From the NCBI GenBank assembly GCA_026707325.1, contig JAPOXA010000075.1, positions 62,001 to 126,000 on the forward strand: 64,000 nucleotides of DNA. The letters run 5' to 3'. The stretch is from Acidobacteriota bacterium (GTDB lineage: Bacteria; Acidobacteriota; Thermoanaerobaculia; Multivoradales; Multivoraceae). The notes beneath the pieces were generated by a model, which was not told the origin of the DNA, ran no database searches, and saw only the letters and a program-made list of their open reading frames with translations. Made by a program: the position numbers and the translations under genes. Positions within the stretch are counted from its first letter, which is position 1. Every line of letters starts with the position of its first letter. Shown in pieces: positions 1-64,000 of the stretch.

Positions 1-747
1 GTGAACCGCCAGTCGCAGCAGGTCGACAACTTCCTGGCCTCCGGCGTCGCCGCGATCGTCCTCAACCCGGTGGACCGGATCGCCATCGGCCCGGCGGTCC
101 GGCGGGCGAACGAAGCCGGCGTGCCGGTGTTCACGTCCGATCTCCAGGCCGTCGCCGAGGGAGTCGAGATCGCCGGTCACGTCGGCACCGACAACTACCA
201 GGGCGGGCTGCTTGCCGGCGAGGCGATGATCGAGGCGCTCGGCGAGGCCGGCGGCCAGGTGCTGGTGCTGCATTTCAAGCAGGCCAACTCCTGCGTCCTC
301 CGCGTGGACGGCTTCCGCCACGCGATCGGGGAGTACAACCGGGATCGGACCGAGGGCCGGATCGAGATCGTCGCCGAGCTCGAAGGCGGCGGTCTGCGCG
401 ACGAGGGTTACCGGGCGATGGCGGACGGCATCCAGGCCTATCCCGACCTCGCCGGCGTGTTCGCGATCAACGATCCCTCGGCGCTCGGCGCGCGCACCGC
501 GCTCGAGCAGGCCGGACGCGCCGACCAGGTGAAGATCGTGGGCTTCGACGGTGAGCTCGCGGGCAAGCAGGCGATCCGGGACGGCAAGATCTACGCTGAC
601 CCGATCCAGTATCCGGACCGGATGGGGGTCATGACGGTGCGGAACATCGTGAGCTATCTCGACGGCGAGGACTTCGAGCGCGTCCACCTGATCCCGACGG
701 CGCTCTACCGGCAGGCCGACGCCGAGCAGGATCCGGCACTCGACTGA
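1..747 (+). CDS. Ribose-type sugar ABC transporter substrate-binding protein, 5' partial
   Basis: Periplasmic sugar-binding protein of the RbsB/type 1 periplasmic-binding family, which would deliver a sugar to the ABC importer encoded next. The visible 248 residues match the part of the family after the first strand. There is a 'LNPVD' turn, the 'GTDNYQGG' segment typical of ribose/galactose binders, a hinge, and a late 'IVGFDG' strand. The open frame reaches base 1 and no signal peptide is seen, so the real start and roughly the first 50-60 residues lie upstream of the window. The GTG at base 1 should not be taken as the start. The stop lies 17 bases before the ATPase gene, which fits an operon. 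The sugar cannot be read from the sequence. Confidence 0.88.
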   Translation: MNRQSQQVDNFLASGVAAIVLNPVDRIAIGPAVRRANEAGVPVFTSDLQAVAEGVEIAGHVGTDNYQGGLLAGEAMIEALGEAGGQVLVLHFKQANSCVLRVDGFRHAIGEYNRDRTEGRIEIVAELEGGGLRDEGYRAMADGIQAYPDLAGVFAINDPSALGARTALEQAGRADQVKIVGFDGELAGKQAIRDGKIYADPIQYPDRMGVMTVRNIVSYLDGEDFERVHLIPTALYRQADAEQDPALD

Positions 748-764
748 AGACGGCGCACAGCCAC

Positions 765-2303
765 TTGCTCGAACTCCAGCGGATCAGCAAGAGCTACCCA
801 GGCGTGGACGCGCTTCGCGCCGTCAGCCTGGCGGTAGGCGCGGGCGAGGTGCTGGGCCTGGTCGGGGAGAACGGCGCCGGCAAGAGCACGCTGATCCGGA
901 TCGTCTCGGGCGCGGAACGGCCGGACGGCGGCCGGATCGAGTTGGACGGCCGAGCCGCCGCGTTCGCGTCGCCGGCGGATGCCCGCCAGCGAGGGATCGC
1001 CGTGATCCACCAGGAACTCAGCCTGGTGCCGCAACTGAGCGTGCGTGAGAACCTCTTTCTCGGCGCCGGCTGGTCCCGGCGCGGCATCGTCCGCCGGCGC
1101 TGGGAGGAGCGGGAGGCGCGACGGCTGCTTCGCCTGCTCGAGATGGACATCGATCCGGGCGCCCGCTGTTCGGAGCTGTCCCTCGGCGCCCGCCAGGCGG
1201 TCGAGATCGCGAAGGCTCTGGCGCTCGAACCCCGGCTGCTGATCCTGGACGAGCCGACGGCGGCCCTTTCGCCGCGCGAGGCGCGTGCGCTGCTGCGCCA
1301 GGTGCGGGAACTGGCGCGCCGTGGGGCGGCCGCGATCTACATCAGCCACCGGCTGGAGGAGATCGAGGCGGTGGCTGACCGGGTCGCCGTGCTCCGCGAC
1401 GGCGAACTGGTGCGGAGCATCGACCGGCGCGAATCTGCCGGCGGCGACGACGGACTCGCGCCGCTCGATCGTGACAGGTTGATCGAGACGATGGTGGGCC
1501 GCGCCCTGAGCGCGGAGTTTCCCCCTCGACTTCCGGGGGCGATCGGTGAGACGCGGCTCGAGGTCCGAGGCCTGTCGGCTGGCCGCCGTGTCCGGGACGT
1601 TTCGTTCGATATCCGCCGTGGCGAGGTCCTGGGCCTCGCGGGCCTGGTGGGAGCGGGCCGGACCGACGTGGCGCGGATGATCTTCGGCGCTGCTGCGCCC
1701 GACCGCGGCGAGGTGTGGCTCGACGGCAGGCGGCTTGAACTCCGGTCGCCGCGCCAGGCGATCAGGAGTGGCATCTGTCTGCTGCCGGAGGATCGCAGAG
1801 GTGAGGGTCTCGTGCTGAGCCGAAGCGCGCGGGCCAACTTCGCGCTTCCCAACCTGGACCGCTTCCGGCGCTGGCGGGCTTTGGTCGATCGCCACCGCGA
1901 GGGGCGCGCCTTCAGCCGGTGGAGGGAACAACTGGACATCCGGCTTGTCCGGGCCGGCCAGCGGGTGGCGACGCTGTCGGGGGGCAACCAGCAGAAGGTC
2001 GTGATCGCCAGGTGGCTCGAACGTGGCGCCAGGGTCGTTCTCTGCGACGAGCCGACGCGGGGCATCGATGTCGGGGCGCGCTACGAGATCTACGAGTGGA
2101 TTCGCCGCATGGCGGCGGAGGGCAAGGCCGTGCTCCTGATCAGCTCGGAGCTGGAGGAGGTTCTAAGCATGAGCGACCGCGTGCTCGTCATGCACGACGG
2201 GCGGGTTCGGGGGGAGATTCTGGAGCCGGCGAACGCGGATCCGGCCGGCGTGTTGCGGACCGCCGCCGGTATCGGCCTTTCGGAGGCACCGTCCGTTGCC
2301 TGA
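765..2303 (+). CDS. Sugar ABC transporter ATP-binding protein (RbsA-like, two ATPase domains)
   Basis: Cytoplasmic ATPase that powers sugar import together with the flanking binding protein and permease. It has the duplicated architecture of RbsA/MglA/XylG. The first domain carries Walker A 'GENGAGKST' (about residues 36-44), signature 'LSLGARQ' and Walker B 'LLILDEPTAALS'. The second carries the usual degenerate 'GLVGAGRTD' in place of Walker A, a good 'LSGGNQQK' signature and 'LCDEPTRGID'. At 512 residues the length is normal for the family. The start is a TTG chosen because the family begins directly at the first strand ('LELQRISKSYPG'). The 3' end overlaps the permease start by 8 bases, so the two are probably translationally coupled. 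Confidence 0.93.
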   Translation: MLELQRISKSYPGVDALRAVSLAVGAGEVLGLVGENGAGKSTLIRIVSGAERPDGGRIELDGRAAAFASPADARQRGIAVIHQELSLVPQLSVRENLFLGAGWSRRGIVRRRWEEREARRLLRLLEMDIDPGARCSELSLGARQAVEIAKALALEPRLLILDEPTAALSPREARALLRQVRELARRGAAAIYISHRLEEIEAVADRVAVLRDGELVRSIDRRESAGGDDGLAPLDRDRLIETMVGRALSAEFPPRLPGAIGETRLEVRGLSAGRRVRDVSFDIRRGEVLGLAGLVGAGRTDVARMIFGAAAPDRGEVWLDGRRLELRSPRQAIRSGICLLPEDRRGEGLVLSRSARANFALPNLDRFRRWRALVDRHREGRAFSRWREQLDIRLVRAGQRVATLSGGNQQKVVIARWLERGARVVLCDEPTRGIDVGARYEIYEWIRRMAAEGKAVLLISSELEEVLSMSDRVLVMHDGRVRGEILEPANADPAGVLRTAAGIGLSEAPSVA

Positions 2304-3720
2304 AGGGGTCGCGGAGTCCGCCGCCGGCCGGTGGCGTCGGAGGTCGCTGGACCTCGTGGGCCGCAACCTCTCGGTCGTCGTGCTGGTCCTCCTCTGCCTG
2401 ATCTCGAGTGCGGCGACCTGGCGCGAACAGAACCCGGTCACGAGTCGTTCCGGCGCCGCGGTCGCGCGACAGGTGCTGGAGGCGTGCCAGACGCCCTGCT
2501 CGGTACTCGTCGTGGCGCGGGACACGGAGGCCGACCGGGTGTTCGTGCAGGCGATCGAACAGGGCCTCGACACCGCCGGCGCCCGGATCGCCGGCCGCGT
2601 GTTCGGTCAGCCGCGCGACGTGCGGCTCGAACTGGAGCGGATCGCCGGGGTCGGCGGTTCCTTCGACGCGATCGCCACCCACCGGATCGCGTCCGAGTGG
2701 GGGCCCGTGCGAACCGCCGGGACACCGGTGTTCGCGCCGAGGAGCTACCACTGGCCGACGTTCCTGACCGCCCGCAACCTGCTCAACGTGGTGAACCAGA
2801 ACGCGGACATCGCGATCATCGCGCTCGGCATGACCCTCGTCATCCTGACCGCGGGCATCGATCTCTCCGTGGGCAGCCTGCTGGCGCTGGCCGGCGTGAT
2901 CGCCGCGGTGACGGCGCAGGAGTGGTTCGGCGGCGCCGCGGCCTCGCCGGCCGGGCTCCTGGCGGCGATGCTGCTGGGTGTCGCGGCGGCTGCACTGGGC
3001 GGTCTCCTCAGCGGGACGATGGTCACCGCGTTCCGGGTGCCGCCGTTCGTGGCCACGCTGGGTCTGATGATGCTCGCCCGCGGCCTGGCGCTGATTCTGG
3101 CCGTCGGTCACCAGCGGCGGCTGGTGGGCGGGGGCGCGGAGGGTACGCCGGAGGCGGTGCGGGTCGACGCGGCCGTCTTCGCCTGGCTCGGCAACGGCAC
3201 CGTGTTCGGGGTGCCGAATCCGATCCTGCTCATGCTGGTCCTGTTCGTCGCCGCTCACCTGCTGATGACGCGGACGATGTTCGGACGCTACGTCTACGCC
3301 GTCGGCGGCAACGTCGAGGCGGCGCGCCTCTCCGGCGTGCCGGTGACCGCGGTGCTGCTCGCCGTCTACTGCCTGTGCGGGGCGTTCGCCGGTCTGGCGG
3401 GCATCGTCGACGCCTCCCGCTTCGAGGGCGGGCGGCCCAACGCCGGTGAGCTCTACGAACTGCAGGTCATCGCCGCCGTCGTGGTCGGCGGCGCGAGCCT
3501 CGCGGGCGGCCGCGGCCGGATCGCGGGAACGCTGATCGGCGCGATGATCATCGCCGTCATCCAGAACGGCCTGAACATCGCGGGTGTCGCGTCCTACGAG
3601 CAGAAGGTCGTGTTCGGGGCCCTGATCCTCGCCGCGGTGCTGCTCGACCGGCTTCAGCCGAAGATCGCCTCCAGGCGGGCCCGCATGACCCGGGCATCGA
3701 CGTCGACGCCGGTCCAGTAG
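2296..3720 (+). CDS. Sugar ABC transporter permease (RbsC-like) with an inserted soluble domain
   Basis: Inner-membrane permease of the ribose/xylose/galactose importer family. The core is unmistakable: 'GMTLVILTAGIDLSVGSLLAL' at about residue 175 and a glycine-rich C-terminal repeat ending near 'IQNGLNIAG'. Normal RbsC proteins are about 320-350 residues, but this one has 474. The excess lies between the first membrane segment (about 24-42) and the usual 'FLTARNLLNVVNQN' segment (about 155). That stretch is hydrophilic and resembles one lobe of a sugar-binding protein ('SVLVVARD', 'FVQAIEQGLDTAG', 'ERIAG..GSFDAIAT'). By topology it should be periplasmic. The start is a TTG inside the ATPase gene. 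The last 67 bases overlap, tail to tail, with aroE on the other strand. Confidence 0.9.
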   Translation: MPEGVAESAAGRWRRRSLDLVGRNLSVVVLVLLCLISSAATWREQNPVTSRSGAAVARQVLEACQTPCSVLVVARDTEADRVFVQAIEQGLDTAGARIAGRVFGQPRDVRLELERIAGVGGSFDAIATHRIASEWGPVRTAGTPVFAPRSYHWPTFLTARNLLNVVNQNADIAIIALGMTLVILTAGIDLSVGSLLALAGVIAAVTAQEWFGGAAASPAGLLAAMLLGVAAAALGGLLSGTMVTAFRVPPFVATLGLMMLARGLALILAVGHQRRLVGGGAEGTPEAVRVDAAVFAWLGNGTVFGVPNPILLMLVLFVAAHLLMTRTMFGRYVYAVGGNVEAARLSGVPVTAVLLAVYCLCGAFAGLAGIVDASRFEGGRPNAGELYELQVIAAVVVGGASLAGGRGRIAGTLIGAMIIAVIQNGLNIAGVASYEQKVVFGALILAAVLLDRLQPKIASRRARMTRASTSTPVQ

Positions 3721-4499
3721 CGGATCCCGGCGACGCCTTGGTTGACGAGCATGCCGAGGCCGTCGAGTACGGTGCAGCCGCGCGCGGCGGCCGCTTCCAG
3801 CAGGCGGGTTCTGGGCGGGTTCGGAATCACGTCGGCGACCACCATCGCGGGTCGGAGAGAGTCGAGTTCGAGCGGGAGTTCGGCGTCCACGTCCGGGAAC
3901 AGGCCGATCGACGTCGCGTTGATCACCACGTCGACGGAGTCCGGGAGTCGACAGGCACCCTGCCAGTGCTTGAACCGGGCGCTGGTCGCGGTGTGGTGGC
4001 CGATGTGCTGAGCGAGTTCTTCACCCCGTCCGCGGGTGCGGTTGACGATCGTGACCTCGGCCGCTCTTGCGAGTGCCAGCTCGACCGCGATCGCCCGTGC
4101 CGCGCCACCGGCGCCGAAAATCGCGACTCGCTTGCCGGCCGCCGGCGTCACTTCCTGAAGAGAGCGCAGGAAACCCTTGCCGTCCGTGTTCTCGCCGATG
4201 AAGCGGCCGTCGCCGGCGCGGACGACACAGTTCACCGCGCCGATCAGGCGGGCCGATTCGCCCAAGCCGTCGAGGTGGTCGATCACCGCGACCTTGTGCG
4301 GCAGCGAGCAGTTGAAACCGGCCCAACCCATTGCGCGGGCGCCGGCCACGGCAGCCGTCAGGCGGTTAGCCGGTACCTCGCAGTTCAGGTAGCGCCAGTG
4401 AAGGCCGTGGTGACGGAATGCCGCCTCGACCATCTCCACGGTCGGATTCTCGGACGCCGGGTCGGCGAAGGAACCGACGATCTGGGGGAGGAAGTTCAT
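3654..4499 (-). CDS. aroE: Shikimate dehydrogenase
   Basis: NADPH-dependent reduction of 3-dehydroshikimate to shikimate in aromatic amino-acid synthesis, cytoplasmic. The 281 residues are the normal length. The N-terminal substrate half has 'GSFADPASENPTVEM' and 'GFNCSLPHKVAV' (the catalytic lysine of the NVT(I/L)PHK-type motif is kept, though the usual Asn-Val-Thr is Asn-Cys-Ser). 'ENTDGKGF' supplies the catalytic aspartate. The nucleotide-binding loop is 'IFGAGGAARA', followed by 'VNRTRGRGEEL', which is typical of NADP preference. The C-terminus 'GLGMLVNQGVAG..YWTG' is characteristic. The gene converges on and overlaps the sugar permease and is divergent from the lipoprotein gene. Confidence 0.93.
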   Translation of the reverse strand: MNFLPQIVGSFADPASENPTVEMVEAAFRHHGLHWRYLNCEVPANRLTAAVAGARAMGWAGFNCSLPHKVAVIDHLDGLGESARLIGAVNCVVRAGDGRFIGENTDGKGFLRSLQEVTPAAGKRVAIFGAGGAARAIAVELALARAAEVTIVNRTRGRGEELAQHIGHHTATSARFKHWQGACRLPDSVDVVINATSIGLFPDVDAELPLELDSLRPAMVVADVIPNPPRTRLLEAAAARGCTVLDGLGMLVNQGVAGIRYWTGVDVDARVMRARLEAIFG

Positions 4500-4562
4500 G
4501 TGCGGTGCCGGTCGGGCGGATAGTGTAGGGGGTCGCGGATCGAATCAACGAAGGAGGCAGCA

Positions 4563-5465
4563 ATGGCCAGACGCTTCGTACTCGCGCTTCTGATCCTGAC
4601 GGTAGCCGGCTGCGGCGGCGAGGAGACGGCCGATGTCGCGCCGACTCATCTCGGCGACTGCATCCTGCTGTCTCCGGTCGGCGATGTCCCCGACGACGTG
4701 TACCAGCACGGCGACGTCGTCGCCACGGAGGCCATGCCGCCGTTCACCAAGGAACTGCAAGTGTACGGGCTCAAGCTGGCGGCCCGCGACGACATCTCGG
4801 ACGACTTCCTGCGGCTGGTGGCGAAGACGATTTCCGAGTCGTTTCCGCGGGACGCCGGCCTCGACGCCGATCTCCAGCGCGAAGTGCTCGCGAACCACTA
4901 TCGCTACAGGGCCCTGATTCCGGTTCCGCTCGGCGACGACATGAGCTTCGCGGAGGAGAACGAGGAGCAGTGGACCGAGATCGAGAAGAACAACTCGGTG
5001 TGCGACATCATCATGCAGGGCACTCCCGTAGGGCCCGAGGGCCAGGTGATGGAGGTTGTCGAGCACATCCTCCACTACGTGACGGACATCGGCCTGCACT
5101 ACACGTTCCCGGAGGTGTGGGGCATCGCGGAGGACTCGGAACTTGCCCGGGCGATGGCGAAGGCCGTGGACGAGGGCTACTACCAGGCCGACCAGTACCT
5201 CGACATCGAAGACGAGGAGGTCCGTTTCCGCGTCCAGATGCAGGAGTTCGCGTACTGGTTCATCACGACGGCCTGGAATCTCCAGGCGCCTTACGGCCCC
5301 GTGTGGGAGGAGGAATGGACGATCCGCGACCAGGATGAGCTGCGGGAGAAGCTGCCCTCGATGTACTCTGCCTACGAGGAGACGGCGGCACGTGTGATGG
5401 TCGCTCCCAGCCTGGAGACACTGCAGGAGATCGGTCCGACTCGGGCTGAGGAACGGGGAAACTGA
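4563..5465 (+). CDS. Putative lipoprotein of unknown function
   Basis: I do not recognise the family. The N-terminus is a clear lipoprotein signal: a basic start, a hydrophobic stretch and a lipobox ending 'LTVAGC' near residue 18, so the mature protein is probably membrane-anchored. The remainder (about 280 residues) is acidic and mostly helical in appearance. It has clustered histidines in 'VVEHILHYVTDIGLHYTFPEVWG' and several Trp/Tyr-rich stretches ('EFAYWFITTAWNLQAPYGP') but no familiar catalytic motif. An AAGGAGGCAGCA ribosome site precedes the ATG. The gene stands alone, divergent from aroE, and a hairpin follows its stop. Confidence 0.72.
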   Translation: MARRFVLALLILTVAGCGGEETADVAPTHLGDCILLSPVGDVPDDVYQHGDVVATEAMPPFTKELQVYGLKLAARDDISDDFLRLVAKTISESFPRDAGLDADLQREVLANHYRYRALIPVPLGDDMSFAEENEEQWTEIEKNNSVCDIIMQGTPVGPEGQVMEVVEHILHYVTDIGLHYTFPEVWGIAEDSELARAMAKAVDEGYYQADQYLDIEDEEVRFRVQMQEFAYWFITTAWNLQAPYGPVWEEEWTIRDQDELREKLPSMYSAYEETAARVMVAPSLETLQEIGPTRAEERGN

Positions 5466-5471
5466 GCCTCT

Positions 5472-5500
5472 TTCCGGGCGCGCTGGAATAGCGCCCGGAA
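5472..5500 (+). terminator. Hairpin after the lipoprotein gene
   Basis: A perfect 10-base inverted repeat (TTCCGGGCGC / GCGCCCGGAA) with a 9-base loop starts 6 bases after the lipoprotein stop. No T-run follows, so it may be a weak terminator or a 3'-end stabiliser rather than a classical intrinsic terminator. Confidence 0.5.
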
Positions 5501-5525
5501 TCGGCCAAGTTACACGTTGCCGGTC

Positions 5526-5551
5526 CTTTACCGCCCACAGGCGGGGTAAAG
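5526..5551 (+). promoter_or_regulatory. Hairpin just upstream of the fused carboxylase start
   Basis: CTTTACC-GCC-CACA-GGC-GG-GGTAAAG can fold into a stem with a two-base bulge. It ends 12 bases before the ATG of the multidomain carboxylase. The position would let it affect initiation, or it could be the end of an upstream signal. Only the symmetry is seen; the function is inferred. Confidence 0.3.
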
Positions 5552-5563
5552 TAGGCGGTTCGC

Positions 5564-8500
5564 ATGACGATTCTGCTCCAGAGTCAGCCGGAGCCTTCAC
5601 GGGGCGATGTCGACCCGCTGTTTCGCGAGGCGGAGCAGCGCGCGCGCGCGTTCTCCCTGTTTCCCGAGCCGGGTGACACGCGGGTCGGCGGAGGCGCCGG
5701 GCGCATCTCGGGGCTGATCTCCGAGCGGCGCATCCGCCAGACGCTCAAGCGACTCGCCAGGCTGGAAGTAGACGAGTACATTCGCCGCACGGTGGCCCCG
5801 GCCGAGGATCCGGGTCGCGTCGGCACCGGCGCGGTGCTGGCCGCGACGACCTGGGATCTGGTCGAAGAGCGCAATCACGGTCCGCTCTACGCCGCCGTGT
5901 TCGAGACCGGGACCGACGGCCACAGGCGGCGTTTCGGCGTGCTGGCGCAGGAGCGCTCGGTGCAGAACGGCGTGTGGATGCCGGAGCACCACGAGCTCGC
6001 TGTCGATGTGATCCGCTCCTTCGCCCGCCGGGCTCTGCCCGTGGTCGCCCTGATGGACACGCCCGGGGCGGACGCGGGCGAGGAGGCGAACCGCGGCAAC
6101 CAGGCCCACTCGATCTCGCGGTTGATCGCCGAGATGGCGCAGCTCCACGTGCCGACGGTAGGGATCGTGCTGGGAAACGGCTACTCGGGTGGAGCGATCC
6201 CGCTGGCCACGACGAATGTTCTGCTATCGGTCCGGGACGGCGTGTTCAACACGATCCAGCCGCGCGGGCTGGCGAACATCGTCCGCCGCTACGACCTGTC
6301 CTGGGAAGAGTGCGCGAAAGCGGTCGGCGTCTCGGCATACGAACTCTACGAGCAGGGCTATCTCGACGGCGTGATCGACTTCGTTCCCGGCGAGGGCGGC
6401 GACCGATTGGCCTGTTTCGAGGAGGCGGTAGCCACTTCCATCGCCCTGGTGGAGCAACGGGCGAGTCTGTTCGTGCGCGACGAACCGGCGGTGTTCGAGC
6501 ACTACCGTCGCAACACGCGGCGCTACGTCGACCCCTCCCGCAGTCTCTCCGTGCTCGAGGACTTCACCCACCTGTCGCGCCTGCGCAGCCCGGCGGAGCA
6601 GGCGAACGTGTTCGGTCTCGCGTTCCGATACCTGCGCTATCTCGGATTGCGGCGCCGTCTGAGTTCGGCGACCGTGTCGGGCTACGGTCGGCTGGCCGCC
6701 GCCGAGGTGCCGGCCGGAGCGGCCAGGGCGCGCCGGGAGCGGCAGCGCCGGGCCTCGTTCGAGCGCTGGCTCGACAATCCGCTGGCGGTTCGCTACGACG
6801 ACGTTCTGAGCCGGACCTACAAACGGTACGCTGCCGCTCGCGACTCGCTGCACGAGGGAAGGGGCCGGCTCGCGTCCTTCCTGCTCGGCAGCCGGGAGTA
6901 CCACTTCAACCGCGCCCGGGCCGAATTGCTGCTGGAGTACGGCTTCCATCTGTACAACCAATGGAAGGACGGGGCGGAAGACAACTTCGGGCGTCTGCTC
7001 ACCGTCATGCGGACGGCCGAGGAGGAAGGACTCGAAGGCGGGGGCCCGGCTTCCGAGCCGGGCGAGGTTTCGCAGGCCGCCGACCTCACGGTGCTCGACG
7101 TGATCCTCGAGCCGCAACTCCTGCGGCTGTTCCGGCGCGAGTGCGAGAACTTCATCTGCTTCGACCGGCTCTACGACCACATCTTCCTGCACCTGCGTGA
7201 GATCGCCAGCGAGGCGCGCGAGGAGAACGTGATCGCGCGGGAGTCGGTTCACCTCCTGCTGCGCCACTCGCTGAACGCGGCGATGGGGGAGCTGACGGCG
7301 GGGCTCGAGGGTGACGCGGCCGAGGAGGCCGAGGCTCGTCTGCGCAGGCAGTTCCGCTCCTGGTTGCGGCACTTCTCCCGGCACCCGAGGCGCGGCCGGC
7401 TGCTCAAGGCGGTGGCCGAGTGGAAGCGGCTCCAGATGCCGCGGATCTCGGAGCCGCTCTTCGGCCTGGTGACGTTCCTGTTTGAACGCCTGCTGCCGAA
7501 CTTCTACGAGGACGAGCAGGGGATCCGCGGCTACGACGGCCGCATCTCGCCCCGCAACATCGGCATCAAGGACTTCTGGAATCGTCTCGACGCCGCCTAC
7601 CGCGACCTGCTGCTCGAGGACGTCCTGGCCGAGCAGAAGCGAAACACGCCGCGGCGGCCTCAGGCGATCCTCGATCGCTTCTTCCACGACGTGCAGGAGA
7701 TCGAGGCGGACCGGATGACGGCCGACCCGGTGAGCTTCCCGGGACTGCGGGTCTCGATCGAGCGGGCGCTCGAGCAGGGAGTCACGCCCTGCGGGACCGT
7801 GGCGGCAGTGGCCCGGATCCGTACCGGCGCCCCGGGCGACGGCGAGGACGGCGCCGCCGCCGGGAACCGCGTGGGCGTGCTGGTCTCCAACCTCGCTTTC
7901 CAGGCAGGTTCGTTCGACATGGCGAGCGCGGAGAAGTTCTGCAAGCTCCTGCTCCGCTGTGCGGAGGAACGTCTTCCGGTCGTCTGCTTCATCTCCTCGG
8001 GCGGCATGCTGACCAAGGAAGGCGCCGGCGCCCTGTTCTCGATGTCGATCGTCAACGACCGGATCACGCGCTTCGTCCGCGACAATGGCCTGCCGGTGAT
8101 CTGCTTCGGCTACGGCGACTGCACCGGTGGCGCCCAGGCCAGCCTGGTCACTCATCCCCTGGTCCAGACCTGGTACTTCTCGGGCACGAACATGCCTTTC
8201 GCCGGGCAGATCGTCGTGCCCTCCCATCTGCCGATGGCTTCGACGCTCTCCAACTACCTGAGCGAGGTCGAGGGCGCCATGCACGGGCTCGTCGAGCATC
8301 CCTTCGGTGAGGAACTCGATGAGCAGCTTCGTCAGGTCGATTCGCAGATTCCGGTTCCCGAGGACACGGTGGATGCGGTTCTCCAGCGGCTGCTCCAGGA
8401 GGAACGACGCGTCGAGTTCCTGACCGCCCGCCGGCGCCGGCAGGAGGAAGCGGCGGTCGACGAGCCGGCGCCTCCGGACGCTCCCCGCCAGGTGCGGCGG

Positions 8501-10225
8501 GTCCTGATCCACGCGCGGGGTTGCACCGCGGTGAAGCTCGTGCGGGTCGCGCAGAGGGCCGGCGTCGAGGTGATCCTGGTGCAGTCGGACCCGGACGTCG
8601 ACTCGCCGGCCGCGACGATGCTGCGCGAACGCGACACGCTCGTCTGCATCGGCGGCAGCACGCCGGACGAGAGCTACCTGAACGCTCATTCGGTCATCCG
8701 CATCGCCGAGCGGGAAGGGGCCGACGCGCTCCATCCCGGGATCGGATTCCTGTCCGAGAACGCTTCCTTCGCCGATCTTTGCCGGGGTCACGGGCTCAAC
8801 TTCATCGGCCCGACCGGCGATGCGATGCGGCGAATGGGCAACAAGTCGAACGCGATCCAGACCGCGGTCCAGGTGGGCGTGCCCGTGGTGCCGGGCAGCG
8901 AGGGCATCCTGACGGCCGCGGACACGGCGCTCGCCGTCGCCGAGTCGATCGGCTTCCCGGTCATGCTCAAGGCGGTCCATGGCGGCGGCGGCAAGGGCAT
9001 TCGCCGGGTGGACGGGGCGGAGGACTTCCGGGAAGCGTTCGGGCAGATTCGCGTCGAGGCGGAGAGCGCCTTCGGCAACGCGGACTGCTATCTCGAGAAG
9101 TGCGTCGTGTCTCTGCGCCATGTGGAGGTGCAGGTGCTCTGCGACCGGCACGGGACGGTGCGCGTGCTGGGCCTGCGCGACTGCAGCGTGCAGCGGAACA
9201 ACCAGAAGCTGATCGAGGAGTCGGGGTCGACGGCGCTGCCGGAGGCGCTGCGCGACGAGAGCTTCCGCTACGCGGCGGCGATCGCGGCGGAGATCGGCTA
9301 TGTCGGCGCGGGCACCGTGGAGTTCATCTTCGACCTTGAGGACCAGAAGCTCTACTTCATGGAGATGAACACGCGGCTTCAGGTCGAGCACCCGGTGACC
9401 GAGGCGGTCAGCGGCACGGACATCGTCAAGGCCCAGTTCGAGATTGCCGGCGGGGCGAGGATCTCCGAGGCGCCTTTCGCGGAGGACGGCTACGCGATGG
9501 AGGTCCGGATCAACGCGGAGCGCGCTTCCCTCTCGGCGGACGGGATCGATCTGCTGCCCTCGCCCGGGACGGTGACGCGCTGCGACTTCCCGCAGCGCGC
9601 GGACATCGACGTGCTGGCGGCGATCGATACGGGGGCCGTCGTGTCGCCCTACTACGACAGCCTGGTCGCGCAGGTCGTCTGCCACGGCAGGGATCGCGCC
9701 GACACGATCGATCGTCTCATCTCCTATCTTGAGGAGGTCGCCATCGAGGGCGTGTGTACGAACCTGCCGCTGCTGCGCCGCGTCCTGGGCGACGGGCAGT
9801 TCCGGTCGGGCGACTACGACACGCGCTTTCTCACCGACTTCCTCGACCGCATCTCCGGCGACGAACTGGTGCAGGAGGTCGAGCGGTTCGCGGGCGTCGG
9901 GCGACACGCCGACCGGGCCGACATCGAGATCGAGGGCAGCGACGAGCTCAAGGTCAAGGCGCCGTCAGGCGGTCTCTTCTACGCCGCCTCCTCGCCGAAC
10001 GATCCCCCCTTCGTTCGGGTGGGAGATATCGTCGGCCGGGAGAAGACCCTGTGCCTGATCGAGGCGATGAAACTGTTCAGGCCGGTGTCGCTCGCGTCCC
10101 TGGACGCCGGCGACGAGCTGTTCGACGGCGATTCCCGCTACGAGGTGATGCGGGTCAACGCGGCGAACGGCCAGGTCGTGAACCAGGGCGACCTGCTCTT
10201 CGTCGTGAGGCCGGCGGAAGGCTGA
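5564..10225 (+). CDS. Single-chain biotin-dependent acyl-CoA carboxylase (CT-alpha/CT-beta/biotin carboxylase/biotinyl carrier)
   Basis: One 1553-residue polypeptide carries every module of an acetyl-CoA-type carboxylase. Residues about 90-280 are an AccA-like carboxyltransferase half with an oxyanion-hole loop 'GNGYSGGAIPLA' (about 204-215). Residues about 285-765 form a long, mostly helical region I cannot assign. Residues about 768-960 are the second crotonase-fold half, with 'SSGGMLTKEGAGALFSM' and 'GYGDCTGGAQAS'. Residues about 975-1410 are a biotin carboxylase with ATP-grasp 'HGGGGKGIRRV' and 'EMNTRLQVEHPVTE'. The last 70 residues are a biotinyl domain with the lysine motif 'EAMKL' (near 1503). 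The order CT-CT-BC-BCCP is the reverse of eukaryotic ACC (BC-BCCP-CT). No AccD-type zinc finger is apparent. It presumably makes malonyl-CoA or a related carboxylated acyl-CoA; the acyl substrate is not shown by the sequence. Confidence 0.88.
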   Translation: MTILLQSQPEPSRGDVDPLFREAEQRARAFSLFPEPGDTRVGGGAGRISGLISERRIRQTLKRLARLEVDEYIRRTVAPAEDPGRVGTGAVLAATTWDLVEERNHGPLYAAVFETGTDGHRRRFGVLAQERSVQNGVWMPEHHELAVDVIRSFARRALPVVALMDTPGADAGEEANRGNQAHSISRLIAEMAQLHVPTVGIVLGNGYSGGAIPLATTNVLLSVRDGVFNTIQPRGLANIVRRYDLSWEECAKAVGVSAYELYEQGYLDGVIDFVPGEGGDRLACFEEAVATSIALVEQRASLFVRDEPAVFEHYRRNTRRYVDPSRSLSVLEDFTHLSRLRSPAEQANVFGLAFRYLRYLGLRRRLSSATVSGYGRLAAAEVPAGAARARRERQRRASFERWLDNPLAVRYDDVLSRTYKRYAAARDSLHEGRGRLASFLLGSREYHFNRARAELLLEYGFHLYNQWKDGAEDNFGRLLTVMRTAEEEGLEGGGPASEPGEVSQAADLTVLDVILEPQLLRLFRRECENFICFDRLYDHIFLHLREIASEAREENVIARESVHLLLRHSLNAAMGELTAGLEGDAAEEAEARLRRQFRSWLRHFSRHPRRGRLLKAVAEWKRLQMPRISEPLFGLVTFLFERLLPNFYEDEQGIRGYDGRISPRNIGIKDFWNRLDAAYRDLLLEDVLAEQKRNTPRRPQAILDRFFHDVQEIEADRMTADPVSFPGLRVSIERALEQGVTPCGTVAAVARIRTGAPGDGEDGAAAGNRVGVLVSNLAFQAGSFDMASAEKFCKLLLRCAEERLPVVCFISSGGMLTKEGAGALFSMSIVNDRITRFVRDNGLPVICFGYGDCTGGAQASLVTHPLVQTWYFSGTNMPFAGQIVVPSHLPMASTLSNYLSEVEGAMHGLVEHPFGEELDEQLRQVDSQIPVPEDTVDAVLQRLLQEERRVEFLTARRRRQEEAAVDEPAPPDAPRQVRRVLIHARGCTAVKLVRVAQRAGVEVILVQSDPDVDSPAATMLRERDTLVCIGGSTPDESYLNAHSVIRIAEREGADALHPGIGFLSENASFADLCRGHGLNFIGPTGDAMRRMGNKSNAIQTAVQVGVPVVPGSEGILTAADTALAVAESIGFPVMLKAVHGGGGKGIRRVDGAEDFREAFGQIRVEAESAFGNADCYLEKCVVSLRHVEVQVLCDRHGTVRVLGLRDCSVQRNNQKLIEESGSTALPEALRDESFRYAAAIAAEIGYVGAGTVEFIFDLEDQKLYFMEMNTRLQVEHPVTEAVSGTDIVKAQFEIAGGARISEAPFAEDGYAMEVRINAERASLSADGIDLLPSPGTVTRCDFPQRADIDVLAAIDTGAVVSPYYDSLVAQVVCHGRDRADTIDRLISYLEEVAIEGVCTNLPLLRRVLGDGQFRSGDYDTRFLTDFLDRISGDELVQEVERFAGVGRHADRADIEIEGSDELKVKAPSGGLFYAASSPNDPPFVRVGDIVGREKTLCLIEAMKLFRPVSLASLDAGDELFDGDSRYEVMRVNAANGQVVNQGDLLFVVRPAEG

Positions 10226-10283
10226 CCGGCAGTTTGCGGCGGGCGGGCCACATGCCGGAAACGCGACCGGTCGGGAGGTCCGG

Positions 10284-10644
10284 GTGCTGAACCGCCTCTT
10301 CCGTCTCGACCGGCACGGGACGACGGCCAGGAGGGAGGTCGCCGCCGGCGTCACGACCTGGCTGACGATGGCCTACATCGCGGCCGATCCGGACCTGGAT
10401 CGTCGACGCCTTTCCGCGTTCCCTCAAGATGGCGACGGCCGCGGGCATCGGCTTCTTCCTCGCCGTCATCGCGATGCGGAACGCCGGCCTGATTGTCACC
10501 AACGAGGCAACGCTGGTCGGACTGGGCGACGTGACGTCCTGGAGCGTCGTCCTGGCGATCGTCGGGCTCGTCTTGATCGCCGCGCTCGATGCCCTGGAGA
10601 GGGCCGGCACCGTGCTGATCTGGGCACCTGATCGGAGAGATCGT
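10284..10644 (+). pseudogene. Remnant of an NCS2/AzgA-type purine permease
   Basis: The first frame begins at GTG with the exact family opening 'LNRLFRLDRHGTTARREVAAGVTTWLTMAYI'. It then jumps, around bases 10375-10385, to another frame that reads 'RTWIVDAFPRSLKMATAAG' and 'NAGLIVTNEATLVGLGDVTS'. In intact AzgA-family guanine/adenine permeases that segment lies some 80-100 residues further on. So an internal deletion has removed the intervening membrane segments and shifted the frame. The rest of the protein, after 'ALDALERAGTVLI', is also missing. Only about 110 of roughly 430-450 residues remain. The second frame runs by chance into the next real gene, which creates the misleading 458-residue ORF in the track. 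Confidence 0.82.
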
Positions 10645-11805
10645 ATGGAAAGGCCGAAGAGTTGGTCCCGGGCGCTCGTGCTGCTGTGCGGCGCTGGTCT
10701 GGTGGCGGCCTGGCCGCTGTCGGCGCAGGCCGCCGGCCCGTGCGAAACGGACGACAGCTACCAGGGCCTGGACTTCCTGCTCGGCGAATGGCGCCTGGTG
10801 GCGGACGGAGAGACGGTAGGCCACAGCCGGGTCGAGAAGCTGGAGAACGGCTGCCTGATCGCGGAGACATGGTCCTTCGTCGATGGCGGGTCGGGCCGCA
10901 CCTACAGTTCCTTCGATCCGGCCGCCAGGGCGTGGCGGCGGTTCAGCGTCTCGAACCGCGGCGTCATCTTGCGCTCGGACGGCACGGTCGACGGCGATGA
11001 ACTCATGGTCGACGGCCGGTACGTTTCCGCGGACGGAGAGAGGTGGTACTGGCACGAGCGCTTGACCCGGATTGCAGACGGGCGGGTCTTCCGGGTCGCG
11101 GGCATCTCCAGACGCGTCGGCCGCGCCGAGCGTCCGTCGACGGTGCTGTTCGAGGGACACTACGTTCCGGTCGACTACACCGAGCCGCAGTCCGCCCGCC
11201 CGGTCGAAACGGCCGCGAAACCGTCCGCGCCTGCGGAACCGCCTGTCCGGGTGCCGGCCGAACAGGATCCACCTGTGCCGGCGGTCGCCGCACCGGCGCC
11301 TGCCGTACCGGCGGCTGGCGACGTGACGGCCGGTTCAGCCCGCGCCGTCGATGCAGCCGCGATCGAACGGATCGCCATGGCTTCGCCCATGGTGCTCCGG
11401 GTGCCGTTGGGGGCGGTCGAGTCGCTTCCCGAAGGCTACGCCTGGATCACGCGCGACACCGCTCCCTACCTGTGCGAGGGGGTGACGATCGAGGGTGTGC
11501 AGGTCGAGCGCCGCGAGCGCCGTGGCCGGGTCGAACTCGGCGTGGAGCTGGCCGTTCACGGCACGCGAGTGGCCCGGCGGGTCAACATCGGCGTCGACCT
11601 CCGCCGGGGCGGTCGGCCGCAAGGCGACGACGCGGTCGCCTCGGGCAGCACCGCGGGCCGGGTCGGCCGCAGCATTCCCGAGCAGATCGATCACGGCTCG
11701 GTGGCGATCGAGATTCCGCTGGCGATGGACGCCGCTGCCTTCGATGAGATCGTGGCGGATCCGGAACGGCCGGAGTTGGTCATCACTCTCACGGTCGGAA
11801 GGTGA
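10645..11805 (+). CDS. Secreted protein with DUF1579-like N-terminal domain, function unknown
   Basis: The track ORF starts at 10429, inside the permease remnant. I place the start at the ATG with GGAGAGA seven bases upstream, because a clean Sec signal peptide follows ('ALVLLCGAGLVAAWPLSAQA'). This gives 386 residues. Residues about 35-175 look like a DUF1579-type beta-barrel ('LDFLLGEWRLVADGE', 'YSSFDPAARAWRRFSVSNRG'). A Pro/Ala/Val-rich linker spans about 190-235. A C-terminal domain of about 150 residues ('VLRVPLGAVESLPEGYAWI', 'GVTIEGVQVERRERRG') is one I do not recognise. It is probably periplasmic. The stop overlaps the start of the ABC exporter (GTGA), so the two genes are likely coupled. 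Confidence 0.7.
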   Translation: MERPKSWSRALVLLCGAGLVAAWPLSAQAAGPCETDDSYQGLDFLLGEWRLVADGETVGHSRVEKLENGCLIAETWSFVDGGSGRTYSSFDPAARAWRRFSVSNRGVILRSDGTVDGDELMVDGRYVSADGERWYWHERLTRIADGRVFRVAGISRRVGRAERPSTVLFEGHYVPVDYTEPQSARPVETAAKPSAPAEPPVRVPAEQDPPVPAVAAPAPAVPAAGDVTAGSARAVDAAAIERIAMASPMVLRVPLGAVESLPEGYAWITRDTAPYLCEGVTIEGVQVERRERRGRVELGVELAVHGTRVARRVNIGVDLRRGGRPQGDDAVASGSTAGRVGRSIPEQIDHGSVAIEIPLAMDAAAFDEIVADPERPELVITLTVGR

Positions 11806-13610
11806 GCTCCGGAAGGGGGGAGGGGGACGAGCGGTCCTCCACGCCGGTTCCGTTCCGCCGGCTGTTCGGACTGGCCCGGCCGTACGCCCGGCCGTTGGCT
11901 GCCGGCACGATCCTGCTTCTGGCCAGCACCAGCGTCTTCGTGTTCGTGCCCATGCAGGCCGGGGACCTGGTGGACACCGCGATCGAGGCGGATCTCGAGG
12001 GGAGACTGGGTCGGATCGTCGCTTCACTGGTCGGACTGTTCGGGGTTCTTGGCGTACTGACCTACTTGCAGACCTGGTTTCTCGGCTCGGCCGGGGCGCG
12101 CCTGCTGCGGGATCTGAGGCGCCGGCTCTTCGACCACCTGGTCGGCCTGTCGATCGACTTCTACGACCGGCGGCGGGTTGGCGAATTGCTCTCGCGCATG
12201 GCGTCGGACCTGACGGTGGTCCAGAATGCCCTGACCGAGCAGGTACCGTCCGGACTTCAGGCCGCGGTGCGCTTCGCCGGGGTCCTGGTCATCCTGCTCA
12301 TTCTGCACACCCGCCTGACGGTGGTCGCGCTCCTGCTGGTGCCGCCGGTGGTGCTGTTCGCCATCTTCTTCGGCCGCAGACTGGAGCGGGTCGCGCAGGA
12401 GGAGCGGGACGCGGTCGCCGAGACGTCCGCCTGGGCGGAGGAGGCGCTGGCGGGCATACGTACCGTGCAGGCCTTCGCGGCGGAAGATCAGTCCCGCGAC
12501 CGGTACAACGTGCGGCTCGCGGACCTGCTCGGCGTGCAGCTCCAGAACGTCCGGTTGTACGGCGCCTTCGGCGGTCTGATGACGTTCTTCGGCTACTCCG
12601 CGTTCGCCCTGGTGCTGGGATACGGCGGGAGTCTGATGCTGGAGGGGTCGCTGTCGCCCGGAAGGCTGACCTCGTTCCTCCTCTACACGTTCTCGATCGG
12701 CATGTCAGTGGGTCAGTTGGGGGCTCTCTATGCCGGCTACAAGCGGCTGCGGGGGTCGAGCGTACGGGTGTTCGAGTTGCTCGACCAGCAGGCCGCGATC
12801 GTCGATCCGCCCAGTCCGGTGAGGCTTGCCGAGAGCCCGTGCGGGCTGAGCGTCCGTTCGGCCGGCTTCCGCTACGAGGGAGCCGAGCAGCCGGCGCTCA
12901 GGGACGTCTCGCTCGAGATCGCCCCGGGCGAACTGGTGGCTCTGGTCGGCCCGTCCGGTTCCGGCAAGAGCACGCTCTTCGGTTTGCTGCTTCGTTTCTA
13001 CGAAGCGCAGAAGGGGGAGATCCTGATCGACGGGCACCCACTCCGGGATGTCGCGCTGGCCGACCTTCGGCGCCGCATGGCGCTGGTGCCCCAGGACATC
13101 TTCCTGTTCTCGGGATCCGTGGCCGAGAACATCCGGCTGGCCAGGCCGGACGCGGGCGAAGACGAGGTCCGGGCGGCCGCCGAAGCGGCGGGCGCCGCCT
13201 CGTTCATCGAACGCCTGGACCGGGGCTTCGAGACGGAGGTCGGCGAGCGCGGCGTCCGGCTCTCGGCGGGTCAGCGGCAGCGGATCGCCATCGCGCGCGC
13301 TTTTCTGCGCGACCCGCAGATCCTCCTGCTGGACGAGGCGACGAGCTCTCTCGATCCGGACTCGGAGGCGACCGTTCAGCGGGCGATCGAGCAGTTGCTC
13401 GAGGGCAGGACGACGATCGTCATCGCCCACCGTCTGGCCACCGCGCGCCGGGCCCGGCGCATCCACGTCCTGGACCAGGGCCGGCTGGTGGCCGCCGGCA
13501 GCCACGAGGAACTGTACGAGGCGAACGAGCTGTACCGGCGCTACTGGTTGCTCCAGAGTCTGGAAAGGCAACAGCCGCCCGCGCCGATCCAGTCGGCGGC
13601 GGGCGGCTGA
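11802..13610 (+). CDS. ABC exporter, fused membrane and ATPase domains (MsbA/multidrug type)
   Basis: Half-transporter that would work as a homodimer in the inner membrane and export a lipid, drug or peptide. Residues about 20-310 are a six-helix type IV exporter domain containing the 'FYDRRRVGELLSRMASDL' coupling region. Residues about 340-590 are the ATPase, with Walker A 'GPSGSGKST', Q-loop 'LVPQDIFLFSGSVAENI', signature 'LSAGQRQRIAIARAFL', Walker B 'ILLLDEATS' and H-loop 'IVIAHRL'. All are intact. The GTG start overlaps the preceding stop by 4 bases. The substrate is unknown. The coupled secreted protein upstream may be a partner, which is inference only. Confidence 0.92.
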   Translation: MSSGRGEGDERSSTPVPFRRLFGLARPYARPLAAGTILLLASTSVFVFVPMQAGDLVDTAIEADLEGRLGRIVASLVGLFGVLGVLTYLQTWFLGSAGARLLRDLRRRLFDHLVGLSIDFYDRRRVGELLSRMASDLTVVQNALTEQVPSGLQAAVRFAGVLVILLILHTRLTVVALLLVPPVVLFAIFFGRRLERVAQEERDAVAETSAWAEEALAGIRTVQAFAAEDQSRDRYNVRLADLLGVQLQNVRLYGAFGGLMTFFGYSAFALVLGYGGSLMLEGSLSPGRLTSFLLYTFSIGMSVGQLGALYAGYKRLRGSSVRVFELLDQQAAIVDPPSPVRLAESPCGLSVRSAGFRYEGAEQPALRDVSLEIAPGELVALVGPSGSGKSTLFGLLLRFYEAQKGEILIDGHPLRDVALADLRRRMALVPQDIFLFSGSVAENIRLARPDAGEDEVRAAAEAAGAASFIERLDRGFETEVGERGVRLSAGQRQRIAIARAFLRDPQILLLDEATSSLDPDSEATVQRAIEQLLEGRTTIVIAHRLATARRARRIHVLDQGRLVAAGSHEELYEANELYRRYWLLQSLERQQPPAPIQSAAGG

Positions 13611-13636
13611 AGCCGGTCGAACGCTGAGACTTCGTG

Positions 13637-16336
13637 CTAGAAGTTCTGGCCCCAGGCGTAGTTGAAGCGGACGTAGTAGTAGGACCCGTTGAAGCCGAAC
13701 GGCGAGAACTGGCCGTACCGGTTGCCGACGCCGTCGGCGGCGCCGGGGTTGTCTTCCGGATAGGTGTTCAGAAGGTTCTGCACGCCGATGGCGATCGACG
13801 TGTCGTTCGGCAGCGGGAAGCCGAGTTCGACGTCGACCAGGAACTCTCCGTTGTAGTCGGAGTACATCGGCGCGTTGTTCCGGCCGAGGAGGTTCTGCGC
13901 GTCCTCGCTGTCCCACCAGCCGTCGAAGTAGTTCAGGCGGGCCATCAGGTTCCAGCGCTCCGCGCTGTGGTTCATCGCCAGGTTCCAGCGGAACTCCGGC
14001 AGGCCCTTCTCGATCGTGGCGATGCGGAAGGGGCCGACCGTGTCGGGGTTGTGGTCCGTGACCTCGGTCTTCGTGTAGTTGAACACGAGGCTGAAGCTCG
14101 TGTCGCCACCGAGCTCCGGCGGCGTCCAGGTGCCGACCACGTCGAGACCCTGCGTCTGGGTGGCGAAGTCGTTGACGAAGAACCGGAAATTCTTCAGGTT
14201 CCGCGCCTCGACGAAGCCGCCGGAGAGCAGTTGTTCGATCTCGTCCTCGGTCACGCAGCCCGGCTCCTGAATGAGCGAGCACTGACGGAAGGTCTCCGAG
14301 ATCGCGAGCCGGTCGTCCACGTCGATCTGGAAGACGTCCGCGGTGAGCGTGAACTCGCCCTTGTCGATCACCAGACCGGCGGAGAAGTTGACCGCCTCTT
14401 CGGGCTGGAGGTCTTCGCCACCCCGCAGAGCCGCGGGCGCGGAGTTCGAGGGCACGGTGCCGCTGTTGGACAGCCCGCCGGTCTCCGGGTCGAACGCCGT
14501 CGTCACGTTGAAGGCGTTCTGCTGACCGGGCGTCGGCGCGCGGAAGCCCGTGCTGGCGGCGGCCCGGATCGACACGCCGTCTCCCACGACGCGGCGTCCC
14601 GAGACCTTCGCGTTCGTCGTGTTGCCGAAGCCGTCGAAGTCTTCGACCCGCAGCGCCGTGGTCACGGTCCACATTTCGTCCGGATCCTCGAACTCGACAT
14701 CGCCGTAGACCGCGACGTTGGCGCGATCCCAGGTACCGGCCGTCACGTCGGCACGGTAGCCATTGAAGCCGTTCGAACCGGAGCTGAAGCCCTGGGCGGC
14801 GTAGGGGCCGATCTCCCAGGAAGCCGGGTCGCCCGCGCCGATCCGGAACTGCTCGTTCCGCCACTCCACGCCGGCGGCGAGGCTCACGTTGTCCCGCACC
14901 GGGTAGGTGATGTCGAAGTTGACGTTCGTGTCGGTCTGCTCGTAGATGCCGGGATTGAACGAGGTCGGCGTGTCATAGCCGAGCGATGCGTTCACCGTGT
15001 TGTAGATGAACTGGTCCACCTCGCTGTTGCCGACGTTGACGCTGAGGTCCCAGGTCATCCCGCTGTCGAGATAGCCGCGCAGGCCGGCGACGATCGAAGA
15101 GTCGATCAGGTCGCCACCGAACTGGGGCGTGAAGCCTCCGGGGAAGCGGGACCGGAGCGTGAAGCAGTTCGGGTCCGCTTCGACCGCCGCCAGGGCGGCC
15201 GCGTCGGGCACATGGTCGACGATCGGGATCGCGGGGCAGTTGCCGGCGCCCTTGATGCCGGTGCGGGCCCATTCGCGGTCGCCGACGAGCAGGAAGTTGC
15301 CCCGCCTCGCCAGGTCCGAGTAGGTGAAGACGCCGGTCCGCGTGTTCGGGTTGCGGAAGTAGAAGCCGCCGGTCGTCGTCCGGCTGGCGTAGTTGGCGTG
15401 CCCGTAGAACTGGGTGCCGTTCGAGAACAGGCTGCCGAAGTTGGCGAACAGCTTGATGTCGTCCTCGACCAGGGGCGAACCCCAGACCTGCGCCGGGTTG
15501 CGGATGTGCGTATTGCCGGTGTTGATGATGTTGATCGCGTCGTTCCTCTGGACGCTGCGGCTCGTCGGGTCGGCGGCGCCGTACTCCATGCTCAGGTTGA
15601 AGAAGCCGTTCTCGCCCATCGGCATGCCGACGTTGGCGGCCACGGCGTACGAGAGGCCGTTCTCGCCGGAGAACGTGTACTGGCCGCCGAAGCCGGAGCT
15701 GGAGCCCGGGTTCGAGTCCTGGAACTGACCCGACCGGATTTCCACGCTGCCGCCGGAACTCGCGTCCTTGAGCTGGAAGTTGAGCACGCCGGCGATCGCG
15801 TCGGAGCCGTACTGCGCCGAGGCGCCGTCGCGCAGGACTTCGACCTGGCGCAGCGCGATGGCCGGGATGATGGAAATGTCCGGCCCCTGGGAACCGTCCG
15901 AGATGCCGTTGCCCAGCCAGGCGATGACGGCGGAGCGGTGACGGCGCTTGCCGTTGACGAGGATCAGGGTGTGGTCCGGCGCCAGGCCGCGGAGGTTGGC
16001 CGGTCGGACCAGGGTGGCCGCGTCGCTGATCGGCTGGGTGGCGACGTTGTAGGACGGGACGACGGTGCGGATCCGGTCCGTCAAGTCGTTGGTTCCCTGG
16101 CTGACGAGTTCCGTCTCGGGAATCACGTCGACCGGTACGGGGGATGCGGTGACGGTACGCCCCTCCGTGCGGGTGCCGACGACGACGATCGTCTCCTCGA
16201 ATTCCTGCGGTTCTTCAGCCTCGGACTCATCTTGGGCGTCCCCCTCCTGGGCCAGAACTGGACCGGCCAGACAAAAGGCCAGGAACAGAACCAGCAGGTA
16301 CGGCAGACGAGGGGGCGCGACTTCAGGTTTCCACAC
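13637..16336 (-). CDS. TonB-dependent outer-membrane receptor
   Basis: Outer-membrane beta-barrel with an N-terminal plug for TonB-driven uptake. The ORF track starts at 16471. I choose the GTG at 16336 because AAAGGAG lies 8 bases before it and a good signal peptide follows at once ('YLLVLFLAFCLAGPVLA'). This gives 899 residues, normal for the family. A TonB box-like 'EETIVVVGTRTEGR' and the plug ('LRGLAPDHTLILVNGKRRHRSA', 'GSDAIAGVLNFQLKDASSG') come next. The barrel ends in 'YVRFNYAWGQNF', the terminal aromatic expected for barrel insertion. The substrate is not evident. It converges with the ABC exporter and is divergent from the membrane glycosyltransferase-like gene. Confidence 0.92.
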   Translation of the reverse strand: MWKPEVAPPRLPYLLVLFLAFCLAGPVLAQEGDAQDESEAEEPQEFEETIVVVGTRTEGRTVTASPVPVDVIPETELVSQGTNDLTDRIRTVVPSYNVATQPISDAATLVRPANLRGLAPDHTLILVNGKRRHRSAVIAWLGNGISDGSQGPDISIIPAIALRQVEVLRDGASAQYGSDAIAGVLNFQLKDASSGGSVEIRSGQFQDSNPGSSSGFGGQYTFSGENGLSYAVAANVGMPMGENGFFNLSMEYGAADPTSRSVQRNDAINIINTGNTHIRNPAQVWGSPLVEDDIKLFANFGSLFSNGTQFYGHANYASRTTTGGFYFRNPNTRTGVFTYSDLARRGNFLLVGDREWARTGIKGAGNCPAIPIVDHVPDAAALAAVEADPNCFTLRSRFPGGFTPQFGGDLIDSSIVAGLRGYLDSGMTWDLSVNVGNSEVDQFIYNTVNASLGYDTPTSFNPGIYEQTDTNVNFDITYPVRDNVSLAAGVEWRNEQFRIGAGDPASWEIGPYAAQGFSSGSNGFNGYRADVTAGTWDRANVAVYGDVEFEDPDEMWTVTTALRVEDFDGFGNTTNAKVSGRRVVGDGVSIRAAASTGFRAPTPGQQNAFNVTTAFDPETGGLSNSGTVPSNSAPAALRGGEDLQPEEAVNFSAGLVIDKGEFTLTADVFQIDVDDRLAISETFRQCSLIQEPGCVTEDEIEQLLSGGFVEARNLKNFRFFVNDFATQTQGLDVVGTWTPPELGGDTSFSLVFNYTKTEVTDHNPDTVGPFRIATIEKGLPEFRWNLAMNHSAERWNLMARLNYFDGWWDSEDAQNLLGRNNAPMYSDYNGEFLVDVELGFPLPNDTSIAIGVQNLLNTYPEDNPGAADGVGNRYGQFSPFGFNGSYYYVRFNYAWGQNF

Positions 16337-16497
16337 GGGAAGGGCTCCTTTGTTCGATTGCACGTCGACCGCGCCGAGACTACTACAACACCTCTTGCGG
16401 CCGGAACGAGTCGCAACCCGATTCGCTGTCCTCAGATTCTCTTTGGTTGGCGAAGTTAGCGCCCGCTCCACGACCGGCTGCTAGCGTCCTGCCCGGT

Positions 16498-18228
16498 ATG
16501 GAGGGAGCCTCGGGCAGCGGGCAAGGGTGGCGATGCATCGCAGCGCCGACCTGGCAGCGGGGTGTGCTCTGGGCCCTCCTGCTCGCGCTGGCGGCCGGCG
16601 CGGCCGTCTTCGACCCGTCCGACTGGCCCTACACGGTGGGCGACGAGGGCGTCTACGCGATGCAGGCCCAGAGCTTCGCGTTCGACTTCGACCGGCGTTA
16701 CGAAGAAGCCGACTTTCGGCGCTACCAGCGGTTGACGGGCAAGGTGCCCGACCCGCTGATTCTGCAGAGCGTCGATGGCGGCGCCACGCTCGTTTACGCC
16801 AAGCCGGCCTTCTACTCGCTGTACCTGGCTCCGTTCGTCCGCGTGGCGCCGCAGCGAGGGCCGATCCTGGCGAACCTGCTGTTGGTTCTCCTTTCGGCGT
16901 TGCTGCTCGACTGCCTGCTGGCCACCCGGATCGGCGCCGACGGACCGTTGGTGGCGGCCTTCCTGCTCTTCTTCTCGGTCACCTTCGGTCATGTGTTCTG
17001 GATCCATGCGGACCTCTTCTACCTGGTCGTCACGGCGCTGGGGCTCTGTTGCCTGGATCCCTGGTTCGAGGGCAGGGAACTCCCTGCGGCGCGGCTGGCG
17101 TCCGGGGGCGCCCTCCTGGCGGTCGCGGGGGCCGGCCGGCCGTTCTACTTGGCGGTGCTGGCGGCCGTGCTGGTGGCTGCGGCGCCGACGCTTCGCCGGA
17201 GCTGGGGCCGTCGATCGGCGGCTTTGGCGGCGGGCGGCGCGATGCTGCTGCTTCTCGGTTCAGCCTGGTTCCACCGCGCGAGCGGCGGCGCCTGGACTCC
17301 CTACGTGAGCGAACGGCAGGGGTTCAGCAGCGCGACTGGCTACCCGGACGTCGACTTCGACCGGGGACGCTGGTCCGAGTTCCTCGCGGTTCGCGGGGAC
17401 GCATCGTGGGTTCGGGAGGGGTTCCTGCTGCCGGAGCTGGATCTGGCTCTCCTGGGCCACAACCTGGTCTACGCGCTGATCGGCCGGAGCATCGGCATCG
17501 TCCCGTACTTCCTGCCGCTTCTTCTTGCCTGCGCCTGCCTGCGGCCGGGGTCGCGGCGCCGCTGGCTGCTTCTCGGCATCGCCGTCGGGCTCCTGGCCTT
17601 CCTGATCAAGAACCCGTACAACTTCTACGGCGGCGCGGGAGCGATCGCGAACCGCTGGTTCCTGCCCCTCTACGCGGCCTGCTGGTTCCTGATCGAGCGG
17701 CCGCCGTCCAGGCGCTGGCTTGCGGCCATGTCGGCGGCAGCGGCGCTGTTCGTCCTGCCGCTGTGGCGGACGGCCGCCTCCTTCCCACTGGAGATCGATC
17801 CAGGGCACGAAGCCCGGCGGCTGCGCTACGTGTCGGCGACGGCCAAGGGCCTCCTGCCGCTCGAAACGTCCCAGATTCACCTGGGGTCGGCCCCGGCGGA
17901 CATTCAGCACGGCGATCTGCGAGTCCGGCTGATCGGCAATGGTGTCTGGCCCCACGGTCCGGAGGGGATCCGCTACCGGCCGTCCGCCGACGGCGAGCTC
18001 CTGGTCGGTTCGCCGGTGCGGCTGGCCCGTCTGACGGTGACCCTGGCGCCTGTCGCCGAGGGTATGGATCAGGCAACGACGCGCCATGTCCTCGAGCGGC
18101 CGGCCCGTATCGCCCGGCATCGCTACTGGTACGGGGGGATTCCGCTGAACTACTACCGCCTGCGCTTGCCGGAGATGTCGGGAGGGGACCGGGAGGTCTC
18201 CCTGACGGCGGAGTTCGACTGGCGGTAA
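16498..18228 (+). CDS. Polytopic membrane protein, GT-C (family 39/83-like) glycosyltransferase fold
   Basis: Multi-pass inner-membrane protein with about 9-10 hydrophobic segments. The first periplasmic loop has 'YTVGDEGVYAMQAQSFAFD', which matches the acidic (D/E) loop of lipid-phosphate-dependent GT-C enzymes such as PMT/ArnT relatives. Later segments include 'NRWFLPLYAACWFLI'. The last 130 residues or so are soluble and beta-rich. The transferred sugar and acceptor are unknown. The track start is a TTG at 16447. I prefer the ATG at 16498, but neither start has a convincing ribosome site. It could equally be an uncharacterised membrane protein that keeps only the fold. Confidence 0.65.
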   Translation: MEGASGSGQGWRCIAAPTWQRGVLWALLLALAAGAAVFDPSDWPYTVGDEGVYAMQAQSFAFDFDRRYEEADFRRYQRLTGKVPDPLILQSVDGGATLVYAKPAFYSLYLAPFVRVAPQRGPILANLLLVLLSALLLDCLLATRIGADGPLVAAFLLFFSVTFGHVFWIHADLFYLVVTALGLCCLDPWFEGRELPAARLASGGALLAVAGAGRPFYLAVLAAVLVAAAPTLRRSWGRRSAALAAGGAMLLLLGSAWFHRASGGAWTPYVSERQGFSSATGYPDVDFDRGRWSEFLAVRGDASWVREGFLLPELDLALLGHNLVYALIGRSIGIVPYFLPLLLACACLRPGSRRRWLLLGIAVGLLAFLIKNPYNFYGGAGAIANRWFLPLYAACWFLIERPPSRRWLAAMSAAAALFVLPLWRTAASFPLEIDPGHEARRLRYVSATAKGLLPLETSQIHLGSAPADIQHGDLRVRLIGNGVWPHGPEGIRYRPSADGELLVGSPVRLARLTVTLAPVAEGMDQATTRHVLERPARIARHRYWYGGIPLNYYRLRLPEMSGGDREVSLTAEFDWR

Positions 18229-18270
18229 CTCCCGGAGGTTCCCGTCAGCGCGTGTTGGTAGTCTGACGTC

Positions 18271-19080
18271 GTGAGCGGGACTGCAGGGAACCGGGCCGGA
18301 GGGACCGTACGGTGGGCGGTTCCGGTGCTGGCCGTTGCGGCTTTGGCCGCCGCCGCGTCGGCGCAGGATCCGTGCATCGACTGCCACGCCGCCCAGGAAC
18401 TCGACGAAGTGGCGGAAGTTCACCTGCGGCAGTTCCGCGACTCCGCCCACGGCGCGGCCGGCGTATCGTGTGCCGACTGCCATGGCGGCAACACCTCGAC
18501 GTTCGTCGAGTTGCGCGCTCACAAGGGGGTGCTCAACAGCGCCCACCGCGATAGCCCGACCAACCACTGGAACCTGCCGCGGACCTGCGGCCGCTGCCAC
18601 GATGCCGAGTTTCAGGCGTTACAGCAGAGCCCCCACTACACGCTGCTCGAGCGTCAGGTTCGCGCGGCGCCTACCTGCCGCACCTGCCACGGCAGCGTGG
18701 CGGCGCAGTCGCTCGGTGTCGAGGGCGGTCTGCAGGGGCGGTGCAATCGGTGTCATGGGCCAGACGCGGATCACGAGGTCGTCGGCATTCCCGGTGAAGC
18801 GGGTCAGGAAGCTCTGGCGCGAGGCGGCCGCAACCTGGCGCGACTCCGGAGTCTGGGCCGGGAGCGGGCTGGCGTCAGTCGTGCCGTCCTGCGGCTCCGG
18901 GACCCCGCGAGGCGGCATGAAGCAGCCGACGCGCTCTTCGCGATCAACGATTCCTGGGATGAGGCGATCGAAGCCGGGCATGCGTTCCACTGGTCGGACT
19001 GGGAGAGCGCACTCGACGCGATGGAGAAGAGTCTGGCCGAACTCGGTTCGGCGCTCGAGGCCGGCCGCGGCGACCACTGA
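18271..19080 (+). CDS. Secreted pentaheme c-type cytochrome
   Basis: Five CXXCH heme-binding motifs are visible: CIDCH, CADCH, CGRCH, CRTCH and CNRCH. All lie within the first 150 residues or so after an N-terminal signal segment ('AVPVLAVAALAAAASA'). Histidines spaced between them could be distal ligands. The remaining 110 residues lack heme motifs and are helical and charged ('WDEAIEAGHAFHWSDWESALDAMEKSL'). The pattern suits a periplasmic electron carrier related to cytochrome c3/c554/NapC-NrfH-like multiheme proteins, but no subfamily is clear. The start is GTG. No oxidoreductase partner is next to it. Confidence 0.83.
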   Translation: MSGTAGNRAGGTVRWAVPVLAVAALAAAASAQDPCIDCHAAQELDEVAEVHLRQFRDSAHGAAGVSCADCHGGNTSTFVELRAHKGVLNSAHRDSPTNHWNLPRTCGRCHDAEFQALQQSPHYTLLERQVRAAPTCRTCHGSVAAQSLGVEGGLQGRCNRCHGPDADHEVVGIPGEAGQEALARGGRNLARLRSLGRERAGVSRAVLRLRDPARRHEAADALFAINDSWDEAIEAGHAFHWSDWESALDAMEKSLAELGSALEAGRGDH

Positions 19081-19101
19081 GACCCGCGCACCCAGCCGGG
19101 T

Positions 19102-20640
19102 TCAGCCGGGCTCGGATTCCGATTCGCGCAGCGAGCGCATCAGGGACAGCGCCATGAGCGCTCCGACGACGAGGAGGGGCAGCGAGACGACCAGCGTGGC
19201 CGACTGAATGACCCGCAACTGGTCGTTGCCGCCCTCTTGGCCGATGAACATCAACGTGACCGGCAGGATGCCGACCGCGAAGGCCCAGAACAGGCGATGC
19301 CAGCGCGCCGGATGGGTTCCTTCGGGCAGGTTGCGGGTGGCCGAGGCCGCCAGGCAGTAGGACGCGGAGTCGTAGGTCGTGGCGATGAAGACGATCGCCA
19401 CGAGCGCGAAGACGGCGAGGACGAGGGGGCCGAACGGCAGGAAGCCGATGCTCTGGGCGATCGCGGTCTCGCTGCCGGCCTGTGCGGCGATGTCGCGCAC
19501 GGGAAGCGCTCCCGACAGGTCCAGGTGCATGCTGTAGTTGCCGAGCACGGCGTAGAAGAGAGCGCAGCCGAGGGTGCCCAGGACCAGCATGCCGAGAATC
19601 AGTTGCCGCACCGTCCGGCCGCGGGAGATGCGGGTCACGAACAGGCCCATGAAGGGTCCGTAGGCGATCCACCAGGCCCAGTAGAAGACGGTCATGTCCT
19701 CGATGAAGCCGGTACGCGCCACCGGGTCCGTCCAGGTGTTCAGCCGGATGAAGTTCTCGAGCATCAGCCCGATGGAGTTCGTGCCGGTTCGCAGCAGGAA
19801 GTTGGTCGGGCCGACGATCAGGATGAAGGCGAGCAGGACGATCGCGGCGAGGATCGAGCCGTCGGAGAGCGGCTTGATGCCTCGCTCGAGCCCGAGGTAG
19901 ACGCTGGCCGCGAACAGCGTGACGCAGACGAGCAGGATCGTCACCTGAAGGCCGAAGGTCTGTTCGATTCCCAGGACTTCGCTGATGCAGGCAGCCACCA
20001 TCGGCGTTCCGAGTCCCAGTGAAGTGCCCGTGCCGCCGACCAGGGCCAGGATGAACAGGAGGTCCACGACCCGCGCGGGGGGGCGGTCGTAGCCGTCGCG
20101 GCCGATCAGCGCGTGCAGGCCGGTGCTCAGGCGGAGTACCGGCGCGTGCTGCCGGTAGTAGGGGATGGCGATCGCCACGGCCGGGAAGCAGTACAGCGCC
20201 CAGGCCGAGATGCCCCAGTGGAAGATGCCGTAGGTCGCCGCCCATTCGACCGCCTCGGTGGAGTTCGGGGCGAGTTCGAAGGGCGGTTTGTCGAGGTAGG
20301 TCACCCACTCGATCGTCGACCAATAGAGGAGTCCGGCTCCGATGCCGGCGCAGAAGAGCATCGCCATCCAACTGAAGATGTTGAAGTCCGGCCGGCTGTC
20401 TTCGTGGCCGAGCCGTCGCTTGCCGTGGTGGCTGAAGGCGAGCCAGACCAGGAACACAGTGACCGCCAGCGTCGCCCACTGGTAGATGAGGCCGAAGCGC
20501 TCCGTCAGGGACTCGTAGGCCTGGACCACCAGCGCGCCGCCGGCCTGGGGCGCCAGCGCGAGGGGAGCGCAGACCAGGACGATCAGCCCGACGCTGACGC
20601 CGAAGGCGGTGCGGTCGATGCGGGGCGGCCGGGAAGCCAC
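19102..20640 (-). CDS. BCCT family transporter (betaine/carnitine/choline type)
   Basis: Twelve-helix secondary transporter of 512 residues, the family's normal length. The diagnostic segment 'VFYWAWWIAYGPFMGLFVTRISRGRT' (about residues 325-350) contains the aromatic box and the conserved Gly/Phe/Arg loop. 'GIFHWGISAWALY' and 'FLATTYDSASYCLAA'-like late helices fit too. The family imports quaternary ammonium compounds such as glycine betaine, coupled to Na+ or H+. The start lies 4 bases after the lysK stop, so it seems to be the last gene of the LysW operon. That is an odd place for an osmolyte transporter and may hint at a different substrate. Confidence 0.9.
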   Translation of the reverse strand: MASRPPRIDRTAFGVSVGLIVLVCAPLALAPQAGGALVVQAYESLTERFGLIYQWATLAVTVFLVWLAFSHHGKRRLGHEDSRPDFNIFSWMAMLFCAGIGAGLLYWSTIEWVTYLDKPPFELAPNSTEAVEWAATYGIFHWGISAWALYCFPAVAIAIPYYRQHAPVLRLSTGLHALIGRDGYDRPPARVVDLLFILALVGGTGTSLGLGTPMVAACISEVLGIEQTFGLQVTILLVCVTLFAASVYLGLERGIKPLSDGSILAAIVLLAFILIVGPTNFLLRTGTNSIGLMLENFIRLNTWTDPVARTGFIEDMTVFYWAWWIAYGPFMGLFVTRISRGRTVRQLILGMLVLGTLGCALFYAVLGNYSMHLDLSGALPVRDIAAQAGSETAIAQSIGFLPFGPLVLAVFALVAIVFIATTYDSASYCLAASATRNLPEGTHPARWHRLFWAFAVGILPVTLMFIGQEGGNDQLRVIQSATLVVSLPLLVVGALMALSLMRSLRESESEPG

Positions 20641-20644
20641 GCGG

Positions 20645-21889
20645 TCAGCCGGCTACCGGCATGGCCGCGGCGAGATTCCTCAGTGCAAGTTCCACGGTGT
20701 CGACCGCCAGCAGGTACTCGTTCAGATCCAGGTGCTCTTCGGGTGTGTGGTCGAGTGTACTGTCCCCCGGGCCGTAGGCAAGGATGGGACAGCGCCAGAC
20801 CGGCCAGACGATGTTCATGTCGCAGGTGCCGGTCTTGACGACGAACTTCGGCGCGACGTCCGGAGCCCCGACCGCGCGGATGGCGGCGAGGAACGCGCGG
20901 ACCAGGGGCGAGTGCCGGTCGGCCCGGACCCCGACTTCGTAGCCGCGCAGGCTGAGCTCCAGGCCGGCGTGCCCCTGCTCGCAGCGGATCGTGCCGGTGG
21001 CGCGCTCCGGGTCGAGGTCCGAGAACAGCGGCCCGTCGATGTCCGCCGCCGCGCCGCCGAACCAGTTCGTCAGTTCGTCGACCAGCGCGGAGACGACGAA
21101 ATCGACGGGGAGCCTCAGCCCGTAGTCGGCGCGCACGGTGTCGTAGAGACCGTCGCTGGTCGTCCCGATCGAGCGCAGGCTGGGCAGTACCCGCTCGAAC
21201 GGTGTCCGGCCGCCGTGGCGCTCGGCCACCTGCTCCAGGCGCCGCCAGAGATCGAACGCGGTGATGCCGACGCCGACCTCCGGGCCGGCGGTGTGGCTGC
21301 TCGGCCGCCGGGCCATCAGGTCGATCAGCAGGCGTCCCTTGTAGCCGAGGGTCACCCGGTGCCAGTGGCTGGGTTCGCCGATGATGCAGAAGTCGGGCGC
21401 GGGTTCGTCGCGGCCGTTCAGCCGCTTCAGCAGGAAGTGGGCGCCGCGGGAACTCGCCGCCTCCTCTTCCGTCGCGCCGGCGACGATCACCCGCAGGTCG
21501 TGGGCGCGGGCCCAGTCTCCGCCGAGCCGGGCCGCCGCCGCCACGAAGCTGGCGAGCGGTCCCTTCGCGTCGACCGAACCCCGGCCATGCAGGATGCCGT
21601 GAGGCGATCCGTCGTCCTCGATCCGGACCGGGATGTTCCCCGGCACCGTGTCGATGTGCCCGAGCAGGACGACCAGATGGGAGGCCGTGGGATCGCCCAG
21701 TTCGCCGACGGCGTTCAGCGCGCCGTCGACGTGGCAGCGTTCGAGGCCGCGCGCGGCCATCTGTTCGGCCAGCCAGCCGCTGGCGGCCGCCTCGTGCCGG
21801 GACAGCGACGGCACCGCGACGAGTCCCCGTACCAGTTCGATCTCGGCGCGGTGGCGGCCGGCGTCGATAGCCCCGGTGTCCACGGTCAT
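20645..21889 (-). CDS. lysK: M20-family amino-group carrier hydrolase (LysK-type)
   Basis: Metallopeptidase-fold enzyme. In this context it should cleave the final product (lysine or ornithine) from the LysW carrier. The M20 metal site is recognisable: '[13 protein letters not shown]' (His/Asp), '[14 protein letters not shown]' (bridging Asp), '[13 protein letters not shown]' (catalytic Glu pair) and later '[11 protein letters not shown]'. Length is 414 residues, a little longer than typical LysK proteins. The start ATG overlaps the lysJ stop (ATGA). Taken alone it could be called ArgE/DapE-like; the operon decides the assignment. Confidence 0.85.
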
Positions 21890-23115
21890 TCTCCTCCGAG
21901 CACGGCCTGAATCGCTTCGGCGCCGCGTTCGAGTTCCTCTTCGGTGACGGTCAGCGGCGGCAGCAGGCGGATCACGTTCGGACCAGCGGGCAGGGCCAGG
22001 ATCCGGTGTTCCGTAGCGAGGCGGGCGATGTGGCGTCCCGCGCGTTCACGCAGGACGACACCGATCATCAGGCCGCGTCCCCGGACTTCCCGAACCCGCG
22101 GGTTCGAGGCGAACCGGCTCCTGAGGGAACCGGCGAAACGTCCGCCCATCGCCGCCGCCCTCTCGGGCAGATCGAGACGTCGGAGCGTCTCGACCACGGC
22201 CAGGCCGGCCGCGCAGGCGAGCGGGTTGCCGCCGTAGGTCGAGCCGTGGCTGCCGGGGCGGAGCGCCTCGGCGACCCGGCCGCCGTAGGCGATGGCTCCG
22301 AGCGGGAAGCCGCTGCCGATGCCCTTCGCCATCGCCATCAGGTCGGGCTCGAGTCCGGGCGTGTGCTGATGGGCGAACCAGTTGCCGCAACGGCCGAAAC
22401 CCGTTTGCACCTCGTCGAGAATGAGCAGGGCGCCGTGCCGGTCGCAGGCGCGGCGCGCGGCCAGGAGGAGATCGTCGCCGAGCACGTTGACGCCGCCTTC
22501 GCCCTGCACGGGTTCGAGGACGACCGCGGCCGTCTCTTCAGAGACCGCCTGCTCGATCGCCTCGGCCTCCGGCTGAACGAAGACGGCGTCGTGGAGCAGG
22601 CCGTCGTAGGGCCTGCGGGCCGCGGGGTTCCAGGTCATCGCCAGTGCGCCCAGGGTGCGGCCGTGGAAACTGCTCCGGAGCGCGACCGACTGGCTTCTTC
22701 CCGTGACCAGCGCCGCGAACTTGAGGGCGCCCTCGACGGCCTCCGTGCCGCTGTTGCACAGGAACACGCGGTCGAGCGTTGCGGGCAGGACGGCGGCCAG
22801 CGCCTCGACGTACTCGGCCCGGACGGCGCTCGACACGTTGAGCGGGCAGAAGGTGAGCCGATCCGCCTGGCGCTTGATGGCGTCGACGATCGCCGGGTGG
22901 TTGTAGCCCAGGCAGCAGACGCCGTAGCCCGCGGTCAGATCCAGGTAGCGGTCGCCGTTCTCCGCGATCAGCTCGCAGCCCTCGCCGCGAACGATCGGCG
23001 GAATGGGCCGGCGCGGCGCCCAGGTTCCGAGGCGGCGGTCTTCGACACTGGCTGCGCCGGCCGTGGCGTGGGCCTTCCGGCCCGCGTTTCCGGCATCCGT
23101 TGCGGTGGAGTTCAT
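21886..23115 (-). CDS. lysJ: LysW-semialdehyde aminotransferase (LysJ/ArgD family)
   Basis: Class III PLP aminotransferase, acetylornithine-aminotransferase branch, that would aminate the carrier-bound semialdehyde using glutamate. Motifs are '[17 protein letters not shown]', '[15 protein letters not shown]', '[13 protein letters not shown]', '[13 protein letters not shown]' and the PLP lysine in '[15 protein letters not shown]'. The track ORF extends to 24033, but those extra 305 codons are antisense or out-of-frame sequence across lysZ. I start at the ATG that overlaps the lysZ stop (ATGA), which gives 409 residues, the normal size. Confidence 0.92.
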
Positions 23116-24014
23116 CGCGGTTCCTCCTGCCCGTTCGCCGGCCTGACGACGATGTGAGTACCCGCGCCGTCGAGGGCCGCCTTCACGGGCCGTTCGACCC
23201 GGCCGTCGGCGAAGATGACCCGGTCGAGTCCGCCGCGGAGGGCCTCGGCGGCGCCGAGCACCTTCTTCTTCATCCGGTCTTCCGCTGCGGCCGCCAGAGG
23301 TTCGAGCCCGGAGTCGGGAGCGGCCCCCGAGAGCGCGTGGCGGCCGACTTCGAAGCGGCGAATCAGCGAGTCTTCGTCGGGGAAGTCGGCGAGCAGTCCC
23401 GCGGCGCCCGAGAGATAGACCAGGGTTGGGGCGCCCAGGGCAGAAGCGACCGCGGCGGCGGCGCGGTCGCCGTCCACGTTCACGGCTTCGCCGTCGAAAG
23501 AGGCGCCCGGGGGCGTCAGGACCGGCAGGTAGCCGCCGTCGAGCAGCAGGCGCAGAAGTTCTCCGTTCACCTTCTCGACGGTGCCGGTCCAGTCGTCGCG
23601 CAGCACCATTCGGCGGCCGCCGTGCCGGATGCGCAGCCTGTCCTTGCGGCGCCCCTCGAACAGCCGGCCGTCGAGTCCGGACAGCCCGACTGCTGGAATG
23701 CCCTGGCGCTGCAGAAGCTCGACCCAGCGCTTGTTCAGCAGGCCGCAGTAGACCATCTCGAAGATCTCGAGCGTGCGGCGGTCCGTCCGGCGGCTGCTGT
23801 AACCGCTCTCGCCGGTCACGAACTGCGGCGGGTGTCCCAACTGCTCGGCGACCTCGTTCGTCGTCTCGGCGCCGCCGTGAACCAGGACGACGAGCCGGCC
23901 GGCTCGCCACAGGGATCCGACGTCGGCGGCGATGGCCTCCACGTCGAGCGCCTTGCCGCCGCCGGCCTTGATCACGAGCGGCTCGCCGCTGGCGTTCGGA
24001 GTGGGATCGGACAT
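23112..24014 (-). CDS. lysZ: LysW-aminoadipate/glutamate kinase (LysZ, amino-acid kinase family)
   Basis: Phosphorylates the side-chain carboxylate of the carrier-bound substrate, like N-acetylglutamate kinase (ArgB). Motifs are 'VIKAGGGKALD' near the N-terminus (Lys plus Gly loop), 'VVLVHGGAETTNEVAEQLG', 'FVTGESGYSSRRTDRRTLEIFEMVYCG' (the arginine-rich LysZ signature in place of ArgB's) and 'NVDGDRAAAAVASALGA'. Length is 300 residues. It is preceded by a 113-base spacer with two hairpins, the largest gap inside the operon. Confidence 0.9.
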   Translation of the reverse strand: MSDPTPNASGEPLVIKAGGGKALDVEAIAADVGSLWRAGRLVVLVHGGAETTNEVAEQLGHPPQFVTGESGYSSRRTDRRTLEIFEMVYCGLLNKRWVELLQRQGIPAVGLSGLDGRLFEGRRKDRLRIRHGGRRMVLRDDWTGTVEKVNGELLRLLLDGGYLPVLTPPGASFDGEAVNVDGDRAAAAVASALGAPTLVYLSGAAGLLADFPDEDSLIRRFEVGRHALSGAAPDSGLEPLAAAAEDRMKKKVLGAAEALRGGLDRVIFADGRVERPVKAALDGAGTHIVVRPANGQEEPR

Positions 24015-24028
24015 GGGCTTCTAGCGCC

Positions 24029-24129
24029 GCCAAACCTGGCGCAAGCGCCGTGTTTGGCCCCAGCCCCCACCTCTCCAGGAGCTTGCGCCTCGTAACTCAC
24101 TGCGTTGCGTTTCCACGGCGCAAGCTCCT
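24029..24129. repeat. Two palindromic elements between lysY and lysZ
   Basis: Bases 24029-24058 form a stem GCCAAAC..GGCGC-AA-GCGCC..GTTTGGC with one mismatched and one wobble pair in the middle. Bases 24077-24089 (AGGAGCTTGCGCC) and 24117-24129 (GGCGCAAGCTCCT) form a perfect 13-base inverted repeat with a 27-base loop, and the outer arm runs into the lysY stop codon. The motif GGCGCAAGC occurs in both elements. They fill nearly all of the only sizeable gap in the operon. Possible roles are partial termination, RNA processing or a REP-like dispersed repeat. Only the symmetry is seen. Confidence 0.6.
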
Positions 24130-25210
24130 AGACGGGGTGAAGGCCGAGGAAGTCGAGGCCCCGGGTTTCTTCGTACCCGCACATCAGGTTGGCGCACTGG
24201 ACCGCGTTGCCGGCCGCCCCCTTCATCAGGTTGTCGACGGCGCAGATGACGACCAGGCGCCCTGTCTTCGGATCCAGGTCGAAACCGACCTCGGCGTGAT
24301 TGCTGCCGGCGAGGATCTTCGGCTCGGGATAGCGATGGATGCCGCGGCGGTCCTTGACCAGGCGCACGAAGGGATGCTGCCGGCAGAAGGAACGGTAGGT
24401 TCGGAAGAGTTCCCGTTCGGCGACTCTTTTGTCCGTCGCGTCGGCAAGGAAGATGTGGCTGGTCGCGAGAACGCCACGCACCATCTCGACCGCCGTTACC
24501 GAGAGGTGGACGTTGCCGGCGACGTCGACGCCGCGGCCGGCGAACGCCTGCTCGACCTCGGCGGTATGCCGGTGGCCCGTCGGCCGGAAGCTGCGAACGA
24601 CACCCGACCGCTCCGGGTGGTGGGAGGCATCCGACGACGACGCGCCGCCTTCGCTGCTGCCGACTTTCAGCTCGGTGACGACGCCCCGGCTCCAGTCGAC
24701 GAGATCGTTCTCCACGGGTCCAGGTTCGAGCAGTGGAAGCAGACCGAGCAGGGTCGCGGTTGCGTTGCATCCGACACCGCTCGCGAGGTCGGCGCCGGCC
24801 ACTGCCTCGCGGTCCAGCTCGGGCAGGCCGTACACGAAGCGGTCGAGCCACTCCGGCGCGACATGGGGATCGCCGTACCAGTCCTCCCATGCTTCGGCCG
24901 AACGAAGCCGGAAGTCGGCCGAGAGATCGACGACCTTCGGTGCGAGTTCGGAGTAGAGGTCGATGTCCCTGGCCGCGTTGCCGTGCGGCAGGCAGAGGAA
25001 GAGCAGGTCGCAGCGCTCGAGTTCGTCCACGGTGGAGAAGCGCAGATCGGTGTGACCGCGCAGGTTCGGGTGGGTGAAGTGCACGAAGGAGCCGGCGAGC
25101 CGGCGTGACGTGACCTGCGCGACCTCGAACTCGGGATGGCCGAGCAGCAGCCGCAGCAACTCGCCGCCGGCGTAGCCCGATCCGCCGACGATCGATGCGC
25201 CGACAGTCAC
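24128..25210 (-). CDS. lysY: LysW-aminoadipyl/glutamyl-phosphate reductase (LysY, ArgC family)
   Basis: NADPH-dependent reduction of the carrier-bound acyl phosphate to the semialdehyde. The N-terminal Rossmann loop is '[22 protein letters not shown]'. The catalytic cysteine sits in '[14 protein letters not shown]', the LysY form of ArgC's 'PGCYPT'. '[19 protein letters not shown]' and '[14 protein letters not shown]' are conserved substrate/NADP elements. At 360 residues it is normal. Its start overlaps the lysX stop by 4 bases. Confidence 0.92.
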
Positions 25211-26112
25211 GGAACCTCCGACACCTGGGCCTCCGGTGCCTGGGCCTCGTCCCAGCCAACGGAGGCCACCCGTTCGACGAAGTCGATCATGCGCGCGGGG
25301 ATGTCGACGCCGGTCGGTGCGATCGAGTTGCGGAACTCCATCGTGTGGTTGACTTCCAGCACCAGCAGACCGCGGTCGCGGTCCTCCACCAGGTCGACGG
25401 CCAGCAGGCCCCCGCCGACGGCGCGCGCTGCCCGCCGGCAGAGGTCGTCGATCTCGGGCGTCACCGGGCAGTTCTCCGTGGATGCGCCGCGCGCCGTGTT
25501 GGTGATCCAGTGCGGCGCCCGGCGGTAGATCGCGCAGAGGGTGCGGCCGCCGGCCACGAAGGCGCGGATGTCACGCTCCGGCTTGTCGACGTAGCGTTGC
25601 AGGTAGAAGATCGAGTGCTGGTAGGAGCCGAGCGTGCTCTTGTGCTCGAGCAGCGCCTCGGCGGCGTCCCGGTCATTGATGCGCGCGATCAGGCGGCCCC
25701 AGGATCCGACGGTTGGTTTCATGACGACCGGGTAACCGAGTTCCTCGACCGCGAGCAGGGCCGCCTCGGGCGTCGAGGCCACCCGGGTGTCGGGCGTCGG
25801 CACTGCGGCCGCCTGGAGCAGGCTCGACGTGCGGACCTTGTCGCCGCAATTCTCGATCACGCGGGCGGGGTTGACGGTGGGCATGCCGCGGTCGGCGAGG
25901 ACGCGCAGGTTGGCCAGGGCCCGGCTGTAGCTGAGCGAGCGGTCGAAGACGACATCGAAGTCGAAGGACGGCTCGAGTGCGCTGCTGCCGCCGAGCGCGA
26001 GGACGACCCTTCGGTCGTCGATCAGCTCGACGTCGGCCGCCCGCCGCTCGAGCTCGGCAAACAGCAGCTTCTCTTCGGGCCGGACCCGGCTGTAGAGGAC
26101 TCCGATGCGCAT
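25207..26112 (-). CDS. lysX: LysW-substrate ligase (LysX, ATP-grasp)
   Basis: ATP-grasp ligase that joins the amino group of alpha-aminoadipate (or glutamate in the ArgX variant) to the C-terminal glutamate of LysW. Visible features are the N-terminal '[17 protein letters not shown]', '[16 protein letters not shown]', '[18 protein letters not shown]' and '[23 protein letters not shown]', all hallmarks of the LysX/RimK branch. Length is 301 residues. I cannot settle aminoadipate versus glutamate from motifs alone, so whether the pathway makes lysine or arginine stays open. It follows lysW by 10 bases. Confidence 0.92.
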
Positions 26113-26122
26113 TTCGGCTCCG

Positions 26123-26308
26123 CTACTCGCCCCAGTCCTCTTCCTCTTCCGGCGCGAGCTCCAGGGCGACGGGGTCGAGCTCGATCACTTCGAGGTCGAC
26201 GCCGCAGCCGGCGCACTGGACGATCTCGTGCTGCATGACCGCCTTGAGGCACACGACCTCGAAGCACTCGGGGCACTCGCTGTCGGCGTCGACGGTCTGG
26301 AGTTCCAT
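26123..26308 (-). CDS. lysW: Amino-group carrier protein LysW
   Basis: Small acidic carrier protein to which intermediates are attached during lysine/arginine synthesis. Its C-terminus ends 'EEEEDWGE', the diagnostic EDWGE tail whose final glutamate is the attachment site. Four cysteines in CPEC and CAGC pairs make the expected zinc ribbon. The track ORF starts 23 codons earlier. I use the ATG at 26308, with GAGGAG in the leader, which gives 61 residues and matches the normal 54-60. It is the first structural gene of the operon. Confidence 0.94.
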
Positions 26309-26360
26309 TGCGATGTCTCCTCGGCTTTTGGTTTGCGCTACCAGAAACGCGTGTTTCAAC

Positions 26361-26398
26361 AAAAGAGGCCGGCTCATCCCTCTGGATGGCCGGCCTCT
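26361..26398 (-). terminator. Intrinsic terminator (probable attenuator) upstream of lysW
   Basis: On the minus strand AGAGGCCGGC and GCCGGCCTCT form a perfect 10-base stem. It continues as CATCC/GGATG after a one-base bulge, has a 4-base loop, and is followed directly by TTTTGTTG. This is a textbook intrinsic terminator. It lies about 53 bases before the lysW start and after a short leader ORF, so it may regulate the operon rather than end the upstream one. Confidence 0.8.
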
Positions 26399-26427
26399 AG
26401 GAGAAGATGCGTTCTCGATCTACCAGG

Positions 26428-26517
26428 TCACCCAGGATCGTGTCCCGGACGCTTCGCGCCGCGGCGCTGGCCCTTGGCGGAGAGTGCGGTCGAGGCGGAG
26501 GTGAGGAGGACGAGCAT
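26428..26517 (-). CDS. Putative 29-residue leader peptide of the lysW operon
   Basis: A short ATG-initiated frame, too small for the ORF track, sits between a TTGACA promoter and the pre-lysW terminator. Its middle is basic: Ala-Lys-Gly-Gln-Arg-Arg-Gly-Ala-Lys-Arg, giving two lysine and three arginine codons within ten. Such codons would be a sensible sensor for an operon that makes lysine or arginine. No strong ribosome site precedes the ATG and I did not find a clear antiterminator pairing, so translation is inferred. Confidence 0.4.
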   Translation of the reverse strand: MLVLLTSASTALSAKGQRRGAKRPGHDPG

Positions 26518-26545
26518 CTTGCGTGTCGGCTTTGAACGGGCGCAG

Positions 26546-26574
26546 AGGCTAAGGAATCGTTGCCGTACTGTCAA
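26546..26574 (-). promoter_or_regulatory. Probable sigma-70-type promoter for the lysW leader
   Basis: A perfect -35 box TTGACA overlaps the rhodanese stop codon and is separated by 17 bases from TAGCCT (a weaker -10). Transcription would start near base 26538, about 20 bases before the leader ORF. Confidence 0.5.
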
Positions 26575-26981
26575 GCTCTCGGTTCCCGGCCGTCCTCCGT
26601 CCGCAGCATGGGCGCCTCGGCCTTCTTCCAGGCCGTGAAGCCCCCGCCGATGTGGGACACGGGCGCGAGCCCCATGTCCCGGACCGCCTTCGTCGCGAGG
26701 GCGGAACGCCAGCCGCTGGCGCAGTGGAAGATGAACTCCCGTTCCTCGCCGAAGACCTCCTTGAAGTAGGGGCTGCCGGGATCCACCCAGAACTCGATCA
26801 TCCCCCGGGGGGCGTGGAAGGAGCCGGGAATGAAGCCCTCGCGGGCCCGCTCGCGGATGTCGCGCAGATCGACGATGAGCGCTCCGGCCTGTTGCCGCTC
26901 GAGCGCAGCTGCGACCGTGACCGTCTCGATGGCGGCGTCGGCCTCGGCGACGAGTTGCCGGACTCCCCTGGTGATCCCCAT
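26571..26981 (-). CDS. Rhodanese-like domain protein
   Basis: Single rhodanese domain, 136 residues, probably a cytoplasmic sulfurtransferase or persulfide carrier. It has 'LIVDLRDIRERAREGFIPGSFHAPRGM' and the active-site cysteine in 'FIFHCASGWRSALA', where the six-residue loop begins CASGWR. 'VSHIGGGFTAWKKAEAP' is the usual C-terminal element. The track start is a TTG overlapping the MOSC stop. I prefer the ATG 9 bases in, with AAGGTGG upstream. It is the last gene of the hydrolase-VWFA-MOSC-rhodanese set. Confidence 0.88.
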   Translation of the reverse strand: MGITRGVRQLVAEADAAIETVTVAAALERQQAGALIVDLRDIRERAREGFIPGSFHAPRGMIEFWVDPGSPYFKEVFGEEREFIFHCASGWRSALATKAVRDMGLAPVSHIGGGFTAWKKAEAPMLRTEDGREPRA

Positions 26982-26986
26982 CGGCG

Positions 26987-27568
26987 TCAATCCACCTTCT
27001 CGATCGTGTCGCCGACGCGCACCGCGCCGGGTTCGACGACTCGGGCGTAGATGCCGCGCAGGTGCCGCGACCTGCTCTCCGGCGTCGCGGTGAACTTGAG
27101 CGCCTCCACGCCGAAGCGTTGCCGGTACTTGGCGCAGCCCGTGTGGGGGAGGGCCGTGACCTCGATGGTCGCTTCGCCCATGCGGAGCCTGGTGCCCGTC
27201 GGCAGGTTGTCCTCGCTCAGGTCGAGGTCGACGTAGAGCTGGTCTCCGGCGAGCGGCCAGCGATCGCGCGTGCCCGCGATCAAGGCGGCGAACCGGGAGT
27301 TCGTCAGCGTGATCTGCGCGTCGGGATCGGGTGAGCCGTCGGGAAGGGAGTAGCCGCGGCGGGCCTTCCAGGTATCTCCTTCGAGGCCCTCCTCGGTGGT
27401 GAGCCGTCCTTCTTCGAGCGTCTCGCGCTGATCGACTCCGGGCCGCCGGACGATCAGTTCCAGCGTACCGCCGTCGGCGGGCGAGGCCAGGACGTGGCCG
27501 AAGCCGGCGGTCAGTTCGGCCTCGGTGAGGTGGGCGGGTCCGGAAGTGGTTTCAAGGTCAGCGCACAC
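26987..27568 (-). CDS. MOSC domain protein
   Basis: MOSC domains occur in molybdenum-cofactor sulfurases and in stand-alone sulfur carriers or reductases. Here there is 'GLEGDTWKARRGYSLPDG', 'QITLTNSRFAALIAG', 'GDQLYVDLDLSEDNLPTGTRLRMG' and a conserved cysteine in 'HTGCAKYRQRFG'. At 193 residues it is a single-domain protein. The GTG start has AGGAGAGA upstream and overlaps the VWFA gene by 11 bases. Pairing with a rhodanese suggests a sulfur-transfer role, which is an inference. Confidence 0.88.
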   Translation of the reverse strand: MCADLETTSGPAHLTEAELTAGFGHVLASPADGGTLELIVRRPGVDQRETLEEGRLTTEEGLEGDTWKARRGYSLPDGSPDPDAQITLTNSRFAALIAGTRDRWPLAGDQLYVDLDLSEDNLPTGTRLRMGEATIEVTALPHTGCAKYRQRFGVEALKFTATPESRSRHLRGIYARVVEPGAVRVGDTIEKVD

Positions 27569-29369
27569 TGAATTCTCTCCTGATGTAAGAACCGTTGCCG
27601 CCGTTCTCGTCCCAGAGGCCGATGGCGACCCTGTGGCTACCGCGCGGAATCGGGTACTCGAAGCTGACGGCGAAGAACTGGTCCCGGGCCTCCGCCCAGT
27701 CCCGGTCGGGGATGGCCAGGGGCAGGACGATGTGGCTCGGCGCCAACTGCTCGCCGTCCTCGGTGAGCACGACCGCTACCAGGCGGACCTGGTCGGTGCG
27801 GTCTCCGGCCTGCTCGATCATGAGGAGTTTGTCGAGAGGCACGGAGACGGTGAAGTCAACGTCGTAGAAACCGCCGCCGCCGGTGTCCCACTGAATGCTG
27901 TCGATGTGAAGTCCGTGGGGGTTCTCGGTCCAGCCGAGCAGCAGCGCGCCGACTGTCCGCTCGGCCAGCCGCTCGCGGAGGGACCGCGCCACGTAGCTCG
28001 TCCGGTGGCGCAGCCGCAGGTTCCGCGGCCGGGGCCTGATGCGGACCTCGTGGATCGAACCCTCCACGAATTCGTCGAGCACGTAGCCGAGCGAGTAGTA
28101 GGAACCGAGGTCCGCCGCCACCTGGTCGAAGAAAGTCCCCACGTTGCGGCCGGAAACCCAGGCGCGGCCGCCGGTGTCGTGGGCGAGCCCGTTCAGCACG
28201 CCGCGGAGGTCGGAGAGGTAGGTCAGCTTCTGCTGATCCGATACGCGCTCGGACAGCGCCGCCGCGGCGACCTCGACCTCGGGCGGCTTGAAGGCGTAGA
28301 AGGAGACGCGGTGGGAGTTCGCGAGCGCGGCCAGACCGACGTATCGGTCACCGAGATCGAAGGCCGACAGGTGCTGCTGGAAGGAGGTGGTGGTGAGCGC
28401 CGCGGTGCCCTGGATGTTCGAGTTTCTCGTGTAGAGGTTGTTCGGTGCGTCGAAGCCTTCCGGTGCGTCGACCTCGCGGTTCTGCATCAGCTCGACGCCG
28501 GTTTCTTCCCGGCGACCGGCCACGCGCTTCTGCACGTTCTGGAGCAGGCGGTCGAACGGCCGCGACGCAAAGCCGTCGCTGATCAGGAAGAAGGCCTTGC
28601 GTCCGGGGACCAGGGCGAGCGACTCGACGACATCCTCGATGGCGTCGGCGGTGCGGGCGCTGTCCTGATGCACGACGCGCGCGTAGGCGAGCAACTCGGC
28701 AAGTGTCGCACGCAGGGCGCCGATGCTGCCGGCCGACTCCTGGCGCCGGCCGTTCAACTGGTTCATCAACTGGAGGAAACTCTCCTGCGACCTGCGCTTG
28801 AGGCTTTGAGCTTCGGTGAAGACCTGGTGCGCGGCTTCGGCCCGGTTCAGCCCCTGGGCGAGGGCGATGTAGTCCGTCGTCAGGTCCTGGAGCAGCCGCA
28901 ACTCGCCGTCGAAAGCGACCACCATCGCGTAGACGGGCACGTCCCGGTTACCGGTTTCGAGCTGGCCGCGGGCGAAGTCCTTGATCTGGTCCATCACCGC
29001 GGAGCGGCTGGCGACCGTGAGATGGGTGTTGTCGAAGAAGAACGCGATCGACAGCGGCTCCCGCACGAGTTCCGGGTCCGCGGCATCGGTGCCCCCGCCG
29101 CGGCTGAAGTAGCTGAGCTGGACCGGCTGGCCGTCGTCGAAGACCCGGAAGTTCTGGCGCGACAGGTCTTCCGCCGGGCGCCCGTTGCGGTCGGTGGCGA
29201 TGACGTCCACGTTGACGACCGTCACCTCGACCACGTCGCTCAGTTCGCCGACGCCGCGGCCGAGCGGGCCCTCCGGGAGGGTTTCAGCCTGCCGGGCCTC
29301 GGTCGGTGTAGCCGGCCCCGGTGGAGTCCCCAGCGCCAGGACCGCTCCGAGCAGAGTTGCTCCGATCAT
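27558..29369 (-). CDS. Secreted VWFA-domain protein (acidobacterial VWFA-related type)
   Basis: The track ORF of 908 residues starts far upstream in another gene's shadow. I start at the ATG with GAAGGGG upstream, which gives 603 residues beginning with a signal segment ('ATLLGAVLALGTPPGPATP'). Residues about 45-330 match the VWFA-related domain common in Acidobacteriota: 'VEVTVVNVDVIATDRNGRPAEDLSRQNFRVFDDGQPVQ', then 'SIAFFFDNTHL' in place of a canonical MIDAS DxSxS (the serines are lost) and 'FFLISDGFASRPFD'. The C-terminal half is beta-rich and ends in an Ig-like segment. The protein is probably periplasmic; its role is unknown. Confidence 0.8.
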   Translation of the reverse strand: MIGATLLGAVLALGTPPGPATPTEARQAETLPEGPLGRGVGELSDVVEVTVVNVDVIATDRNGRPAEDLSRQNFRVFDDGQPVQLSYFSRGGGTDAADPELVREPLSIAFFFDNTHLTVASRSAVMDQIKDFARGQLETGNRDVPVYAMVVAFDGELRLLQDLTTDYIALAQGLNRAEAAHQVFTEAQSLKRRSQESFLQLMNQLNGRRQESAGSIGALRATLAELLAYARVVHQDSARTADAIEDVVESLALVPGRKAFFLISDGFASRPFDRLLQNVQKRVAGRREETGVELMQNREVDAPEGFDAPNNLYTRNSNIQGTAALTTTSFQQHLSAFDLGDRYVGLAALANSHRVSFYAFKPPEVEVAAAALSERVSDQQKLTYLSDLRGVLNGLAHDTGGRAWVSGRNVGTFFDQVAADLGSYYSLGYVLDEFVEGSIHEVRIRPRPRNLRLRHRTSYVARSLRERLAERTVGALLLGWTENPHGLHIDSIQWDTGGGGFYDVDFTVSVPLDKLLMIEQAGDRTDQVRLVAVVLTEDGEQLAPSHIVLPLAIPDRDWAEARDQFFAVSFEYPIPRGSHRVAIGLWDENGGNGSYIRREFSVR

Positions 29370-29389
29370 TTGGTTTCCCCTTCGGATGG

Positions 29390-30109
29390 CTACGGTGTGT
29401 GCCGCTCCAGGAACGCCCTCACCCGGGCCGCCGCTGCCCTTGCCGCCTCTTCGCTCTTCCACTCGAGGATCATCTCGTTGTTGGGCGAAAGAGAGGCGAT
29501 CTCCTCGGCGATCGGCCGGGGATGGTAGGCGTCGTCGCCGGCCAGAATCAGGAGCGGCGTCTCGATTCCGGACACGAAGTCGCGGTCCACGTTGAAGGTG
29601 AAGTCGCCGCCGTACATCCGCTTGCGGAAGGGTGGCAGCACCGCGGGATCCACGTCGTCCCGGTGCTCGAGCAGGGCGTCGGCCCAGGTGTCGAACATCT
29701 CGTAGAACAGGTCCTGGTTCTCGTGATGGCCGATCGGGTTCTGGAGCACGGCGGCGCCGACCCGGGATGCGTCGGCCTGGAGGACGCCAAGGCAGTAGGA
29801 CGAGCCGATGCAGCCGCCCATCAGGTGGCAACGCTCGACACCCAGGTGATCGAGCAGCGCGAGGTGATCGTCCGTGTACGAATGCCAGCCGTCCGCGGCG
29901 GTTACCGGCGCCGTGGATCCGCCGGCGTTGCGCTGGTCCATCGAGATGACCCGGAACGACGCCGAGAGCGCTTCGCGCGGGTCGAACGGGCTCGTTCCCC
30001 AGATGTCGGCGGCCGAGCGCATGCCGCCCGGCGCGAACAGCAGGACGGGAAAGCCCTTGCCGGCTTCCCACCACTCGATCCGCGTACCGTCCCGTTCGAA
30101 GACAGGCAT
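29390..30109 (-). CDS. Alpha/beta hydrolase with cysteine at the nucleophile position
   Basis: The fold is clear from 'VLLFAPGGMRSAADIWG' (oxyanion strand), 'VISMDQRNAGGST', the nucleophile elbow and 'LLILAGDDAYHPRP' (acid position). The elbow reads 'LMGGCIGSSY', so the usual Gly-x-Ser-x-Gly serine is cysteine. After the last core strand ('NEMILEWKSEEAA') I see no histidine in the expected place. Either the catalytic histidine has moved or the protein is not a standard hydrolase. Length is 239 residues. The gene heads the set that continues with the VWFA, MOSC and rhodanese genes. Confidence 0.78.
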   Translation of the reverse strand: MPVFERDGTRIEWWEAGKGFPVLLFAPGGMRSAADIWGTSPFDPREALSASFRVISMDQRNAGGSTAPVTAADGWHSYTDDHLALLDHLGVERCHLMGGCIGSSYCLGVLQADASRVGAAVLQNPIGHHENQDLFYEMFDTWADALLEHRDDVDPAVLPPFRKRMYGGDFTFNVDRDFVSGIETPLLILAGDDAYHPRPIAEEIASLSPNNEMILEWKSEEAARAAAARVRAFLERHTP

Positions 30110-30255
30110 GGCTCAAGCGTACCAGCGGAATGCCGGCCAGACGGCCGGCGCACCGACAGACCCGTCGTTCGGGGCAATGGGCTGTGGTCGAAGGTGAAGT
30201 GGATGGAACCTCGCCGGGTGATCGTGCGTAGAGTGCAGCAGGGAGGAACGACACG

Positions 30256-30885
30256 ATGGAACATGACGAGATGAACGACGACACCTCTTCGCCCGCAGGC
30301 TCCGAATCGGAATCGTCGACCTCCGCCGCGCCGCCGGAACCGCCGGCGCAACCGCCTGAACCGCCGGCGGCGGACGCCGGCCCCGGCTTGGCCGGCCAGG
30401 TCGCAGCCGGTCTGGCTCTGATCGTGCTGGGTGGCGCCCTGCTGGCGCTGGAGCGACTGGATGGCTCGCCCGACCATCTGTTCCTGATCCTGGTCGGCGG
30501 GATCTTCCTGGCGGGCTACTTCTACAAGAGGGCGTTCGGGCTGCTGATTCCGGGCGGAATCCTGATCGGACTCGGCGCTGGCCTGGCGTACGACGACATG
30601 TACTCGGAATCGTTGTTTCTCATCGACGGCGAAAGCGCCGCCTTCGGTATCGGCGTAGGCTTCCTGCTGATCTACGCCATCTCCCTGGTCTACGAAAGGG
30701 TGCACCGCTGGTGGCCGTTGATCCCGGGCGGATTCCTCGTCATCGCGGGCCTTCCGGACTTCGTCTGGGTGGACGACGTCCTCGACTTCTGGCCGGTCGC
30801 CGTCATGGCGGTCGGCGTTCTCCTGCTCTTCCGCGGCGTTGTCTCACGCCAGAGGGAAGGAGAAGCCCGGCGAGTCGATCCCTGA
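30256..30885 (+). CDS. Small polytopic membrane protein with proline-rich N-terminus
   Basis: The first 45 residues are acidic, then rich in Pro/Ala ('PPEPPAQPPEPPA'), and should be cytoplasmic or unfolded. Five or six short hydrophobic stretches follow ('AAGLALIVLGGALLAL', 'LILVGGIFLAGYF', 'LLIPGGILIGLGAGLAY', 'FGIGVGFLLIYAISLVY', 'WPLIPGGFLVIAGLP', 'WPVAVMAVGVLLLF'). The repeated '(L/W)(L/P)LIPGG' turns recall DUF5668/LiaF-type transmembrane modules. GGGAGGAACG precedes the ATG. Function unknown. Confidence 0.7.
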   Translation: MEHDEMNDDTSSPAGSESESSTSAAPPEPPAQPPEPPAADAGPGLAGQVAAGLALIVLGGALLALERLDGSPDHLFLILVGGIFLAGYFYKRAFGLLIPGGILIGLGAGLAYDDMYSESLFLIDGESAAFGIGVGFLLIYAISLVYERVHRWWPLIPGGFLVIAGLPDFVWVDDVLDFWPVAVMAVGVLLLFRGVVSRQREGEARRVDP

Positions 30886-30937
30886 CGGTCGCTGGCGGAT
30901 AACATCCGCCGCGACGACGATCAGGAGGAGGGCTGCT

Positions 30938-31339
30938 TTGGGCGTACAACTGACGAAGGACTCGATCGATCTCGGCATCGTGGTGCGTGACGCGGAGGCG
31001 TCGCTTCAGTTCTACCGTGACACTCTGGGGCTCGAGGACCAGGGCGAGATGCCGATGCCGGGCGGAACGATGCACCGCCTGCTCTGCGGTACGAGCCTGA
31101 TCAAGCTCGTATCGCTGTCGAGGGCGCCGGCGGCTTCGGCGCAGCCGGGAGGCATCGCCGGCGCGACCGGCTATCGCTACTGGACGATCTCGGTGTCGAA
31201 TCTGGACGAAGTGACCGCCCGGGCGGAGGAGGCGGGGCGCAAGGTCGTCATCTCGCCGCGCGAGATTCGTCCCGGCATCAAGATCTCGATGATCGAGGAT
31301 CCGGACGGCAACTGGGTCGAGTTGCTCCAGGTCGACTGA
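30938..31339 (+). CDS. VOC/glyoxalase-fold protein
   Basis: Vicinal-oxygen-chelate protein of 133 residues: two beta-alpha-beta-beta-beta units, 'LGIVVRDAEASLQFYRDTLGL' and 'TISVSNLDEVTARAEEAGRKV..', ending 'MIEDPDGNWVELLQ' with the typical metal-binding Glu. The track start at 30839 lies inside the membrane-protein gene. AGGAGGAGG at 30923-30931 followed by TTG at 30938 is clearly the better start. Substrate unknown; glyoxalase I-like or dioxygenase-like activities are possible. Confidence 0.85.
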   Translation: MGVQLTKDSIDLGIVVRDAEASLQFYRDTLGLEDQGEMPMPGGTMHRLLCGTSLIKLVSLSRAPAASAQPGGIAGATGYRYWTISVSNLDEVTARAEEAGRKVVISPREIRPGIKISMIEDPDGNWVELLQVD

Positions 31340-31354
31340 CGGACTCGCCGGATC

Positions 31355-32767
31355 TTGGCGCTTTCGGGAAGGGAGGCGGTTCGCCTGGAACCGCGCCGCC
31401 GAGGCCGGCCGCCCTGGGCGGCCATGGCGGCGATCGTCGTTGTGGCCCTGGTTGCCGCCGGCGCGGTGCTGTGGATTCGCGTTGGGCCGGAACCCGTCGT
31501 CACGATCAGGTCCGACCTGCCCGGGATCGGCCCCAGGACCGTCGTGACGTCGGTGGCGGAAGCCGGGGGCCGCGGTCTCGGTTCGATTCGGGTCGAGTTG
31601 ATCCAGGGCGAGGAGTCCGTGCTGCTCGAAGAGAGGAGCCACCGCGCGCCCGGTCCGTGGTCGCTCGGCGGCAATCCGGTAGCCGAGGCGATGGTCGAGG
31701 TCGAAGTAGGCAGGGAGCCGACGCCCAGCCTGGTCGAGGGTGAGGCGACGGTACGCGTCACGGTCGACCGCCCCGGGACTCTGTTGCGCCGGCCCCGGCC
31801 CAGGGTGGTGGAGCTCACGTTGCCGGTTCGGTTCCAGCCGCCGGAGCTGAACTCGGTGCGGGTGACGGCGACGCCTACGCAGTCCGGTAGCGGCGTCCTT
31901 CGCTATCTCGTCGGCGACAGCGCAGTCGCGAGCGGCGTCGAGGTTGGCGGCTACCGGTTCCCTGGTCATCCGCTTCCCGGCGGTAGGCCCCGGGAGCGCT
32001 TCGTCCTGTTCGGCGTTCCCTACGACAGCGCCGATCCATCGCCGTTCCGGCTGGTCGCGCGCGACGAGCTCGGCAACGAGGCAAGCGTGCGATTCCTCCG
32101 GGAGGTCGAGCCCTCGCCGTTGCGGTCGTCGACGATCCGGCTCAGCGATGGCTTCATGGCCCGCGTGGTGCCGGCGATCATGTCCCGGACGCCGGAACTC
32201 GAGGACCGCGGCAGCCTGCTCGACAACTACCTGATGCTGAACGGGGATCTGCGGCAGATGAACGCGGAGCGGCTGGTCGAGGTCGCCTCCGGCTCGGCGC
32301 CGCGCCAGCTCTGGAGCGGAGCGTTCCTGCAGATGCGGAACACCCAGGTCATGGATCAGTTCGCGACCCGCAGGCAGTATCTGTACGAGGGCCGCGTCGT
32401 CGACACGCTGGACCATCTCGGCTTCGACCTCGCTTCGCGTGTGCAGGACGACGTCCCGGCTGCGAACTCAGGCGTGGTGGTGATGACGGAGTACCTCGGC
32501 ATCTACGGCAACACCGTGATCGTCGATCACGGCTACGGCCTGCAGACGCTCTACTCGCACCTGTCCCGGATCGACGTCGAGGTCGGTCAGGCGGTCGACG
32601 CCGGTCAACGCCTGGGGCTCAGCGGCGAAACCGGGCTCGCCGGCGGCGACCACCTGCACTTCGCCGTGCTCCTGGGCGGCCTGCCGGTCGACCCCCTGGA
32701 GTGGTTCGATGCGAAGTGGATCCGGGATCATGTCGGGGCGGTTCTGCCGCTTCAGGGCAGCGGCTGA
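31355..32767 (+). CDS. Membrane-anchored M23 metallopeptidase
   Basis: Cell-wall endopeptidase of the LytM/M23 family. One N-terminal membrane segment ('AAMAAIVVVALVAAGAVLWI', about residues 23-42) would anchor it facing the periplasm. A 300-residue beta-rich stalk follows. The catalytic domain is at about residues 350-460, with 'HLGFDLAS' (first His and Asp zinc ligands), 'GIYGNTVIVDHGYGLQTLYSHLSRI' and 'GDHLHFAVLLGG' (the His-x-His pair). All ligands are present. The stop-to-start distance from the VOC gene is 15 bases. The TTG start is tentative. Confidence 0.88.
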   Translation: MALSGREAVRLEPRRRGRPPWAAMAAIVVVALVAAGAVLWIRVGPEPVVTIRSDLPGIGPRTVVTSVAEAGGRGLGSIRVELIQGEESVLLEERSHRAPGPWSLGGNPVAEAMVEVEVGREPTPSLVEGEATVRVTVDRPGTLLRRPRPRVVELTLPVRFQPPELNSVRVTATPTQSGSGVLRYLVGDSAVASGVEVGGYRFPGHPLPGGRPRERFVLFGVPYDSADPSPFRLVARDELGNEASVRFLREVEPSPLRSSTIRLSDGFMARVVPAIMSRTPELEDRGSLLDNYLMLNGDLRQMNAERLVEVASGSAPRQLWSGAFLQMRNTQVMDQFATRRQYLYEGRVVDTLDHLGFDLASRVQDDVPAANSGVVVMTEYLGIYGNTVIVDHGYGLQTLYSHLSRIDVEVGQAVDAGQRLGLSGETGLAGGDHLHFAVLLGGLPVDPLEWFDAKWIRDHVGAVLPLQGSG

Positions 32768-32851
32768 GGCGGCCCGAAGATGGTAGGGTGTTACAAGTTC
32801 TTGAGCGAGTTGCCAGCCAGCCCGGTGCGGGGTGGCGGAAGGGTGTAGGGG

Positions 32852-35299
32852 ATGAAGCAGAATCGCATTGCGGTCGCGGCGTTGCCGTTCGTCCTGCTCG
32901 TGCCGGCCGTCCCGGCGGAGGAGACCGCGGAGACGGCAGGGTTCTTCGAGGGCGTGGCGCCGCTCGTTGACCGTTCCTGTATTCGCTGCCACGGAAACCG
33001 GACCGCCACGCCGCTCAGCATCACCCGCCTGGGCCACGATCTGACGGACGCCAGGACGTTTCGCACCTGGCAGCGCATTCACGATCGCATCGCCAACGGT
33101 GAGATGCCGCCTCCCGAGGCGCCGAAGCCCGAAGCCGAACTGATCGAGGCGGCGCTGGCGTCGCTCAAGGGGTCTCTGGTCGAAGCGAATCTGGCCACCC
33201 GCGGAGGCCAGCGCGTTCCGCTGCGCCGCCTGACCCGGCTTGAGTACGCCTACACGATCCAGGATCTGCTCGCGATCGACGAGGCGGTGGCGATGGAACT
33301 GAGCCAGTCGCTGCCGGCCGAGGCCGACTCCGGCGGCTTCGACACCGTGGCGGCGAACCAGAGCATGTCGCCCCTGCATGTCCGCAGCTATCTCGAAGTG
33401 GCGGACCGGGCGCTCGACGAGGCGATCAGGATCGGGCCGCGGCCGGCCACGGGGAGGCGCGAGATCGCCTATGGCGATTCGACCTACCTCACCTACATGA
33501 GCAAGGCGGAGATCCTGGGTGGCGGGATCACGAAGATGCTGGACGATGCGGCCGTCATGTTCGTCGACGGCGGGTCCACGTACCTGATGCACTCGCAGAC
33601 CGAGGGCTACAACGTGCCCTACGCCGGCCGCTATCGCGCCACGCTCGAGGGCTGGGCGTACCAGCCCAGGGGGCCGGTGACCCTGACCGTGTATCGCGGG
33701 TCGAAGCAGGCGGCCGCCGCCTCGCTCGACGAACTGATCGCCTCCTGGGACCTGGTCGGCGAAACGCCGCGGACGGTGCGGTTCGAGACCTTCCTGCGCC
33801 CGGGCGACCTGCTCGCTCCCTCCCTCGCCGAGGCGGATCCGCCGCCGGGCGAGTACTTCGACTACTACTCCCCGGACCGGAACGTCGAGAACTACAAGGG
33901 CGAGGGGATCGCGCTTCGGTCGCTCGTGATCGAGGGTCCGCTGTTCGAATCCTGGCCGCCTCCGAGCGTCCGGAAGTTGCTGGCCGGCGTCGACTTCGAC
34001 GATGCCGGCGACGTCGTCCTGACGAAGGCGCCGTACGAGCACGTGGTGGACGTGGTCGCCGGCTTCGGGCCGCGAGCCTTCCGGCGCCCGCTCGCCGAGG
34101 ATGAGCTCGAGGCTTACGCGAGTCTGGCCCAGCCGCTTCTCGAGAGCGGCCGGCCGTTCATCGAAGCGGTGCGCATTCCGCTCCGCGCCATGCTCAGCGC
34201 TCCGCCCTTCCTTTTCCAGATCGGCGATCCGGGCCGGCTGGACGATCACGCGCTTGCGTCCCGCCTTTCCTACTTCCTCTGGCGGAGCCTGCCGGACGAT
34301 GAACTGCTCGCCCGCGCCGGCGACCGCAGCCTGTCCGACCCGGAGGTCTTCGCGGCTCAGGTGGAGCGTTTGCTCGACGATCCCAGGTCGGAGCGCTTCG
34401 TCCACGACTTCGCGGGCCAGGCGTTCAGGCTCTACGAGATGAAGGCGACGAACCCGGACTCCGGGCTCTATCCCGAGTACGACGACCGCCTGGGCCAGGC
34501 GATGGCCAGGGAGACCCAACTGTTCCTGGCCGAGCTGATCGACGGGGATCACGGCGTGGGGAGCCTGATCGATGCCGACTTCACGTTCCTCAACCGGCGC
34601 CTGGCCGACCACTACGGCATCCCGGAGATCGAGGGACAGCACATGCGCAAGGTGGCGTTGCCGCCGGACAGCGTCCGCGGCGGCCTGATCACCCAGGCGA
34701 GCATCCACAAGATCACGGCCAACGGCACGATCACGTCGCCGATTCCGCGCGGCAACTTCGTGCTCGCCAACCTGCTCGGCCAGCCGGCGCCGCCTCCGCC
34801 CGAGAGTGTCGAGGCTCTCGAACCGGACACCCGGGGCGCCGTGACCGTCCGCGAGCAGTTGGCGAAGCACCGCAACGAGCCCGTCTGCAACAGTTGTCAC
34901 CGGGTGATCGATCCGCCGGGCTTCGCGCTCGAGTCCTTCGACGTCATCGGCGGCTTCCGCACGAACTACCGCGCGGCCGGCGGCGAAGGCACGACGCCGG
35001 ATGGATTCACGTACCCCATGCCGTACAAGCAGGGACCACCGGTGGACGCCTCCGGCGTCACTGCCGACGGCGAGGCCTTCGGCGGGATCGAGGAGTACAA
35101 GGCGCTGCTGGCCAGGGACGTGGAGCAGGTGGCTCGACACCTCGTGTCCCAGCTCCTCGTCTACTCGACCGGCGCCGAGATCGAGTTCGCGGACCGGGAC
35201 GGCATAGAAGACGTCTTGGCGAAGCTCGGCGACGACGGTTTTCCGTTCAGAACGATGATTCACGAGGTCACGAAGAGCGACCTCTTCAGAACGAGGTAG
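32852..35299 (+). CDS. DUF1587/1592/1588/1585-type cytochrome-bearing protein
   Basis: Large secreted protein of the planctomycete-type DUF1592 family, 815 residues with a signal peptide. A cytochrome-c-like N-terminal part carries 'CIRCHGNRTATPL'. 'RRLTRLEYAYTIQDLLAID' is the DUF1587 opening. 'RAFRRPLAEDELEAY', 'FLFQIGDPGRLDDHALASRLSYFLWRSLPDDELL' and 'DRRLGQAMARETQLF'-like stretches form DUF1592. 'PIPRGNFVLANLLGQPAPPPP' and 'VCNSCHRVIDPPGFALESFDVIGGFR' are DUF1588, with a second CXXCH. The C-terminus is DUF1585. It is paired with the DUF1552 gene, as is usual. The biochemical role is not established, to my knowledge. Confidence 0.9.
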   Translation: MKQNRIAVAALPFVLLVPAVPAEETAETAGFFEGVAPLVDRSCIRCHGNRTATPLSITRLGHDLTDARTFRTWQRIHDRIANGEMPPPEAPKPEAELIEAALASLKGSLVEANLATRGGQRVPLRRLTRLEYAYTIQDLLAIDEAVAMELSQSLPAEADSGGFDTVAANQSMSPLHVRSYLEVADRALDEAIRIGPRPATGRREIAYGDSTYLTYMSKAEILGGGITKMLDDAAVMFVDGGSTYLMHSQTEGYNVPYAGRYRATLEGWAYQPRGPVTLTVYRGSKQAAAASLDELIASWDLVGETPRTVRFETFLRPGDLLAPSLAEADPPPGEYFDYYSPDRNVENYKGEGIALRSLVIEGPLFESWPPPSVRKLLAGVDFDDAGDVVLTKAPYEHVVDVVAGFGPRAFRRPLAEDELEAYASLAQPLLESGRPFIEAVRIPLRAMLSAPPFLFQIGDPGRLDDHALASRLSYFLWRSLPDDELLARAGDRSLSDPEVFAAQVERLLDDPRSERFVHDFAGQAFRLYEMKATNPDSGLYPEYDDRLGQAMARETQLFLAELIDGDHGVGSLIDADFTFLNRRLADHYGIPEIEGQHMRKVALPPDSVRGGLITQASIHKITANGTITSPIPRGNFVLANLLGQPAPPPPESVEALEPDTRGAVTVREQLAKHRNEPVCNSCHRVIDPPGFALESFDVIGGFRTNYRAAGGEGTTPDGFTYPMPYKQGPPVDASGVTADGEAFGGIEEYKALLARDVEQVARHLVSQLLVYSTGAEIEFADRDGIEDVLAKLGDDGFPFRTMIHEVTKSDLFRTR

Positions 35300-35301
35300 C
35301 G

Positions 35302-36570
35302 ATGAACCTGAGACAGCCATTGGACCGCCGCACGTTCCTGCGCGCCTCGGGCGTCGCTCTCGCCCTGCCGATGCTCGAGTCGATGACCCCGAGGCTGGCG
35401 CACGCAGCGGCTGGCGGGCCCCGGCGGATGGTCAACATCTGCAACACGCTCGGCCTCTACAAGGAGGCCTGGTTCCCCAAGACGGCCGGCGCCGGCTACG
35501 AGACGACCGAGTATCTGTCGCTGCTCGAGAAGCACCGGGACAACTTCACGCTGTTCTCCGGGTTCTCGCACGAGGAGCAGACCGGCCGCCAGCCGCACAA
35601 CTCCGAGATCACCTTCCTGACGGCCGCCCGGCGGCCCGGGCTCGACGGTTTCCGGAACACGATCTCGATGGATCAGGTGGCCGCGAACCATCTCGGCTAC
35701 ACGACCCGCTTTCCGTCGGTCGTGCTCGGCACGGCGGCTCCGCAGAGCCAGTCCTACACCAGGAGCGGCGCCATGGTGCCGGCCGAGACCAGCCCGGCGA
35801 ACCTGTTCCGGCAGTTGTTCCTGCAGGGGACGCCGGAGGAGGTCGAGCGGGAGAAGCAGAGCCTGAACGACGGCGGCAGCATCCTGGACCGGCTCAAGTC
35901 GCAGACTTCGGCGCTGCGCCGGCGGGTGAGCCTGGCCGACCAGGTGAAGCTGGACTCCTACTTCAACGCGGTGCGCACGGCCGAACTCGACCTCGCCGAG
36001 GTCAAGGCCTGGCAGCAGAAGCCGAAGCCGGTGGTGTCCGCCGAACCGCCGGTCGACATTCCGTCGCGCTCCGATCTGATCGGGCGCATCAAGCTGATGT
36101 TCCGGATGATCCCCCTGATCCTGGAGACGGACTCTTCACGAGTGATCAGCCTGATGATCCAGGATCACGGCGTCGTGATCGACGTCCCGGGCGTGAACTT
36201 CGACCAGCACAGCCTGTCGCATCACGGCCAGGACCCGGCGAAGATCGCGCAGCTCAAGAGGATCGAGACCGAGATCGTCGAGAGCTTCGACGCCCTCCTG
36301 ACCGACCTGGGCGAGCGCGGCGACGGCAACGGTTCGCTGCTCGACAGCACGGCGGTGCTGTTCGGCAGCAACCTGGGCAACGCGAACTCCCACGAGCCGA
36401 AGGATCTGCCGATCCTGGTCGCCGGCGGCGGCTTCAGCCACGGCCAGCACATCGTACACGAGGGCCGGCACAACGCGCCGCTCTGCAACCTGTACGTGAC
36501 GCTGCTGCAGTCGATGGGCGTGGAGACGGACGCCTTCGGTCAGAGCACCAGCACGCTGACCTGGGCTTAG
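35302..36570 (+). CDS. DUF1552 family Tat-exported protein
   Basis: The 558-residue track ORF begins inside the preceding gene. The true start is the ATG 2 bases after that gene's stop, which gives 422 residues. It opens with a Tat-like signal ('LDRRTFLRASGVALALPMLES') and then the family core ('NICNTLGLYKEAWFPKTAGAGYE', 'FTLFSGFSHEEQTGRQPHNSEITFLTAA', 'DQVAANHLG', 'FSHGQHIVHEGRHNAPLCNLYVTLLQSMG'). DUF1552 proteins are related to DUF1501/sulfatase-like folds. They are nearly always encoded next to a DUF1592 protein, as here, suggesting a joint periplasmic function. Confidence 0.9.
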   Translation: MNLRQPLDRRTFLRASGVALALPMLESMTPRLAHAAAGGPRRMVNICNTLGLYKEAWFPKTAGAGYETTEYLSLLEKHRDNFTLFSGFSHEEQTGRQPHNSEITFLTAARRPGLDGFRNTISMDQVAANHLGYTTRFPSVVLGTAAPQSQSYTRSGAMVPAETSPANLFRQLFLQGTPEEVEREKQSLNDGGSILDRLKSQTSALRRRVSLADQVKLDSYFNAVRTAELDLAEVKAWQQKPKPVVSAEPPVDIPSRSDLIGRIKLMFRMIPLILETDSSRVISLMIQDHGVVIDVPGVNFDQHSLSHHGQDPAKIAQLKRIETEIVESFDALLTDLGERGDGNGSLLDSTAVLFGSNLGNANSHEPKDLPILVAGGGFSHGQHIVHEGRHNAPLCNLYVTLLQSMGVETDAFGQSTSTLTWA

Positions 36571-36634
36571 CCGCCCGTTCCGGTCTGGCGCCGGCGGTCC
36601 TGGCGGTTGCGCGTCGTCTCGGGCGGTGGCTGGT

Positions 36635-36667
36635 GCACAATCTGAAGGTACTACTTTCAGATTGTGC
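36635..36667. terminator. Long hairpin between convergent genes
   Basis: GCACAATCTGAA and TTCAGATTGTGC form a perfect 12-base stem that can extend by one wobble and two pairs to a 3-base loop. It lies between the DUF1552 stop and the aminotransferase stop (on the other strand) and is likely a bidirectional terminator. There is no T-run on either side. The AT-rich arms stand out in this GC-rich sequence. Confidence 0.65.
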
Positions 36668-36669
36668 GG

Positions 36670-37965
36670 CTAGCGGGCCGATCGTGCCTGCCGCAGCCGC
36701 TCGACCTCTGCGGTCTCGAGCCCGGCGAGGTCGGCTGCGGCGCGCTGCACCTTGAGCACGACTTCGACGATGTCGTCGACGTCGGACTCGGTGCCCAGGA
36801 GGAGTTGGTGGGGGAGCCAGACGGACTCCCGGTAGGCGAGGCGCTCGGCGTTGGGGCAGTCGGCGGCGGGCCTTCGTGCGAGTGCCTCGCTCCAGGCCGG
36901 GTAGCGGGCCGGGTCGGGGCGGAGCAGCTCGCTCACGGGCAGCGACTCGTAGAAGCGGCCGTCGGCCGGCACCCCCTCGGCCGCCAGCGCGGCAACGAAG
37001 GTGTCGCGGTCAAGGCCGGCGAAGGCCTCGCTGTCGAAGCGGAAGACGAACTGGTAAATGGCCTGGGTCGTTACCCGGTCGTCGATCCGGAGGTTGGTGA
37101 GTCCGTCGATGTCCTCGATCGTGGCCCGCAGGCGACGGGCATTGGCGCCGCGGATCTCGTGCTGGCGGTCGAGCCGACCAAGCTGGACCTCGAGGATCGC
37201 GGCTTGAAGGTCGGTCATCCGGTAGTTGTGGCCGATGTCCGCTGCCGGCTCCGCGACGCCAGGGCGCTGGCGGCCACAGTTCACGAGGGCCTCGAGGCGG
37301 TCGAGAATCGTCTCGTCCGAGGTCGTCACGATGCCGCCCTCGCCGGCCGTCATCAGCTTCGAGGTCTGGAAGCTGAAGGAGCCGGCGTCGCCCCAGGAGC
37401 CGACGCCGCGACCGCGCCAGCGGGCGCCGTGGGCGTGGGCGCAGTCCTCGAGCACGGCGAGTCCATGCCTTGCGGCGAGCTCTCCGATCGCGTCCAGGTC
37501 GGCGACGGTCATCGCCAGGTGCACGGGCACGATCGCCTTGGTGCGCTCGGTGACCAGGCTCGCTGCCGCCTCGACCTCGATGCACCATGTGTCCGGGTCG
37601 ATGTCGGCGAACACCGGCACGCAGCCTGCGAACAGGGCCGCCGAGGCGGTCGCCTCGAAGGTGTAGGCGGGCACGATGACCTCGGCGCCGGGTTCGACGC
37701 CCATCGCCTGAAGCGCGACCTCGAGCGAGACGGTGCCGTTCGCCACGCAAAGGGCGTGTTTGCAGTCGTGGCGTTCGGCGAAGGCGGCGGCGAAGGTTGC
37801 AGAGCGTTCGTTCGGCAGCGGGAAGCCGCCCCAGTCGCCGTCCCGGAGAGCCGCGATCAGAGCCCGTTCCTCTTCGGCGCCGCGCGCCGGCCATTGGGGC
37901 CACGCCTTGCCGCGGACCGGAGGGCCGCCGAGCAGGGCTAGCTTGGTGGAGGATCCGCCGGCCAC
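36670..37965 (-). CDS. DegT/DnrJ/EryC1/StrS-family PLP aminotransferase
   Basis: Sugar-aminotransferase family enzyme, 431 residues. The PLP lysine is in 'FSFQTSKLMTAGEGGIV'. 'CVANGTVSLEVALQAMGVEPGAEVIVPAYTFEATASA' and 'VLEDCAHAHGARWRGRGVG' (the PLP-ring Asp) are family hallmarks, and 'GHNYRMTDLQAAIL' contributes to the partner site. Members aminate keto-sugars or act as regulatory or dehydratase homologues. No nucleotide-sugar genes are adjacent, so the substrate is open. It starts 9 bases after the ribokinase stop, in the same transcript. Confidence 0.88.
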   Translation of the reverse strand: MAGGSSTKLALLGGPPVRGKAWPQWPARGAEEERALIAALRDGDWGGFPLPNERSATFAAAFAERHDCKHALCVANGTVSLEVALQAMGVEPGAEVIVPAYTFEATASAALFAGCVPVFADIDPDTWCIEVEAAASLVTERTKAIVPVHLAMTVADLDAIGELAARHGLAVLEDCAHAHGARWRGRGVGSWGDAGSFSFQTSKLMTAGEGGIVTTSDETILDRLEALVNCGRQRPGVAEPAADIGHNYRMTDLQAAILEVQLGRLDRQHEIRGANARRLRATIEDIDGLTNLRIDDRVTTQAIYQFVFRFDSEAFAGLDRDTFVAALAAEGVPADGRFYESLPVSELLRPDPARYPAWSEALARRPAADCPNAERLAYRESVWLPHQLLLGTESDVDDIVEVVLKVQRAAADLAGLETAEVERLRQARSAR

Positions 37966-37974
37966 GCGGAGACG

Positions 37975-38898
37975 CTACCAGCGGGCGAAGGAAGTCTGCG
38001 TGCCGTGGCGCGTCACCGAGTCGCTGGCGTAGCGGACGCCGAACAGGGCGGCCTTGCGGCTGTCGGCCGAGCCCAGCAGGGCGGCGGCGAAGGCGCCGTT
38101 GAAGGCGTCGCCGGCGCCCGTCGTGTCGATCGCGTCGACCTTCGGCGCGGGAACGAGCGTGGGTGCTGATCCGGGTTGGGCCAACATGACGCCGGCCGGG
38201 CCCAGGGTGAGAGCGGCGCCGTGGTAGCCGAGGTCCAGCAGCTCCGATGCCGCGTCGGCGGAGCTGGCTGCATCGATTCGCTCGCCCGGGCGGCCGAGCA
38301 GCACCGCGCACTCGACCTCGTTCGGCGTTACCCAGGCGATCTGCCCCGGGTCGATGCCGGGATCGCTCCCCGCGTCGATTGGCGCCGGGTTCCAGATTAC
38401 CGGTACGTTCGCGCCGTGCGCTCGTTCGATCGCGCTTCGGACACCGTCTGCCGGGGTTTCGTTCTGGATCAGCAGCAGCCCCGCCTCCTCGATGGGCGCC
38501 GCGGCCAGGGCGTCCGCGGTCAGCCGGCTGTTCGCCCCCGGCGAGTTCATGATCCGGTTGTCGCCGGTGGCGGCCTCGACCCACACGGCTGAGAGTCCCG
38601 TGTGGCAGTCGTCGAGGACGAGGAGATAGCGTGTGTCGAGTTCGTCTTCTTCAAAGACGCGCCGTTGGGCTGCGGCGTGGGCGTCGTTGCCGACCGCGCC
38701 GCCGAAGAGAACGGGCGGTGCGGCGTTGCCGAGGTGGCCGCGGCAACGCACGGCGGCCACCGCCTGGTTCGCGCCCTTGCCGCCGCAGGACTCGAACAGC
38801 TCGGTGCCGGAGATCGTCTCGCCGGCCTGGGGCAGGCGAGCATGCCGGAAGATCAGGTCGTAGTTGACCGAGCCGATGACGAGCAGGGGGCCGGCCAA
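37975..38898 (-). CDS. PfkB-family sugar kinase, ribokinase-like
   Basis: ATP-dependent sugar kinase, probably ribokinase. The first motif is 'GSVNYDLIFRHARLPQAGET', with 'GGKGANQAVAAVRCRG' close behind, the ribokinase version of the sugar-binding glycine pair. The second motif 'DAIDTTGAGDAFNGAFAAALLG' holds the catalytic Asp and anion hole. Length is 307 residues, normal. It may serve the ribose-type importer at the window start, but the two are 34 kb apart and no operon link exists here. Confidence 0.88.
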   Translation of the reverse strand: MAGPLLVIGSVNYDLIFRHARLPQAGETISGTELFESCGGKGANQAVAAVRCRGHLGNAAPPVLFGGAVGNDAHAAAQRRVFEEDELDTRYLLVLDDCHTGLSAVWVEAATGDNRIMNSPGANSRLTADALAAAPIEEAGLLLIQNETPADGVRSAIERAHGANVPVIWNPAPIDAGSDPGIDPGQIAWVTPNEVECAVLLGRPGERIDAASSADAASELLDLGYHGAALTLGPAGVMLAQPGSAPTLVPAPKVDAIDTTGAGDAFNGAFAAALLGSADSRKAALFGVRYASDSVTRHGTQTSFARW

Positions 38899-38902
38899 GA
38901 GT

Positions 38903-40180
38903 TCAGCCCGTGTCCCAGCGCAGGCGCCTGGCGCCGAGCGTGAAGGCGATAACGCCGATGGCCACCAGCACGGCGCACGGCAGCAGCATCTCGTTCAGCG
39001 TGAAACCGCGCCAGATCGCGCCCTCGTAGGCCATCAGCGTCCACTTCATCGGGCTGATGTTGGCGAGGCGCTGCATCCACTCCGGCATCAGGAACAGCGG
39101 CACCATGCCGCCGCCCAGCATGGAGAGCGGAAGTGAGAGGCCCCAGCCGATGCCGGCGGCCGCCTGCTCCGTGCCACCGATGACGCTCAGGGCCATCATG
39201 ATGCCGCAGAAGCAGATCGAGCCGCAGAGAAGAGCCAGCACCAGCAGCGGATAGGACGTGGGCCTGACGTCGAACACGGTGATCCCCAGGGTGATCAGCG
39301 CCGAGCTCGTGAACAGCGTCGCTCCGAGGCAGGCCAGCCCCTTGGCCGCGAGGAGGTGACGGGCCGTGACCGGCGCCACGAGCAGTCGCATCAGCGTGCC
39401 GCGGCTCCGTTCGATGGCGATCGACATGCTGAAGGACACCGAGCCGCCGATCAGCGTCCAGAGCATCGCCTGCGCGAAGGATGTGGCATAGGAGTTCGTC
39501 GGACCCGGGCGCTCAGCCTGGACCTCCGTCTGCTCGATCTCGAGCGGTGGGCCGAAGAAGCCCTGGTTTCCGCCGGTCGCGGCGCCCAGGCCCATTTCGT
39601 CGATCAGCGACGAAACGCGCGGCGACAGATCGAGGAACGTCAGCATGTCGTCGCGGGCGCTGGAGGGCGGCAGACTCTCGAAGAACAAGCTGTTCTGGCT
39701 GTTCGCGGCGCCCAGGCGGGCCGGATCCGACATCAGGTCCTGCAGCTCGGCCCCGGCCGCCTCCAGCAGGACGCCCCGGACCATCCCGGCCACGGCGAAC
39801 TGCGTGGGATCGACGGTCATCTCGACTTCGGGCGTCGTCACGAAGGGATTGTCCAGGGCGGCTCCGAACCCGGGCGTCAAGGTGACCAGGACGGCTGTCC
39901 GGCCCCGCCGCACCTGCTCCAGGGCCTCCTCGCGGGGAATCTGTTCGACAGCGAGCCCGGAGGCTTGCCCGAGCCGTTCGATGAAGCGCTCCGAGGCGGA
40001 AGTCCGGTCCTGGTCGACAAGGGCGATCGGAATGTTCGCGGGCCCGCGGCTCAGGCCGGCGAACATGGCGCCGAAGAAAATCGCCATCATCAGCGGGAAG
40101 AAGACGGTGAAAAAGAAGCCCAGCTTGTCCCGGAAGAGGATGTGGATGTCCTTCGCGGCCATGGCGACGATCTTGTTCAC
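38903..40180 (-). CDS. ABC-2 type transporter permease
   Basis: Membrane subunit of an ABC-2 exporter (YhgE/DrrB/ABC2_membrane_3 type). There is one N-terminal helix ('KLGFFFTVFFPLMMAIFFGAMFAG'), a periplasmic region of about 180 residues ('IPIALVDQDRTSASERFIERL..'), then five helices including 'SMSIAIERSRGTLMRLLVAPVT', the conserved ABC-2 segment, and 'MPEWMQRLANISPMKW'. Length is 425 residues. The gene starts 21 bases after the ATPase gene, its obvious partner. The exported substrate is unknown. Confidence 0.9.
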   Translation of the reverse strand: MNKIVAMAAKDIHILFRDKLGFFFTVFFPLMMAIFFGAMFAGLSRGPANIPIALVDQDRTSASERFIERLGQASGLAVEQIPREEALEQVRRGRTAVLVTLTPGFGAALDNPFVTTPEVEMTVDPTQFAVAGMVRGVLLEAAGAELQDLMSDPARLGAANSQNSLFFESLPPSSARDDMLTFLDLSPRVSSLIDEMGLGAATGGNQGFFGPPLEIEQTEVQAERPGPTNSYATSFAQAMLWTLIGGSVSFSMSIAIERSRGTLMRLLVAPVTARHLLAAKGLACLGATLFTSSALITLGITVFDVRPTSYPLLVLALLCGSICFCGIMMALSVIGGTEQAAAGIGWGLSLPLSMLGGGMVPLFLMPEWMQRLANISPMKWTLMAYEGAIWRGFTLNEMLLPCAVLVAIGVIAFTLGARRLRWDTG

Positions 40181-40201
40181 GCCTGTTCTCCTCGCGTGCT
40201 G

Positions 40202-41056
40202 CTAGTCGCGGAGCGCACGGCCGGTGAGGTTGAGGAACACCGTCTCGAGGTCCGGCGGGAGGTACTGGAAATGATCCACCGCCTGCCGGGCCTGAAGTTC
40301 AGCGAGCGTTCCGAGCGGGTCGGTCGTTTCGTGGCGAGACTCGCCTTCGCCGGTTCTGACGACGAGGTTGCCGGGGCCGCCGTGCGCCCCGATCAATGCC
40401 GGTACCGTGTCGAGCGCCATCAGTCGGCCCCGGTCGATGATCGCGACGCGGTCGCAGAGGCGCTGCGCTTCTTCCATGTAGTGGGTCGTGTAGACGACCT
40501 GTTTACCCGCGTCCCGAAGCTGTTCAACGCGCTCGAAGATCGCGTTCCTCGATTGGGGATCGACGCCTACCGTCGGTTCGTCGAGCAGGACAAGTTCCGG
40601 ATCGTGGATGATCGCGACCGCCAGGTTGAGCCGCCGCTTCATGCCTCCGGAGTACTTGGAGACGACCTTCTTCTCGACGTCCGTCAGATCGGCGAAGTCG
40701 AGGCAGGCGACGACGCGCTCCTCCAGGTCGGACCCCCGCAGACCGTGCAGGCGGCCGAAGAAACGCAGGTTGTCGGCGCCGCCGATCTGCTCGTAGAGAG
40801 CGATGGACTGCGGCGCCAGGCCCAGCGATCTCCGATTCTCCGCGTCGCGTGGGTTCCGGTCGAAGGCCTCGTCCGCGAAGCGGACTACTCCTTCGTCCGG
40901 TTCGAGCAGCCCGACGGCCATGTTGATCGCCGTCGTCTTGCCGGCGCCGTTCGGACCCAGCAGCCCGAACACTTCGCCGGCCTCCACTTCGAAGGACAGG
41001 TCGTCGACCGCGCGCAGGTCGCCGAAGGACTTGCTGACATGGTCAAACACGAGCAT
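40202..41056 (-). CDS. ABC transporter ATP-binding protein (ABC-2 exporter ATPase)
   Basis: ATPase partner of the downstream ABC-2 permease. It has Walker A 'GPNGAGKTTAINM', Q-loop 'GLAPQSIALYEQ', signature 'YSGGMKRRLNLAVAIIH', Walker B 'LVLLDEPTVGVD' and the switch histidine in 'VVYTTHYMEEAQRL'. Length is 284 residues with a C-terminal extension of about 60 residues, as in DrrA/NodI/YhaQ-type proteins. All catalytic positions are intact. Confidence 0.93.
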   Translation of the reverse strand: MLVFDHVSKSFGDLRAVDDLSFEVEAGEVFGLLGPNGAGKTTAINMAVGLLEPDEGVVRFADEAFDRNPRDAENRRSLGLAPQSIALYEQIGGADNLRFFGRLHGLRGSDLEERVVACLDFADLTDVEKKVVSKYSGGMKRRLNLAVAIIHDPELVLLDEPTVGVDPQSRNAIFERVEQLRDAGKQVVYTTHYMEEAQRLCDRVAIIDRGRLMALDTVPALIGAHGGPGNLVVRTGEGESRHETTDPLGTLAELQARQAVDHFQYLPPDLETVFLNLTGRALRD

Positions 41057-41120
41057 GGCGTCCTCAGCTTCCTGTTACGGAACGCTGCGTTGCTTGTTGC
41101 GACCGGGTCACGATTGGCGC

Positions 41121-41146
41121 GACCGCGGCGAAGGGCATCCGCGGTC
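41121..41146 (-). terminator. Hairpin at the end of the UPF0173 gene
   Basis: An 8-base inverted repeat (GACCGCGG / CCGCGGTC, 10-base loop) begins within the UPF0173 stop codon on the minus strand. No T-run follows. It is a possible terminator separating this gene from the ABC exporter genes. Confidence 0.4.
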
Positions 41147-41813
41147 AGATGGCGAGCGTATCGCCCGGCGCCATCACCCTGACTTCTGCGCCGGCCGGGG
41201 CGAAGTCAGCGGGATCCTGCGCGATCGGAGGCCAGGTGTCGTAGTGGATCGGAATCGCGACCGGCGCGCCGATCAGCTCGGCCGCCTTCGTCGCCAGTTC
41301 CGGCCCCATCGTGAAGCGGTCGCCGATCGGCACGCAGGCGGCGTCCGGCCGGTAGATCTCGCCGATCAGCTTCATGTCGCCGAAGAGCCCTGTGTCGCCG
41401 CAGTGGTAGACGGTCCTGCCGCCCATGTGGACGACGAGTCCGCAGGGCATTCCCATGTACTGCCCTTCGAAGGACGAGGAGTGAAAGGCGTGGGTGAAAG
41501 CGACCCAGCCGAACCCGGTGTCGATCTTGCCACCGGGGTTGCCGGGGTTCACGTTCTCGTGCCCCTGCTCCTGCAGGTAGTTGCACATCTCGAACGCGGC
41601 GATCACGTTCGCGTTGTTGGCCTGGGCGATGGCCAGCGTGTCGCCGAAGTGGTCCGCGTGGCCATGCGTCAGGGCGATGGCGTCGCACTTGACGTCTCCG
41701 GCCGCCATCGTCGCCACCGGATTGCCGGTGAGAAAGGGATCGACCGCGAGCGTGTGGTCGCCGTCGCTCATCAGGAAGCCGGAGTGGCCGAGGAACGTGA
41801 GTTCGAGTGTCAT
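41145..41813 (-). CDS. UPF0173 metal-dependent hydrolase (metallo-beta-lactamase fold)
   Basis: Cytoplasmic metal-dependent hydrolase, 222 residues. The metal motif is 'ALTHGHADHFGDTL', preceded by 'FLGHSGFLMSDGDHTLAVDPFLTGNP', with further ligands in 'VAFTHAFHSSSFEG', 'VYHCGDTGLFGDM' and 'AIPIHYDTWPPI'. This is the full UPF0173 set. The substrate of this family is not firmly known. It is 27 bases downstream of the ferredoxin gene. Confidence 0.9.
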   Translation of the reverse strand: MTLELTFLGHSGFLMSDGDHTLAVDPFLTGNPVATMAAGDVKCDAIALTHGHADHFGDTLAIAQANNANVIAAFEMCNYLQEQGHENVNPGNPGGKIDTGFGWVAFTHAFHSSSFEGQYMGMPCGLVVHMGGRTVYHCGDTGLFGDMKLIGEIYRPDAACVPIGDRFTMGPELATKAAELIGAPVAIPIHYDTWPPIAQDPADFAPAGAEVRVMAPGDTLAI

Positions 41814-41840
41814 GGCGTGATTCCTCTCTTGGGGGCGGCT

Positions 41841-42164
41841 CTACTCCGCCTGTTCGGCGGGCAGGTGGACGACCAGGCCGTCCAGTTCCTCGGTCACTCG
41901 GACTTGGCAGCTCAGGCGGCTCGTGGGGCGCACGTCGATGCCGTACTCGAGCGTGAACTCCTCCTCCTCGTGGCGGGGACCGACCGCCTTGACCCAGGCC
42001 TCGTCGATGTAGACGTGGCAGGTGCTGCAGGAGCAGTTGCCGCCGCAGGCCGCGACGATGCCGTCGACGTCGTTGTCGACCGCGCACTCCATGACGGAGT
42101 CCCCGACCGGCGCGTCGACCACGCGCGAGCTGCCGTCCTGGTCGATGTAGGTGATCTTCGGCAT
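41841..42164 (-). CDS. 2Fe-2S ferredoxin (adrenodoxin-like)
   Basis: Small electron carrier with a [2Fe-2S] cluster held by C-x5-C-x2-C ('ACGGNCSCSTCHVYI') and a distant fourth cysteine ('RLSCQVRV'). The rest fits the vertebrate-type/adrenodoxin branch ('ITYIDQDGSSRVVDAPVGDSVMECAVDNDV'). These serve P450s, Rieske oxygenases or Fe-S assembly. The track start is 16 codons earlier. I start at 'MPKITYIDQDG', giving 107 residues, the usual size. No ferredoxin reductase or oxygenase is next to it. Confidence 0.9.
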   Translation of the reverse strand: MPKITYIDQDGSSRVVDAPVGDSVMECAVDNDVDGIVAACGGNCSCSTCHVYIDEAWVKAVGPRHEEEEFTLEYGIDVRPTSRLSCQVRVTEELDGLVVHLPAEQAE

Positions 42165-42269
42165 CCGGACCGTCCGTGTCGTCGTTTCGGCGTCGGCCAC
42201 TACCGCCGCCAACGGATCGGGAGTCTATTCGACCGGCCGGTCGTTCGGTGTCTTCGATCGCGGCGGCGC

Positions 42270-43721
42270 TCAGTCGACGAAGCGCTCGGCGATCCAGCTT
42301 CCAATCAGATCGAGGACTTCGGGCGCCATCGTCTCTTCGATCTGCGCGTACTCGTTGGGCGATCCAGTGCCGGCGGTCTGGAACAGGTGGTTCATCTCGG
42401 GAAAGCGGCGCACGGTGATGTCCCGGTTGCCGGAGCCGGCGAACGCGGCTTCCATGGCGGACTGGTTCTGATCCGCGTCTACCTGGGTGTCCTTGCCGCC
42501 GAACAGGGCCAGCGTCGGCACGGCGAGCCCGCCCAGGGCGGGCCGCGGGTCGTAGCGGATGAAGAACCGGAACCAGGGACTGAGGTTCGTATCGACCGCT
42601 GCGGACAGGGCGGCTTCCAGGTCCTCGCCGCTGAGTCGGGCGGTCTCGGGCGAGGCCGCCATCTGCTCCTCCGCGACCTGCCGCAGAGCGGCTTCCGCCT
42701 CGGCGAGGGGCATGTCGGCGGCGATGATCTGAAGTCCCTTGTCCTGGAGGGCGGCGAGTTCCTCGATCATCTCCGCCGGGGCGCCGTTCGCCGCCGCGAT
42801 TCGCCGGAGCTGCTGGCGCAGCAGGTCGCCGCCGGGCACCCCCGGTCCGGCCAGCAGCACGGCGTACGCGATCGTGCCCGGCTCGACCCGGTTGAGCGCC
42901 AGCGGAGCGACGACACCGCCCTCGGAGATGCCGATCAGGCCGACCCGTTCCGGGTCGATCCGGTCGTGACCGCGCAGGAAACGCACGCCGAAGAGAACGT
43001 CGTTCGCCCTGTCCCGGGCTGTCGACTGCCAGGCGCTGCCGGTTGAACCGCCGACGCCGCGGTCGTCGACCCGCAGCACGGCGATGCCGAGTCGGGTCAG
43101 GTGGTCCGCGAGCACGAGGAAAGGCTTGTGGCCGGCGAGTTCGAGATCGCGGTTCAGGGCGCCGCTGCCGCTGATCAGCAGCGCCGCCGGGACCTTGCCG
43201 TCGCCCGGCGGCAGGGTCAGCGTGCCGGCGATCTTCACGTCGCCGTTCGCGTACTCGACCTCCTCGGCATCGTAGGGGAAGGGCGGCTTCGGTTCCTGCG
43301 GACGCGACGGCGCCTCGACTTCGACCGCGTCGCGGCCGAGCCGGAAGGGAAGCCGGGCCGGGCCCTGGCTGAACTCGCCCGTGATCTCGCCGCCGGCCAG
43401 CGTGCCCTCGAAGGTCGGTTCGCCGGGGACGCCCTGGATCGTGAAGCGGACTGCACCGCCCTCGGCGTCCACGCTGACGTCCGACAGCGGCAGGCCGTCG
43501 GCGCCTTGGGCGGGGATGTCGATCGTCCCCGACCAGGTGCCGTCGGTCTCGGCCAGGTCCACCATGACGACGAGCGCCTGGCCAGGCGTCTCGATCGAAC
43601 CTTCCCAGTGGCCCGCGGCGTCGACAGTCTGGGCCGCGAGCGGCGTCGCGATAGCCAGCACTGACGTGAGTGCGGCGGGCAGTGCCGTCTCTACGATCCG
43701 GCAGATTCGGGCTACGATCAT
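42270..43721 (-). CDS. Secreted alpha/beta hydrolase with N-terminal beta domain
   Basis: Residues 1-30 are a signal peptide. About 35-150 is a beta-rich domain ('AAGHWEGSIETPGQALVVMVDL', 'FEGTLAGGEITGEFSQGPARLPFRL'), common in acidobacterial and proteobacterial serine hydrolases. About 160-483 is the hydrolase: 'AALLISGSGALNRD' (oxyanion), 'VLRVDDRGVGGSTG', nucleophile 'GISEGGVVAPL', acid in 'LFGGKDTQVD' and histidine in 'EMNHLFQ'. The catalytic triad is complete. It resembles acyl-peptidase/dienelactone-hydrolase-type enzymes. The substrate is unknown. Confidence 0.87.
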   Translation of the reverse strand: MIVARICRIVETALPAALTSVLAIATPLAAQTVDAAGHWEGSIETPGQALVVMVDLAETDGTWSGTIDIPAQGADGLPLSDVSVDAEGGAVRFTIQGVPGEPTFEGTLAGGEITGEFSQGPARLPFRLGRDAVEVEAPSRPQEPKPPFPYDAEEVEYANGDVKIAGTLTLPPGDGKVPAALLISGSGALNRDLELAGHKPFLVLADHLTRLGIAVLRVDDRGVGGSTGSAWQSTARDRANDVLFGVRFLRGHDRIDPERVGLIGISEGGVVAPLALNRVEPGTIAYAVLLAGPGVPGGDLLRQQLRRIAAANGAPAEMIEELAALQDKGLQIIAADMPLAEAEAALRQVAEEQMAASPETARLSGEDLEAALSAAVDTNLSPWFRFFIRYDPRPALGGLAVPTLALFGGKDTQVDADQNQSAMEAAFAGSGNRDITVRRFPEMNHLFQTAGTGSPNEYAQIEETMAPEVLDLIGSWIAERFVD

Positions 43722-43794
43722 GGGGCGCTCCTCCTTTGGGTGCTCGGAATCGTAGACGCGCTCGAAGCACTCCAGGTTGCAAGTCGCGTACGTC

Positions 43795-45039
43795 CTACTG
43801 CGACTCTTCGATCCGATACAGATGTGTGCCGGTGCGGACGAGGAAGGCCCCGTCCGAGACGGCGATGGAGGCGAGGGTCGAGCCGTCGAGTTCGTTGCGG
43901 GCCAGTTGCTCGAACTCCAGGCCGGGTTCGATGACCGTAGTGACCCCTTCCTCGTTCTGGAAGTAGATCCGGCCCCCTGCGAGGACTGGCGAAGCCGAGT
44001 GGTTGCCGCCGAGCCGGTGCTGCCAGTGGATGTCGCCGGTCGAGGCGTCGATGCAGGTGGCGATGCCGGTGTCCGTCACGGTGTACAGCTCGTCGCCCAC
44101 CAGGATCGGCGACACGGTGAGCGGCGCACCGCGGCGGAGCCGCCACGCGACTTCCGAGTCCGTCACGTCCCCTTCGCCGGTCGGGCGGACCGCAAGCAGC
44201 ACGGGTTCGTTGAAGCCGGTCGACAGGTAGACGAAGCCGTGGCCGTAGACCGGCCGGGAAACGTTGGAGAAGCCACCGGGATACTCGACACGCCAGATCT
44301 CGCGGCCGGTCGCCGGCTCGTGGGCGGAGGCGCGGAAGGCGCTGACGTTGACGATCTGGTCGGCTTCGCCAACCCGGATCGCGAGCGGCGTGGAGTATGC
44401 CTGCGAGATCGGCGAAGGACGCACGGACCGCCAGCGCTCCTCGCCGGTCCCGGCGTCCACGGCGACCAGGAAGGCGGTGTCGTAGCCGTCGATGCTGACG
44501 ACGAGCAGTTCCTCGTGAAGGATCGGCGAGCCGCCGTTGCCGTGCTGCGACGTGTAGGGGAAGCGGGTTCGCCAGACAACCTCGCCGGCCGACTTGCCAC
44601 CCGCGGCGACCGCCGCCGTCCCCTGGGCGCCGAAGTGGACGTAGACCCGTTCCGCCCCGGGATCAACGACCGCCGTCGGCGAAGCGAAGCTGTTCTTCTG
44701 GTTCAGGAGCGTCGTGTCGGAGATGGCGAACACCTCGACGTCCAGCGCGGTGGCGCCGCTGGCCACGTCGTACGCGAGCAGTCGCAGCGACGTACCGGCT
44801 TCGCGGTCGGTCACCGCGGTCGTGAGCCATGCCAGTCCGCCGGCGATAACGGGCGACGACCAGCCGCGGCCCGGGACCGGCACTTTCCAGGTGACGTTCT
44901 CCGTCTCGCTCCAGGTGAGCGGAACCGATGCGTCCGGCGCGTGCCCCTGCCCGGTCGGTCCCCGGAACTGCGGCCAGTCACCGGCGTAGGCGGCTGCAAC
45001 CGCGGACAGGGCCAGTGCGGTACCGAGCGCCGTTCGCAT
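43795..45039 (-). CDS. Secreted PQQ-like beta-propeller protein
   Basis: The track start lies 17 codons upstream, overlapping tag. I start at the ATG 2 bases after the tag stop, which gives 414 residues and a direct signal peptide ('ALGTALALSAVAAAYA'). Repeats follow in the style of BamB/PQQ propellers: 'DWPQFRGPTGQG', 'NVTWKVPVPGRGWSSPVIAGGLAWL', 'LVAVDAGTGEERW', 'GREIWRVEYPG', 'CIDASTGDIHWQHRLGGNHSASPVLAGGRIYF'. The opening 'WPQFRGP' is typical of planctomycete/acidobacterial family members. It has no catalytic residues I can name and is probably a periplasmic scaffold or binding protein. Confidence 0.87.
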   Translation of the reverse strand: MRTALGTALALSAVAAAYAGDWPQFRGPTGQGHAPDASVPLTWSETENVTWKVPVPGRGWSSPVIAGGLAWLTTAVTDREAGTSLRLLAYDVASGATALDVEVFAISDTTLLNQKNSFASPTAVVDPGAERVYVHFGAQGTAAVAAGGKSAGEVVWRTRFPYTSQHGNGGSPILHEELLVVSIDGYDTAFLVAVDAGTGEERWRSVRPSPISQAYSTPLAIRVGEADQIVNVSAFRASAHEPATGREIWRVEYPGGFSNVSRPVYGHGFVYLSTGFNEPVLLAVRPTGEGDVTDSEVAWRLRRGAPLTVSPILVGDELYTVTDTGIATCIDASTGDIHWQHRLGGNHSASPVLAGGRIYFQNEEGVTTVIEPGLEFEQLARNELDGSTLASIAVSDGAFLVRTGTHLYRIEESQ

Positions 45040-45041
45040 GC

Positions 45042-45632
45042 TCAGCGGGGATCTTCCACGAGCGCCTTGCATTCCTTCCACCTGAAGCACGACGTGACAT
45101 GGTCGTTCACCATGCCCACGGCCTGCATGAAGGCATAGCAGATCGTAGGACCGATGAAACGGAATCCGAGCTTCTTGAGCGCCTTGCTCATCGCCTCGGA
45201 GACCGGCGTCGCCGCGGGAATGTCCTCAAGCCGACTCCATTCGTTGACGACGGGCTCGCCGCCGGTGAAGTCCCACAGGAAGTCCGAGAACTGCACGCCC
45301 GATTCGCGGAGGTCCAGCCACGCGCGTGCATTCGAGATCGCCGCGTTCACCTTGAGGCGGTTGCGCACGATGCCGGGATCCTGCAGGAGCGACGCGACCT
45401 TCTTCTCGTCGTAGCGCGCGACGCGCTCCGGATCGAACTCGTCGAACGCGCGCCGGTACCCTTCACGCTTCCTGAGGATCGTGTACCAGCTCAGCCCGGC
45501 CTGGGCGCCCTCCAGCACCAGCATCTCGAAGAGCCGGCGGTCGTCGTGGAGCGGAACGCCCCACTCCTCGTCGTGGTAAGCGATGTAGAGCGGGTCGTCG
45601 TTGACCCAGCCGCAGCGTGTACGCCCCGACAC
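45042..45632 (-). CDS. tag: DNA-3-methyladenine glycosylase I
   Basis: Base-excision repair enzyme that removes N3-methyladenine. The sequence follows E. coli Tag closely: 'TRCGWVNDDPLYIAYHDEEWGVP', 'FEMLVLEGAQAGLSWYTILRKRE', 'LSKALKKLGFRFIGPTICYAFMQAVGMVNDH'. The zinc-binding residues (Cys and His near the N-terminus, His and Cys near the C-terminus in 'NDHVTSC') are all present. Length is 196 residues. The GTG start shares a base with the preceding gene's TAG stop. Confidence 0.95.
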   Translation of the reverse strand: MSGRTRCGWVNDDPLYIAYHDEEWGVPLHDDRRLFEMLVLEGAQAGLSWYTILRKREGYRRAFDEFDPERVARYDEKKVASLLQDPGIVRNRLKVNAAISNARAWLDLRESGVQFSDFLWDFTGGEPVVNEWSRLEDIPAATPVSEAMSKALKKLGFRFIGPTICYAFMQAVGMVNDHVTSCFRWKECKALVEDPR

Positions 45633-48289
45633 TACGGGTAGTAACCGCGAATCGTTCGCGCCTTGGCGCCCCTCTCGTCGATCACGACTTCGACCCGGCG
45701 GAAGGCATCGGAGGGCGCCGTGCTCGAGGACTGGTAGGCCAGGAAGTACTTCGAGCGCAGTTCAAGGCCGATCTGGTCGTAGACGGCGGCAAGCTGGCTC
45801 GTGTTCTCGACGAAGAAAGCGCGGCCGCCGGTTTCCTGCGCCAACTGTTCCAGCACCTTCTTCGGGCTTTCCTTCGCCTTCTTGGGCAGCGCCAGGCCGA
45901 TCGCGTAGATGGCGGCCTCCGAACGGCGGGCGTACTCCAGCGCGTCGTCGAGGTCGTAGCGGCTGTGTTCGTCGACGCCGTCCGAGAGCAGCAGCACGGC
46001 GCGCTGGCCGGGAAGTCCGTTCAGGTGGTACAGGGTGAAGATGAGGCTGTCGTAGAGCGCCGTGCCGCGCTCGGCGCGGAGCCCCATCAGGCCCTTGGCG
46101 AACTCAATCCGGTCGCGCGTGAAGGGCGACGCGAGGTGCGGCCGGTCGTTGAACGTGACGATGGAGAGTTCGTCACGCTCGGTGATCACCTGCTGGAAGA
46201 AGTCGGCGGCGGCCTTGACGGACTCGGCGAGGCGTTCCTCCATCGAGGCCGAGACATCGAGCAGGATGGTGCCCACGAGCGGCGTGTCGTCGACCCGTTC
46301 GAAGCGGAGGATCTCCTGGGGCACCCCGTCTTCCAGCACCTGGAAGGCGTCCTGGCCGAGGTCGAGCAGCGGCCGCCGGTCGCGGTCGTCGACCGTCGTG
46401 TAGAGCTCGACGAAGTCGACTTGGACTTCCTCGAGGGTGGCCGGTCCGTTGATGATCGCCGTGTCCTCGACGAAGGCCGCCGGGCCTTCGGCGTCGAGCA
46501 GCTTGCCCACGATCCGGATGATCGTGAGTTCCCTTCCGCCGGGCAGTTCGACCGGGACGGTGAAGGGTTCTTCGTAGAGCGTCGCCACCTGGTCGGCGTT
46601 GCGGAAGACCTGGAGCTCCTCCAGGCTGCGGCCCTCCGGGACGGTGACCTGCGCCCGCATGCGAAGGCTGTTGCTGTAGTCATGGCCTGGGATCGGTTCG
46701 ATGATCCGGACGTCGAAGCGGTGAGGAGAACCGTTGATCAGGTAGGAGTCGCTGGCGATCTGGTTGCGTTCGACGTCGTAGGCGATCGCGCGCAGCATCT
46801 GGCTGCGGGGAAGTTCGCCCAGCCGCACGTCGACGCTGTACGGCGCCCGCCTGGTCGTGAACAGGTCCTTGTCGTCGAGCGTGAAGCGCACCCTGTCGAC
46901 CGGGCCGGTGACCGCCGTGTCGAAGCGCAGGTAGCCGGAGACGAGTTCGCCACCCGGCGGGATGATCCGGATCGTCGGCTCGCCGGAGGCCAGAGAGCGG
47001 TTCGCCTCGGCGAAGATTGGCTCCAGGTCGGCCTCCGTCCAGCCCGCGGCGGCCTCGACTCTCGGCACCTCGAGCGGTTCGGCGTGGCGCCATACCGCGT
47101 CGCCGTTCAGGTCGTCGACGCGCAGGATCAGCTTGTACTCGCCGGGACGGAGATAGCGCTGGGCGACGAGGGGCATGGCCGGCTGCGTTTCGCCGGTCGC
47201 CTCGCCGCCTTCGACCGGGAACTCGAACCGGTAGCGGAAGCTCTCGAACAGCCGGTCGGCCCCGGTGTCCGCGTCCGCCCGCAGGACCTCCCCGATCAGC
47301 TCGAAGGCGTAGGAGCGGGCGCCGGCGAGGTCGGCGAGGGTTGCGCCTTCCGGCTCGACCTGAACCAGGGTCTGGACCACGGTCCTGCTTTCCTTGCGGC
47401 CCGGGAAGGAGACGTCGAGCGCTGCGGCCAGTTCCGGCGCGCCCAAGGGCAGGTCGGTCGAGTAGGACTCGAACGTGCGCAGCCACTCGTCGGACGGGGC
47501 TTCGATCGGTTCCAGCTTCTCGCCGATCATCCGCTCGTAGAAGAAGCCGAGCATGCCGCCCCAGTCGTTCAGGATCTGGATGATCCGAAGCGCGTACCCG
47601 AGCTCCTCCTCCTTGCAGCCGGCGCCGAGGTCCTCCCTGCGGAGACCGCCGATGCCGGCGCCCGGCAGGTCGAGCCGGCCGCCGGGCTGGAGAGCCGAGA
47701 TGCTGAGTTCTTCGCTCGGGTACCACGCCCGCCAGGCGCCGACGCCGAGCCGCCGGTAGAAGATGACCGCGTACTGGTCCTGCCGGAGCCGCCGGGAGAA
47801 GATCGCGCCCATTACCTCGCTCAGGTCCTGGAAGCCGTAGAACCAGGCCTCGATGCTCGTCGCCGAGCGCCTGGGACAGATCTCCACGTGGACGCCGGGC
47901 GGCCCGTTCAGCAGGTAGTACCGCGCCCGCTCGTCGTCCGTGTTCTCGAACAACTGGCGGACCATGGACAGCCGCTCGCTCCAGTGCTCCCGGAACTCGT
48001 TCCGGGCCGTGTCGGGATAGGGGTCGCGGGCCTTCCAGAACTCGGCGATGAAGGCGTCCCGCTGGTACTCCTGGGACAGGCAGAGGAAGGACTGGATCTC
48101 CTCGTCGCTGAGCAGCAGGGCGACCTCTTCGGTCCATTGCCGGTGCTGGGGCGGCAGGTTCTCGACCGCGGGTTGGCGGCCGTCCTGGCAGGGCGGCCGC
48201 TTCTTCTTGGCGGCCGACGCCGTGCCGCCGGCGAGGAACAGTACCGCGGCTGCGATGAGGAAGGCTCGAATGAGGACGCGGCTGCGCAC
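45632..48289 (-). CDS. Secreted GWxTD-domain plus VWFA-domain protein
   Basis: An 885-residue exported protein. After a signal peptide ('FLIAAAVLFLAGGTASA') comes a GWxTD-type domain of about 200 residues ('LSDEEIQSFLCLSQEYQRDAFIAEFWKARDPYPDTARNEFREHW', 'YYLLNGPPGVHVEI'), typical of Acidobacteriota. A beta-rich central region (about 300-580) follows. The C-terminal third is an acidobacterial VWFA module: 'VQVDFVELYTTVDDRDRRPLLDLGQDAFQVLEDGVPQE', a good MIDAS 'TILLDVSASMEERL' (DxSxS present), 'VLLLSDGVDEHSRYD' and 'YAIGLALPKKAKES'. Unlike the other VWFA protein in this window, the metal site is complete. The role is unknown; secreted adhesion or complex assembly is plausible. Confidence 0.85.
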   Translation of the reverse strand: MRSRVLIRAFLIAAAVLFLAGGTASAAKKKRPPCQDGRQPAVENLPPQHRQWTEEVALLLSDEEIQSFLCLSQEYQRDAFIAEFWKARDPYPDTARNEFREHWSERLSMVRQLFENTDDERARYYLLNGPPGVHVEICPRRSATSIEAWFYGFQDLSEVMGAIFSRRLRQDQYAVIFYRRLGVGAWRAWYPSEELSISALQPGGRLDLPGAGIGGLRREDLGAGCKEEELGYALRIIQILNDWGGMLGFFYERMIGEKLEPIEAPSDEWLRTFESYSTDLPLGAPELAAALDVSFPGRKESRTVVQTLVQVEPEGATLADLAGARSYAFELIGEVLRADADTGADRLFESFRYRFEFPVEGGEATGETQPAMPLVAQRYLRPGEYKLILRVDDLNGDAVWRHAEPLEVPRVEAAAGWTEADLEPIFAEANRSLASGEPTIRIIPPGGELVSGYLRFDTAVTGPVDRVRFTLDDKDLFTTRRAPYSVDVRLGELPRSQMLRAIAYDVERNQIASDSYLINGSPHRFDVRIIEPIPGHDYSNSLRMRAQVTVPEGRSLEELQVFRNADQVATLYEEPFTVPVELPGGRELTIIRIVGKLLDAEGPAAFVEDTAIINGPATLEEVQVDFVELYTTVDDRDRRPLLDLGQDAFQVLEDGVPQEILRFERVDDTPLVGTILLDVSASMEERLAESVKAAADFFQQVITERDELSIVTFNDRPHLASPFTRDRIEFAKGLMGLRAERGTALYDSLIFTLYHLNGLPGQRAVLLLSDGVDEHSRYDLDDALEYARRSEAAIYAIGLALPKKAKESPKKVLEQLAQETGGRAFFVENTSQLAAVYDQIGLELRSKYFLAYQSSSTAPSDAFRRVEVVIDERGAKARTIRGYYP

Positions 48290-48331
48290 GGTGGGTCGCC
48301 CCGGGGCAGGGCGTCCTAGTCTATGCCTCCC

Positions 48332-49891
48332 TCAGGGCCGGTAGGTGAAGGCCTGCGGGCCGACCGGCACCGACTCCGCGACCAGGTTGGCCCAGCGGCA
48401 GAGGATCGGCCGCGTGTCGCGCGGGTCGATGATCTCCTCGATCTCGAAGTACTCGGCCGAGCGGAACGGCGAGCGGACGCGGTTCAGGCGCTCCTTGATC
48501 CGGGCCAGGTGAGCGTCGTAGTCCTCCGCTTCGGCGAGTTCCGCCTTGTAGGCGACCTCGATGCCGCCTTCGATCGGCAGCGAGCCCCAGTCGCCTGAGG
48601 GCCAGGCGTATCGGAAATGGTGGCTGCCCGGCTTGTGGTTGGCGCCTCCGGCCACGCCGAACGCCTTGCGGATCACGACGCAGCAGAAGGGCGTCGTGCA
48701 TTGTCCCAGTGCCGCGAGGACCTGGGAGCCGAAGCGGATCGTGGCGGTGTGCTCGGACTCGCGGCCGATCAGGAAGCCCGGACAGTCCTCGAGGTGGAGC
48801 AGCGGCAGGTGGAAGGTCGATGCCAGGTCGATCAGCCGGGAGAGCTTGCGGCAGGAGTCGGCGTCCCAACCGCCGCCGTAGACGTTCACGTCCTCGGCGA
48901 AGATCGCGATCGGCCAGCCGTCCAGGCGCGCCAGACCGGTGATGATGGACCGCCCCCAGTCGCGGCCGATCTCGAAGAACGAACCGCGGTCCACGATCCG
49001 GCCGAGCAGCTCGCGCATCCGGTAGGTGCGCTTCGGGTCGCGCGGCACGAAGTCGAGCAGTTCCGGGTCGCGGCGCTCCGGGTCGTCGCCGCGCTCCGAC
49101 TCGGGCAGCCGCGGCGGCAGTTGATCGACGTTGGTCGGCAGGTAGGAGAGGAACCGGCGGGCGCGGTCGAACGCCTCGGCCTCGGTGTCCACCGCGTCGT
49201 CGATCGCTCCGTTCGCGGTGTGGATGCGGGCGTGTCCGAGTTCTTCCTTGGGCACTGTGCCGCCGCCGGCCCATTCGACCAGTGCCGGGCCGGCGATCAT
49301 CATCTGGGCCGTGTCGCGGACGATGACCGAGTAGTGGGCGGTGCACACCCGGGCGGCGCCGATCCCGGCGACGGAACCGAGCGCGAGGGACACGGATGGG
49401 GCGACCGCCAGGTGCCGCACGACGACTTCCCAGCTTCGAAGCTCCGGGATGTAGGTGCGCCCCGCCATCTCGATCGTCTTGACCGAGCCGCCGCCGCCCA
49501 TGCCGTCGACCAGGCGCACATGGGGGAGCTTCATCTCGAGCGCCAGACCCTCCGACCGCGTCCGCTTGGCGGGGATCGAGGCATCGGCCGAACCGCCGCG
49601 CACCGTGAAGTCGTCGCCGGAGACGATGGCCGGACGGCCGTCGATCTCCCCGACACCGAAGACGAAGTTCGAAGGCCGGAAGGACACGAGTTCGCCGTCC
49701 TCCGTGTACTCCGCACGGCCGGCGATCTCGCCGATCTCGTGGAAGCTGCCGGCGTCGATCATCGCGTCGATGCGCTCGCGGACGGTCAGCTTGCCGAAGT
49801 GATGCTGACGTTCGACCTTGTCCGCGCCTCCCATTTCCCGCGCCAGTTCACGGCGACGCTTCAGTTCATCGATTTCGGAGCGCCAGCTCAC
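48332..49891 (-). CDS. Acyl-CoA carboxylase carboxyltransferase (beta) subunit
   Basis: Homologue of propionyl-/methylcrotonyl-CoA carboxylase beta chains, transferring CO2 from carboxybiotin to an acyl-CoA. Both crotonase-like halves are present: 'GKLTVRERIDAMIDAGSF', 'VSGDDFTVRGGS', 'LVDGMGGGGSVKT', 'SVAGIGAARV' in the N half and 'LLHLEDCPGFLIGRESE', 'VVIRKAFGVAGGANHKPG' in the C half. Length is 519 residues from the GTG at 49891, chosen for the GAGGAGG five bases upstream. No biotin carboxylase/carrier subunit is next to it, so it must use one encoded elsewhere. It follows lpxD by 10 bases. Confidence 0.9.
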   Translation of the reverse strand: MSWRSEIDELKRRRELAREMGGADKVERQHHFGKLTVRERIDAMIDAGSFHEIGEIAGRAEYTEDGELVSFRPSNFVFGVGEIDGRPAIVSGDDFTVRGGSADASIPAKRTRSEGLALEMKLPHVRLVDGMGGGGSVKTIEMAGRTYIPELRSWEVVVRHLAVAPSVSLALGSVAGIGAARVCTAHYSVIVRDTAQMMIAGPALVEWAGGGTVPKEELGHARIHTANGAIDDAVDTEAEAFDRARRFLSYLPTNVDQLPPRLPESERGDDPERRDPELLDFVPRDPKRTYRMRELLGRIVDRGSFFEIGRDWGRSIITGLARLDGWPIAIFAEDVNVYGGGWDADSCRKLSRLIDLASTFHLPLLHLEDCPGFLIGRESEHTATIRFGSQVLAALGQCTTPFCCVVIRKAFGVAGGANHKPGSHHFRYAWPSGDWGSLPIEGGIEVAYKAELAEAEDYDAHLARIKERLNRVRSPFRSAEYFEIEEIIDPRDTRPILCRWANLVAESVPVGPQAFTYRP

Positions 49892-49901
49892 GTCGTCCTC
49901 C

Positions 49902-50951
49902 TCACTCCGTCTCGCTCCGGCCTTCCATGCGTCGCAGCAGCGCACGGAGGTCGCGTTCCATCTGCGGCAGGCGGTTCAACACCGCCTCGATGCGCAACTG
50001 CCGGGACTTCGGCCGGGCCGGATCGCCGTACAGGACGGCGCCGGCGGGCACGTCGCGGTAGCTGATCGTGTTGCCGCCGAGCATCGCGCCGTCGCCGACC
50101 ACCACACCGTCCGCGGCGCCGGCCCCTCCAGCCAGGACGACGCCGTCGCCGAGCCTGGCGCCGCCCGCCGTCTTGGCCAGGGGCAGGATCAGGCAGTGCT
50201 CGCCGACGATCGTGTTGTGGGCGATGTGGACCAGATCGCCGAGCTTGGAGCCATGGCCGATCACCGTCGCGTCGAGCGCCGCCCGGTCTATCGTGACCTG
50301 GGAGCCGATCTCGACGTCGTCGCCGATCGTCACGGTGCCGACCTGGGGGATCTTGACGTGGCGTCCTTCCCGCTGCAGGTAGCCGTAGCCGTCGCAGCCG
50401 ATCACCGTGCCGCCGTGGACGACGACCCGGTCGCCGATCGTCACGTCCTCCATGACGGCGACGCCGGGAAACAGGACGCAGTCGCGGCCGACCTCGCTCC
50501 GTGGTCCGACGCAGGCGTTCGCGTGGAGCACGCTGCGGTCGCCGACGACGGCACGGTCGCGAACGGCGACCCCCGCGCCTATGGACACGTCGGCGCCGAG
50601 CGAGGCGCTTTCGGCAACGACGGCGGACGGATGAACGCCCGCGTCTTCCCGCCTGCGTTCCCGGTCGATGTGCCGAAGGACGACAACGAAGGCGGCGAAA
50701 GGATCGTCGACGACGATCTGGTGGGCAGCCAGGCGGGTCGTCACCGCCGGCACGACCAGCGCGCCGGCGCGGGTGTTCGTGGCCTTCAGCGTCCGTTCGT
50801 CCTTGGCGAAGGACAGTTGGTCCGGCCCGGCCTGTTCGAGAGAAGCGACCGACCGGCACAGGAACCCGCCGTCGCCGTGCAGTTCGGAACCGACGTCGGC
50901 GTCGGCGAGCAGGCCGCGCACCTCGTCGAGCGTCTTCTCCAGTCGTGGCAT
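49902..50951 (-). CDS. lpxD: UDP-3-O-acylglucosamine N-acyltransferase
   Basis: Third step of lipid A synthesis: adds an acyl chain from ACP to the 2-amino group of UDP-3-O-acylglucosamine. A uridine-binding N-terminal domain is followed by a left-handed beta-helix with many hexapeptide repeats ('VAVMEDVTIGDRVVVHGGTVIGCDGYGY'). The diagnostic block 'VKIPQVGTVTIGDDVEIGSQVTIDRAALDATVIG' and the catalytic His in 'VHIAHNTIVGEH' are present. The track start is 28 codons early; the ATG at 50951 gives 349 residues. Unusually it is not with fabZ/lpxA/lpxB but sits between an amidohydrolase and a carboxylase subunit. Confidence 0.93.
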   Translation of the reverse strand: MPRLEKTLDEVRGLLADADVGSELHGDGGFLCRSVASLEQAGPDQLSFAKDERTLKATNTRAGALVVPAVTTRLAAHQIVVDDPFAAFVVVLRHIDRERRREDAGVHPSAVVAESASLGADVSIGAGVAVRDRAVVGDRSVLHANACVGPRSEVGRDCVLFPGVAVMEDVTIGDRVVVHGGTVIGCDGYGYLQREGRHVKIPQVGTVTIGDDVEIGSQVTIDRAALDATVIGHGSKLGDLVHIAHNTIVGEHCLILPLAKTAGGARLGDGVVLAGGAGAADGVVVGDGAMLGGNTISYRDVPAGAVLYGDPARPKSRQLRIEAVLNRLPQMERDLRALLRRMEGRSETE

Positions 50952-50976
50952 GAGGACGCCCGGACGAAGCTCCGGT

Positions 50977-51975
50977 TCAGGGATCGAGGCGATAGACGTG
51001 GCGCGCCGTGTCGCGGAAGAGCGCCGCCTTCTCATCGTCGGAGAAGTCGCCCACGATGCGCTGGAAGGAGTTCCAGAGCAGCGTGTAGGCGCCCCCCGCC
51101 CGGTCGACCGGAAAGTTCGACTCGAACATGCAGCGGTCGACTCCGAAGCGGTCGATGCAGTGGAGGTAGTAGGGGCGGTGGGCTTCCGCCGTCTCGACCG
51201 AGGACGGCGGCGCGTCCTGCTTGTGCCAGCCGAAGCCGCAGATCTTCATCGGCAGCCCGCCGAGCTTGACCACGACGTTCTCGCAGCGGGCGAGCTCGGT
51301 GATCGACTTGCGCCAGGCCGCCTCGACCTCGCGGCGGCGGTCGCGGTACGGCCCGATACCGAGAGGCCCGCCGACGTGGTCCAGGATGATCCGGGTGTCC
51401 GGGAAGGCATGGGCGAGGTCGGTCAGCTCGTCGATCTGCGGGTGGTAGAGCCAGGCGTCGAAGCTCAGGTCCAGGGGCCCGAGGCAGGCGAAGCCACGCC
51501 GGAAGTCGGAACGCAGCAGCATGCTCGGCGGCGGCTTGGAGTGGGAGACGCGGATGTCCGGGCTGGGGTCGTAGGCGGCGGAGTGGCGGATGCCGCGGAA
51601 GCGTCCGCCGGCGGCCTCGATGTGGGCTTCGAGAACCGCCTTTGCGCGGTCGCCCAGGAGCATGTTCGCGTGGCTGACGATGCCGGCGATCGAAGCGCCC
51701 GCGCCGTCGTTTCGTTTGGCGACTTCCAGCACGAACTCCGTCTCGCCGACGACCCGCATCTCTTCGGGGCCTTCCTCCCGGTAGCCGGAAGCGCATTCGA
51801 CGAAGACGGTCGAGGTCACGTTGTGGCCGGCCCCGGTGTCGCCGTGGAGCTCCTCCAGCATGTACCGCGACTCCGGGTAGTCCCAGAGGTGGTGGTGGGG
51901 GTCGCAGATCTCCTGGTCCGGGTCGATCGGCTCTTCCTGGGTGCGGGCCAGCCAGGCGGCTTCCTGTTCGTTCAT
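50977..51975 (-). CDS. Amidohydrolase-2 family (TIM-barrel) hydrolase
   Basis: Metal-dependent hydrolase or decarboxylase of the amidohydrolase-related superfamily. The N-terminal metal motif is 'EICDPHHHLWDYPESRYM'. 'GIRHSAAYDPSP', 'DTRIILDHVGGPLGIG' and 'CMFESNFPVDRAGGAYTLLWNSF' complete the family pattern, close to L-fuconolactonase/2-pyrone-4,6-dicarboxylate lactonase relatives. I start at the ATG at 51975 (GGAG upstream), 332 residues, rather than the longer track start. The substrate is undefined. Confidence 0.88.
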   Translation of the reverse strand: MNEQEAAWLARTQEEPIDPDQEICDPHHHLWDYPESRYMLEELHGDTGAGHNVTSTVFVECASGYREEGPEEMRVVGETEFVLEVAKRNDGAGASIAGIVSHANMLLGDRAKAVLEAHIEAAGGRFRGIRHSAAYDPSPDIRVSHSKPPPSMLLRSDFRRGFACLGPLDLSFDAWLYHPQIDELTDLAHAFPDTRIILDHVGGPLGIGPYRDRRREVEAAWRKSITELARCENVVVKLGGLPMKICGFGWHKQDAPPSSVETAEAHRPYYLHCIDRFGVDRCMFESNFPVDRAGGAYTLLWNSFQRIVGDFSDDEKAALFRDTARHVYRLDP

Positions 51976-52039
51976 GCGTGTGACTCCTACATTCACGAAG
52001 ACGGGAGGTGTTCGATGGGCCATCCAGCGGTGGCGGGTG

Positions 52040-52804
52040 TCAGGAGTTGTCCTTGCGGGTCCTGATCTCGCCGAAGACCTCGGCGTCCGTGGCGCCGGCC
52101 ATTCCGAGCAGCGCACGGATGCCCGCGTCGTCGGGCCGCAGAAAGGGGTTGGTCCGCTTCTCGACTCCCAGGTTCGAGGGCACCGTGGGTTTGCCCTCCC
52201 GCCGGAGTTCCTCGATCTCGGCGACCCGCTCCATCAGCTCCTCGTTGTCGGGATCGACGGTGACGGCGAAGTGGGCGTTCGACAGCGTGTACTCGTGGCC
52301 GCAGTGGACGACCGCGTCGTCGGGCAGTGCGCGCAGCTTGGCCAGCGACTCCCACATCTGTTCCATCGTGCCCTCGAACACCCGCCCGCAGCCCAGGGCG
52401 AACAGGGTGTCGGCGCAGAAGAGCGCCCGATCGTCCTCGAACCAGTAGGTGATGTGCCCCGTGGTGTGGCCGGGCGTGTCGAACACCTGTGCCTCGGCCT
52501 CGCCAAGCTGAAAGTGATCGCCCTCGCGAACCAGGAGGTCGAGCCCCGGAATGCGGTGCTGGTCGGCGGCAGGACCGACCACCTGGCAGCCGTACGTCTC
52601 CTTCAGTGCGGGCACCGCGGCGATGTGGTCCATGTGGTGGTGCGTGATGACGATCCAGTCGATGCCGAAACCGCTGGCCGAAAGCGCTGCCTCGATCGGA
52701 TCCGTCTCCGGCGGATCGACGACTGCCGTCTTGCCGCTCCCCGTGTCGTGGAGCACGTAGGAGTAGTTGTCGCTCAGGACGGGGATCGTCTGGATCTCGA
52801 GCAC
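52040..52804 (-). CDS. gloB: Hydroxyacylglutathione hydrolase (glyoxalase II)
   Basis: Hydrolyses S-lactoylglutathione to lactate and glutathione. It shows 'PVLSDNYSYVLHD', the metal motif 'VITHHHMDHIAAVPAL', 'DTPGHTTGHITYWFED', 'FCADTLFALGCGRVFEG', 'VHCGHEYTLSNAHFA' and a C-terminal substrate domain with 'PTVPSNLGVEKRTNPFLR', which is diagnostic for true GloB. Length is 254 residues, normal. A TATAGT sequence about 70 bases upstream could be a -10 box but lacks a good -35. Confidence 0.95.
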   Translation of the reverse strand: MLEIQTIPVLSDNYSYVLHDTGSGKTAVVDPPETDPIEAALSASGFGIDWIVITHHHMDHIAAVPALKETYGCQVVGPAADQHRIPGLDLLVREGDHFQLGEAEAQVFDTPGHTTGHITYWFEDDRALFCADTLFALGCGRVFEGTMEQMWESLAKLRALPDDAVVHCGHEYTLSNAHFAVTVDPDNEELMERVAEIEELRREGKPTVPSNLGVEKRTNPFLRPDDAGIRALLGMAGATDAEVFGEIRTRKDNS

Positions 52805-52946
52805 GGGATTCTCCGGCGGAGGGTTGGACGCATCAGGGTGCGTCGGAGGACTTCGGGAAGGCGGACGGGACTATATCCGCGGGAGCGCCGTCACTTCGAG
52901 CCCTTTGGGGCCGGAACGGGTCGGCTGGGTTCGGCGATCCGGCGCT

Positions 52947-53225
52947 TCATCCCCGTTCGAAGTGGATGCGCAGCCGGGTGCCGGTTGCCCGCGCAACCCT
53001 CTCCAGCGTCCGGATCGACGGCGGCACCCGGCCGCTCTCCATCCGCGCCACCGCCGATTGCGTCGTCTTCATCCGCGCCGCCAACTCCGCCTGGGTGAAC
53101 CCCGCGCCCTTTCGCGCCTCGATCAGCGATTTCGCCACGGCGAACTCCGGTCCGAGCTCTTCATACGCCTTGCGGTAGTCCGGGTCCCGGTTCCACCGCT
53201 CGTGCAGTTCAGCGACTCTCGTCAT
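52947..53225 (-). CDS. HigA-like antitoxin, XRE-family HTH
   Basis: Antitoxin and probable autorepressor of a toxin-first type II pair. The C-terminal 50 residues are a helix-turn-helix ('GFTQAELAARMKTTQSAVARMESGRVPPSIRTLERVARATG'). The N-terminus ('MTRVAELHERWNRDPDYRKAYEEL') looks like the toxin-binding extension of this family. The ATG overlaps the toxin stop (ATGA); the longer track ORF is out of frame with that. 92 residues. Confidence 0.88.
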   Translation of the reverse strand: MTRVAELHERWNRDPDYRKAYEELGPEFAVAKSLIEARKGAGFTQAELAARMKTTQSAVARMESGRVPPSIRTLERVARATGTRLRIHFERG

Positions 53226-53548
53226 TGCAGTGCCTCCCTTGCGCGCCGAAGCGCCAGTTCGATCTCGCGGCGCGGTGTCCGCCGGGTCTTCTTCACGAAT
53301 GCGCGAACCACTACGACGCGCCGACCGCTGGCTGCGACATAGAGCGCCCGTGCGATCCCACCTCGGCCCGAGAGACGCAATTCCCAGAGCGGGCCGGTTA
53401 CATGCCGGACGTGCGGCGCCCCCATCTGCTCCAGACCGACGGTGGAGATCAACTGGCATGTCCTCGTGAACCTGGCGCGCATGTCGGCTGGCAGCGAGTC
53501 CAACTCCTTGTCCACCGTGTCGTTCAGTGTCTCGACGCGCCAAGTCAT
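53222..53548 (-). CDS. RelE/HigB-like toxin
   Basis: Ribosome-dependent mRNA endonuclease family, 108 residues. 'LPADMRARFTRTCQLISTVG', 'PHVRHVTGPLWELRLSGRGGIARALYVAASGRRVVVVRAFVKKTRRTPRREIELA' is the typical strand-rich core, with the basic residues and the 'F.KK..(K/R)TP..EI..A' ending of the HigB branch. The toxin gene precedes the antitoxin, which is characteristic of HigBA. The start is only 9 bases from the operator palindrome, so the message is nearly or fully leaderless. Confidence 0.88.
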   Translation of the reverse strand: MTWRVETLNDTVDKELDSLPADMRARFTRTCQLISTVGLEQMGAPHVRHVTGPLWELRLSGRGGIARALYVAASGRRVVVVRAFVKKTRRTPRREIELALRRAREALQ

Positions 53549-53557
53549 GGGGATGGT

Positions 53558-53573
53558 ATAGCACGTGTGCTAT
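53558..53573. promoter_or_regulatory. Palindromic operator of the toxin-antitoxin pair
   Basis: ATAGCAC-GT-GTGCTAT is a perfect 7+7 inverted repeat immediately upstream of the toxin start. Its TAT ends would overlap the -10 region, as expected for autorepression by the antitoxin or the toxin-antitoxin complex. Confidence 0.72.
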
Positions 53574-53705
53574 GGCGGAAGCGGTGTTGCATCCGTGCCG
53601 TGTTCGTGGCGTGGGGCCACCGCGCCGCGCCGTGGCCGGGGAGCGGGCTTGGTCAAGGCGTGAGGACTGCCGGTTGAGGGGAGTGTCCGCAGTCGGTCTT
53701 GCGGT

Positions 53706-58187
<4,482 letters not shown>

Positions 58188-58275
58188 GACGGATGCTCCG
58201 AGCTTGCTGTTGGCGAGTGCGCGGCACCCTACCCGACGTGCCGAACTACCCGTACATCCGGCGGCGGCCTCAAGT

Positions 58276-58288
58276 TTGTACGGTACAA
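58276..58288. promoter_or_regulatory. Palindrome in the divergent Fic / restriction-modification promoter region
   Basis: TTGTAC-G-GTACAA is a perfect 6+6 inverted repeat, AT-rich against its surroundings, 11 bases before the Fic GTG and 89 bases before the restriction-modification ATG. It contains TACAAT, a plausible -10 for the Fic gene. It is a likely binding site for a regulator, possibly one acting on both genes. Confidence 0.5.
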
Positions 58289-58299
58289 TTCGATCCGTC

Positions 58300-59325
58300 G
58301 TGAGCGAACACTTTCAGCCGGCTGGGCGGCGCGGGAGGCCGTCTCGTCCTGAACTGTACCGTCGCCTGCATGCGGATGTCGCTGACTTGCGGGGAAGGTT
58401 GGGCGGTCTGCCGACTCCCTTGGAGGCGGCCGATATCTGGCGCGGCATCTGGTATGAGGAGGCTCATCACTCCACCGCGATAGAGGGGAACACGCTGGTT
58501 CTCAAGCAGGTGGAGCGGTTACTCGCCGAGGGTCGGGCGGTCGGCAACAAGAAACTCCGCGAGTACTTGGAGGTACAGGGATACGGCGCGGCAGCCGAGT
58601 GGGTCTACCGGCAGGCCGTCAGTTTGCCCGGCGTAGGTCGGCCAGCTGCACTCCTTGCGCTGGCCGAAGTGCGCCGTGTTCACCACATGGCGATGGCGCC
58701 CGTCTGGGAGGTGGCGCCGCATCCCGATGCCTCTGGCCGCGAGGCGCCCGGCTCTTTCCGCGAGCATGAGATCCGGCCGTTTCCCGGTGGCATGGTGCCC
58801 GTCACGTGGCCTCTCGTGCCCGCCGAGGTCGAGACCTGGATCGGGCGTGTGAACCTGCTGGATCCGAAGCTCCCCGCGTTTCCGGAAGCCCTCGCGGAAA
58901 CCCATTGCCGGTTCGAGCAGGTTCACCCATTTCTCGACGGCAACGGCCGCACGGGGAGGCTGCTCCTGAACCTGGTGCTTGTGCGGCTGGGGTATCCGCC
59001 GGCGATCGTCTACAAACGGGACCGCGCGAAGTACCTGGCGGCCCTCCGTCGCGCCGACGGCGGCGAGTTCGGGCCGTTGGGCGAGTTGCTGGCCCGGGCG
59101 ATCCTGGACAACCTGTATCGAAACATCGTTCCTGCGGTGGCGGGCCCCGCGCGGCTCGTACCCCTCGCGGCGCTGGCTACGGCCGATCTTCGGGCATCGG
59201 CTCTTCGAGTCGCTGCCATTCGCGGGCGTCTGAGAGCAGTCCGTGACCCCGATGGCCGGTGGCGCAGCTCACGTCGGTGGGTAAATGAGTACAGGAAGAT
59301 GCGCTATCGCAGGGAACCAGCCTAG
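58300..59325 (+). CDS. Fic-domain protein (probable AMP-transferase), class II with N-terminal inhibitory motif
   Basis: Fic proteins transfer AMP or related groups to target proteins. The active-site loop is complete: 'HPFLDGNGRTGRLLLN'. The inhibitory helix 'SSTAIEGN'-type motif reads 'HHSTAIEGN' near residue 55, ahead of the Fic core, which makes it a self-inhibited class II protein. The N-terminus is basic ('RRGRPSRPELYRRL') and the C-terminal 70 residues may be a winged helix. The track start (58186) overlaps the divergent gene. I choose the GTG at 58300, just after the palindrome, giving 341 residues. A leaderless message is possible. Confidence 0.88.
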   Translation: MSEHFQPAGRRGRPSRPELYRRLHADVADLRGRLGGLPTPLEAADIWRGIWYEEAHHSTAIEGNTLVLKQVERLLAEGRAVGNKKLREYLEVQGYGAAAEWVYRQAVSLPGVGRPAALLALAEVRRVHHMAMAPVWEVAPHPDASGREAPGSFREHEIRPFPGGMVPVTWPLVPAEVETWIGRVNLLDPKLPAFPEALAETHCRFEQVHPFLDGNGRTGRLLLNLVLVRLGYPPAIVYKRDRAKYLAALRRADGGEFGPLGELLARAILDNLYRNIVPAVAGPARLVPLAALATADLRASALRVAAIRGRLRAVRDPDGRWRSSRRWVNEYRKMRYRREPA

Positions 59326-59356
59326 GATCTTCGAACTGACGCCGCGGTTCGGCCGT

Positions 59357-60589
59357 TCAGGCGTGTTGCCGCGCGACCGCCTGGTTCAACTCGACGCCGA
59401 GGCCCGGGCCGTCAGGCACGGCGATCGAGCCGTTCTCGAAGCGTTCCGGCGGATCGACCAGGTCGCCGCGCCAGGCGGCTTCGCCCCACTGCATCTCGAG
59501 GATCTCGAAGTTCGGCAGACCGGCGCATAGCTGGGCCGAGGCGGCGGTGGCGACGGGGCCGCTCGGATTGTGGGGCGACACGGCGATGCCGTCGAGCTCC
59601 GCGACGGCGGCGATCTTGCGGGCTTCGAGGAGCCCTCCGCAGTGCTTGACGTCGGGCATGATCACGTCGACGGCCCGTTCCCGGCACAGGCGGGCGAAGC
59701 CTTCGATCCCGAACAGAAACTCGCCGCCGGCCATGCGTTGCTCGATGCCCCGTTCGATTGCCTTCGTCGCGGCGACGTGGGTGGGCGCGACCGGCTCTTC
59801 GTACCAGGCGAGGCTCTGGGGCTCGAGCCGCCGCGCGACATCCACTGCCAGCTCGACGTCGAAGAAGCTGTGGCAATCGATCAGGATGTCCACCTCCGGC
59901 CCGACCGCCTCGCGGATCGCCCGGACGCAGGCGACGCCGAGGTCCGTGGCCGCGGCCACCTCCGACGCGGGCGCGTCGAGCGCCGGGAAGCCGTCGAAGG
60001 GAGCGGCCTTGATCGCGGTGAAGCCATCCTCGACCGCCGCGCGGGCGTTGGCCGCGAAGCCCTCGGGCGTGCGTTGGCGGGTGGCTCGGTTGATGTTCGC
60101 GTAGGCCGGCAGGCTGTCGCGGAGGCTGCCGCCGGTCAACAGGTGAACGGGCGCGTCGACCGCCTTGCCGACCAGGTCCCAGAGCGCCTGCTCGATGGCG
60201 GAGAAGGCGGTCGCCTCGAGGATGCCGCCGGCGGCCGCCCGTTCGCGCCCGGCGGCGCGGTAGGCCTCGATGTCGAACGGCGAGCGGCCGCGGGCCGCCT
60301 CGAACGCCTCCTTGAGCTCCGGCAGTTCGCGCCGCCTGCCGACCGAACACTCACCGAGTCCCGACAGTCCGAGGTTCGTGCGCAGGTGCACGAACATCCA
60401 GACCGTCCGTTCGCTGACCCGAACGGAGGTGAACGCCATCTCCTCGATGCGCAGGAGCCGTTCCGCCGCTCCGGAGGGCTGGATGCCGAACACGGAGGAG
60501 GCGCCGGCGGGTATCGCTGCCGCGGCGCCGGCCGCGGCGACCATCTGCCGGCGCGTGAGCGGCTGCACGGTTGTCCGGCCCTTCTTCAT
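59357..60589 (-). CDS. Enolase-superfamily enzyme (mandelate racemase/muconate lactonizing family), exported
   Basis: The barrel enzyme has an N-terminal Tat-like signal ('LTRRQMVAAAGAAAAIPAGAS'), which is unusual for a family that is normally cytoplasmic. Catalytic positions are the base lysine in 'FTAIKAAPFDGF', metal ligands in 'ILIDCHSFF', 'WYEEPVAP' and 'RMAGGEFLFG', 'IMPDVKHCGG', and the histidine of 'VSPHNPSGPVA'. The capping domain is 'GLSGLGECSVGRR'. Members act on sugar acids (dehydration, racemisation or cycloisomerisation); the substrate cannot be told here. It follows the broken TonB receptor by 85 bases on the same strand and may be part of a scavenging set. Confidence 0.85.
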   Translation of the reverse strand: MKKGRTTVQPLTRRQMVAAAGAAAAIPAGASSVFGIQPSGAAERLLRIEEMAFTSVRVSERTVWMFVHLRTNLGLSGLGECSVGRRRELPELKEAFEAARGRSPFDIEAYRAAGRERAAAGGILEATAFSAIEQALWDLVGKAVDAPVHLLTGGSLRDSLPAYANINRATRQRTPEGFAANARAAVEDGFTAIKAAPFDGFPALDAPASEVAAATDLGVACVRAIREAVGPEVDILIDCHSFFDVELAVDVARRLEPQSLAWYEEPVAPTHVAATKAIERGIEQRMAGGEFLFGIEGFARLCRERAVDVIMPDVKHCGGLLEARKIAAVAELDGIAVSPHNPSGPVATAASAQLCAGLPNFEILEMQWGEAAWRGDLVDPPERFENGSIAVPDGPGLGVELNQAVARQHA

Positions 60590-60674
60590 GGACGCGGGCA
60601 ACGCTAGCAGCGAGCCCGACCGGGCGCCGGACCGGCAGCAGCCCGCCGCCCGCGATCCGGAGGACCGGCCGCTC

Positions 60675-62962
60675 CTACCAGTTGTAGCTCAGCGACGCGA
60701 CGACGTTCCGCCCGGGACTCGAGTAGAGCAGCAGCCGCGGATCGTTCGCCTGGCGGCCGCGCACGTGCCAGGACTCGAAGTACGCCTCGTCGGTGGCGTT
60801 CAGCAGGCCGACCCGCAGCTTCATGTCGGCGGGCAGGGCGAAGAAGGCGACGAGGTCGACGACTTCATGGCCTGCCGGAACATGCTCGCCCTCCGGAACC
60901 TTCTCCGGGTCGCGGTCATCGACGAAGCGGACCGAGCCGTCGAGGCCCCAGCGGGCGGAATCGGCCAGGTAGCGCAGGCCCAGCACGCCCTCGTTGGGCG
61001 CGATCGAAGCCAGCGGAACGTCCGTCTCGCCGGTCGTGTCGTGACCGTCGATGTGGGCGTAGGCCGCGCGTAGCAGCACGTTGTCGCCGAGGCGCGACTC
61101 GAGCCGGAATTCGACGCCGTCGATCTCGACTTCCGTCAGGTTCACGTTCTGGAACTCCACCACGTTGAGCTGCCGGTTGAAGCCGGCGGTCTGGAACTCG
61201 ATGAAGTCCTCGTAGTGGTTGCGGAAGCCGTTCACGCTCCAGCTCGTGCCGCCGGCGCTCCACCGCAGGCCGAGCTCGAAGTTGTCGCTGATCTCCGGGT
61301 CGAGACCGGGATTGGCGATCGTCCGGTAGCCGCCGGCCAGGTTCGTGAATCCGGTGTTGATCGAGCTGTACGGCGGCGCCCGGAAGCCGGCCGCGTACTG
61401 GGCGGTCAATGTGGTCGTTCGGTGGAGTTCGAATGCCGCGCCGAGCTTGGGTGAGACCGCGTCCGCGTCCAGCTGGCGGCCGGCTGTCCGCCCGCGGCGA
61501 TGTAAACATCGTCGCTCGCGTCGGCATCGACGACGAAGCTGTCGTAGCGGACCCCGGGGATCAGCGTGATCCGATTCCAGCGCAGCTCGGCCTGGGCGTA
61601 GGCGCCGCTCTCTTCCGTGTCGGTCTGCGGGAAGTACTTGCTCGGGAAGACGAGCTGGGTGGGTACGATCCTGCCGGAGAGATCGTGCTCGATCCGATCG
61701 CGCAGCATGTCGAACTCGTCGGCCAGGATGCTGCCGCCGAAGTAGAAGGCGCTGCTGAAGGAACCGCCGTTTCCTGATTCCGCGAGGCCGTTGATCTCGG
61801 CGCCGAAGGTCTTCTGTTCGAACCACAGATCACCGCTGCGGTTCGTTTCGAGCGGTGGGCCGAAGGTGGCGAACAGACGGTGTTCGGCGACGTTCTGCGC
61901 GGTGTCCACGTTCTGGGTGTTGATCCTCCAGCTCCACTGATCGATGGCTCCGCTGTTCGTGACCACCTGCTCCAGGGAAGCCCGGTTGCGGTCCTGGGTG
62001 TCGTTGGCCAGAACGTCGAAGTTCGTGATCGTGAACGGCCCGAAGCGCGTCGTGCCGAGGGCCGAAAGAACTTCCGTTTCCGCTTCGACCGAGTTCAACT
62101 CGAACGTGGCCCGCAGCGTGTTGCCGGTGGAGATGTCGTAGGCGGCCTTGCCCAGGGCCTGGAGGCGCTCCCGCTCCTGCGGATTCGGCAGATCCCGGTC
62201 GGCGCCGCGGCCGCCGGTCTCGCCGGCGTTGTCCAGTTCGTTGCCGTTGCTCGAGCTGACGAACAGCGAGGCCCGTCCCGCTTCGCCGCCGCCGGCGAGA
62301 CTGAGATTCAGGTTCGAATCCTGGCTGCGGCCGTCGAAGCCGGCCTTCAGTCCGAAGTGGCGGCTGCCGTTGCCGAGGTAGTCGGACGGGTTCTTCGTGA
62401 TCAGGGAGATCACGCCGCCGACCGCGTCGCTGCCGTAGAGCGCCGACCCGGCGCTGCGGACGATCTCGGCCGATTTCAGCGTGTCGATGTCGATCGCCTG
62501 CTGATGGACGTTGAAGGGGCCGAAGTCGAACTGCTCCGCGCCCGGTACGCCGTCGACCTGCGTCAGTACGCGATTTCCGCCGATGCCGCGGATGTTGAAA
62601 CCGTTGAGGCCAAGCCGCGTGGTATCGCCCTCCACGTAGACGCCGGACTCGTACTTGACCAGGTCCGCGATGTCCTCGAGCAGTTGGTCTTCGATGTCGT
62701 CGTCCGTGACGATCGAGACGTGCCCGGGCGTGTCTCGCAGCGAGCCCGGAACATGGTCGGCCGTCACGGTGACTGCGTCGAGGAAGGTCGCGTCGCCGAT
62801 TCCGGGCTCCCCGGCTTGCTGCCCTTCTCCGGCCGAAGGAGCAGCAGTTTCCTGGCTCAGGAGCGGTGTGGCGTTCGGCAGGATGCAGGCCAGGCCGAGA
62901 GCGACCATGGCGGAACGCCACGGGTCGGCGAGACGTTGACGCTTGGGGAATGAAACGGACAT
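60675..62962 (-). pseudogene. TonB-dependent receptor interrupted by one frameshift
   Basis: The start is the ATG at 62962 (GGAGG eight bases upstream). A signal, a TonB-box-like 'FLDAVTVTADHVPGSLRDTPGHVSIVTDDDIED' and a plug ('GLNGFNIRGIGGNRVLTQVDGVPG', 'SAGSALYGSDAVGGVISLITKNP') are followed by barrel sequence. At about bases 61478-61486 the frame breaks: the first frame ends 'GGQPAASWTRTRS' and stops at 61406, while the next frame picks up 'GRQLDADAVSPKLGAAFELHR' and runs to a normal C-terminus 'VASLSYNW'. One missing base (a lost G in CCGGGCCGCC would do) explains it. The barrel is complete apart from that, so this is either a very recent mutation or a sequencing error. Together the frames encode about 760 residues. 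Confidence 0.85.
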
Positions 62963-63071
62963 AGGATCGGCCTCCGAGCTTCTGGCGGTCTTGTGCCGCC
63001 GGTTGTTACGGGTGGGTGCCTCACCGCTTCGCTTCCACGGCTGTCGCGGTGGGGCGCCCTTGTTTCCATGG

Positions 63072-64000
63072 TCATGGCTCGCCGCGCACCGCGTGCAGCA
63101 GCTTTCCGGTCCTGAGTAGCAACGTGTCGCCGGCGGGGGCGACGCCGGTGACGTACTCGTCGACCTCGACACGGCTGCGGGCCAGCACCTCGCCGCCTTG
63201 GGCACCGGCGCTCAGGACGTCGGTCGCGCCCTTCTCGCCGAAGAAGAAGACCCGTTCGCCGGCTGCGATGGGAGTCACCCAGGCCGGTTGCGAGAGCCTG
63301 CGCTGCCAGTGCGACTTCCCGGTCGTCGGATCGATGCACTGGGCGACGCCGGCGGCATTGGCCCAGTAAACGCAGTCACCGGCCAGCACGGGGGAGGCGA
63401 AGTGAGCGGTCGATTCCGAGCGCCACACGATGTCGTCTTCGCCGAGTTCTCCTCGGGCGCCGCGCCGGACGGCGAAGTTGGCGGGCCGCTCCGAACCGGA
63501 GACGATGACGAGGTCCTCCGTGATCAGAGGCGACTGGGTGGTGTTCGACTTGACGTTGGGAATCCACCACAGCCGTTCTCCGGTCCTGGCGTCATAGCCC
63601 TCGACCGAGCCGTTCGAACTGACGACGATCTCGCGTCCATCGGGCGACAGGGTCGGCGTGGTCCAGGAAACGCCCGGCTCGCGATCGGCCTTCCAGCGCT
63701 CTTCGCCGGTGACGCGGTCGACGGCGAGCAGGTAGGAGTAGGTCTTGCGGGCGAGCAGGACGACGGCATGATCGCCGGCGAGGAGCACGGAGCCGCCAAC
63801 GCCGTGGTTGCCGGCAAAGCTCCCGTGATCGGCGGAGAGGTTCCGGTGCCAGAGGCGGTTGCCGTCGTGATCCGTGGCGAACAGGTCGCCGGTGCCGAAC
63901 AAGAGGGTGATCCTCTCCGCGTCGATGGCAGGGGTGGGAGCGGCGCGGGCCGTGTACTGGTTGAACGGCAGGCGCTCCGAGGCCGGCCAGCTTCGGCGCC
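63072..64000 (-). CDS. PQQ-like beta-propeller protein, 5' partial at window end
   Basis: Second BamB/PQQ-propeller-type protein in the window. Repeats are visible: 'ATDHDGNRLWHRNLSADHGSF', 'LAVDRVTGEERWKAD', 'GYDARTGERLWWIPN', 'CIDPTTGKSHWQRRL', each closed by Trp. The track ORF begins at an internal TTG (63902). The frame is open upstream to base 64000 and encodes more family-like sequence, so the N-terminus and signal lie beyond the window. At least 309 residues. It precedes the TonB receptor on the same strand. Confidence 0.83.
   Translation of the reverse strand, partial: RRSWPASERLPFNQYTARAAPTPAIDAERITLLFGTGDLFATDHDGNRLWHRNLSADHGSFAGNHGVGGSVLLAGDHAVVLLARKTYSYLLAVDRVTGEERWKADREPGVSWTTPTLSPDGREIVVSSNGSVEGYDARTGERLWWIPNVKSNTTQSPLITEDLVIVSGSERPANFAVRRGARGELGEDDIVWRSESTAHFASPVLAGDCVYWANAAGVAQCIDPTTGKSHWQRRLSQPAWVTPIAAGERVFFFGEKGATDVLSAGAQGGEVLARSRVEVDEYVTGVAPAGDTLLLRTGKLLHAVRGEP

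Follow-up and report, generated by a model that had tools for sequence, protein, structure and literature searches.

A putative lysine-sensing transcription attenuator upstream of the lysW operon in an uncultured genus of Acidobacteriota

Analysis of a window of 64,000 nucleotides (the whole stretch of DNA considered here) from the genome of an Acidobacteriota bacterium revealed a promoter, a short leader open reading frame (ORF) with lysine codons and a strong terminator directly upstream of lysW. As judged from the sequence and its conservation, the lysWXYZJK operon is very probably controlled by ribosome-mediated transcription attenuation, with charged tRNA-Lys as the signal. The original prediction of an amino-acid attenuator on the LysW operon is supported by conservation of the leader frame, by an alternative RNA pairing and by independence of the unit from the neighboring MOSC-rhodanese gene. 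Matches to Pfam and NCBIfam profiles identified lysW, lysX, lysZ and partner genes, which form one operon:

26123..26308, minus strand: lysW, amino-group carrier protein (PF21344, 5.9e-15; TIGR01206, above cut-off)
25207..26112, minus strand: lysX (TIGR02144, 2.2e-98)
24128..25210, minus strand: lysY, argC-like reductase (TIGR01850, 7e-100)
23112..24014, minus strand: lysZ, LysW-aminoadipate kinase (NF010659, 2e-113)
21886..23100, minus strand: lysJ, aminotransferase, start approximate (NF042418 LysJ_Th_th, 1.4e-119, below the model cut-off)
20645..21889, minus strand: probable lysK, M20-type deacylase ORF (from the ORF and its position)

The region upstream of lysW contains the following elements, given in the order of transcription:

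26569..26574, minus strand: -35 hexamer TTGACA, overlapping the rhodanese stop codon (sequence)
26546..26551, minus strand: -10 hexamer TAGCCT, a poor fit to the consensus (relatives have TAGCCT or TACCCT)
26428..26517, minus strand: putative leader ORF of 29 codons plus TGA, MLVLLTSASTALSAKGQRRGAKRPGHDPG
26473..26475, minus strand: first invariant Lys codon, AAG (invariant in all tabulated loci, with variable neighbors)
26449..26454, minus strand: invariant Lys-Arg codon pair AAG-CGY, at which stalling is predicted (codon conservation)
26440..26448, minus strand: region 1, CCGGGACAC, pairing with GTGACCTGG in the predicted fold (protector hairpin overlapping the stop codon)
26422..26438, minus strand: region 2, ATCCTGGGTGACCTGGT, 5' strand of the antiterminator, overlapping the leader stop (fold identical in 20/20 loci)
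26401..26416, minus strand: helper hairpin GAGAA/TTCTC within the antiterminator (two pairs changed on both sides in the sister genus, L022)
26376..26394, minus strand: region 3, GCCGGCCATCC...GGGAT, 5' arm and loop of the terminator and 3' strand of the antiterminator (fold)
26364..26398, minus strand: terminator hairpin, AGAGGCCGGCCATCCAGAGGGATGAGCCGGCCTCT (regions 3:4), -29.5 kcal/mol
26357..26363, minus strand: T tract TTTGTTG directly 3' of the hairpin (sequence)

The anatomy of the unit agrees with the original prediction in everything that the latter described, which did not include the -10 hexamer. The TTGACA hexamer is separated by 17 nt from TAGCCT, which matches the -10 consensus at 3/6 positions only, and because of this the promoter was not listed by a generic scanner; generic promoter and terminator scans of the lysW upstream region returned nothing. 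The leader ORF runs from an ATG at 26517 to a TGA at 26428 and harbors the two Lys and three Arg codons described before, with the only two Lys codons spaced by seven codons; no Shine-Dalgarno sequence is evident 5' of its ATG. The terminator hairpin begins 29 nt past the leader stop and, with the TTTGTTG that follows it, lies 53 nt before the lysW ATG (26308), as had been claimed for a strong terminator with a T-run. At -29.5 kcal/mol, it is much more stable than shuffled sequences (-12.0 ± 2.5 kcal/mol; 0/1000 equally stable), and it was missed by the simple terminator scan probably because of a bulge in its stem.

A fold that excludes the terminator, proposed at the outset as a check, was found in all of the 20 lysW leaders, in which AUCCUGGGUG..CC.GGU folds with GCCGG.CAUCC..GGAU, i.e., with the 5' arm and loop of the terminator. 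The pairing segment is the stretch that, by prediction, a ribosome stalled at the second Lys codon would leave exposed. As the leader stop codon falls within region 2, a ribosome that completes the peptide would occlude this region, and CCGGGACAC is able to pair with region 2 in the fold predicted in the absence of translation; the inner pairs of this protector hairpin are not kept in every locus. While the pairing is thus present throughout and shared with a second operon (see below), energy and covariation gave no support for it in the lysW leaders of the genus. The antiterminator energy was not lower than that of shuffled upstream sequence, a result explained by the terminator arm folding on itself, and the contiguous antiterminator helix of the lysW leader on its own was not significant when its complementarity was compared with shuffles. 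A covariation test on the lysW alignment of the genus gave no support for the antiterminator because nearly everything is conserved. The whole-leader fold of the lysW leader had an uninformative z-score of -0.81.

For comparison we used 21 genomes of the uncultured genus to which the source genome belongs (Acidobacteriota, class Thermoanaerobaculia); 'Candidatus Multivorans thiocomprendens' is among its named relatives. In 20 of the 21 genomes, lysW is preceded by promoter, leader frame and terminator together, and the promoter has the form TTGACA-N17-TA[GC]CCT in 20/20 of these loci. In the remaining genome (G010, locus L003), rhodanese gene, promoter and element are all absent before lysW. 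Mean identity is 90% in the core, defined as the Lys-Arg codons through the terminator, compared with 76% at third codon positions of lysW and 39% in the spacer between terminator and lysW. Both AAG codons are invariant: the codons flanking the first one vary (GCC/GCG/GGC/CGC/CTC before, GGN/GAC/GTC/ACG after), and the second one sits in an invariant GCG AAG CGY. Among the Arg codons, of which there are three, invariance is confined to the CGT that follows the second Lys codon; the other two are not conserved. Hence, of the conservation initially asked for, the frame (kept in 20/21 genomes) and both Lys codons were found, and the Arg codons for the most part were not. Two loci (L015 and L017) have a gene other than rhodanese upstream, yet promoter, leader and terminator are kept; here 461-484 nt separate the promoter from lysW, and the leaders start at TTG or further upstream. 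Short TCGTTGTCGGACGGGC-like tandem repeats are located between promoter and leader at both loci and may encode an extended leader N terminus.

Furthermore, a second Lys-rich leader (..LVKRLHKPGAKPWLQDW..) with a related terminator was found upstream of the homocitrate synthase (hcs) operon. In the source genome, this attenuator-like unit (L196 and L211, contig C111) lies outside the window and precedes hcs-lysT-lysU-hicdh; its leader reads MNYTTHSSSLVKRLHKPGAKPWLQDWVSTA up to the stop codon (C-terminal part ..SLVKRLHKPGAKPWLQDWVSTA) and is followed by GCCGGCCATCCAGTTCAAGGGTGCGCCGGC. We searched 149 genomes of the class for the shared-terminator pattern GCCGGYCATCCAGN{1,6}GRTGNGCCGGC, using the reversed pattern as a control. 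The pattern yielded 40 exact sites in 22 of the 149 genomes, with at most two per genome, and all 40 precede lysW or hcs as judged by position; the reversed pattern yielded zero sites in the same genomes. The Lys leader is retained in 16/20 hcs loci, and the hcs leaders keep Lys, with no invariant Arg codon. In G010, G011, G012 and G013 (L198, L199, L205 and L209), the hcs locus has lost its leader, and its terminator lies 7 nt past the stop of the preceding gene; G010 is thus without the lysW element as well as without the hcs leader.

The hcs leader can form an antiterminator helix of 10 bp between GGACUGGGUG and CAUCCAGUUC in the terminator loop (p 0.014 for L196), which is interrupted in three hcs leaders (L197, L203 and L204). 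Its lysW counterpart is AUCC-UGGGUG:CAUCCA..GGAU, and the heptamer CTGGGTG of region 2 is common to lysW and hcs leaders. The two helices have UGGGUG:CAUCCA in common, and their extensions differ on both strands, as expected for a pairing that is kept.

From the anatomy and conservation of the unit, its restriction to two lysine operons and the complementarity and spacing of its parts, we infer translation, stalling, termination and a lysine response, which would proceed as follows. RNA polymerase would start at the TTGACA/TASCCT promoter, and a ribosome would translate the leader peptide. With plentiful lysine, the ribosome would reach the TGA and cover region 2 (GGGTGACCTGGT), so that the terminator (regions 3:4) could form and transcription would end before lysW. 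With lysine in short supply, the ribosome would stall at the second AAG and cover region 1 (CCGGGAC), leaving region 2 free to pair with the terminator 5' arm and loop and allowing read-through into lysW. Without translation, the 1:2 hairpin would form, giving termination by default. The unlinked second copy, with its own leader peptide, would control hcs-lysT-lysU-hicdh; with attenuator copies on both operons, both halves of the aminoadipate pathway would answer to one signal.

We considered whether the hairpin merely terminates the MOSC-rhodanese transcript while lysW uses a promoter downstream of it, since TTGACA coincides with the end of the rhodanese gene, which is the next gene upstream and has the same orientation. 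This is extremely improbable: the spacer between hairpin and lysW, with its mean identity of 39%, contains no shared promoter, and the same terminator motif precedes hcs besides lysW and nothing else among the 149 class genomes. We rejected it because the unit is retained at the two loci where the rhodanese gene is absent, which shows that it belongs to lysW rather than to the rhodanese gene. The stretch between leader stop and terminator, outside the ORF, is also strongly conserved at the nucleotide level, which could instead point to a metabolite-binding riboswitch, such as the lysine riboswitch, or to another RNA-binding regulator, with the ORF being incidental. However, other codons vary around a retained frame, stop position and set of Lys codons, and the same logic recurs in the hcs leader with a different sequence. 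The window gave no match to the covariance model of the lysine riboswitch (RF00168), the lysW leader matched none of the Rfam leader families, and searches of Rfam gave no match at the gathering score and a single chance-level match under relaxed settings; we regard a riboswitch or RNA-binding regulator as very improbable.

A response to both lysine and arginine through the AAG-CGY dipeptide, as part of a dual-use LysW system, was suggested by the original prediction and is consistent with the invariance of this codon pair across 20 lysW leaders and with the leader of the sister genus (L022), which is rich in both Lys and Arg (KRAAKRATKRRRHR). However, ArgJ is present in 21/21 genomes of the genus and LysA scores above cut-off in only one, which indicates that the LysW route of the genus makes lysine, not arginine. 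Arginine thus appears to come via another route (ArgJ), and lysine via the LysW pathway. A homocitrate synthase match was found in all 21 genomes (above cut-off in 20), as was DapF; diaminopimelate presumably still serves the cell wall. The sole LysA (G017:C1:18971-20179, L156) may stem from contamination or from recent acquisition. Lys alone is kept without exception in both leaders of the genus, the second operon with the same switch (hcs) is a lysine-only operon, and the leaders of other lineages are dominated by Lys, e.g., SKKKIEKKKAEKKIKPD in L023. In the sister genus, the lysW leader ends in ..AKRELTSKRAAKRATKRRRHRSG before its stop codon, and in another family of the order it ends in ..SKKKIEKKKAEKKIKPDPGERLFV; both are followed by a strong terminator. 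Thus, of the proposed control by lysine or arginine, the lysine part stands on the two invariant codons, while ArgJ in 21/21 genomes and the variability of most Arg codons speak against the arginine part. A lysine-only pathway in the genus argues against dual use of LysW there, and together with LysA in 1/21 genomes and the Lys-only conservation of the hcs leader, ArgJ in all genomes led us to reject this as the main role. Joint sensing of lysine and arginine is therefore unlikely, and a weak secondary response to arginine starvation could occur at the invariant AAG-CGY as a side effect of stalling on the CGY codon.

To look beyond the genus, lysW upstream windows were scanned for a Lys-rich leader with a terminator 18-36 nt past its stop. 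Such an arrangement was present in 14 of 78 windows outside the genus, compared with 1 of 1474 control windows drawn from the same loci (Fisher p 3e-18). Most of these matches are from Chloroflexota (Anaerolineae, Caldilineales), and one is from Neomarinimicrobiota. Over 24 leaders, complementarity between leader and terminator loop exceeds that of shuffles (Fisher p 1.5e-9, an approximate value as related sequences are included). Fifteen leaders, among them 4 related hcs leaders, gave p below 0.1, and in these the distance from a Lys codon to the start of the pairing segment is 8-18 nt (mean 13.6, sd 3.0). A ribosome stalled on the Lys codon would have its front edge at approximately this distance. 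There are two layouts: in the first (KKPD..SG followed by the stop codon), the pairing segment lies near the stop codon, and in the second (KRAKK..LPDW..), it lies further upstream. We consider it rather likely that LysW operons in Acidobacteriota, Chloroflexota and at least one genome of Neomarinimicrobiota are controlled by a class of lysine leader attenuators that is widespread and has apparently not been described before, with two layouts and an occasional tandem arrangement.

Tandem arrangements were seen in four Chloroflexota loci (L097, L111, L114 and L135), in which two Lys-rich leaders, each with a terminator, precede lysW; the first type often ends with KSKKPSLA[CW].DG. Another Acidobacteriota genome (L150) has two more terminators upstream of lysW, located after the short ORFs MNALACQLAAKGTKPQADLLSGPWPVS and LTTGRFMQRTFSEFFKSGAKPAPDTSLVGRALP. 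LysW is patchy in the class (4/70 genera). Outside Acidobacteriota, the named LysW proteins closest to it belong to Caldilineaceae (Chloroflexota), a pattern suggestive of horizontal transfer.

Leader-peptide attenuation has reportedly been described for the lysine (aminoadipate) gene cluster of Thermus thermophilus. By description only, the unit presented here resembles that lysine leader in the LysW/aminoadipate pathway it precedes and in its short leader peptide and terminator. It differs in its phylum and in the division of the genes between two operons, lysWXYZJK and hcs-lysT-lysU-hicdh, which carry one related attenuator each. With the trp, his, thr and leu attenuators of Proteobacteria it shares a putative leader ORF with regulatory codons, predicted 1:2, 2:3 and 3:4 pairings, a stop codon inside region 2 and a terminator with a T tract; unlike in those leaders, the sensor codons are Lys and are fewer (two in the lysW leader). 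As with the lysine riboswitch (L box), lysine genes would be controlled by transcription termination, but here regulation would depend on a leader peptide being translated. Within the literature that was searched, nothing relevant to attenuation of LysW operons came up. The attenuation logic is textbook; new are this member, its hcs copy and the wide recurrence before lysW.

The proposed attenuator would provide a feedback-control mechanism for the LysW lysine pathway in mostly uncultured lineages, in which regulation has hardly been studied. In addition, Lys-rich leaders before lysW in distant phyla may serve as a simple sequence test of whether a LysW operon is devoted to lysine or to arginine.
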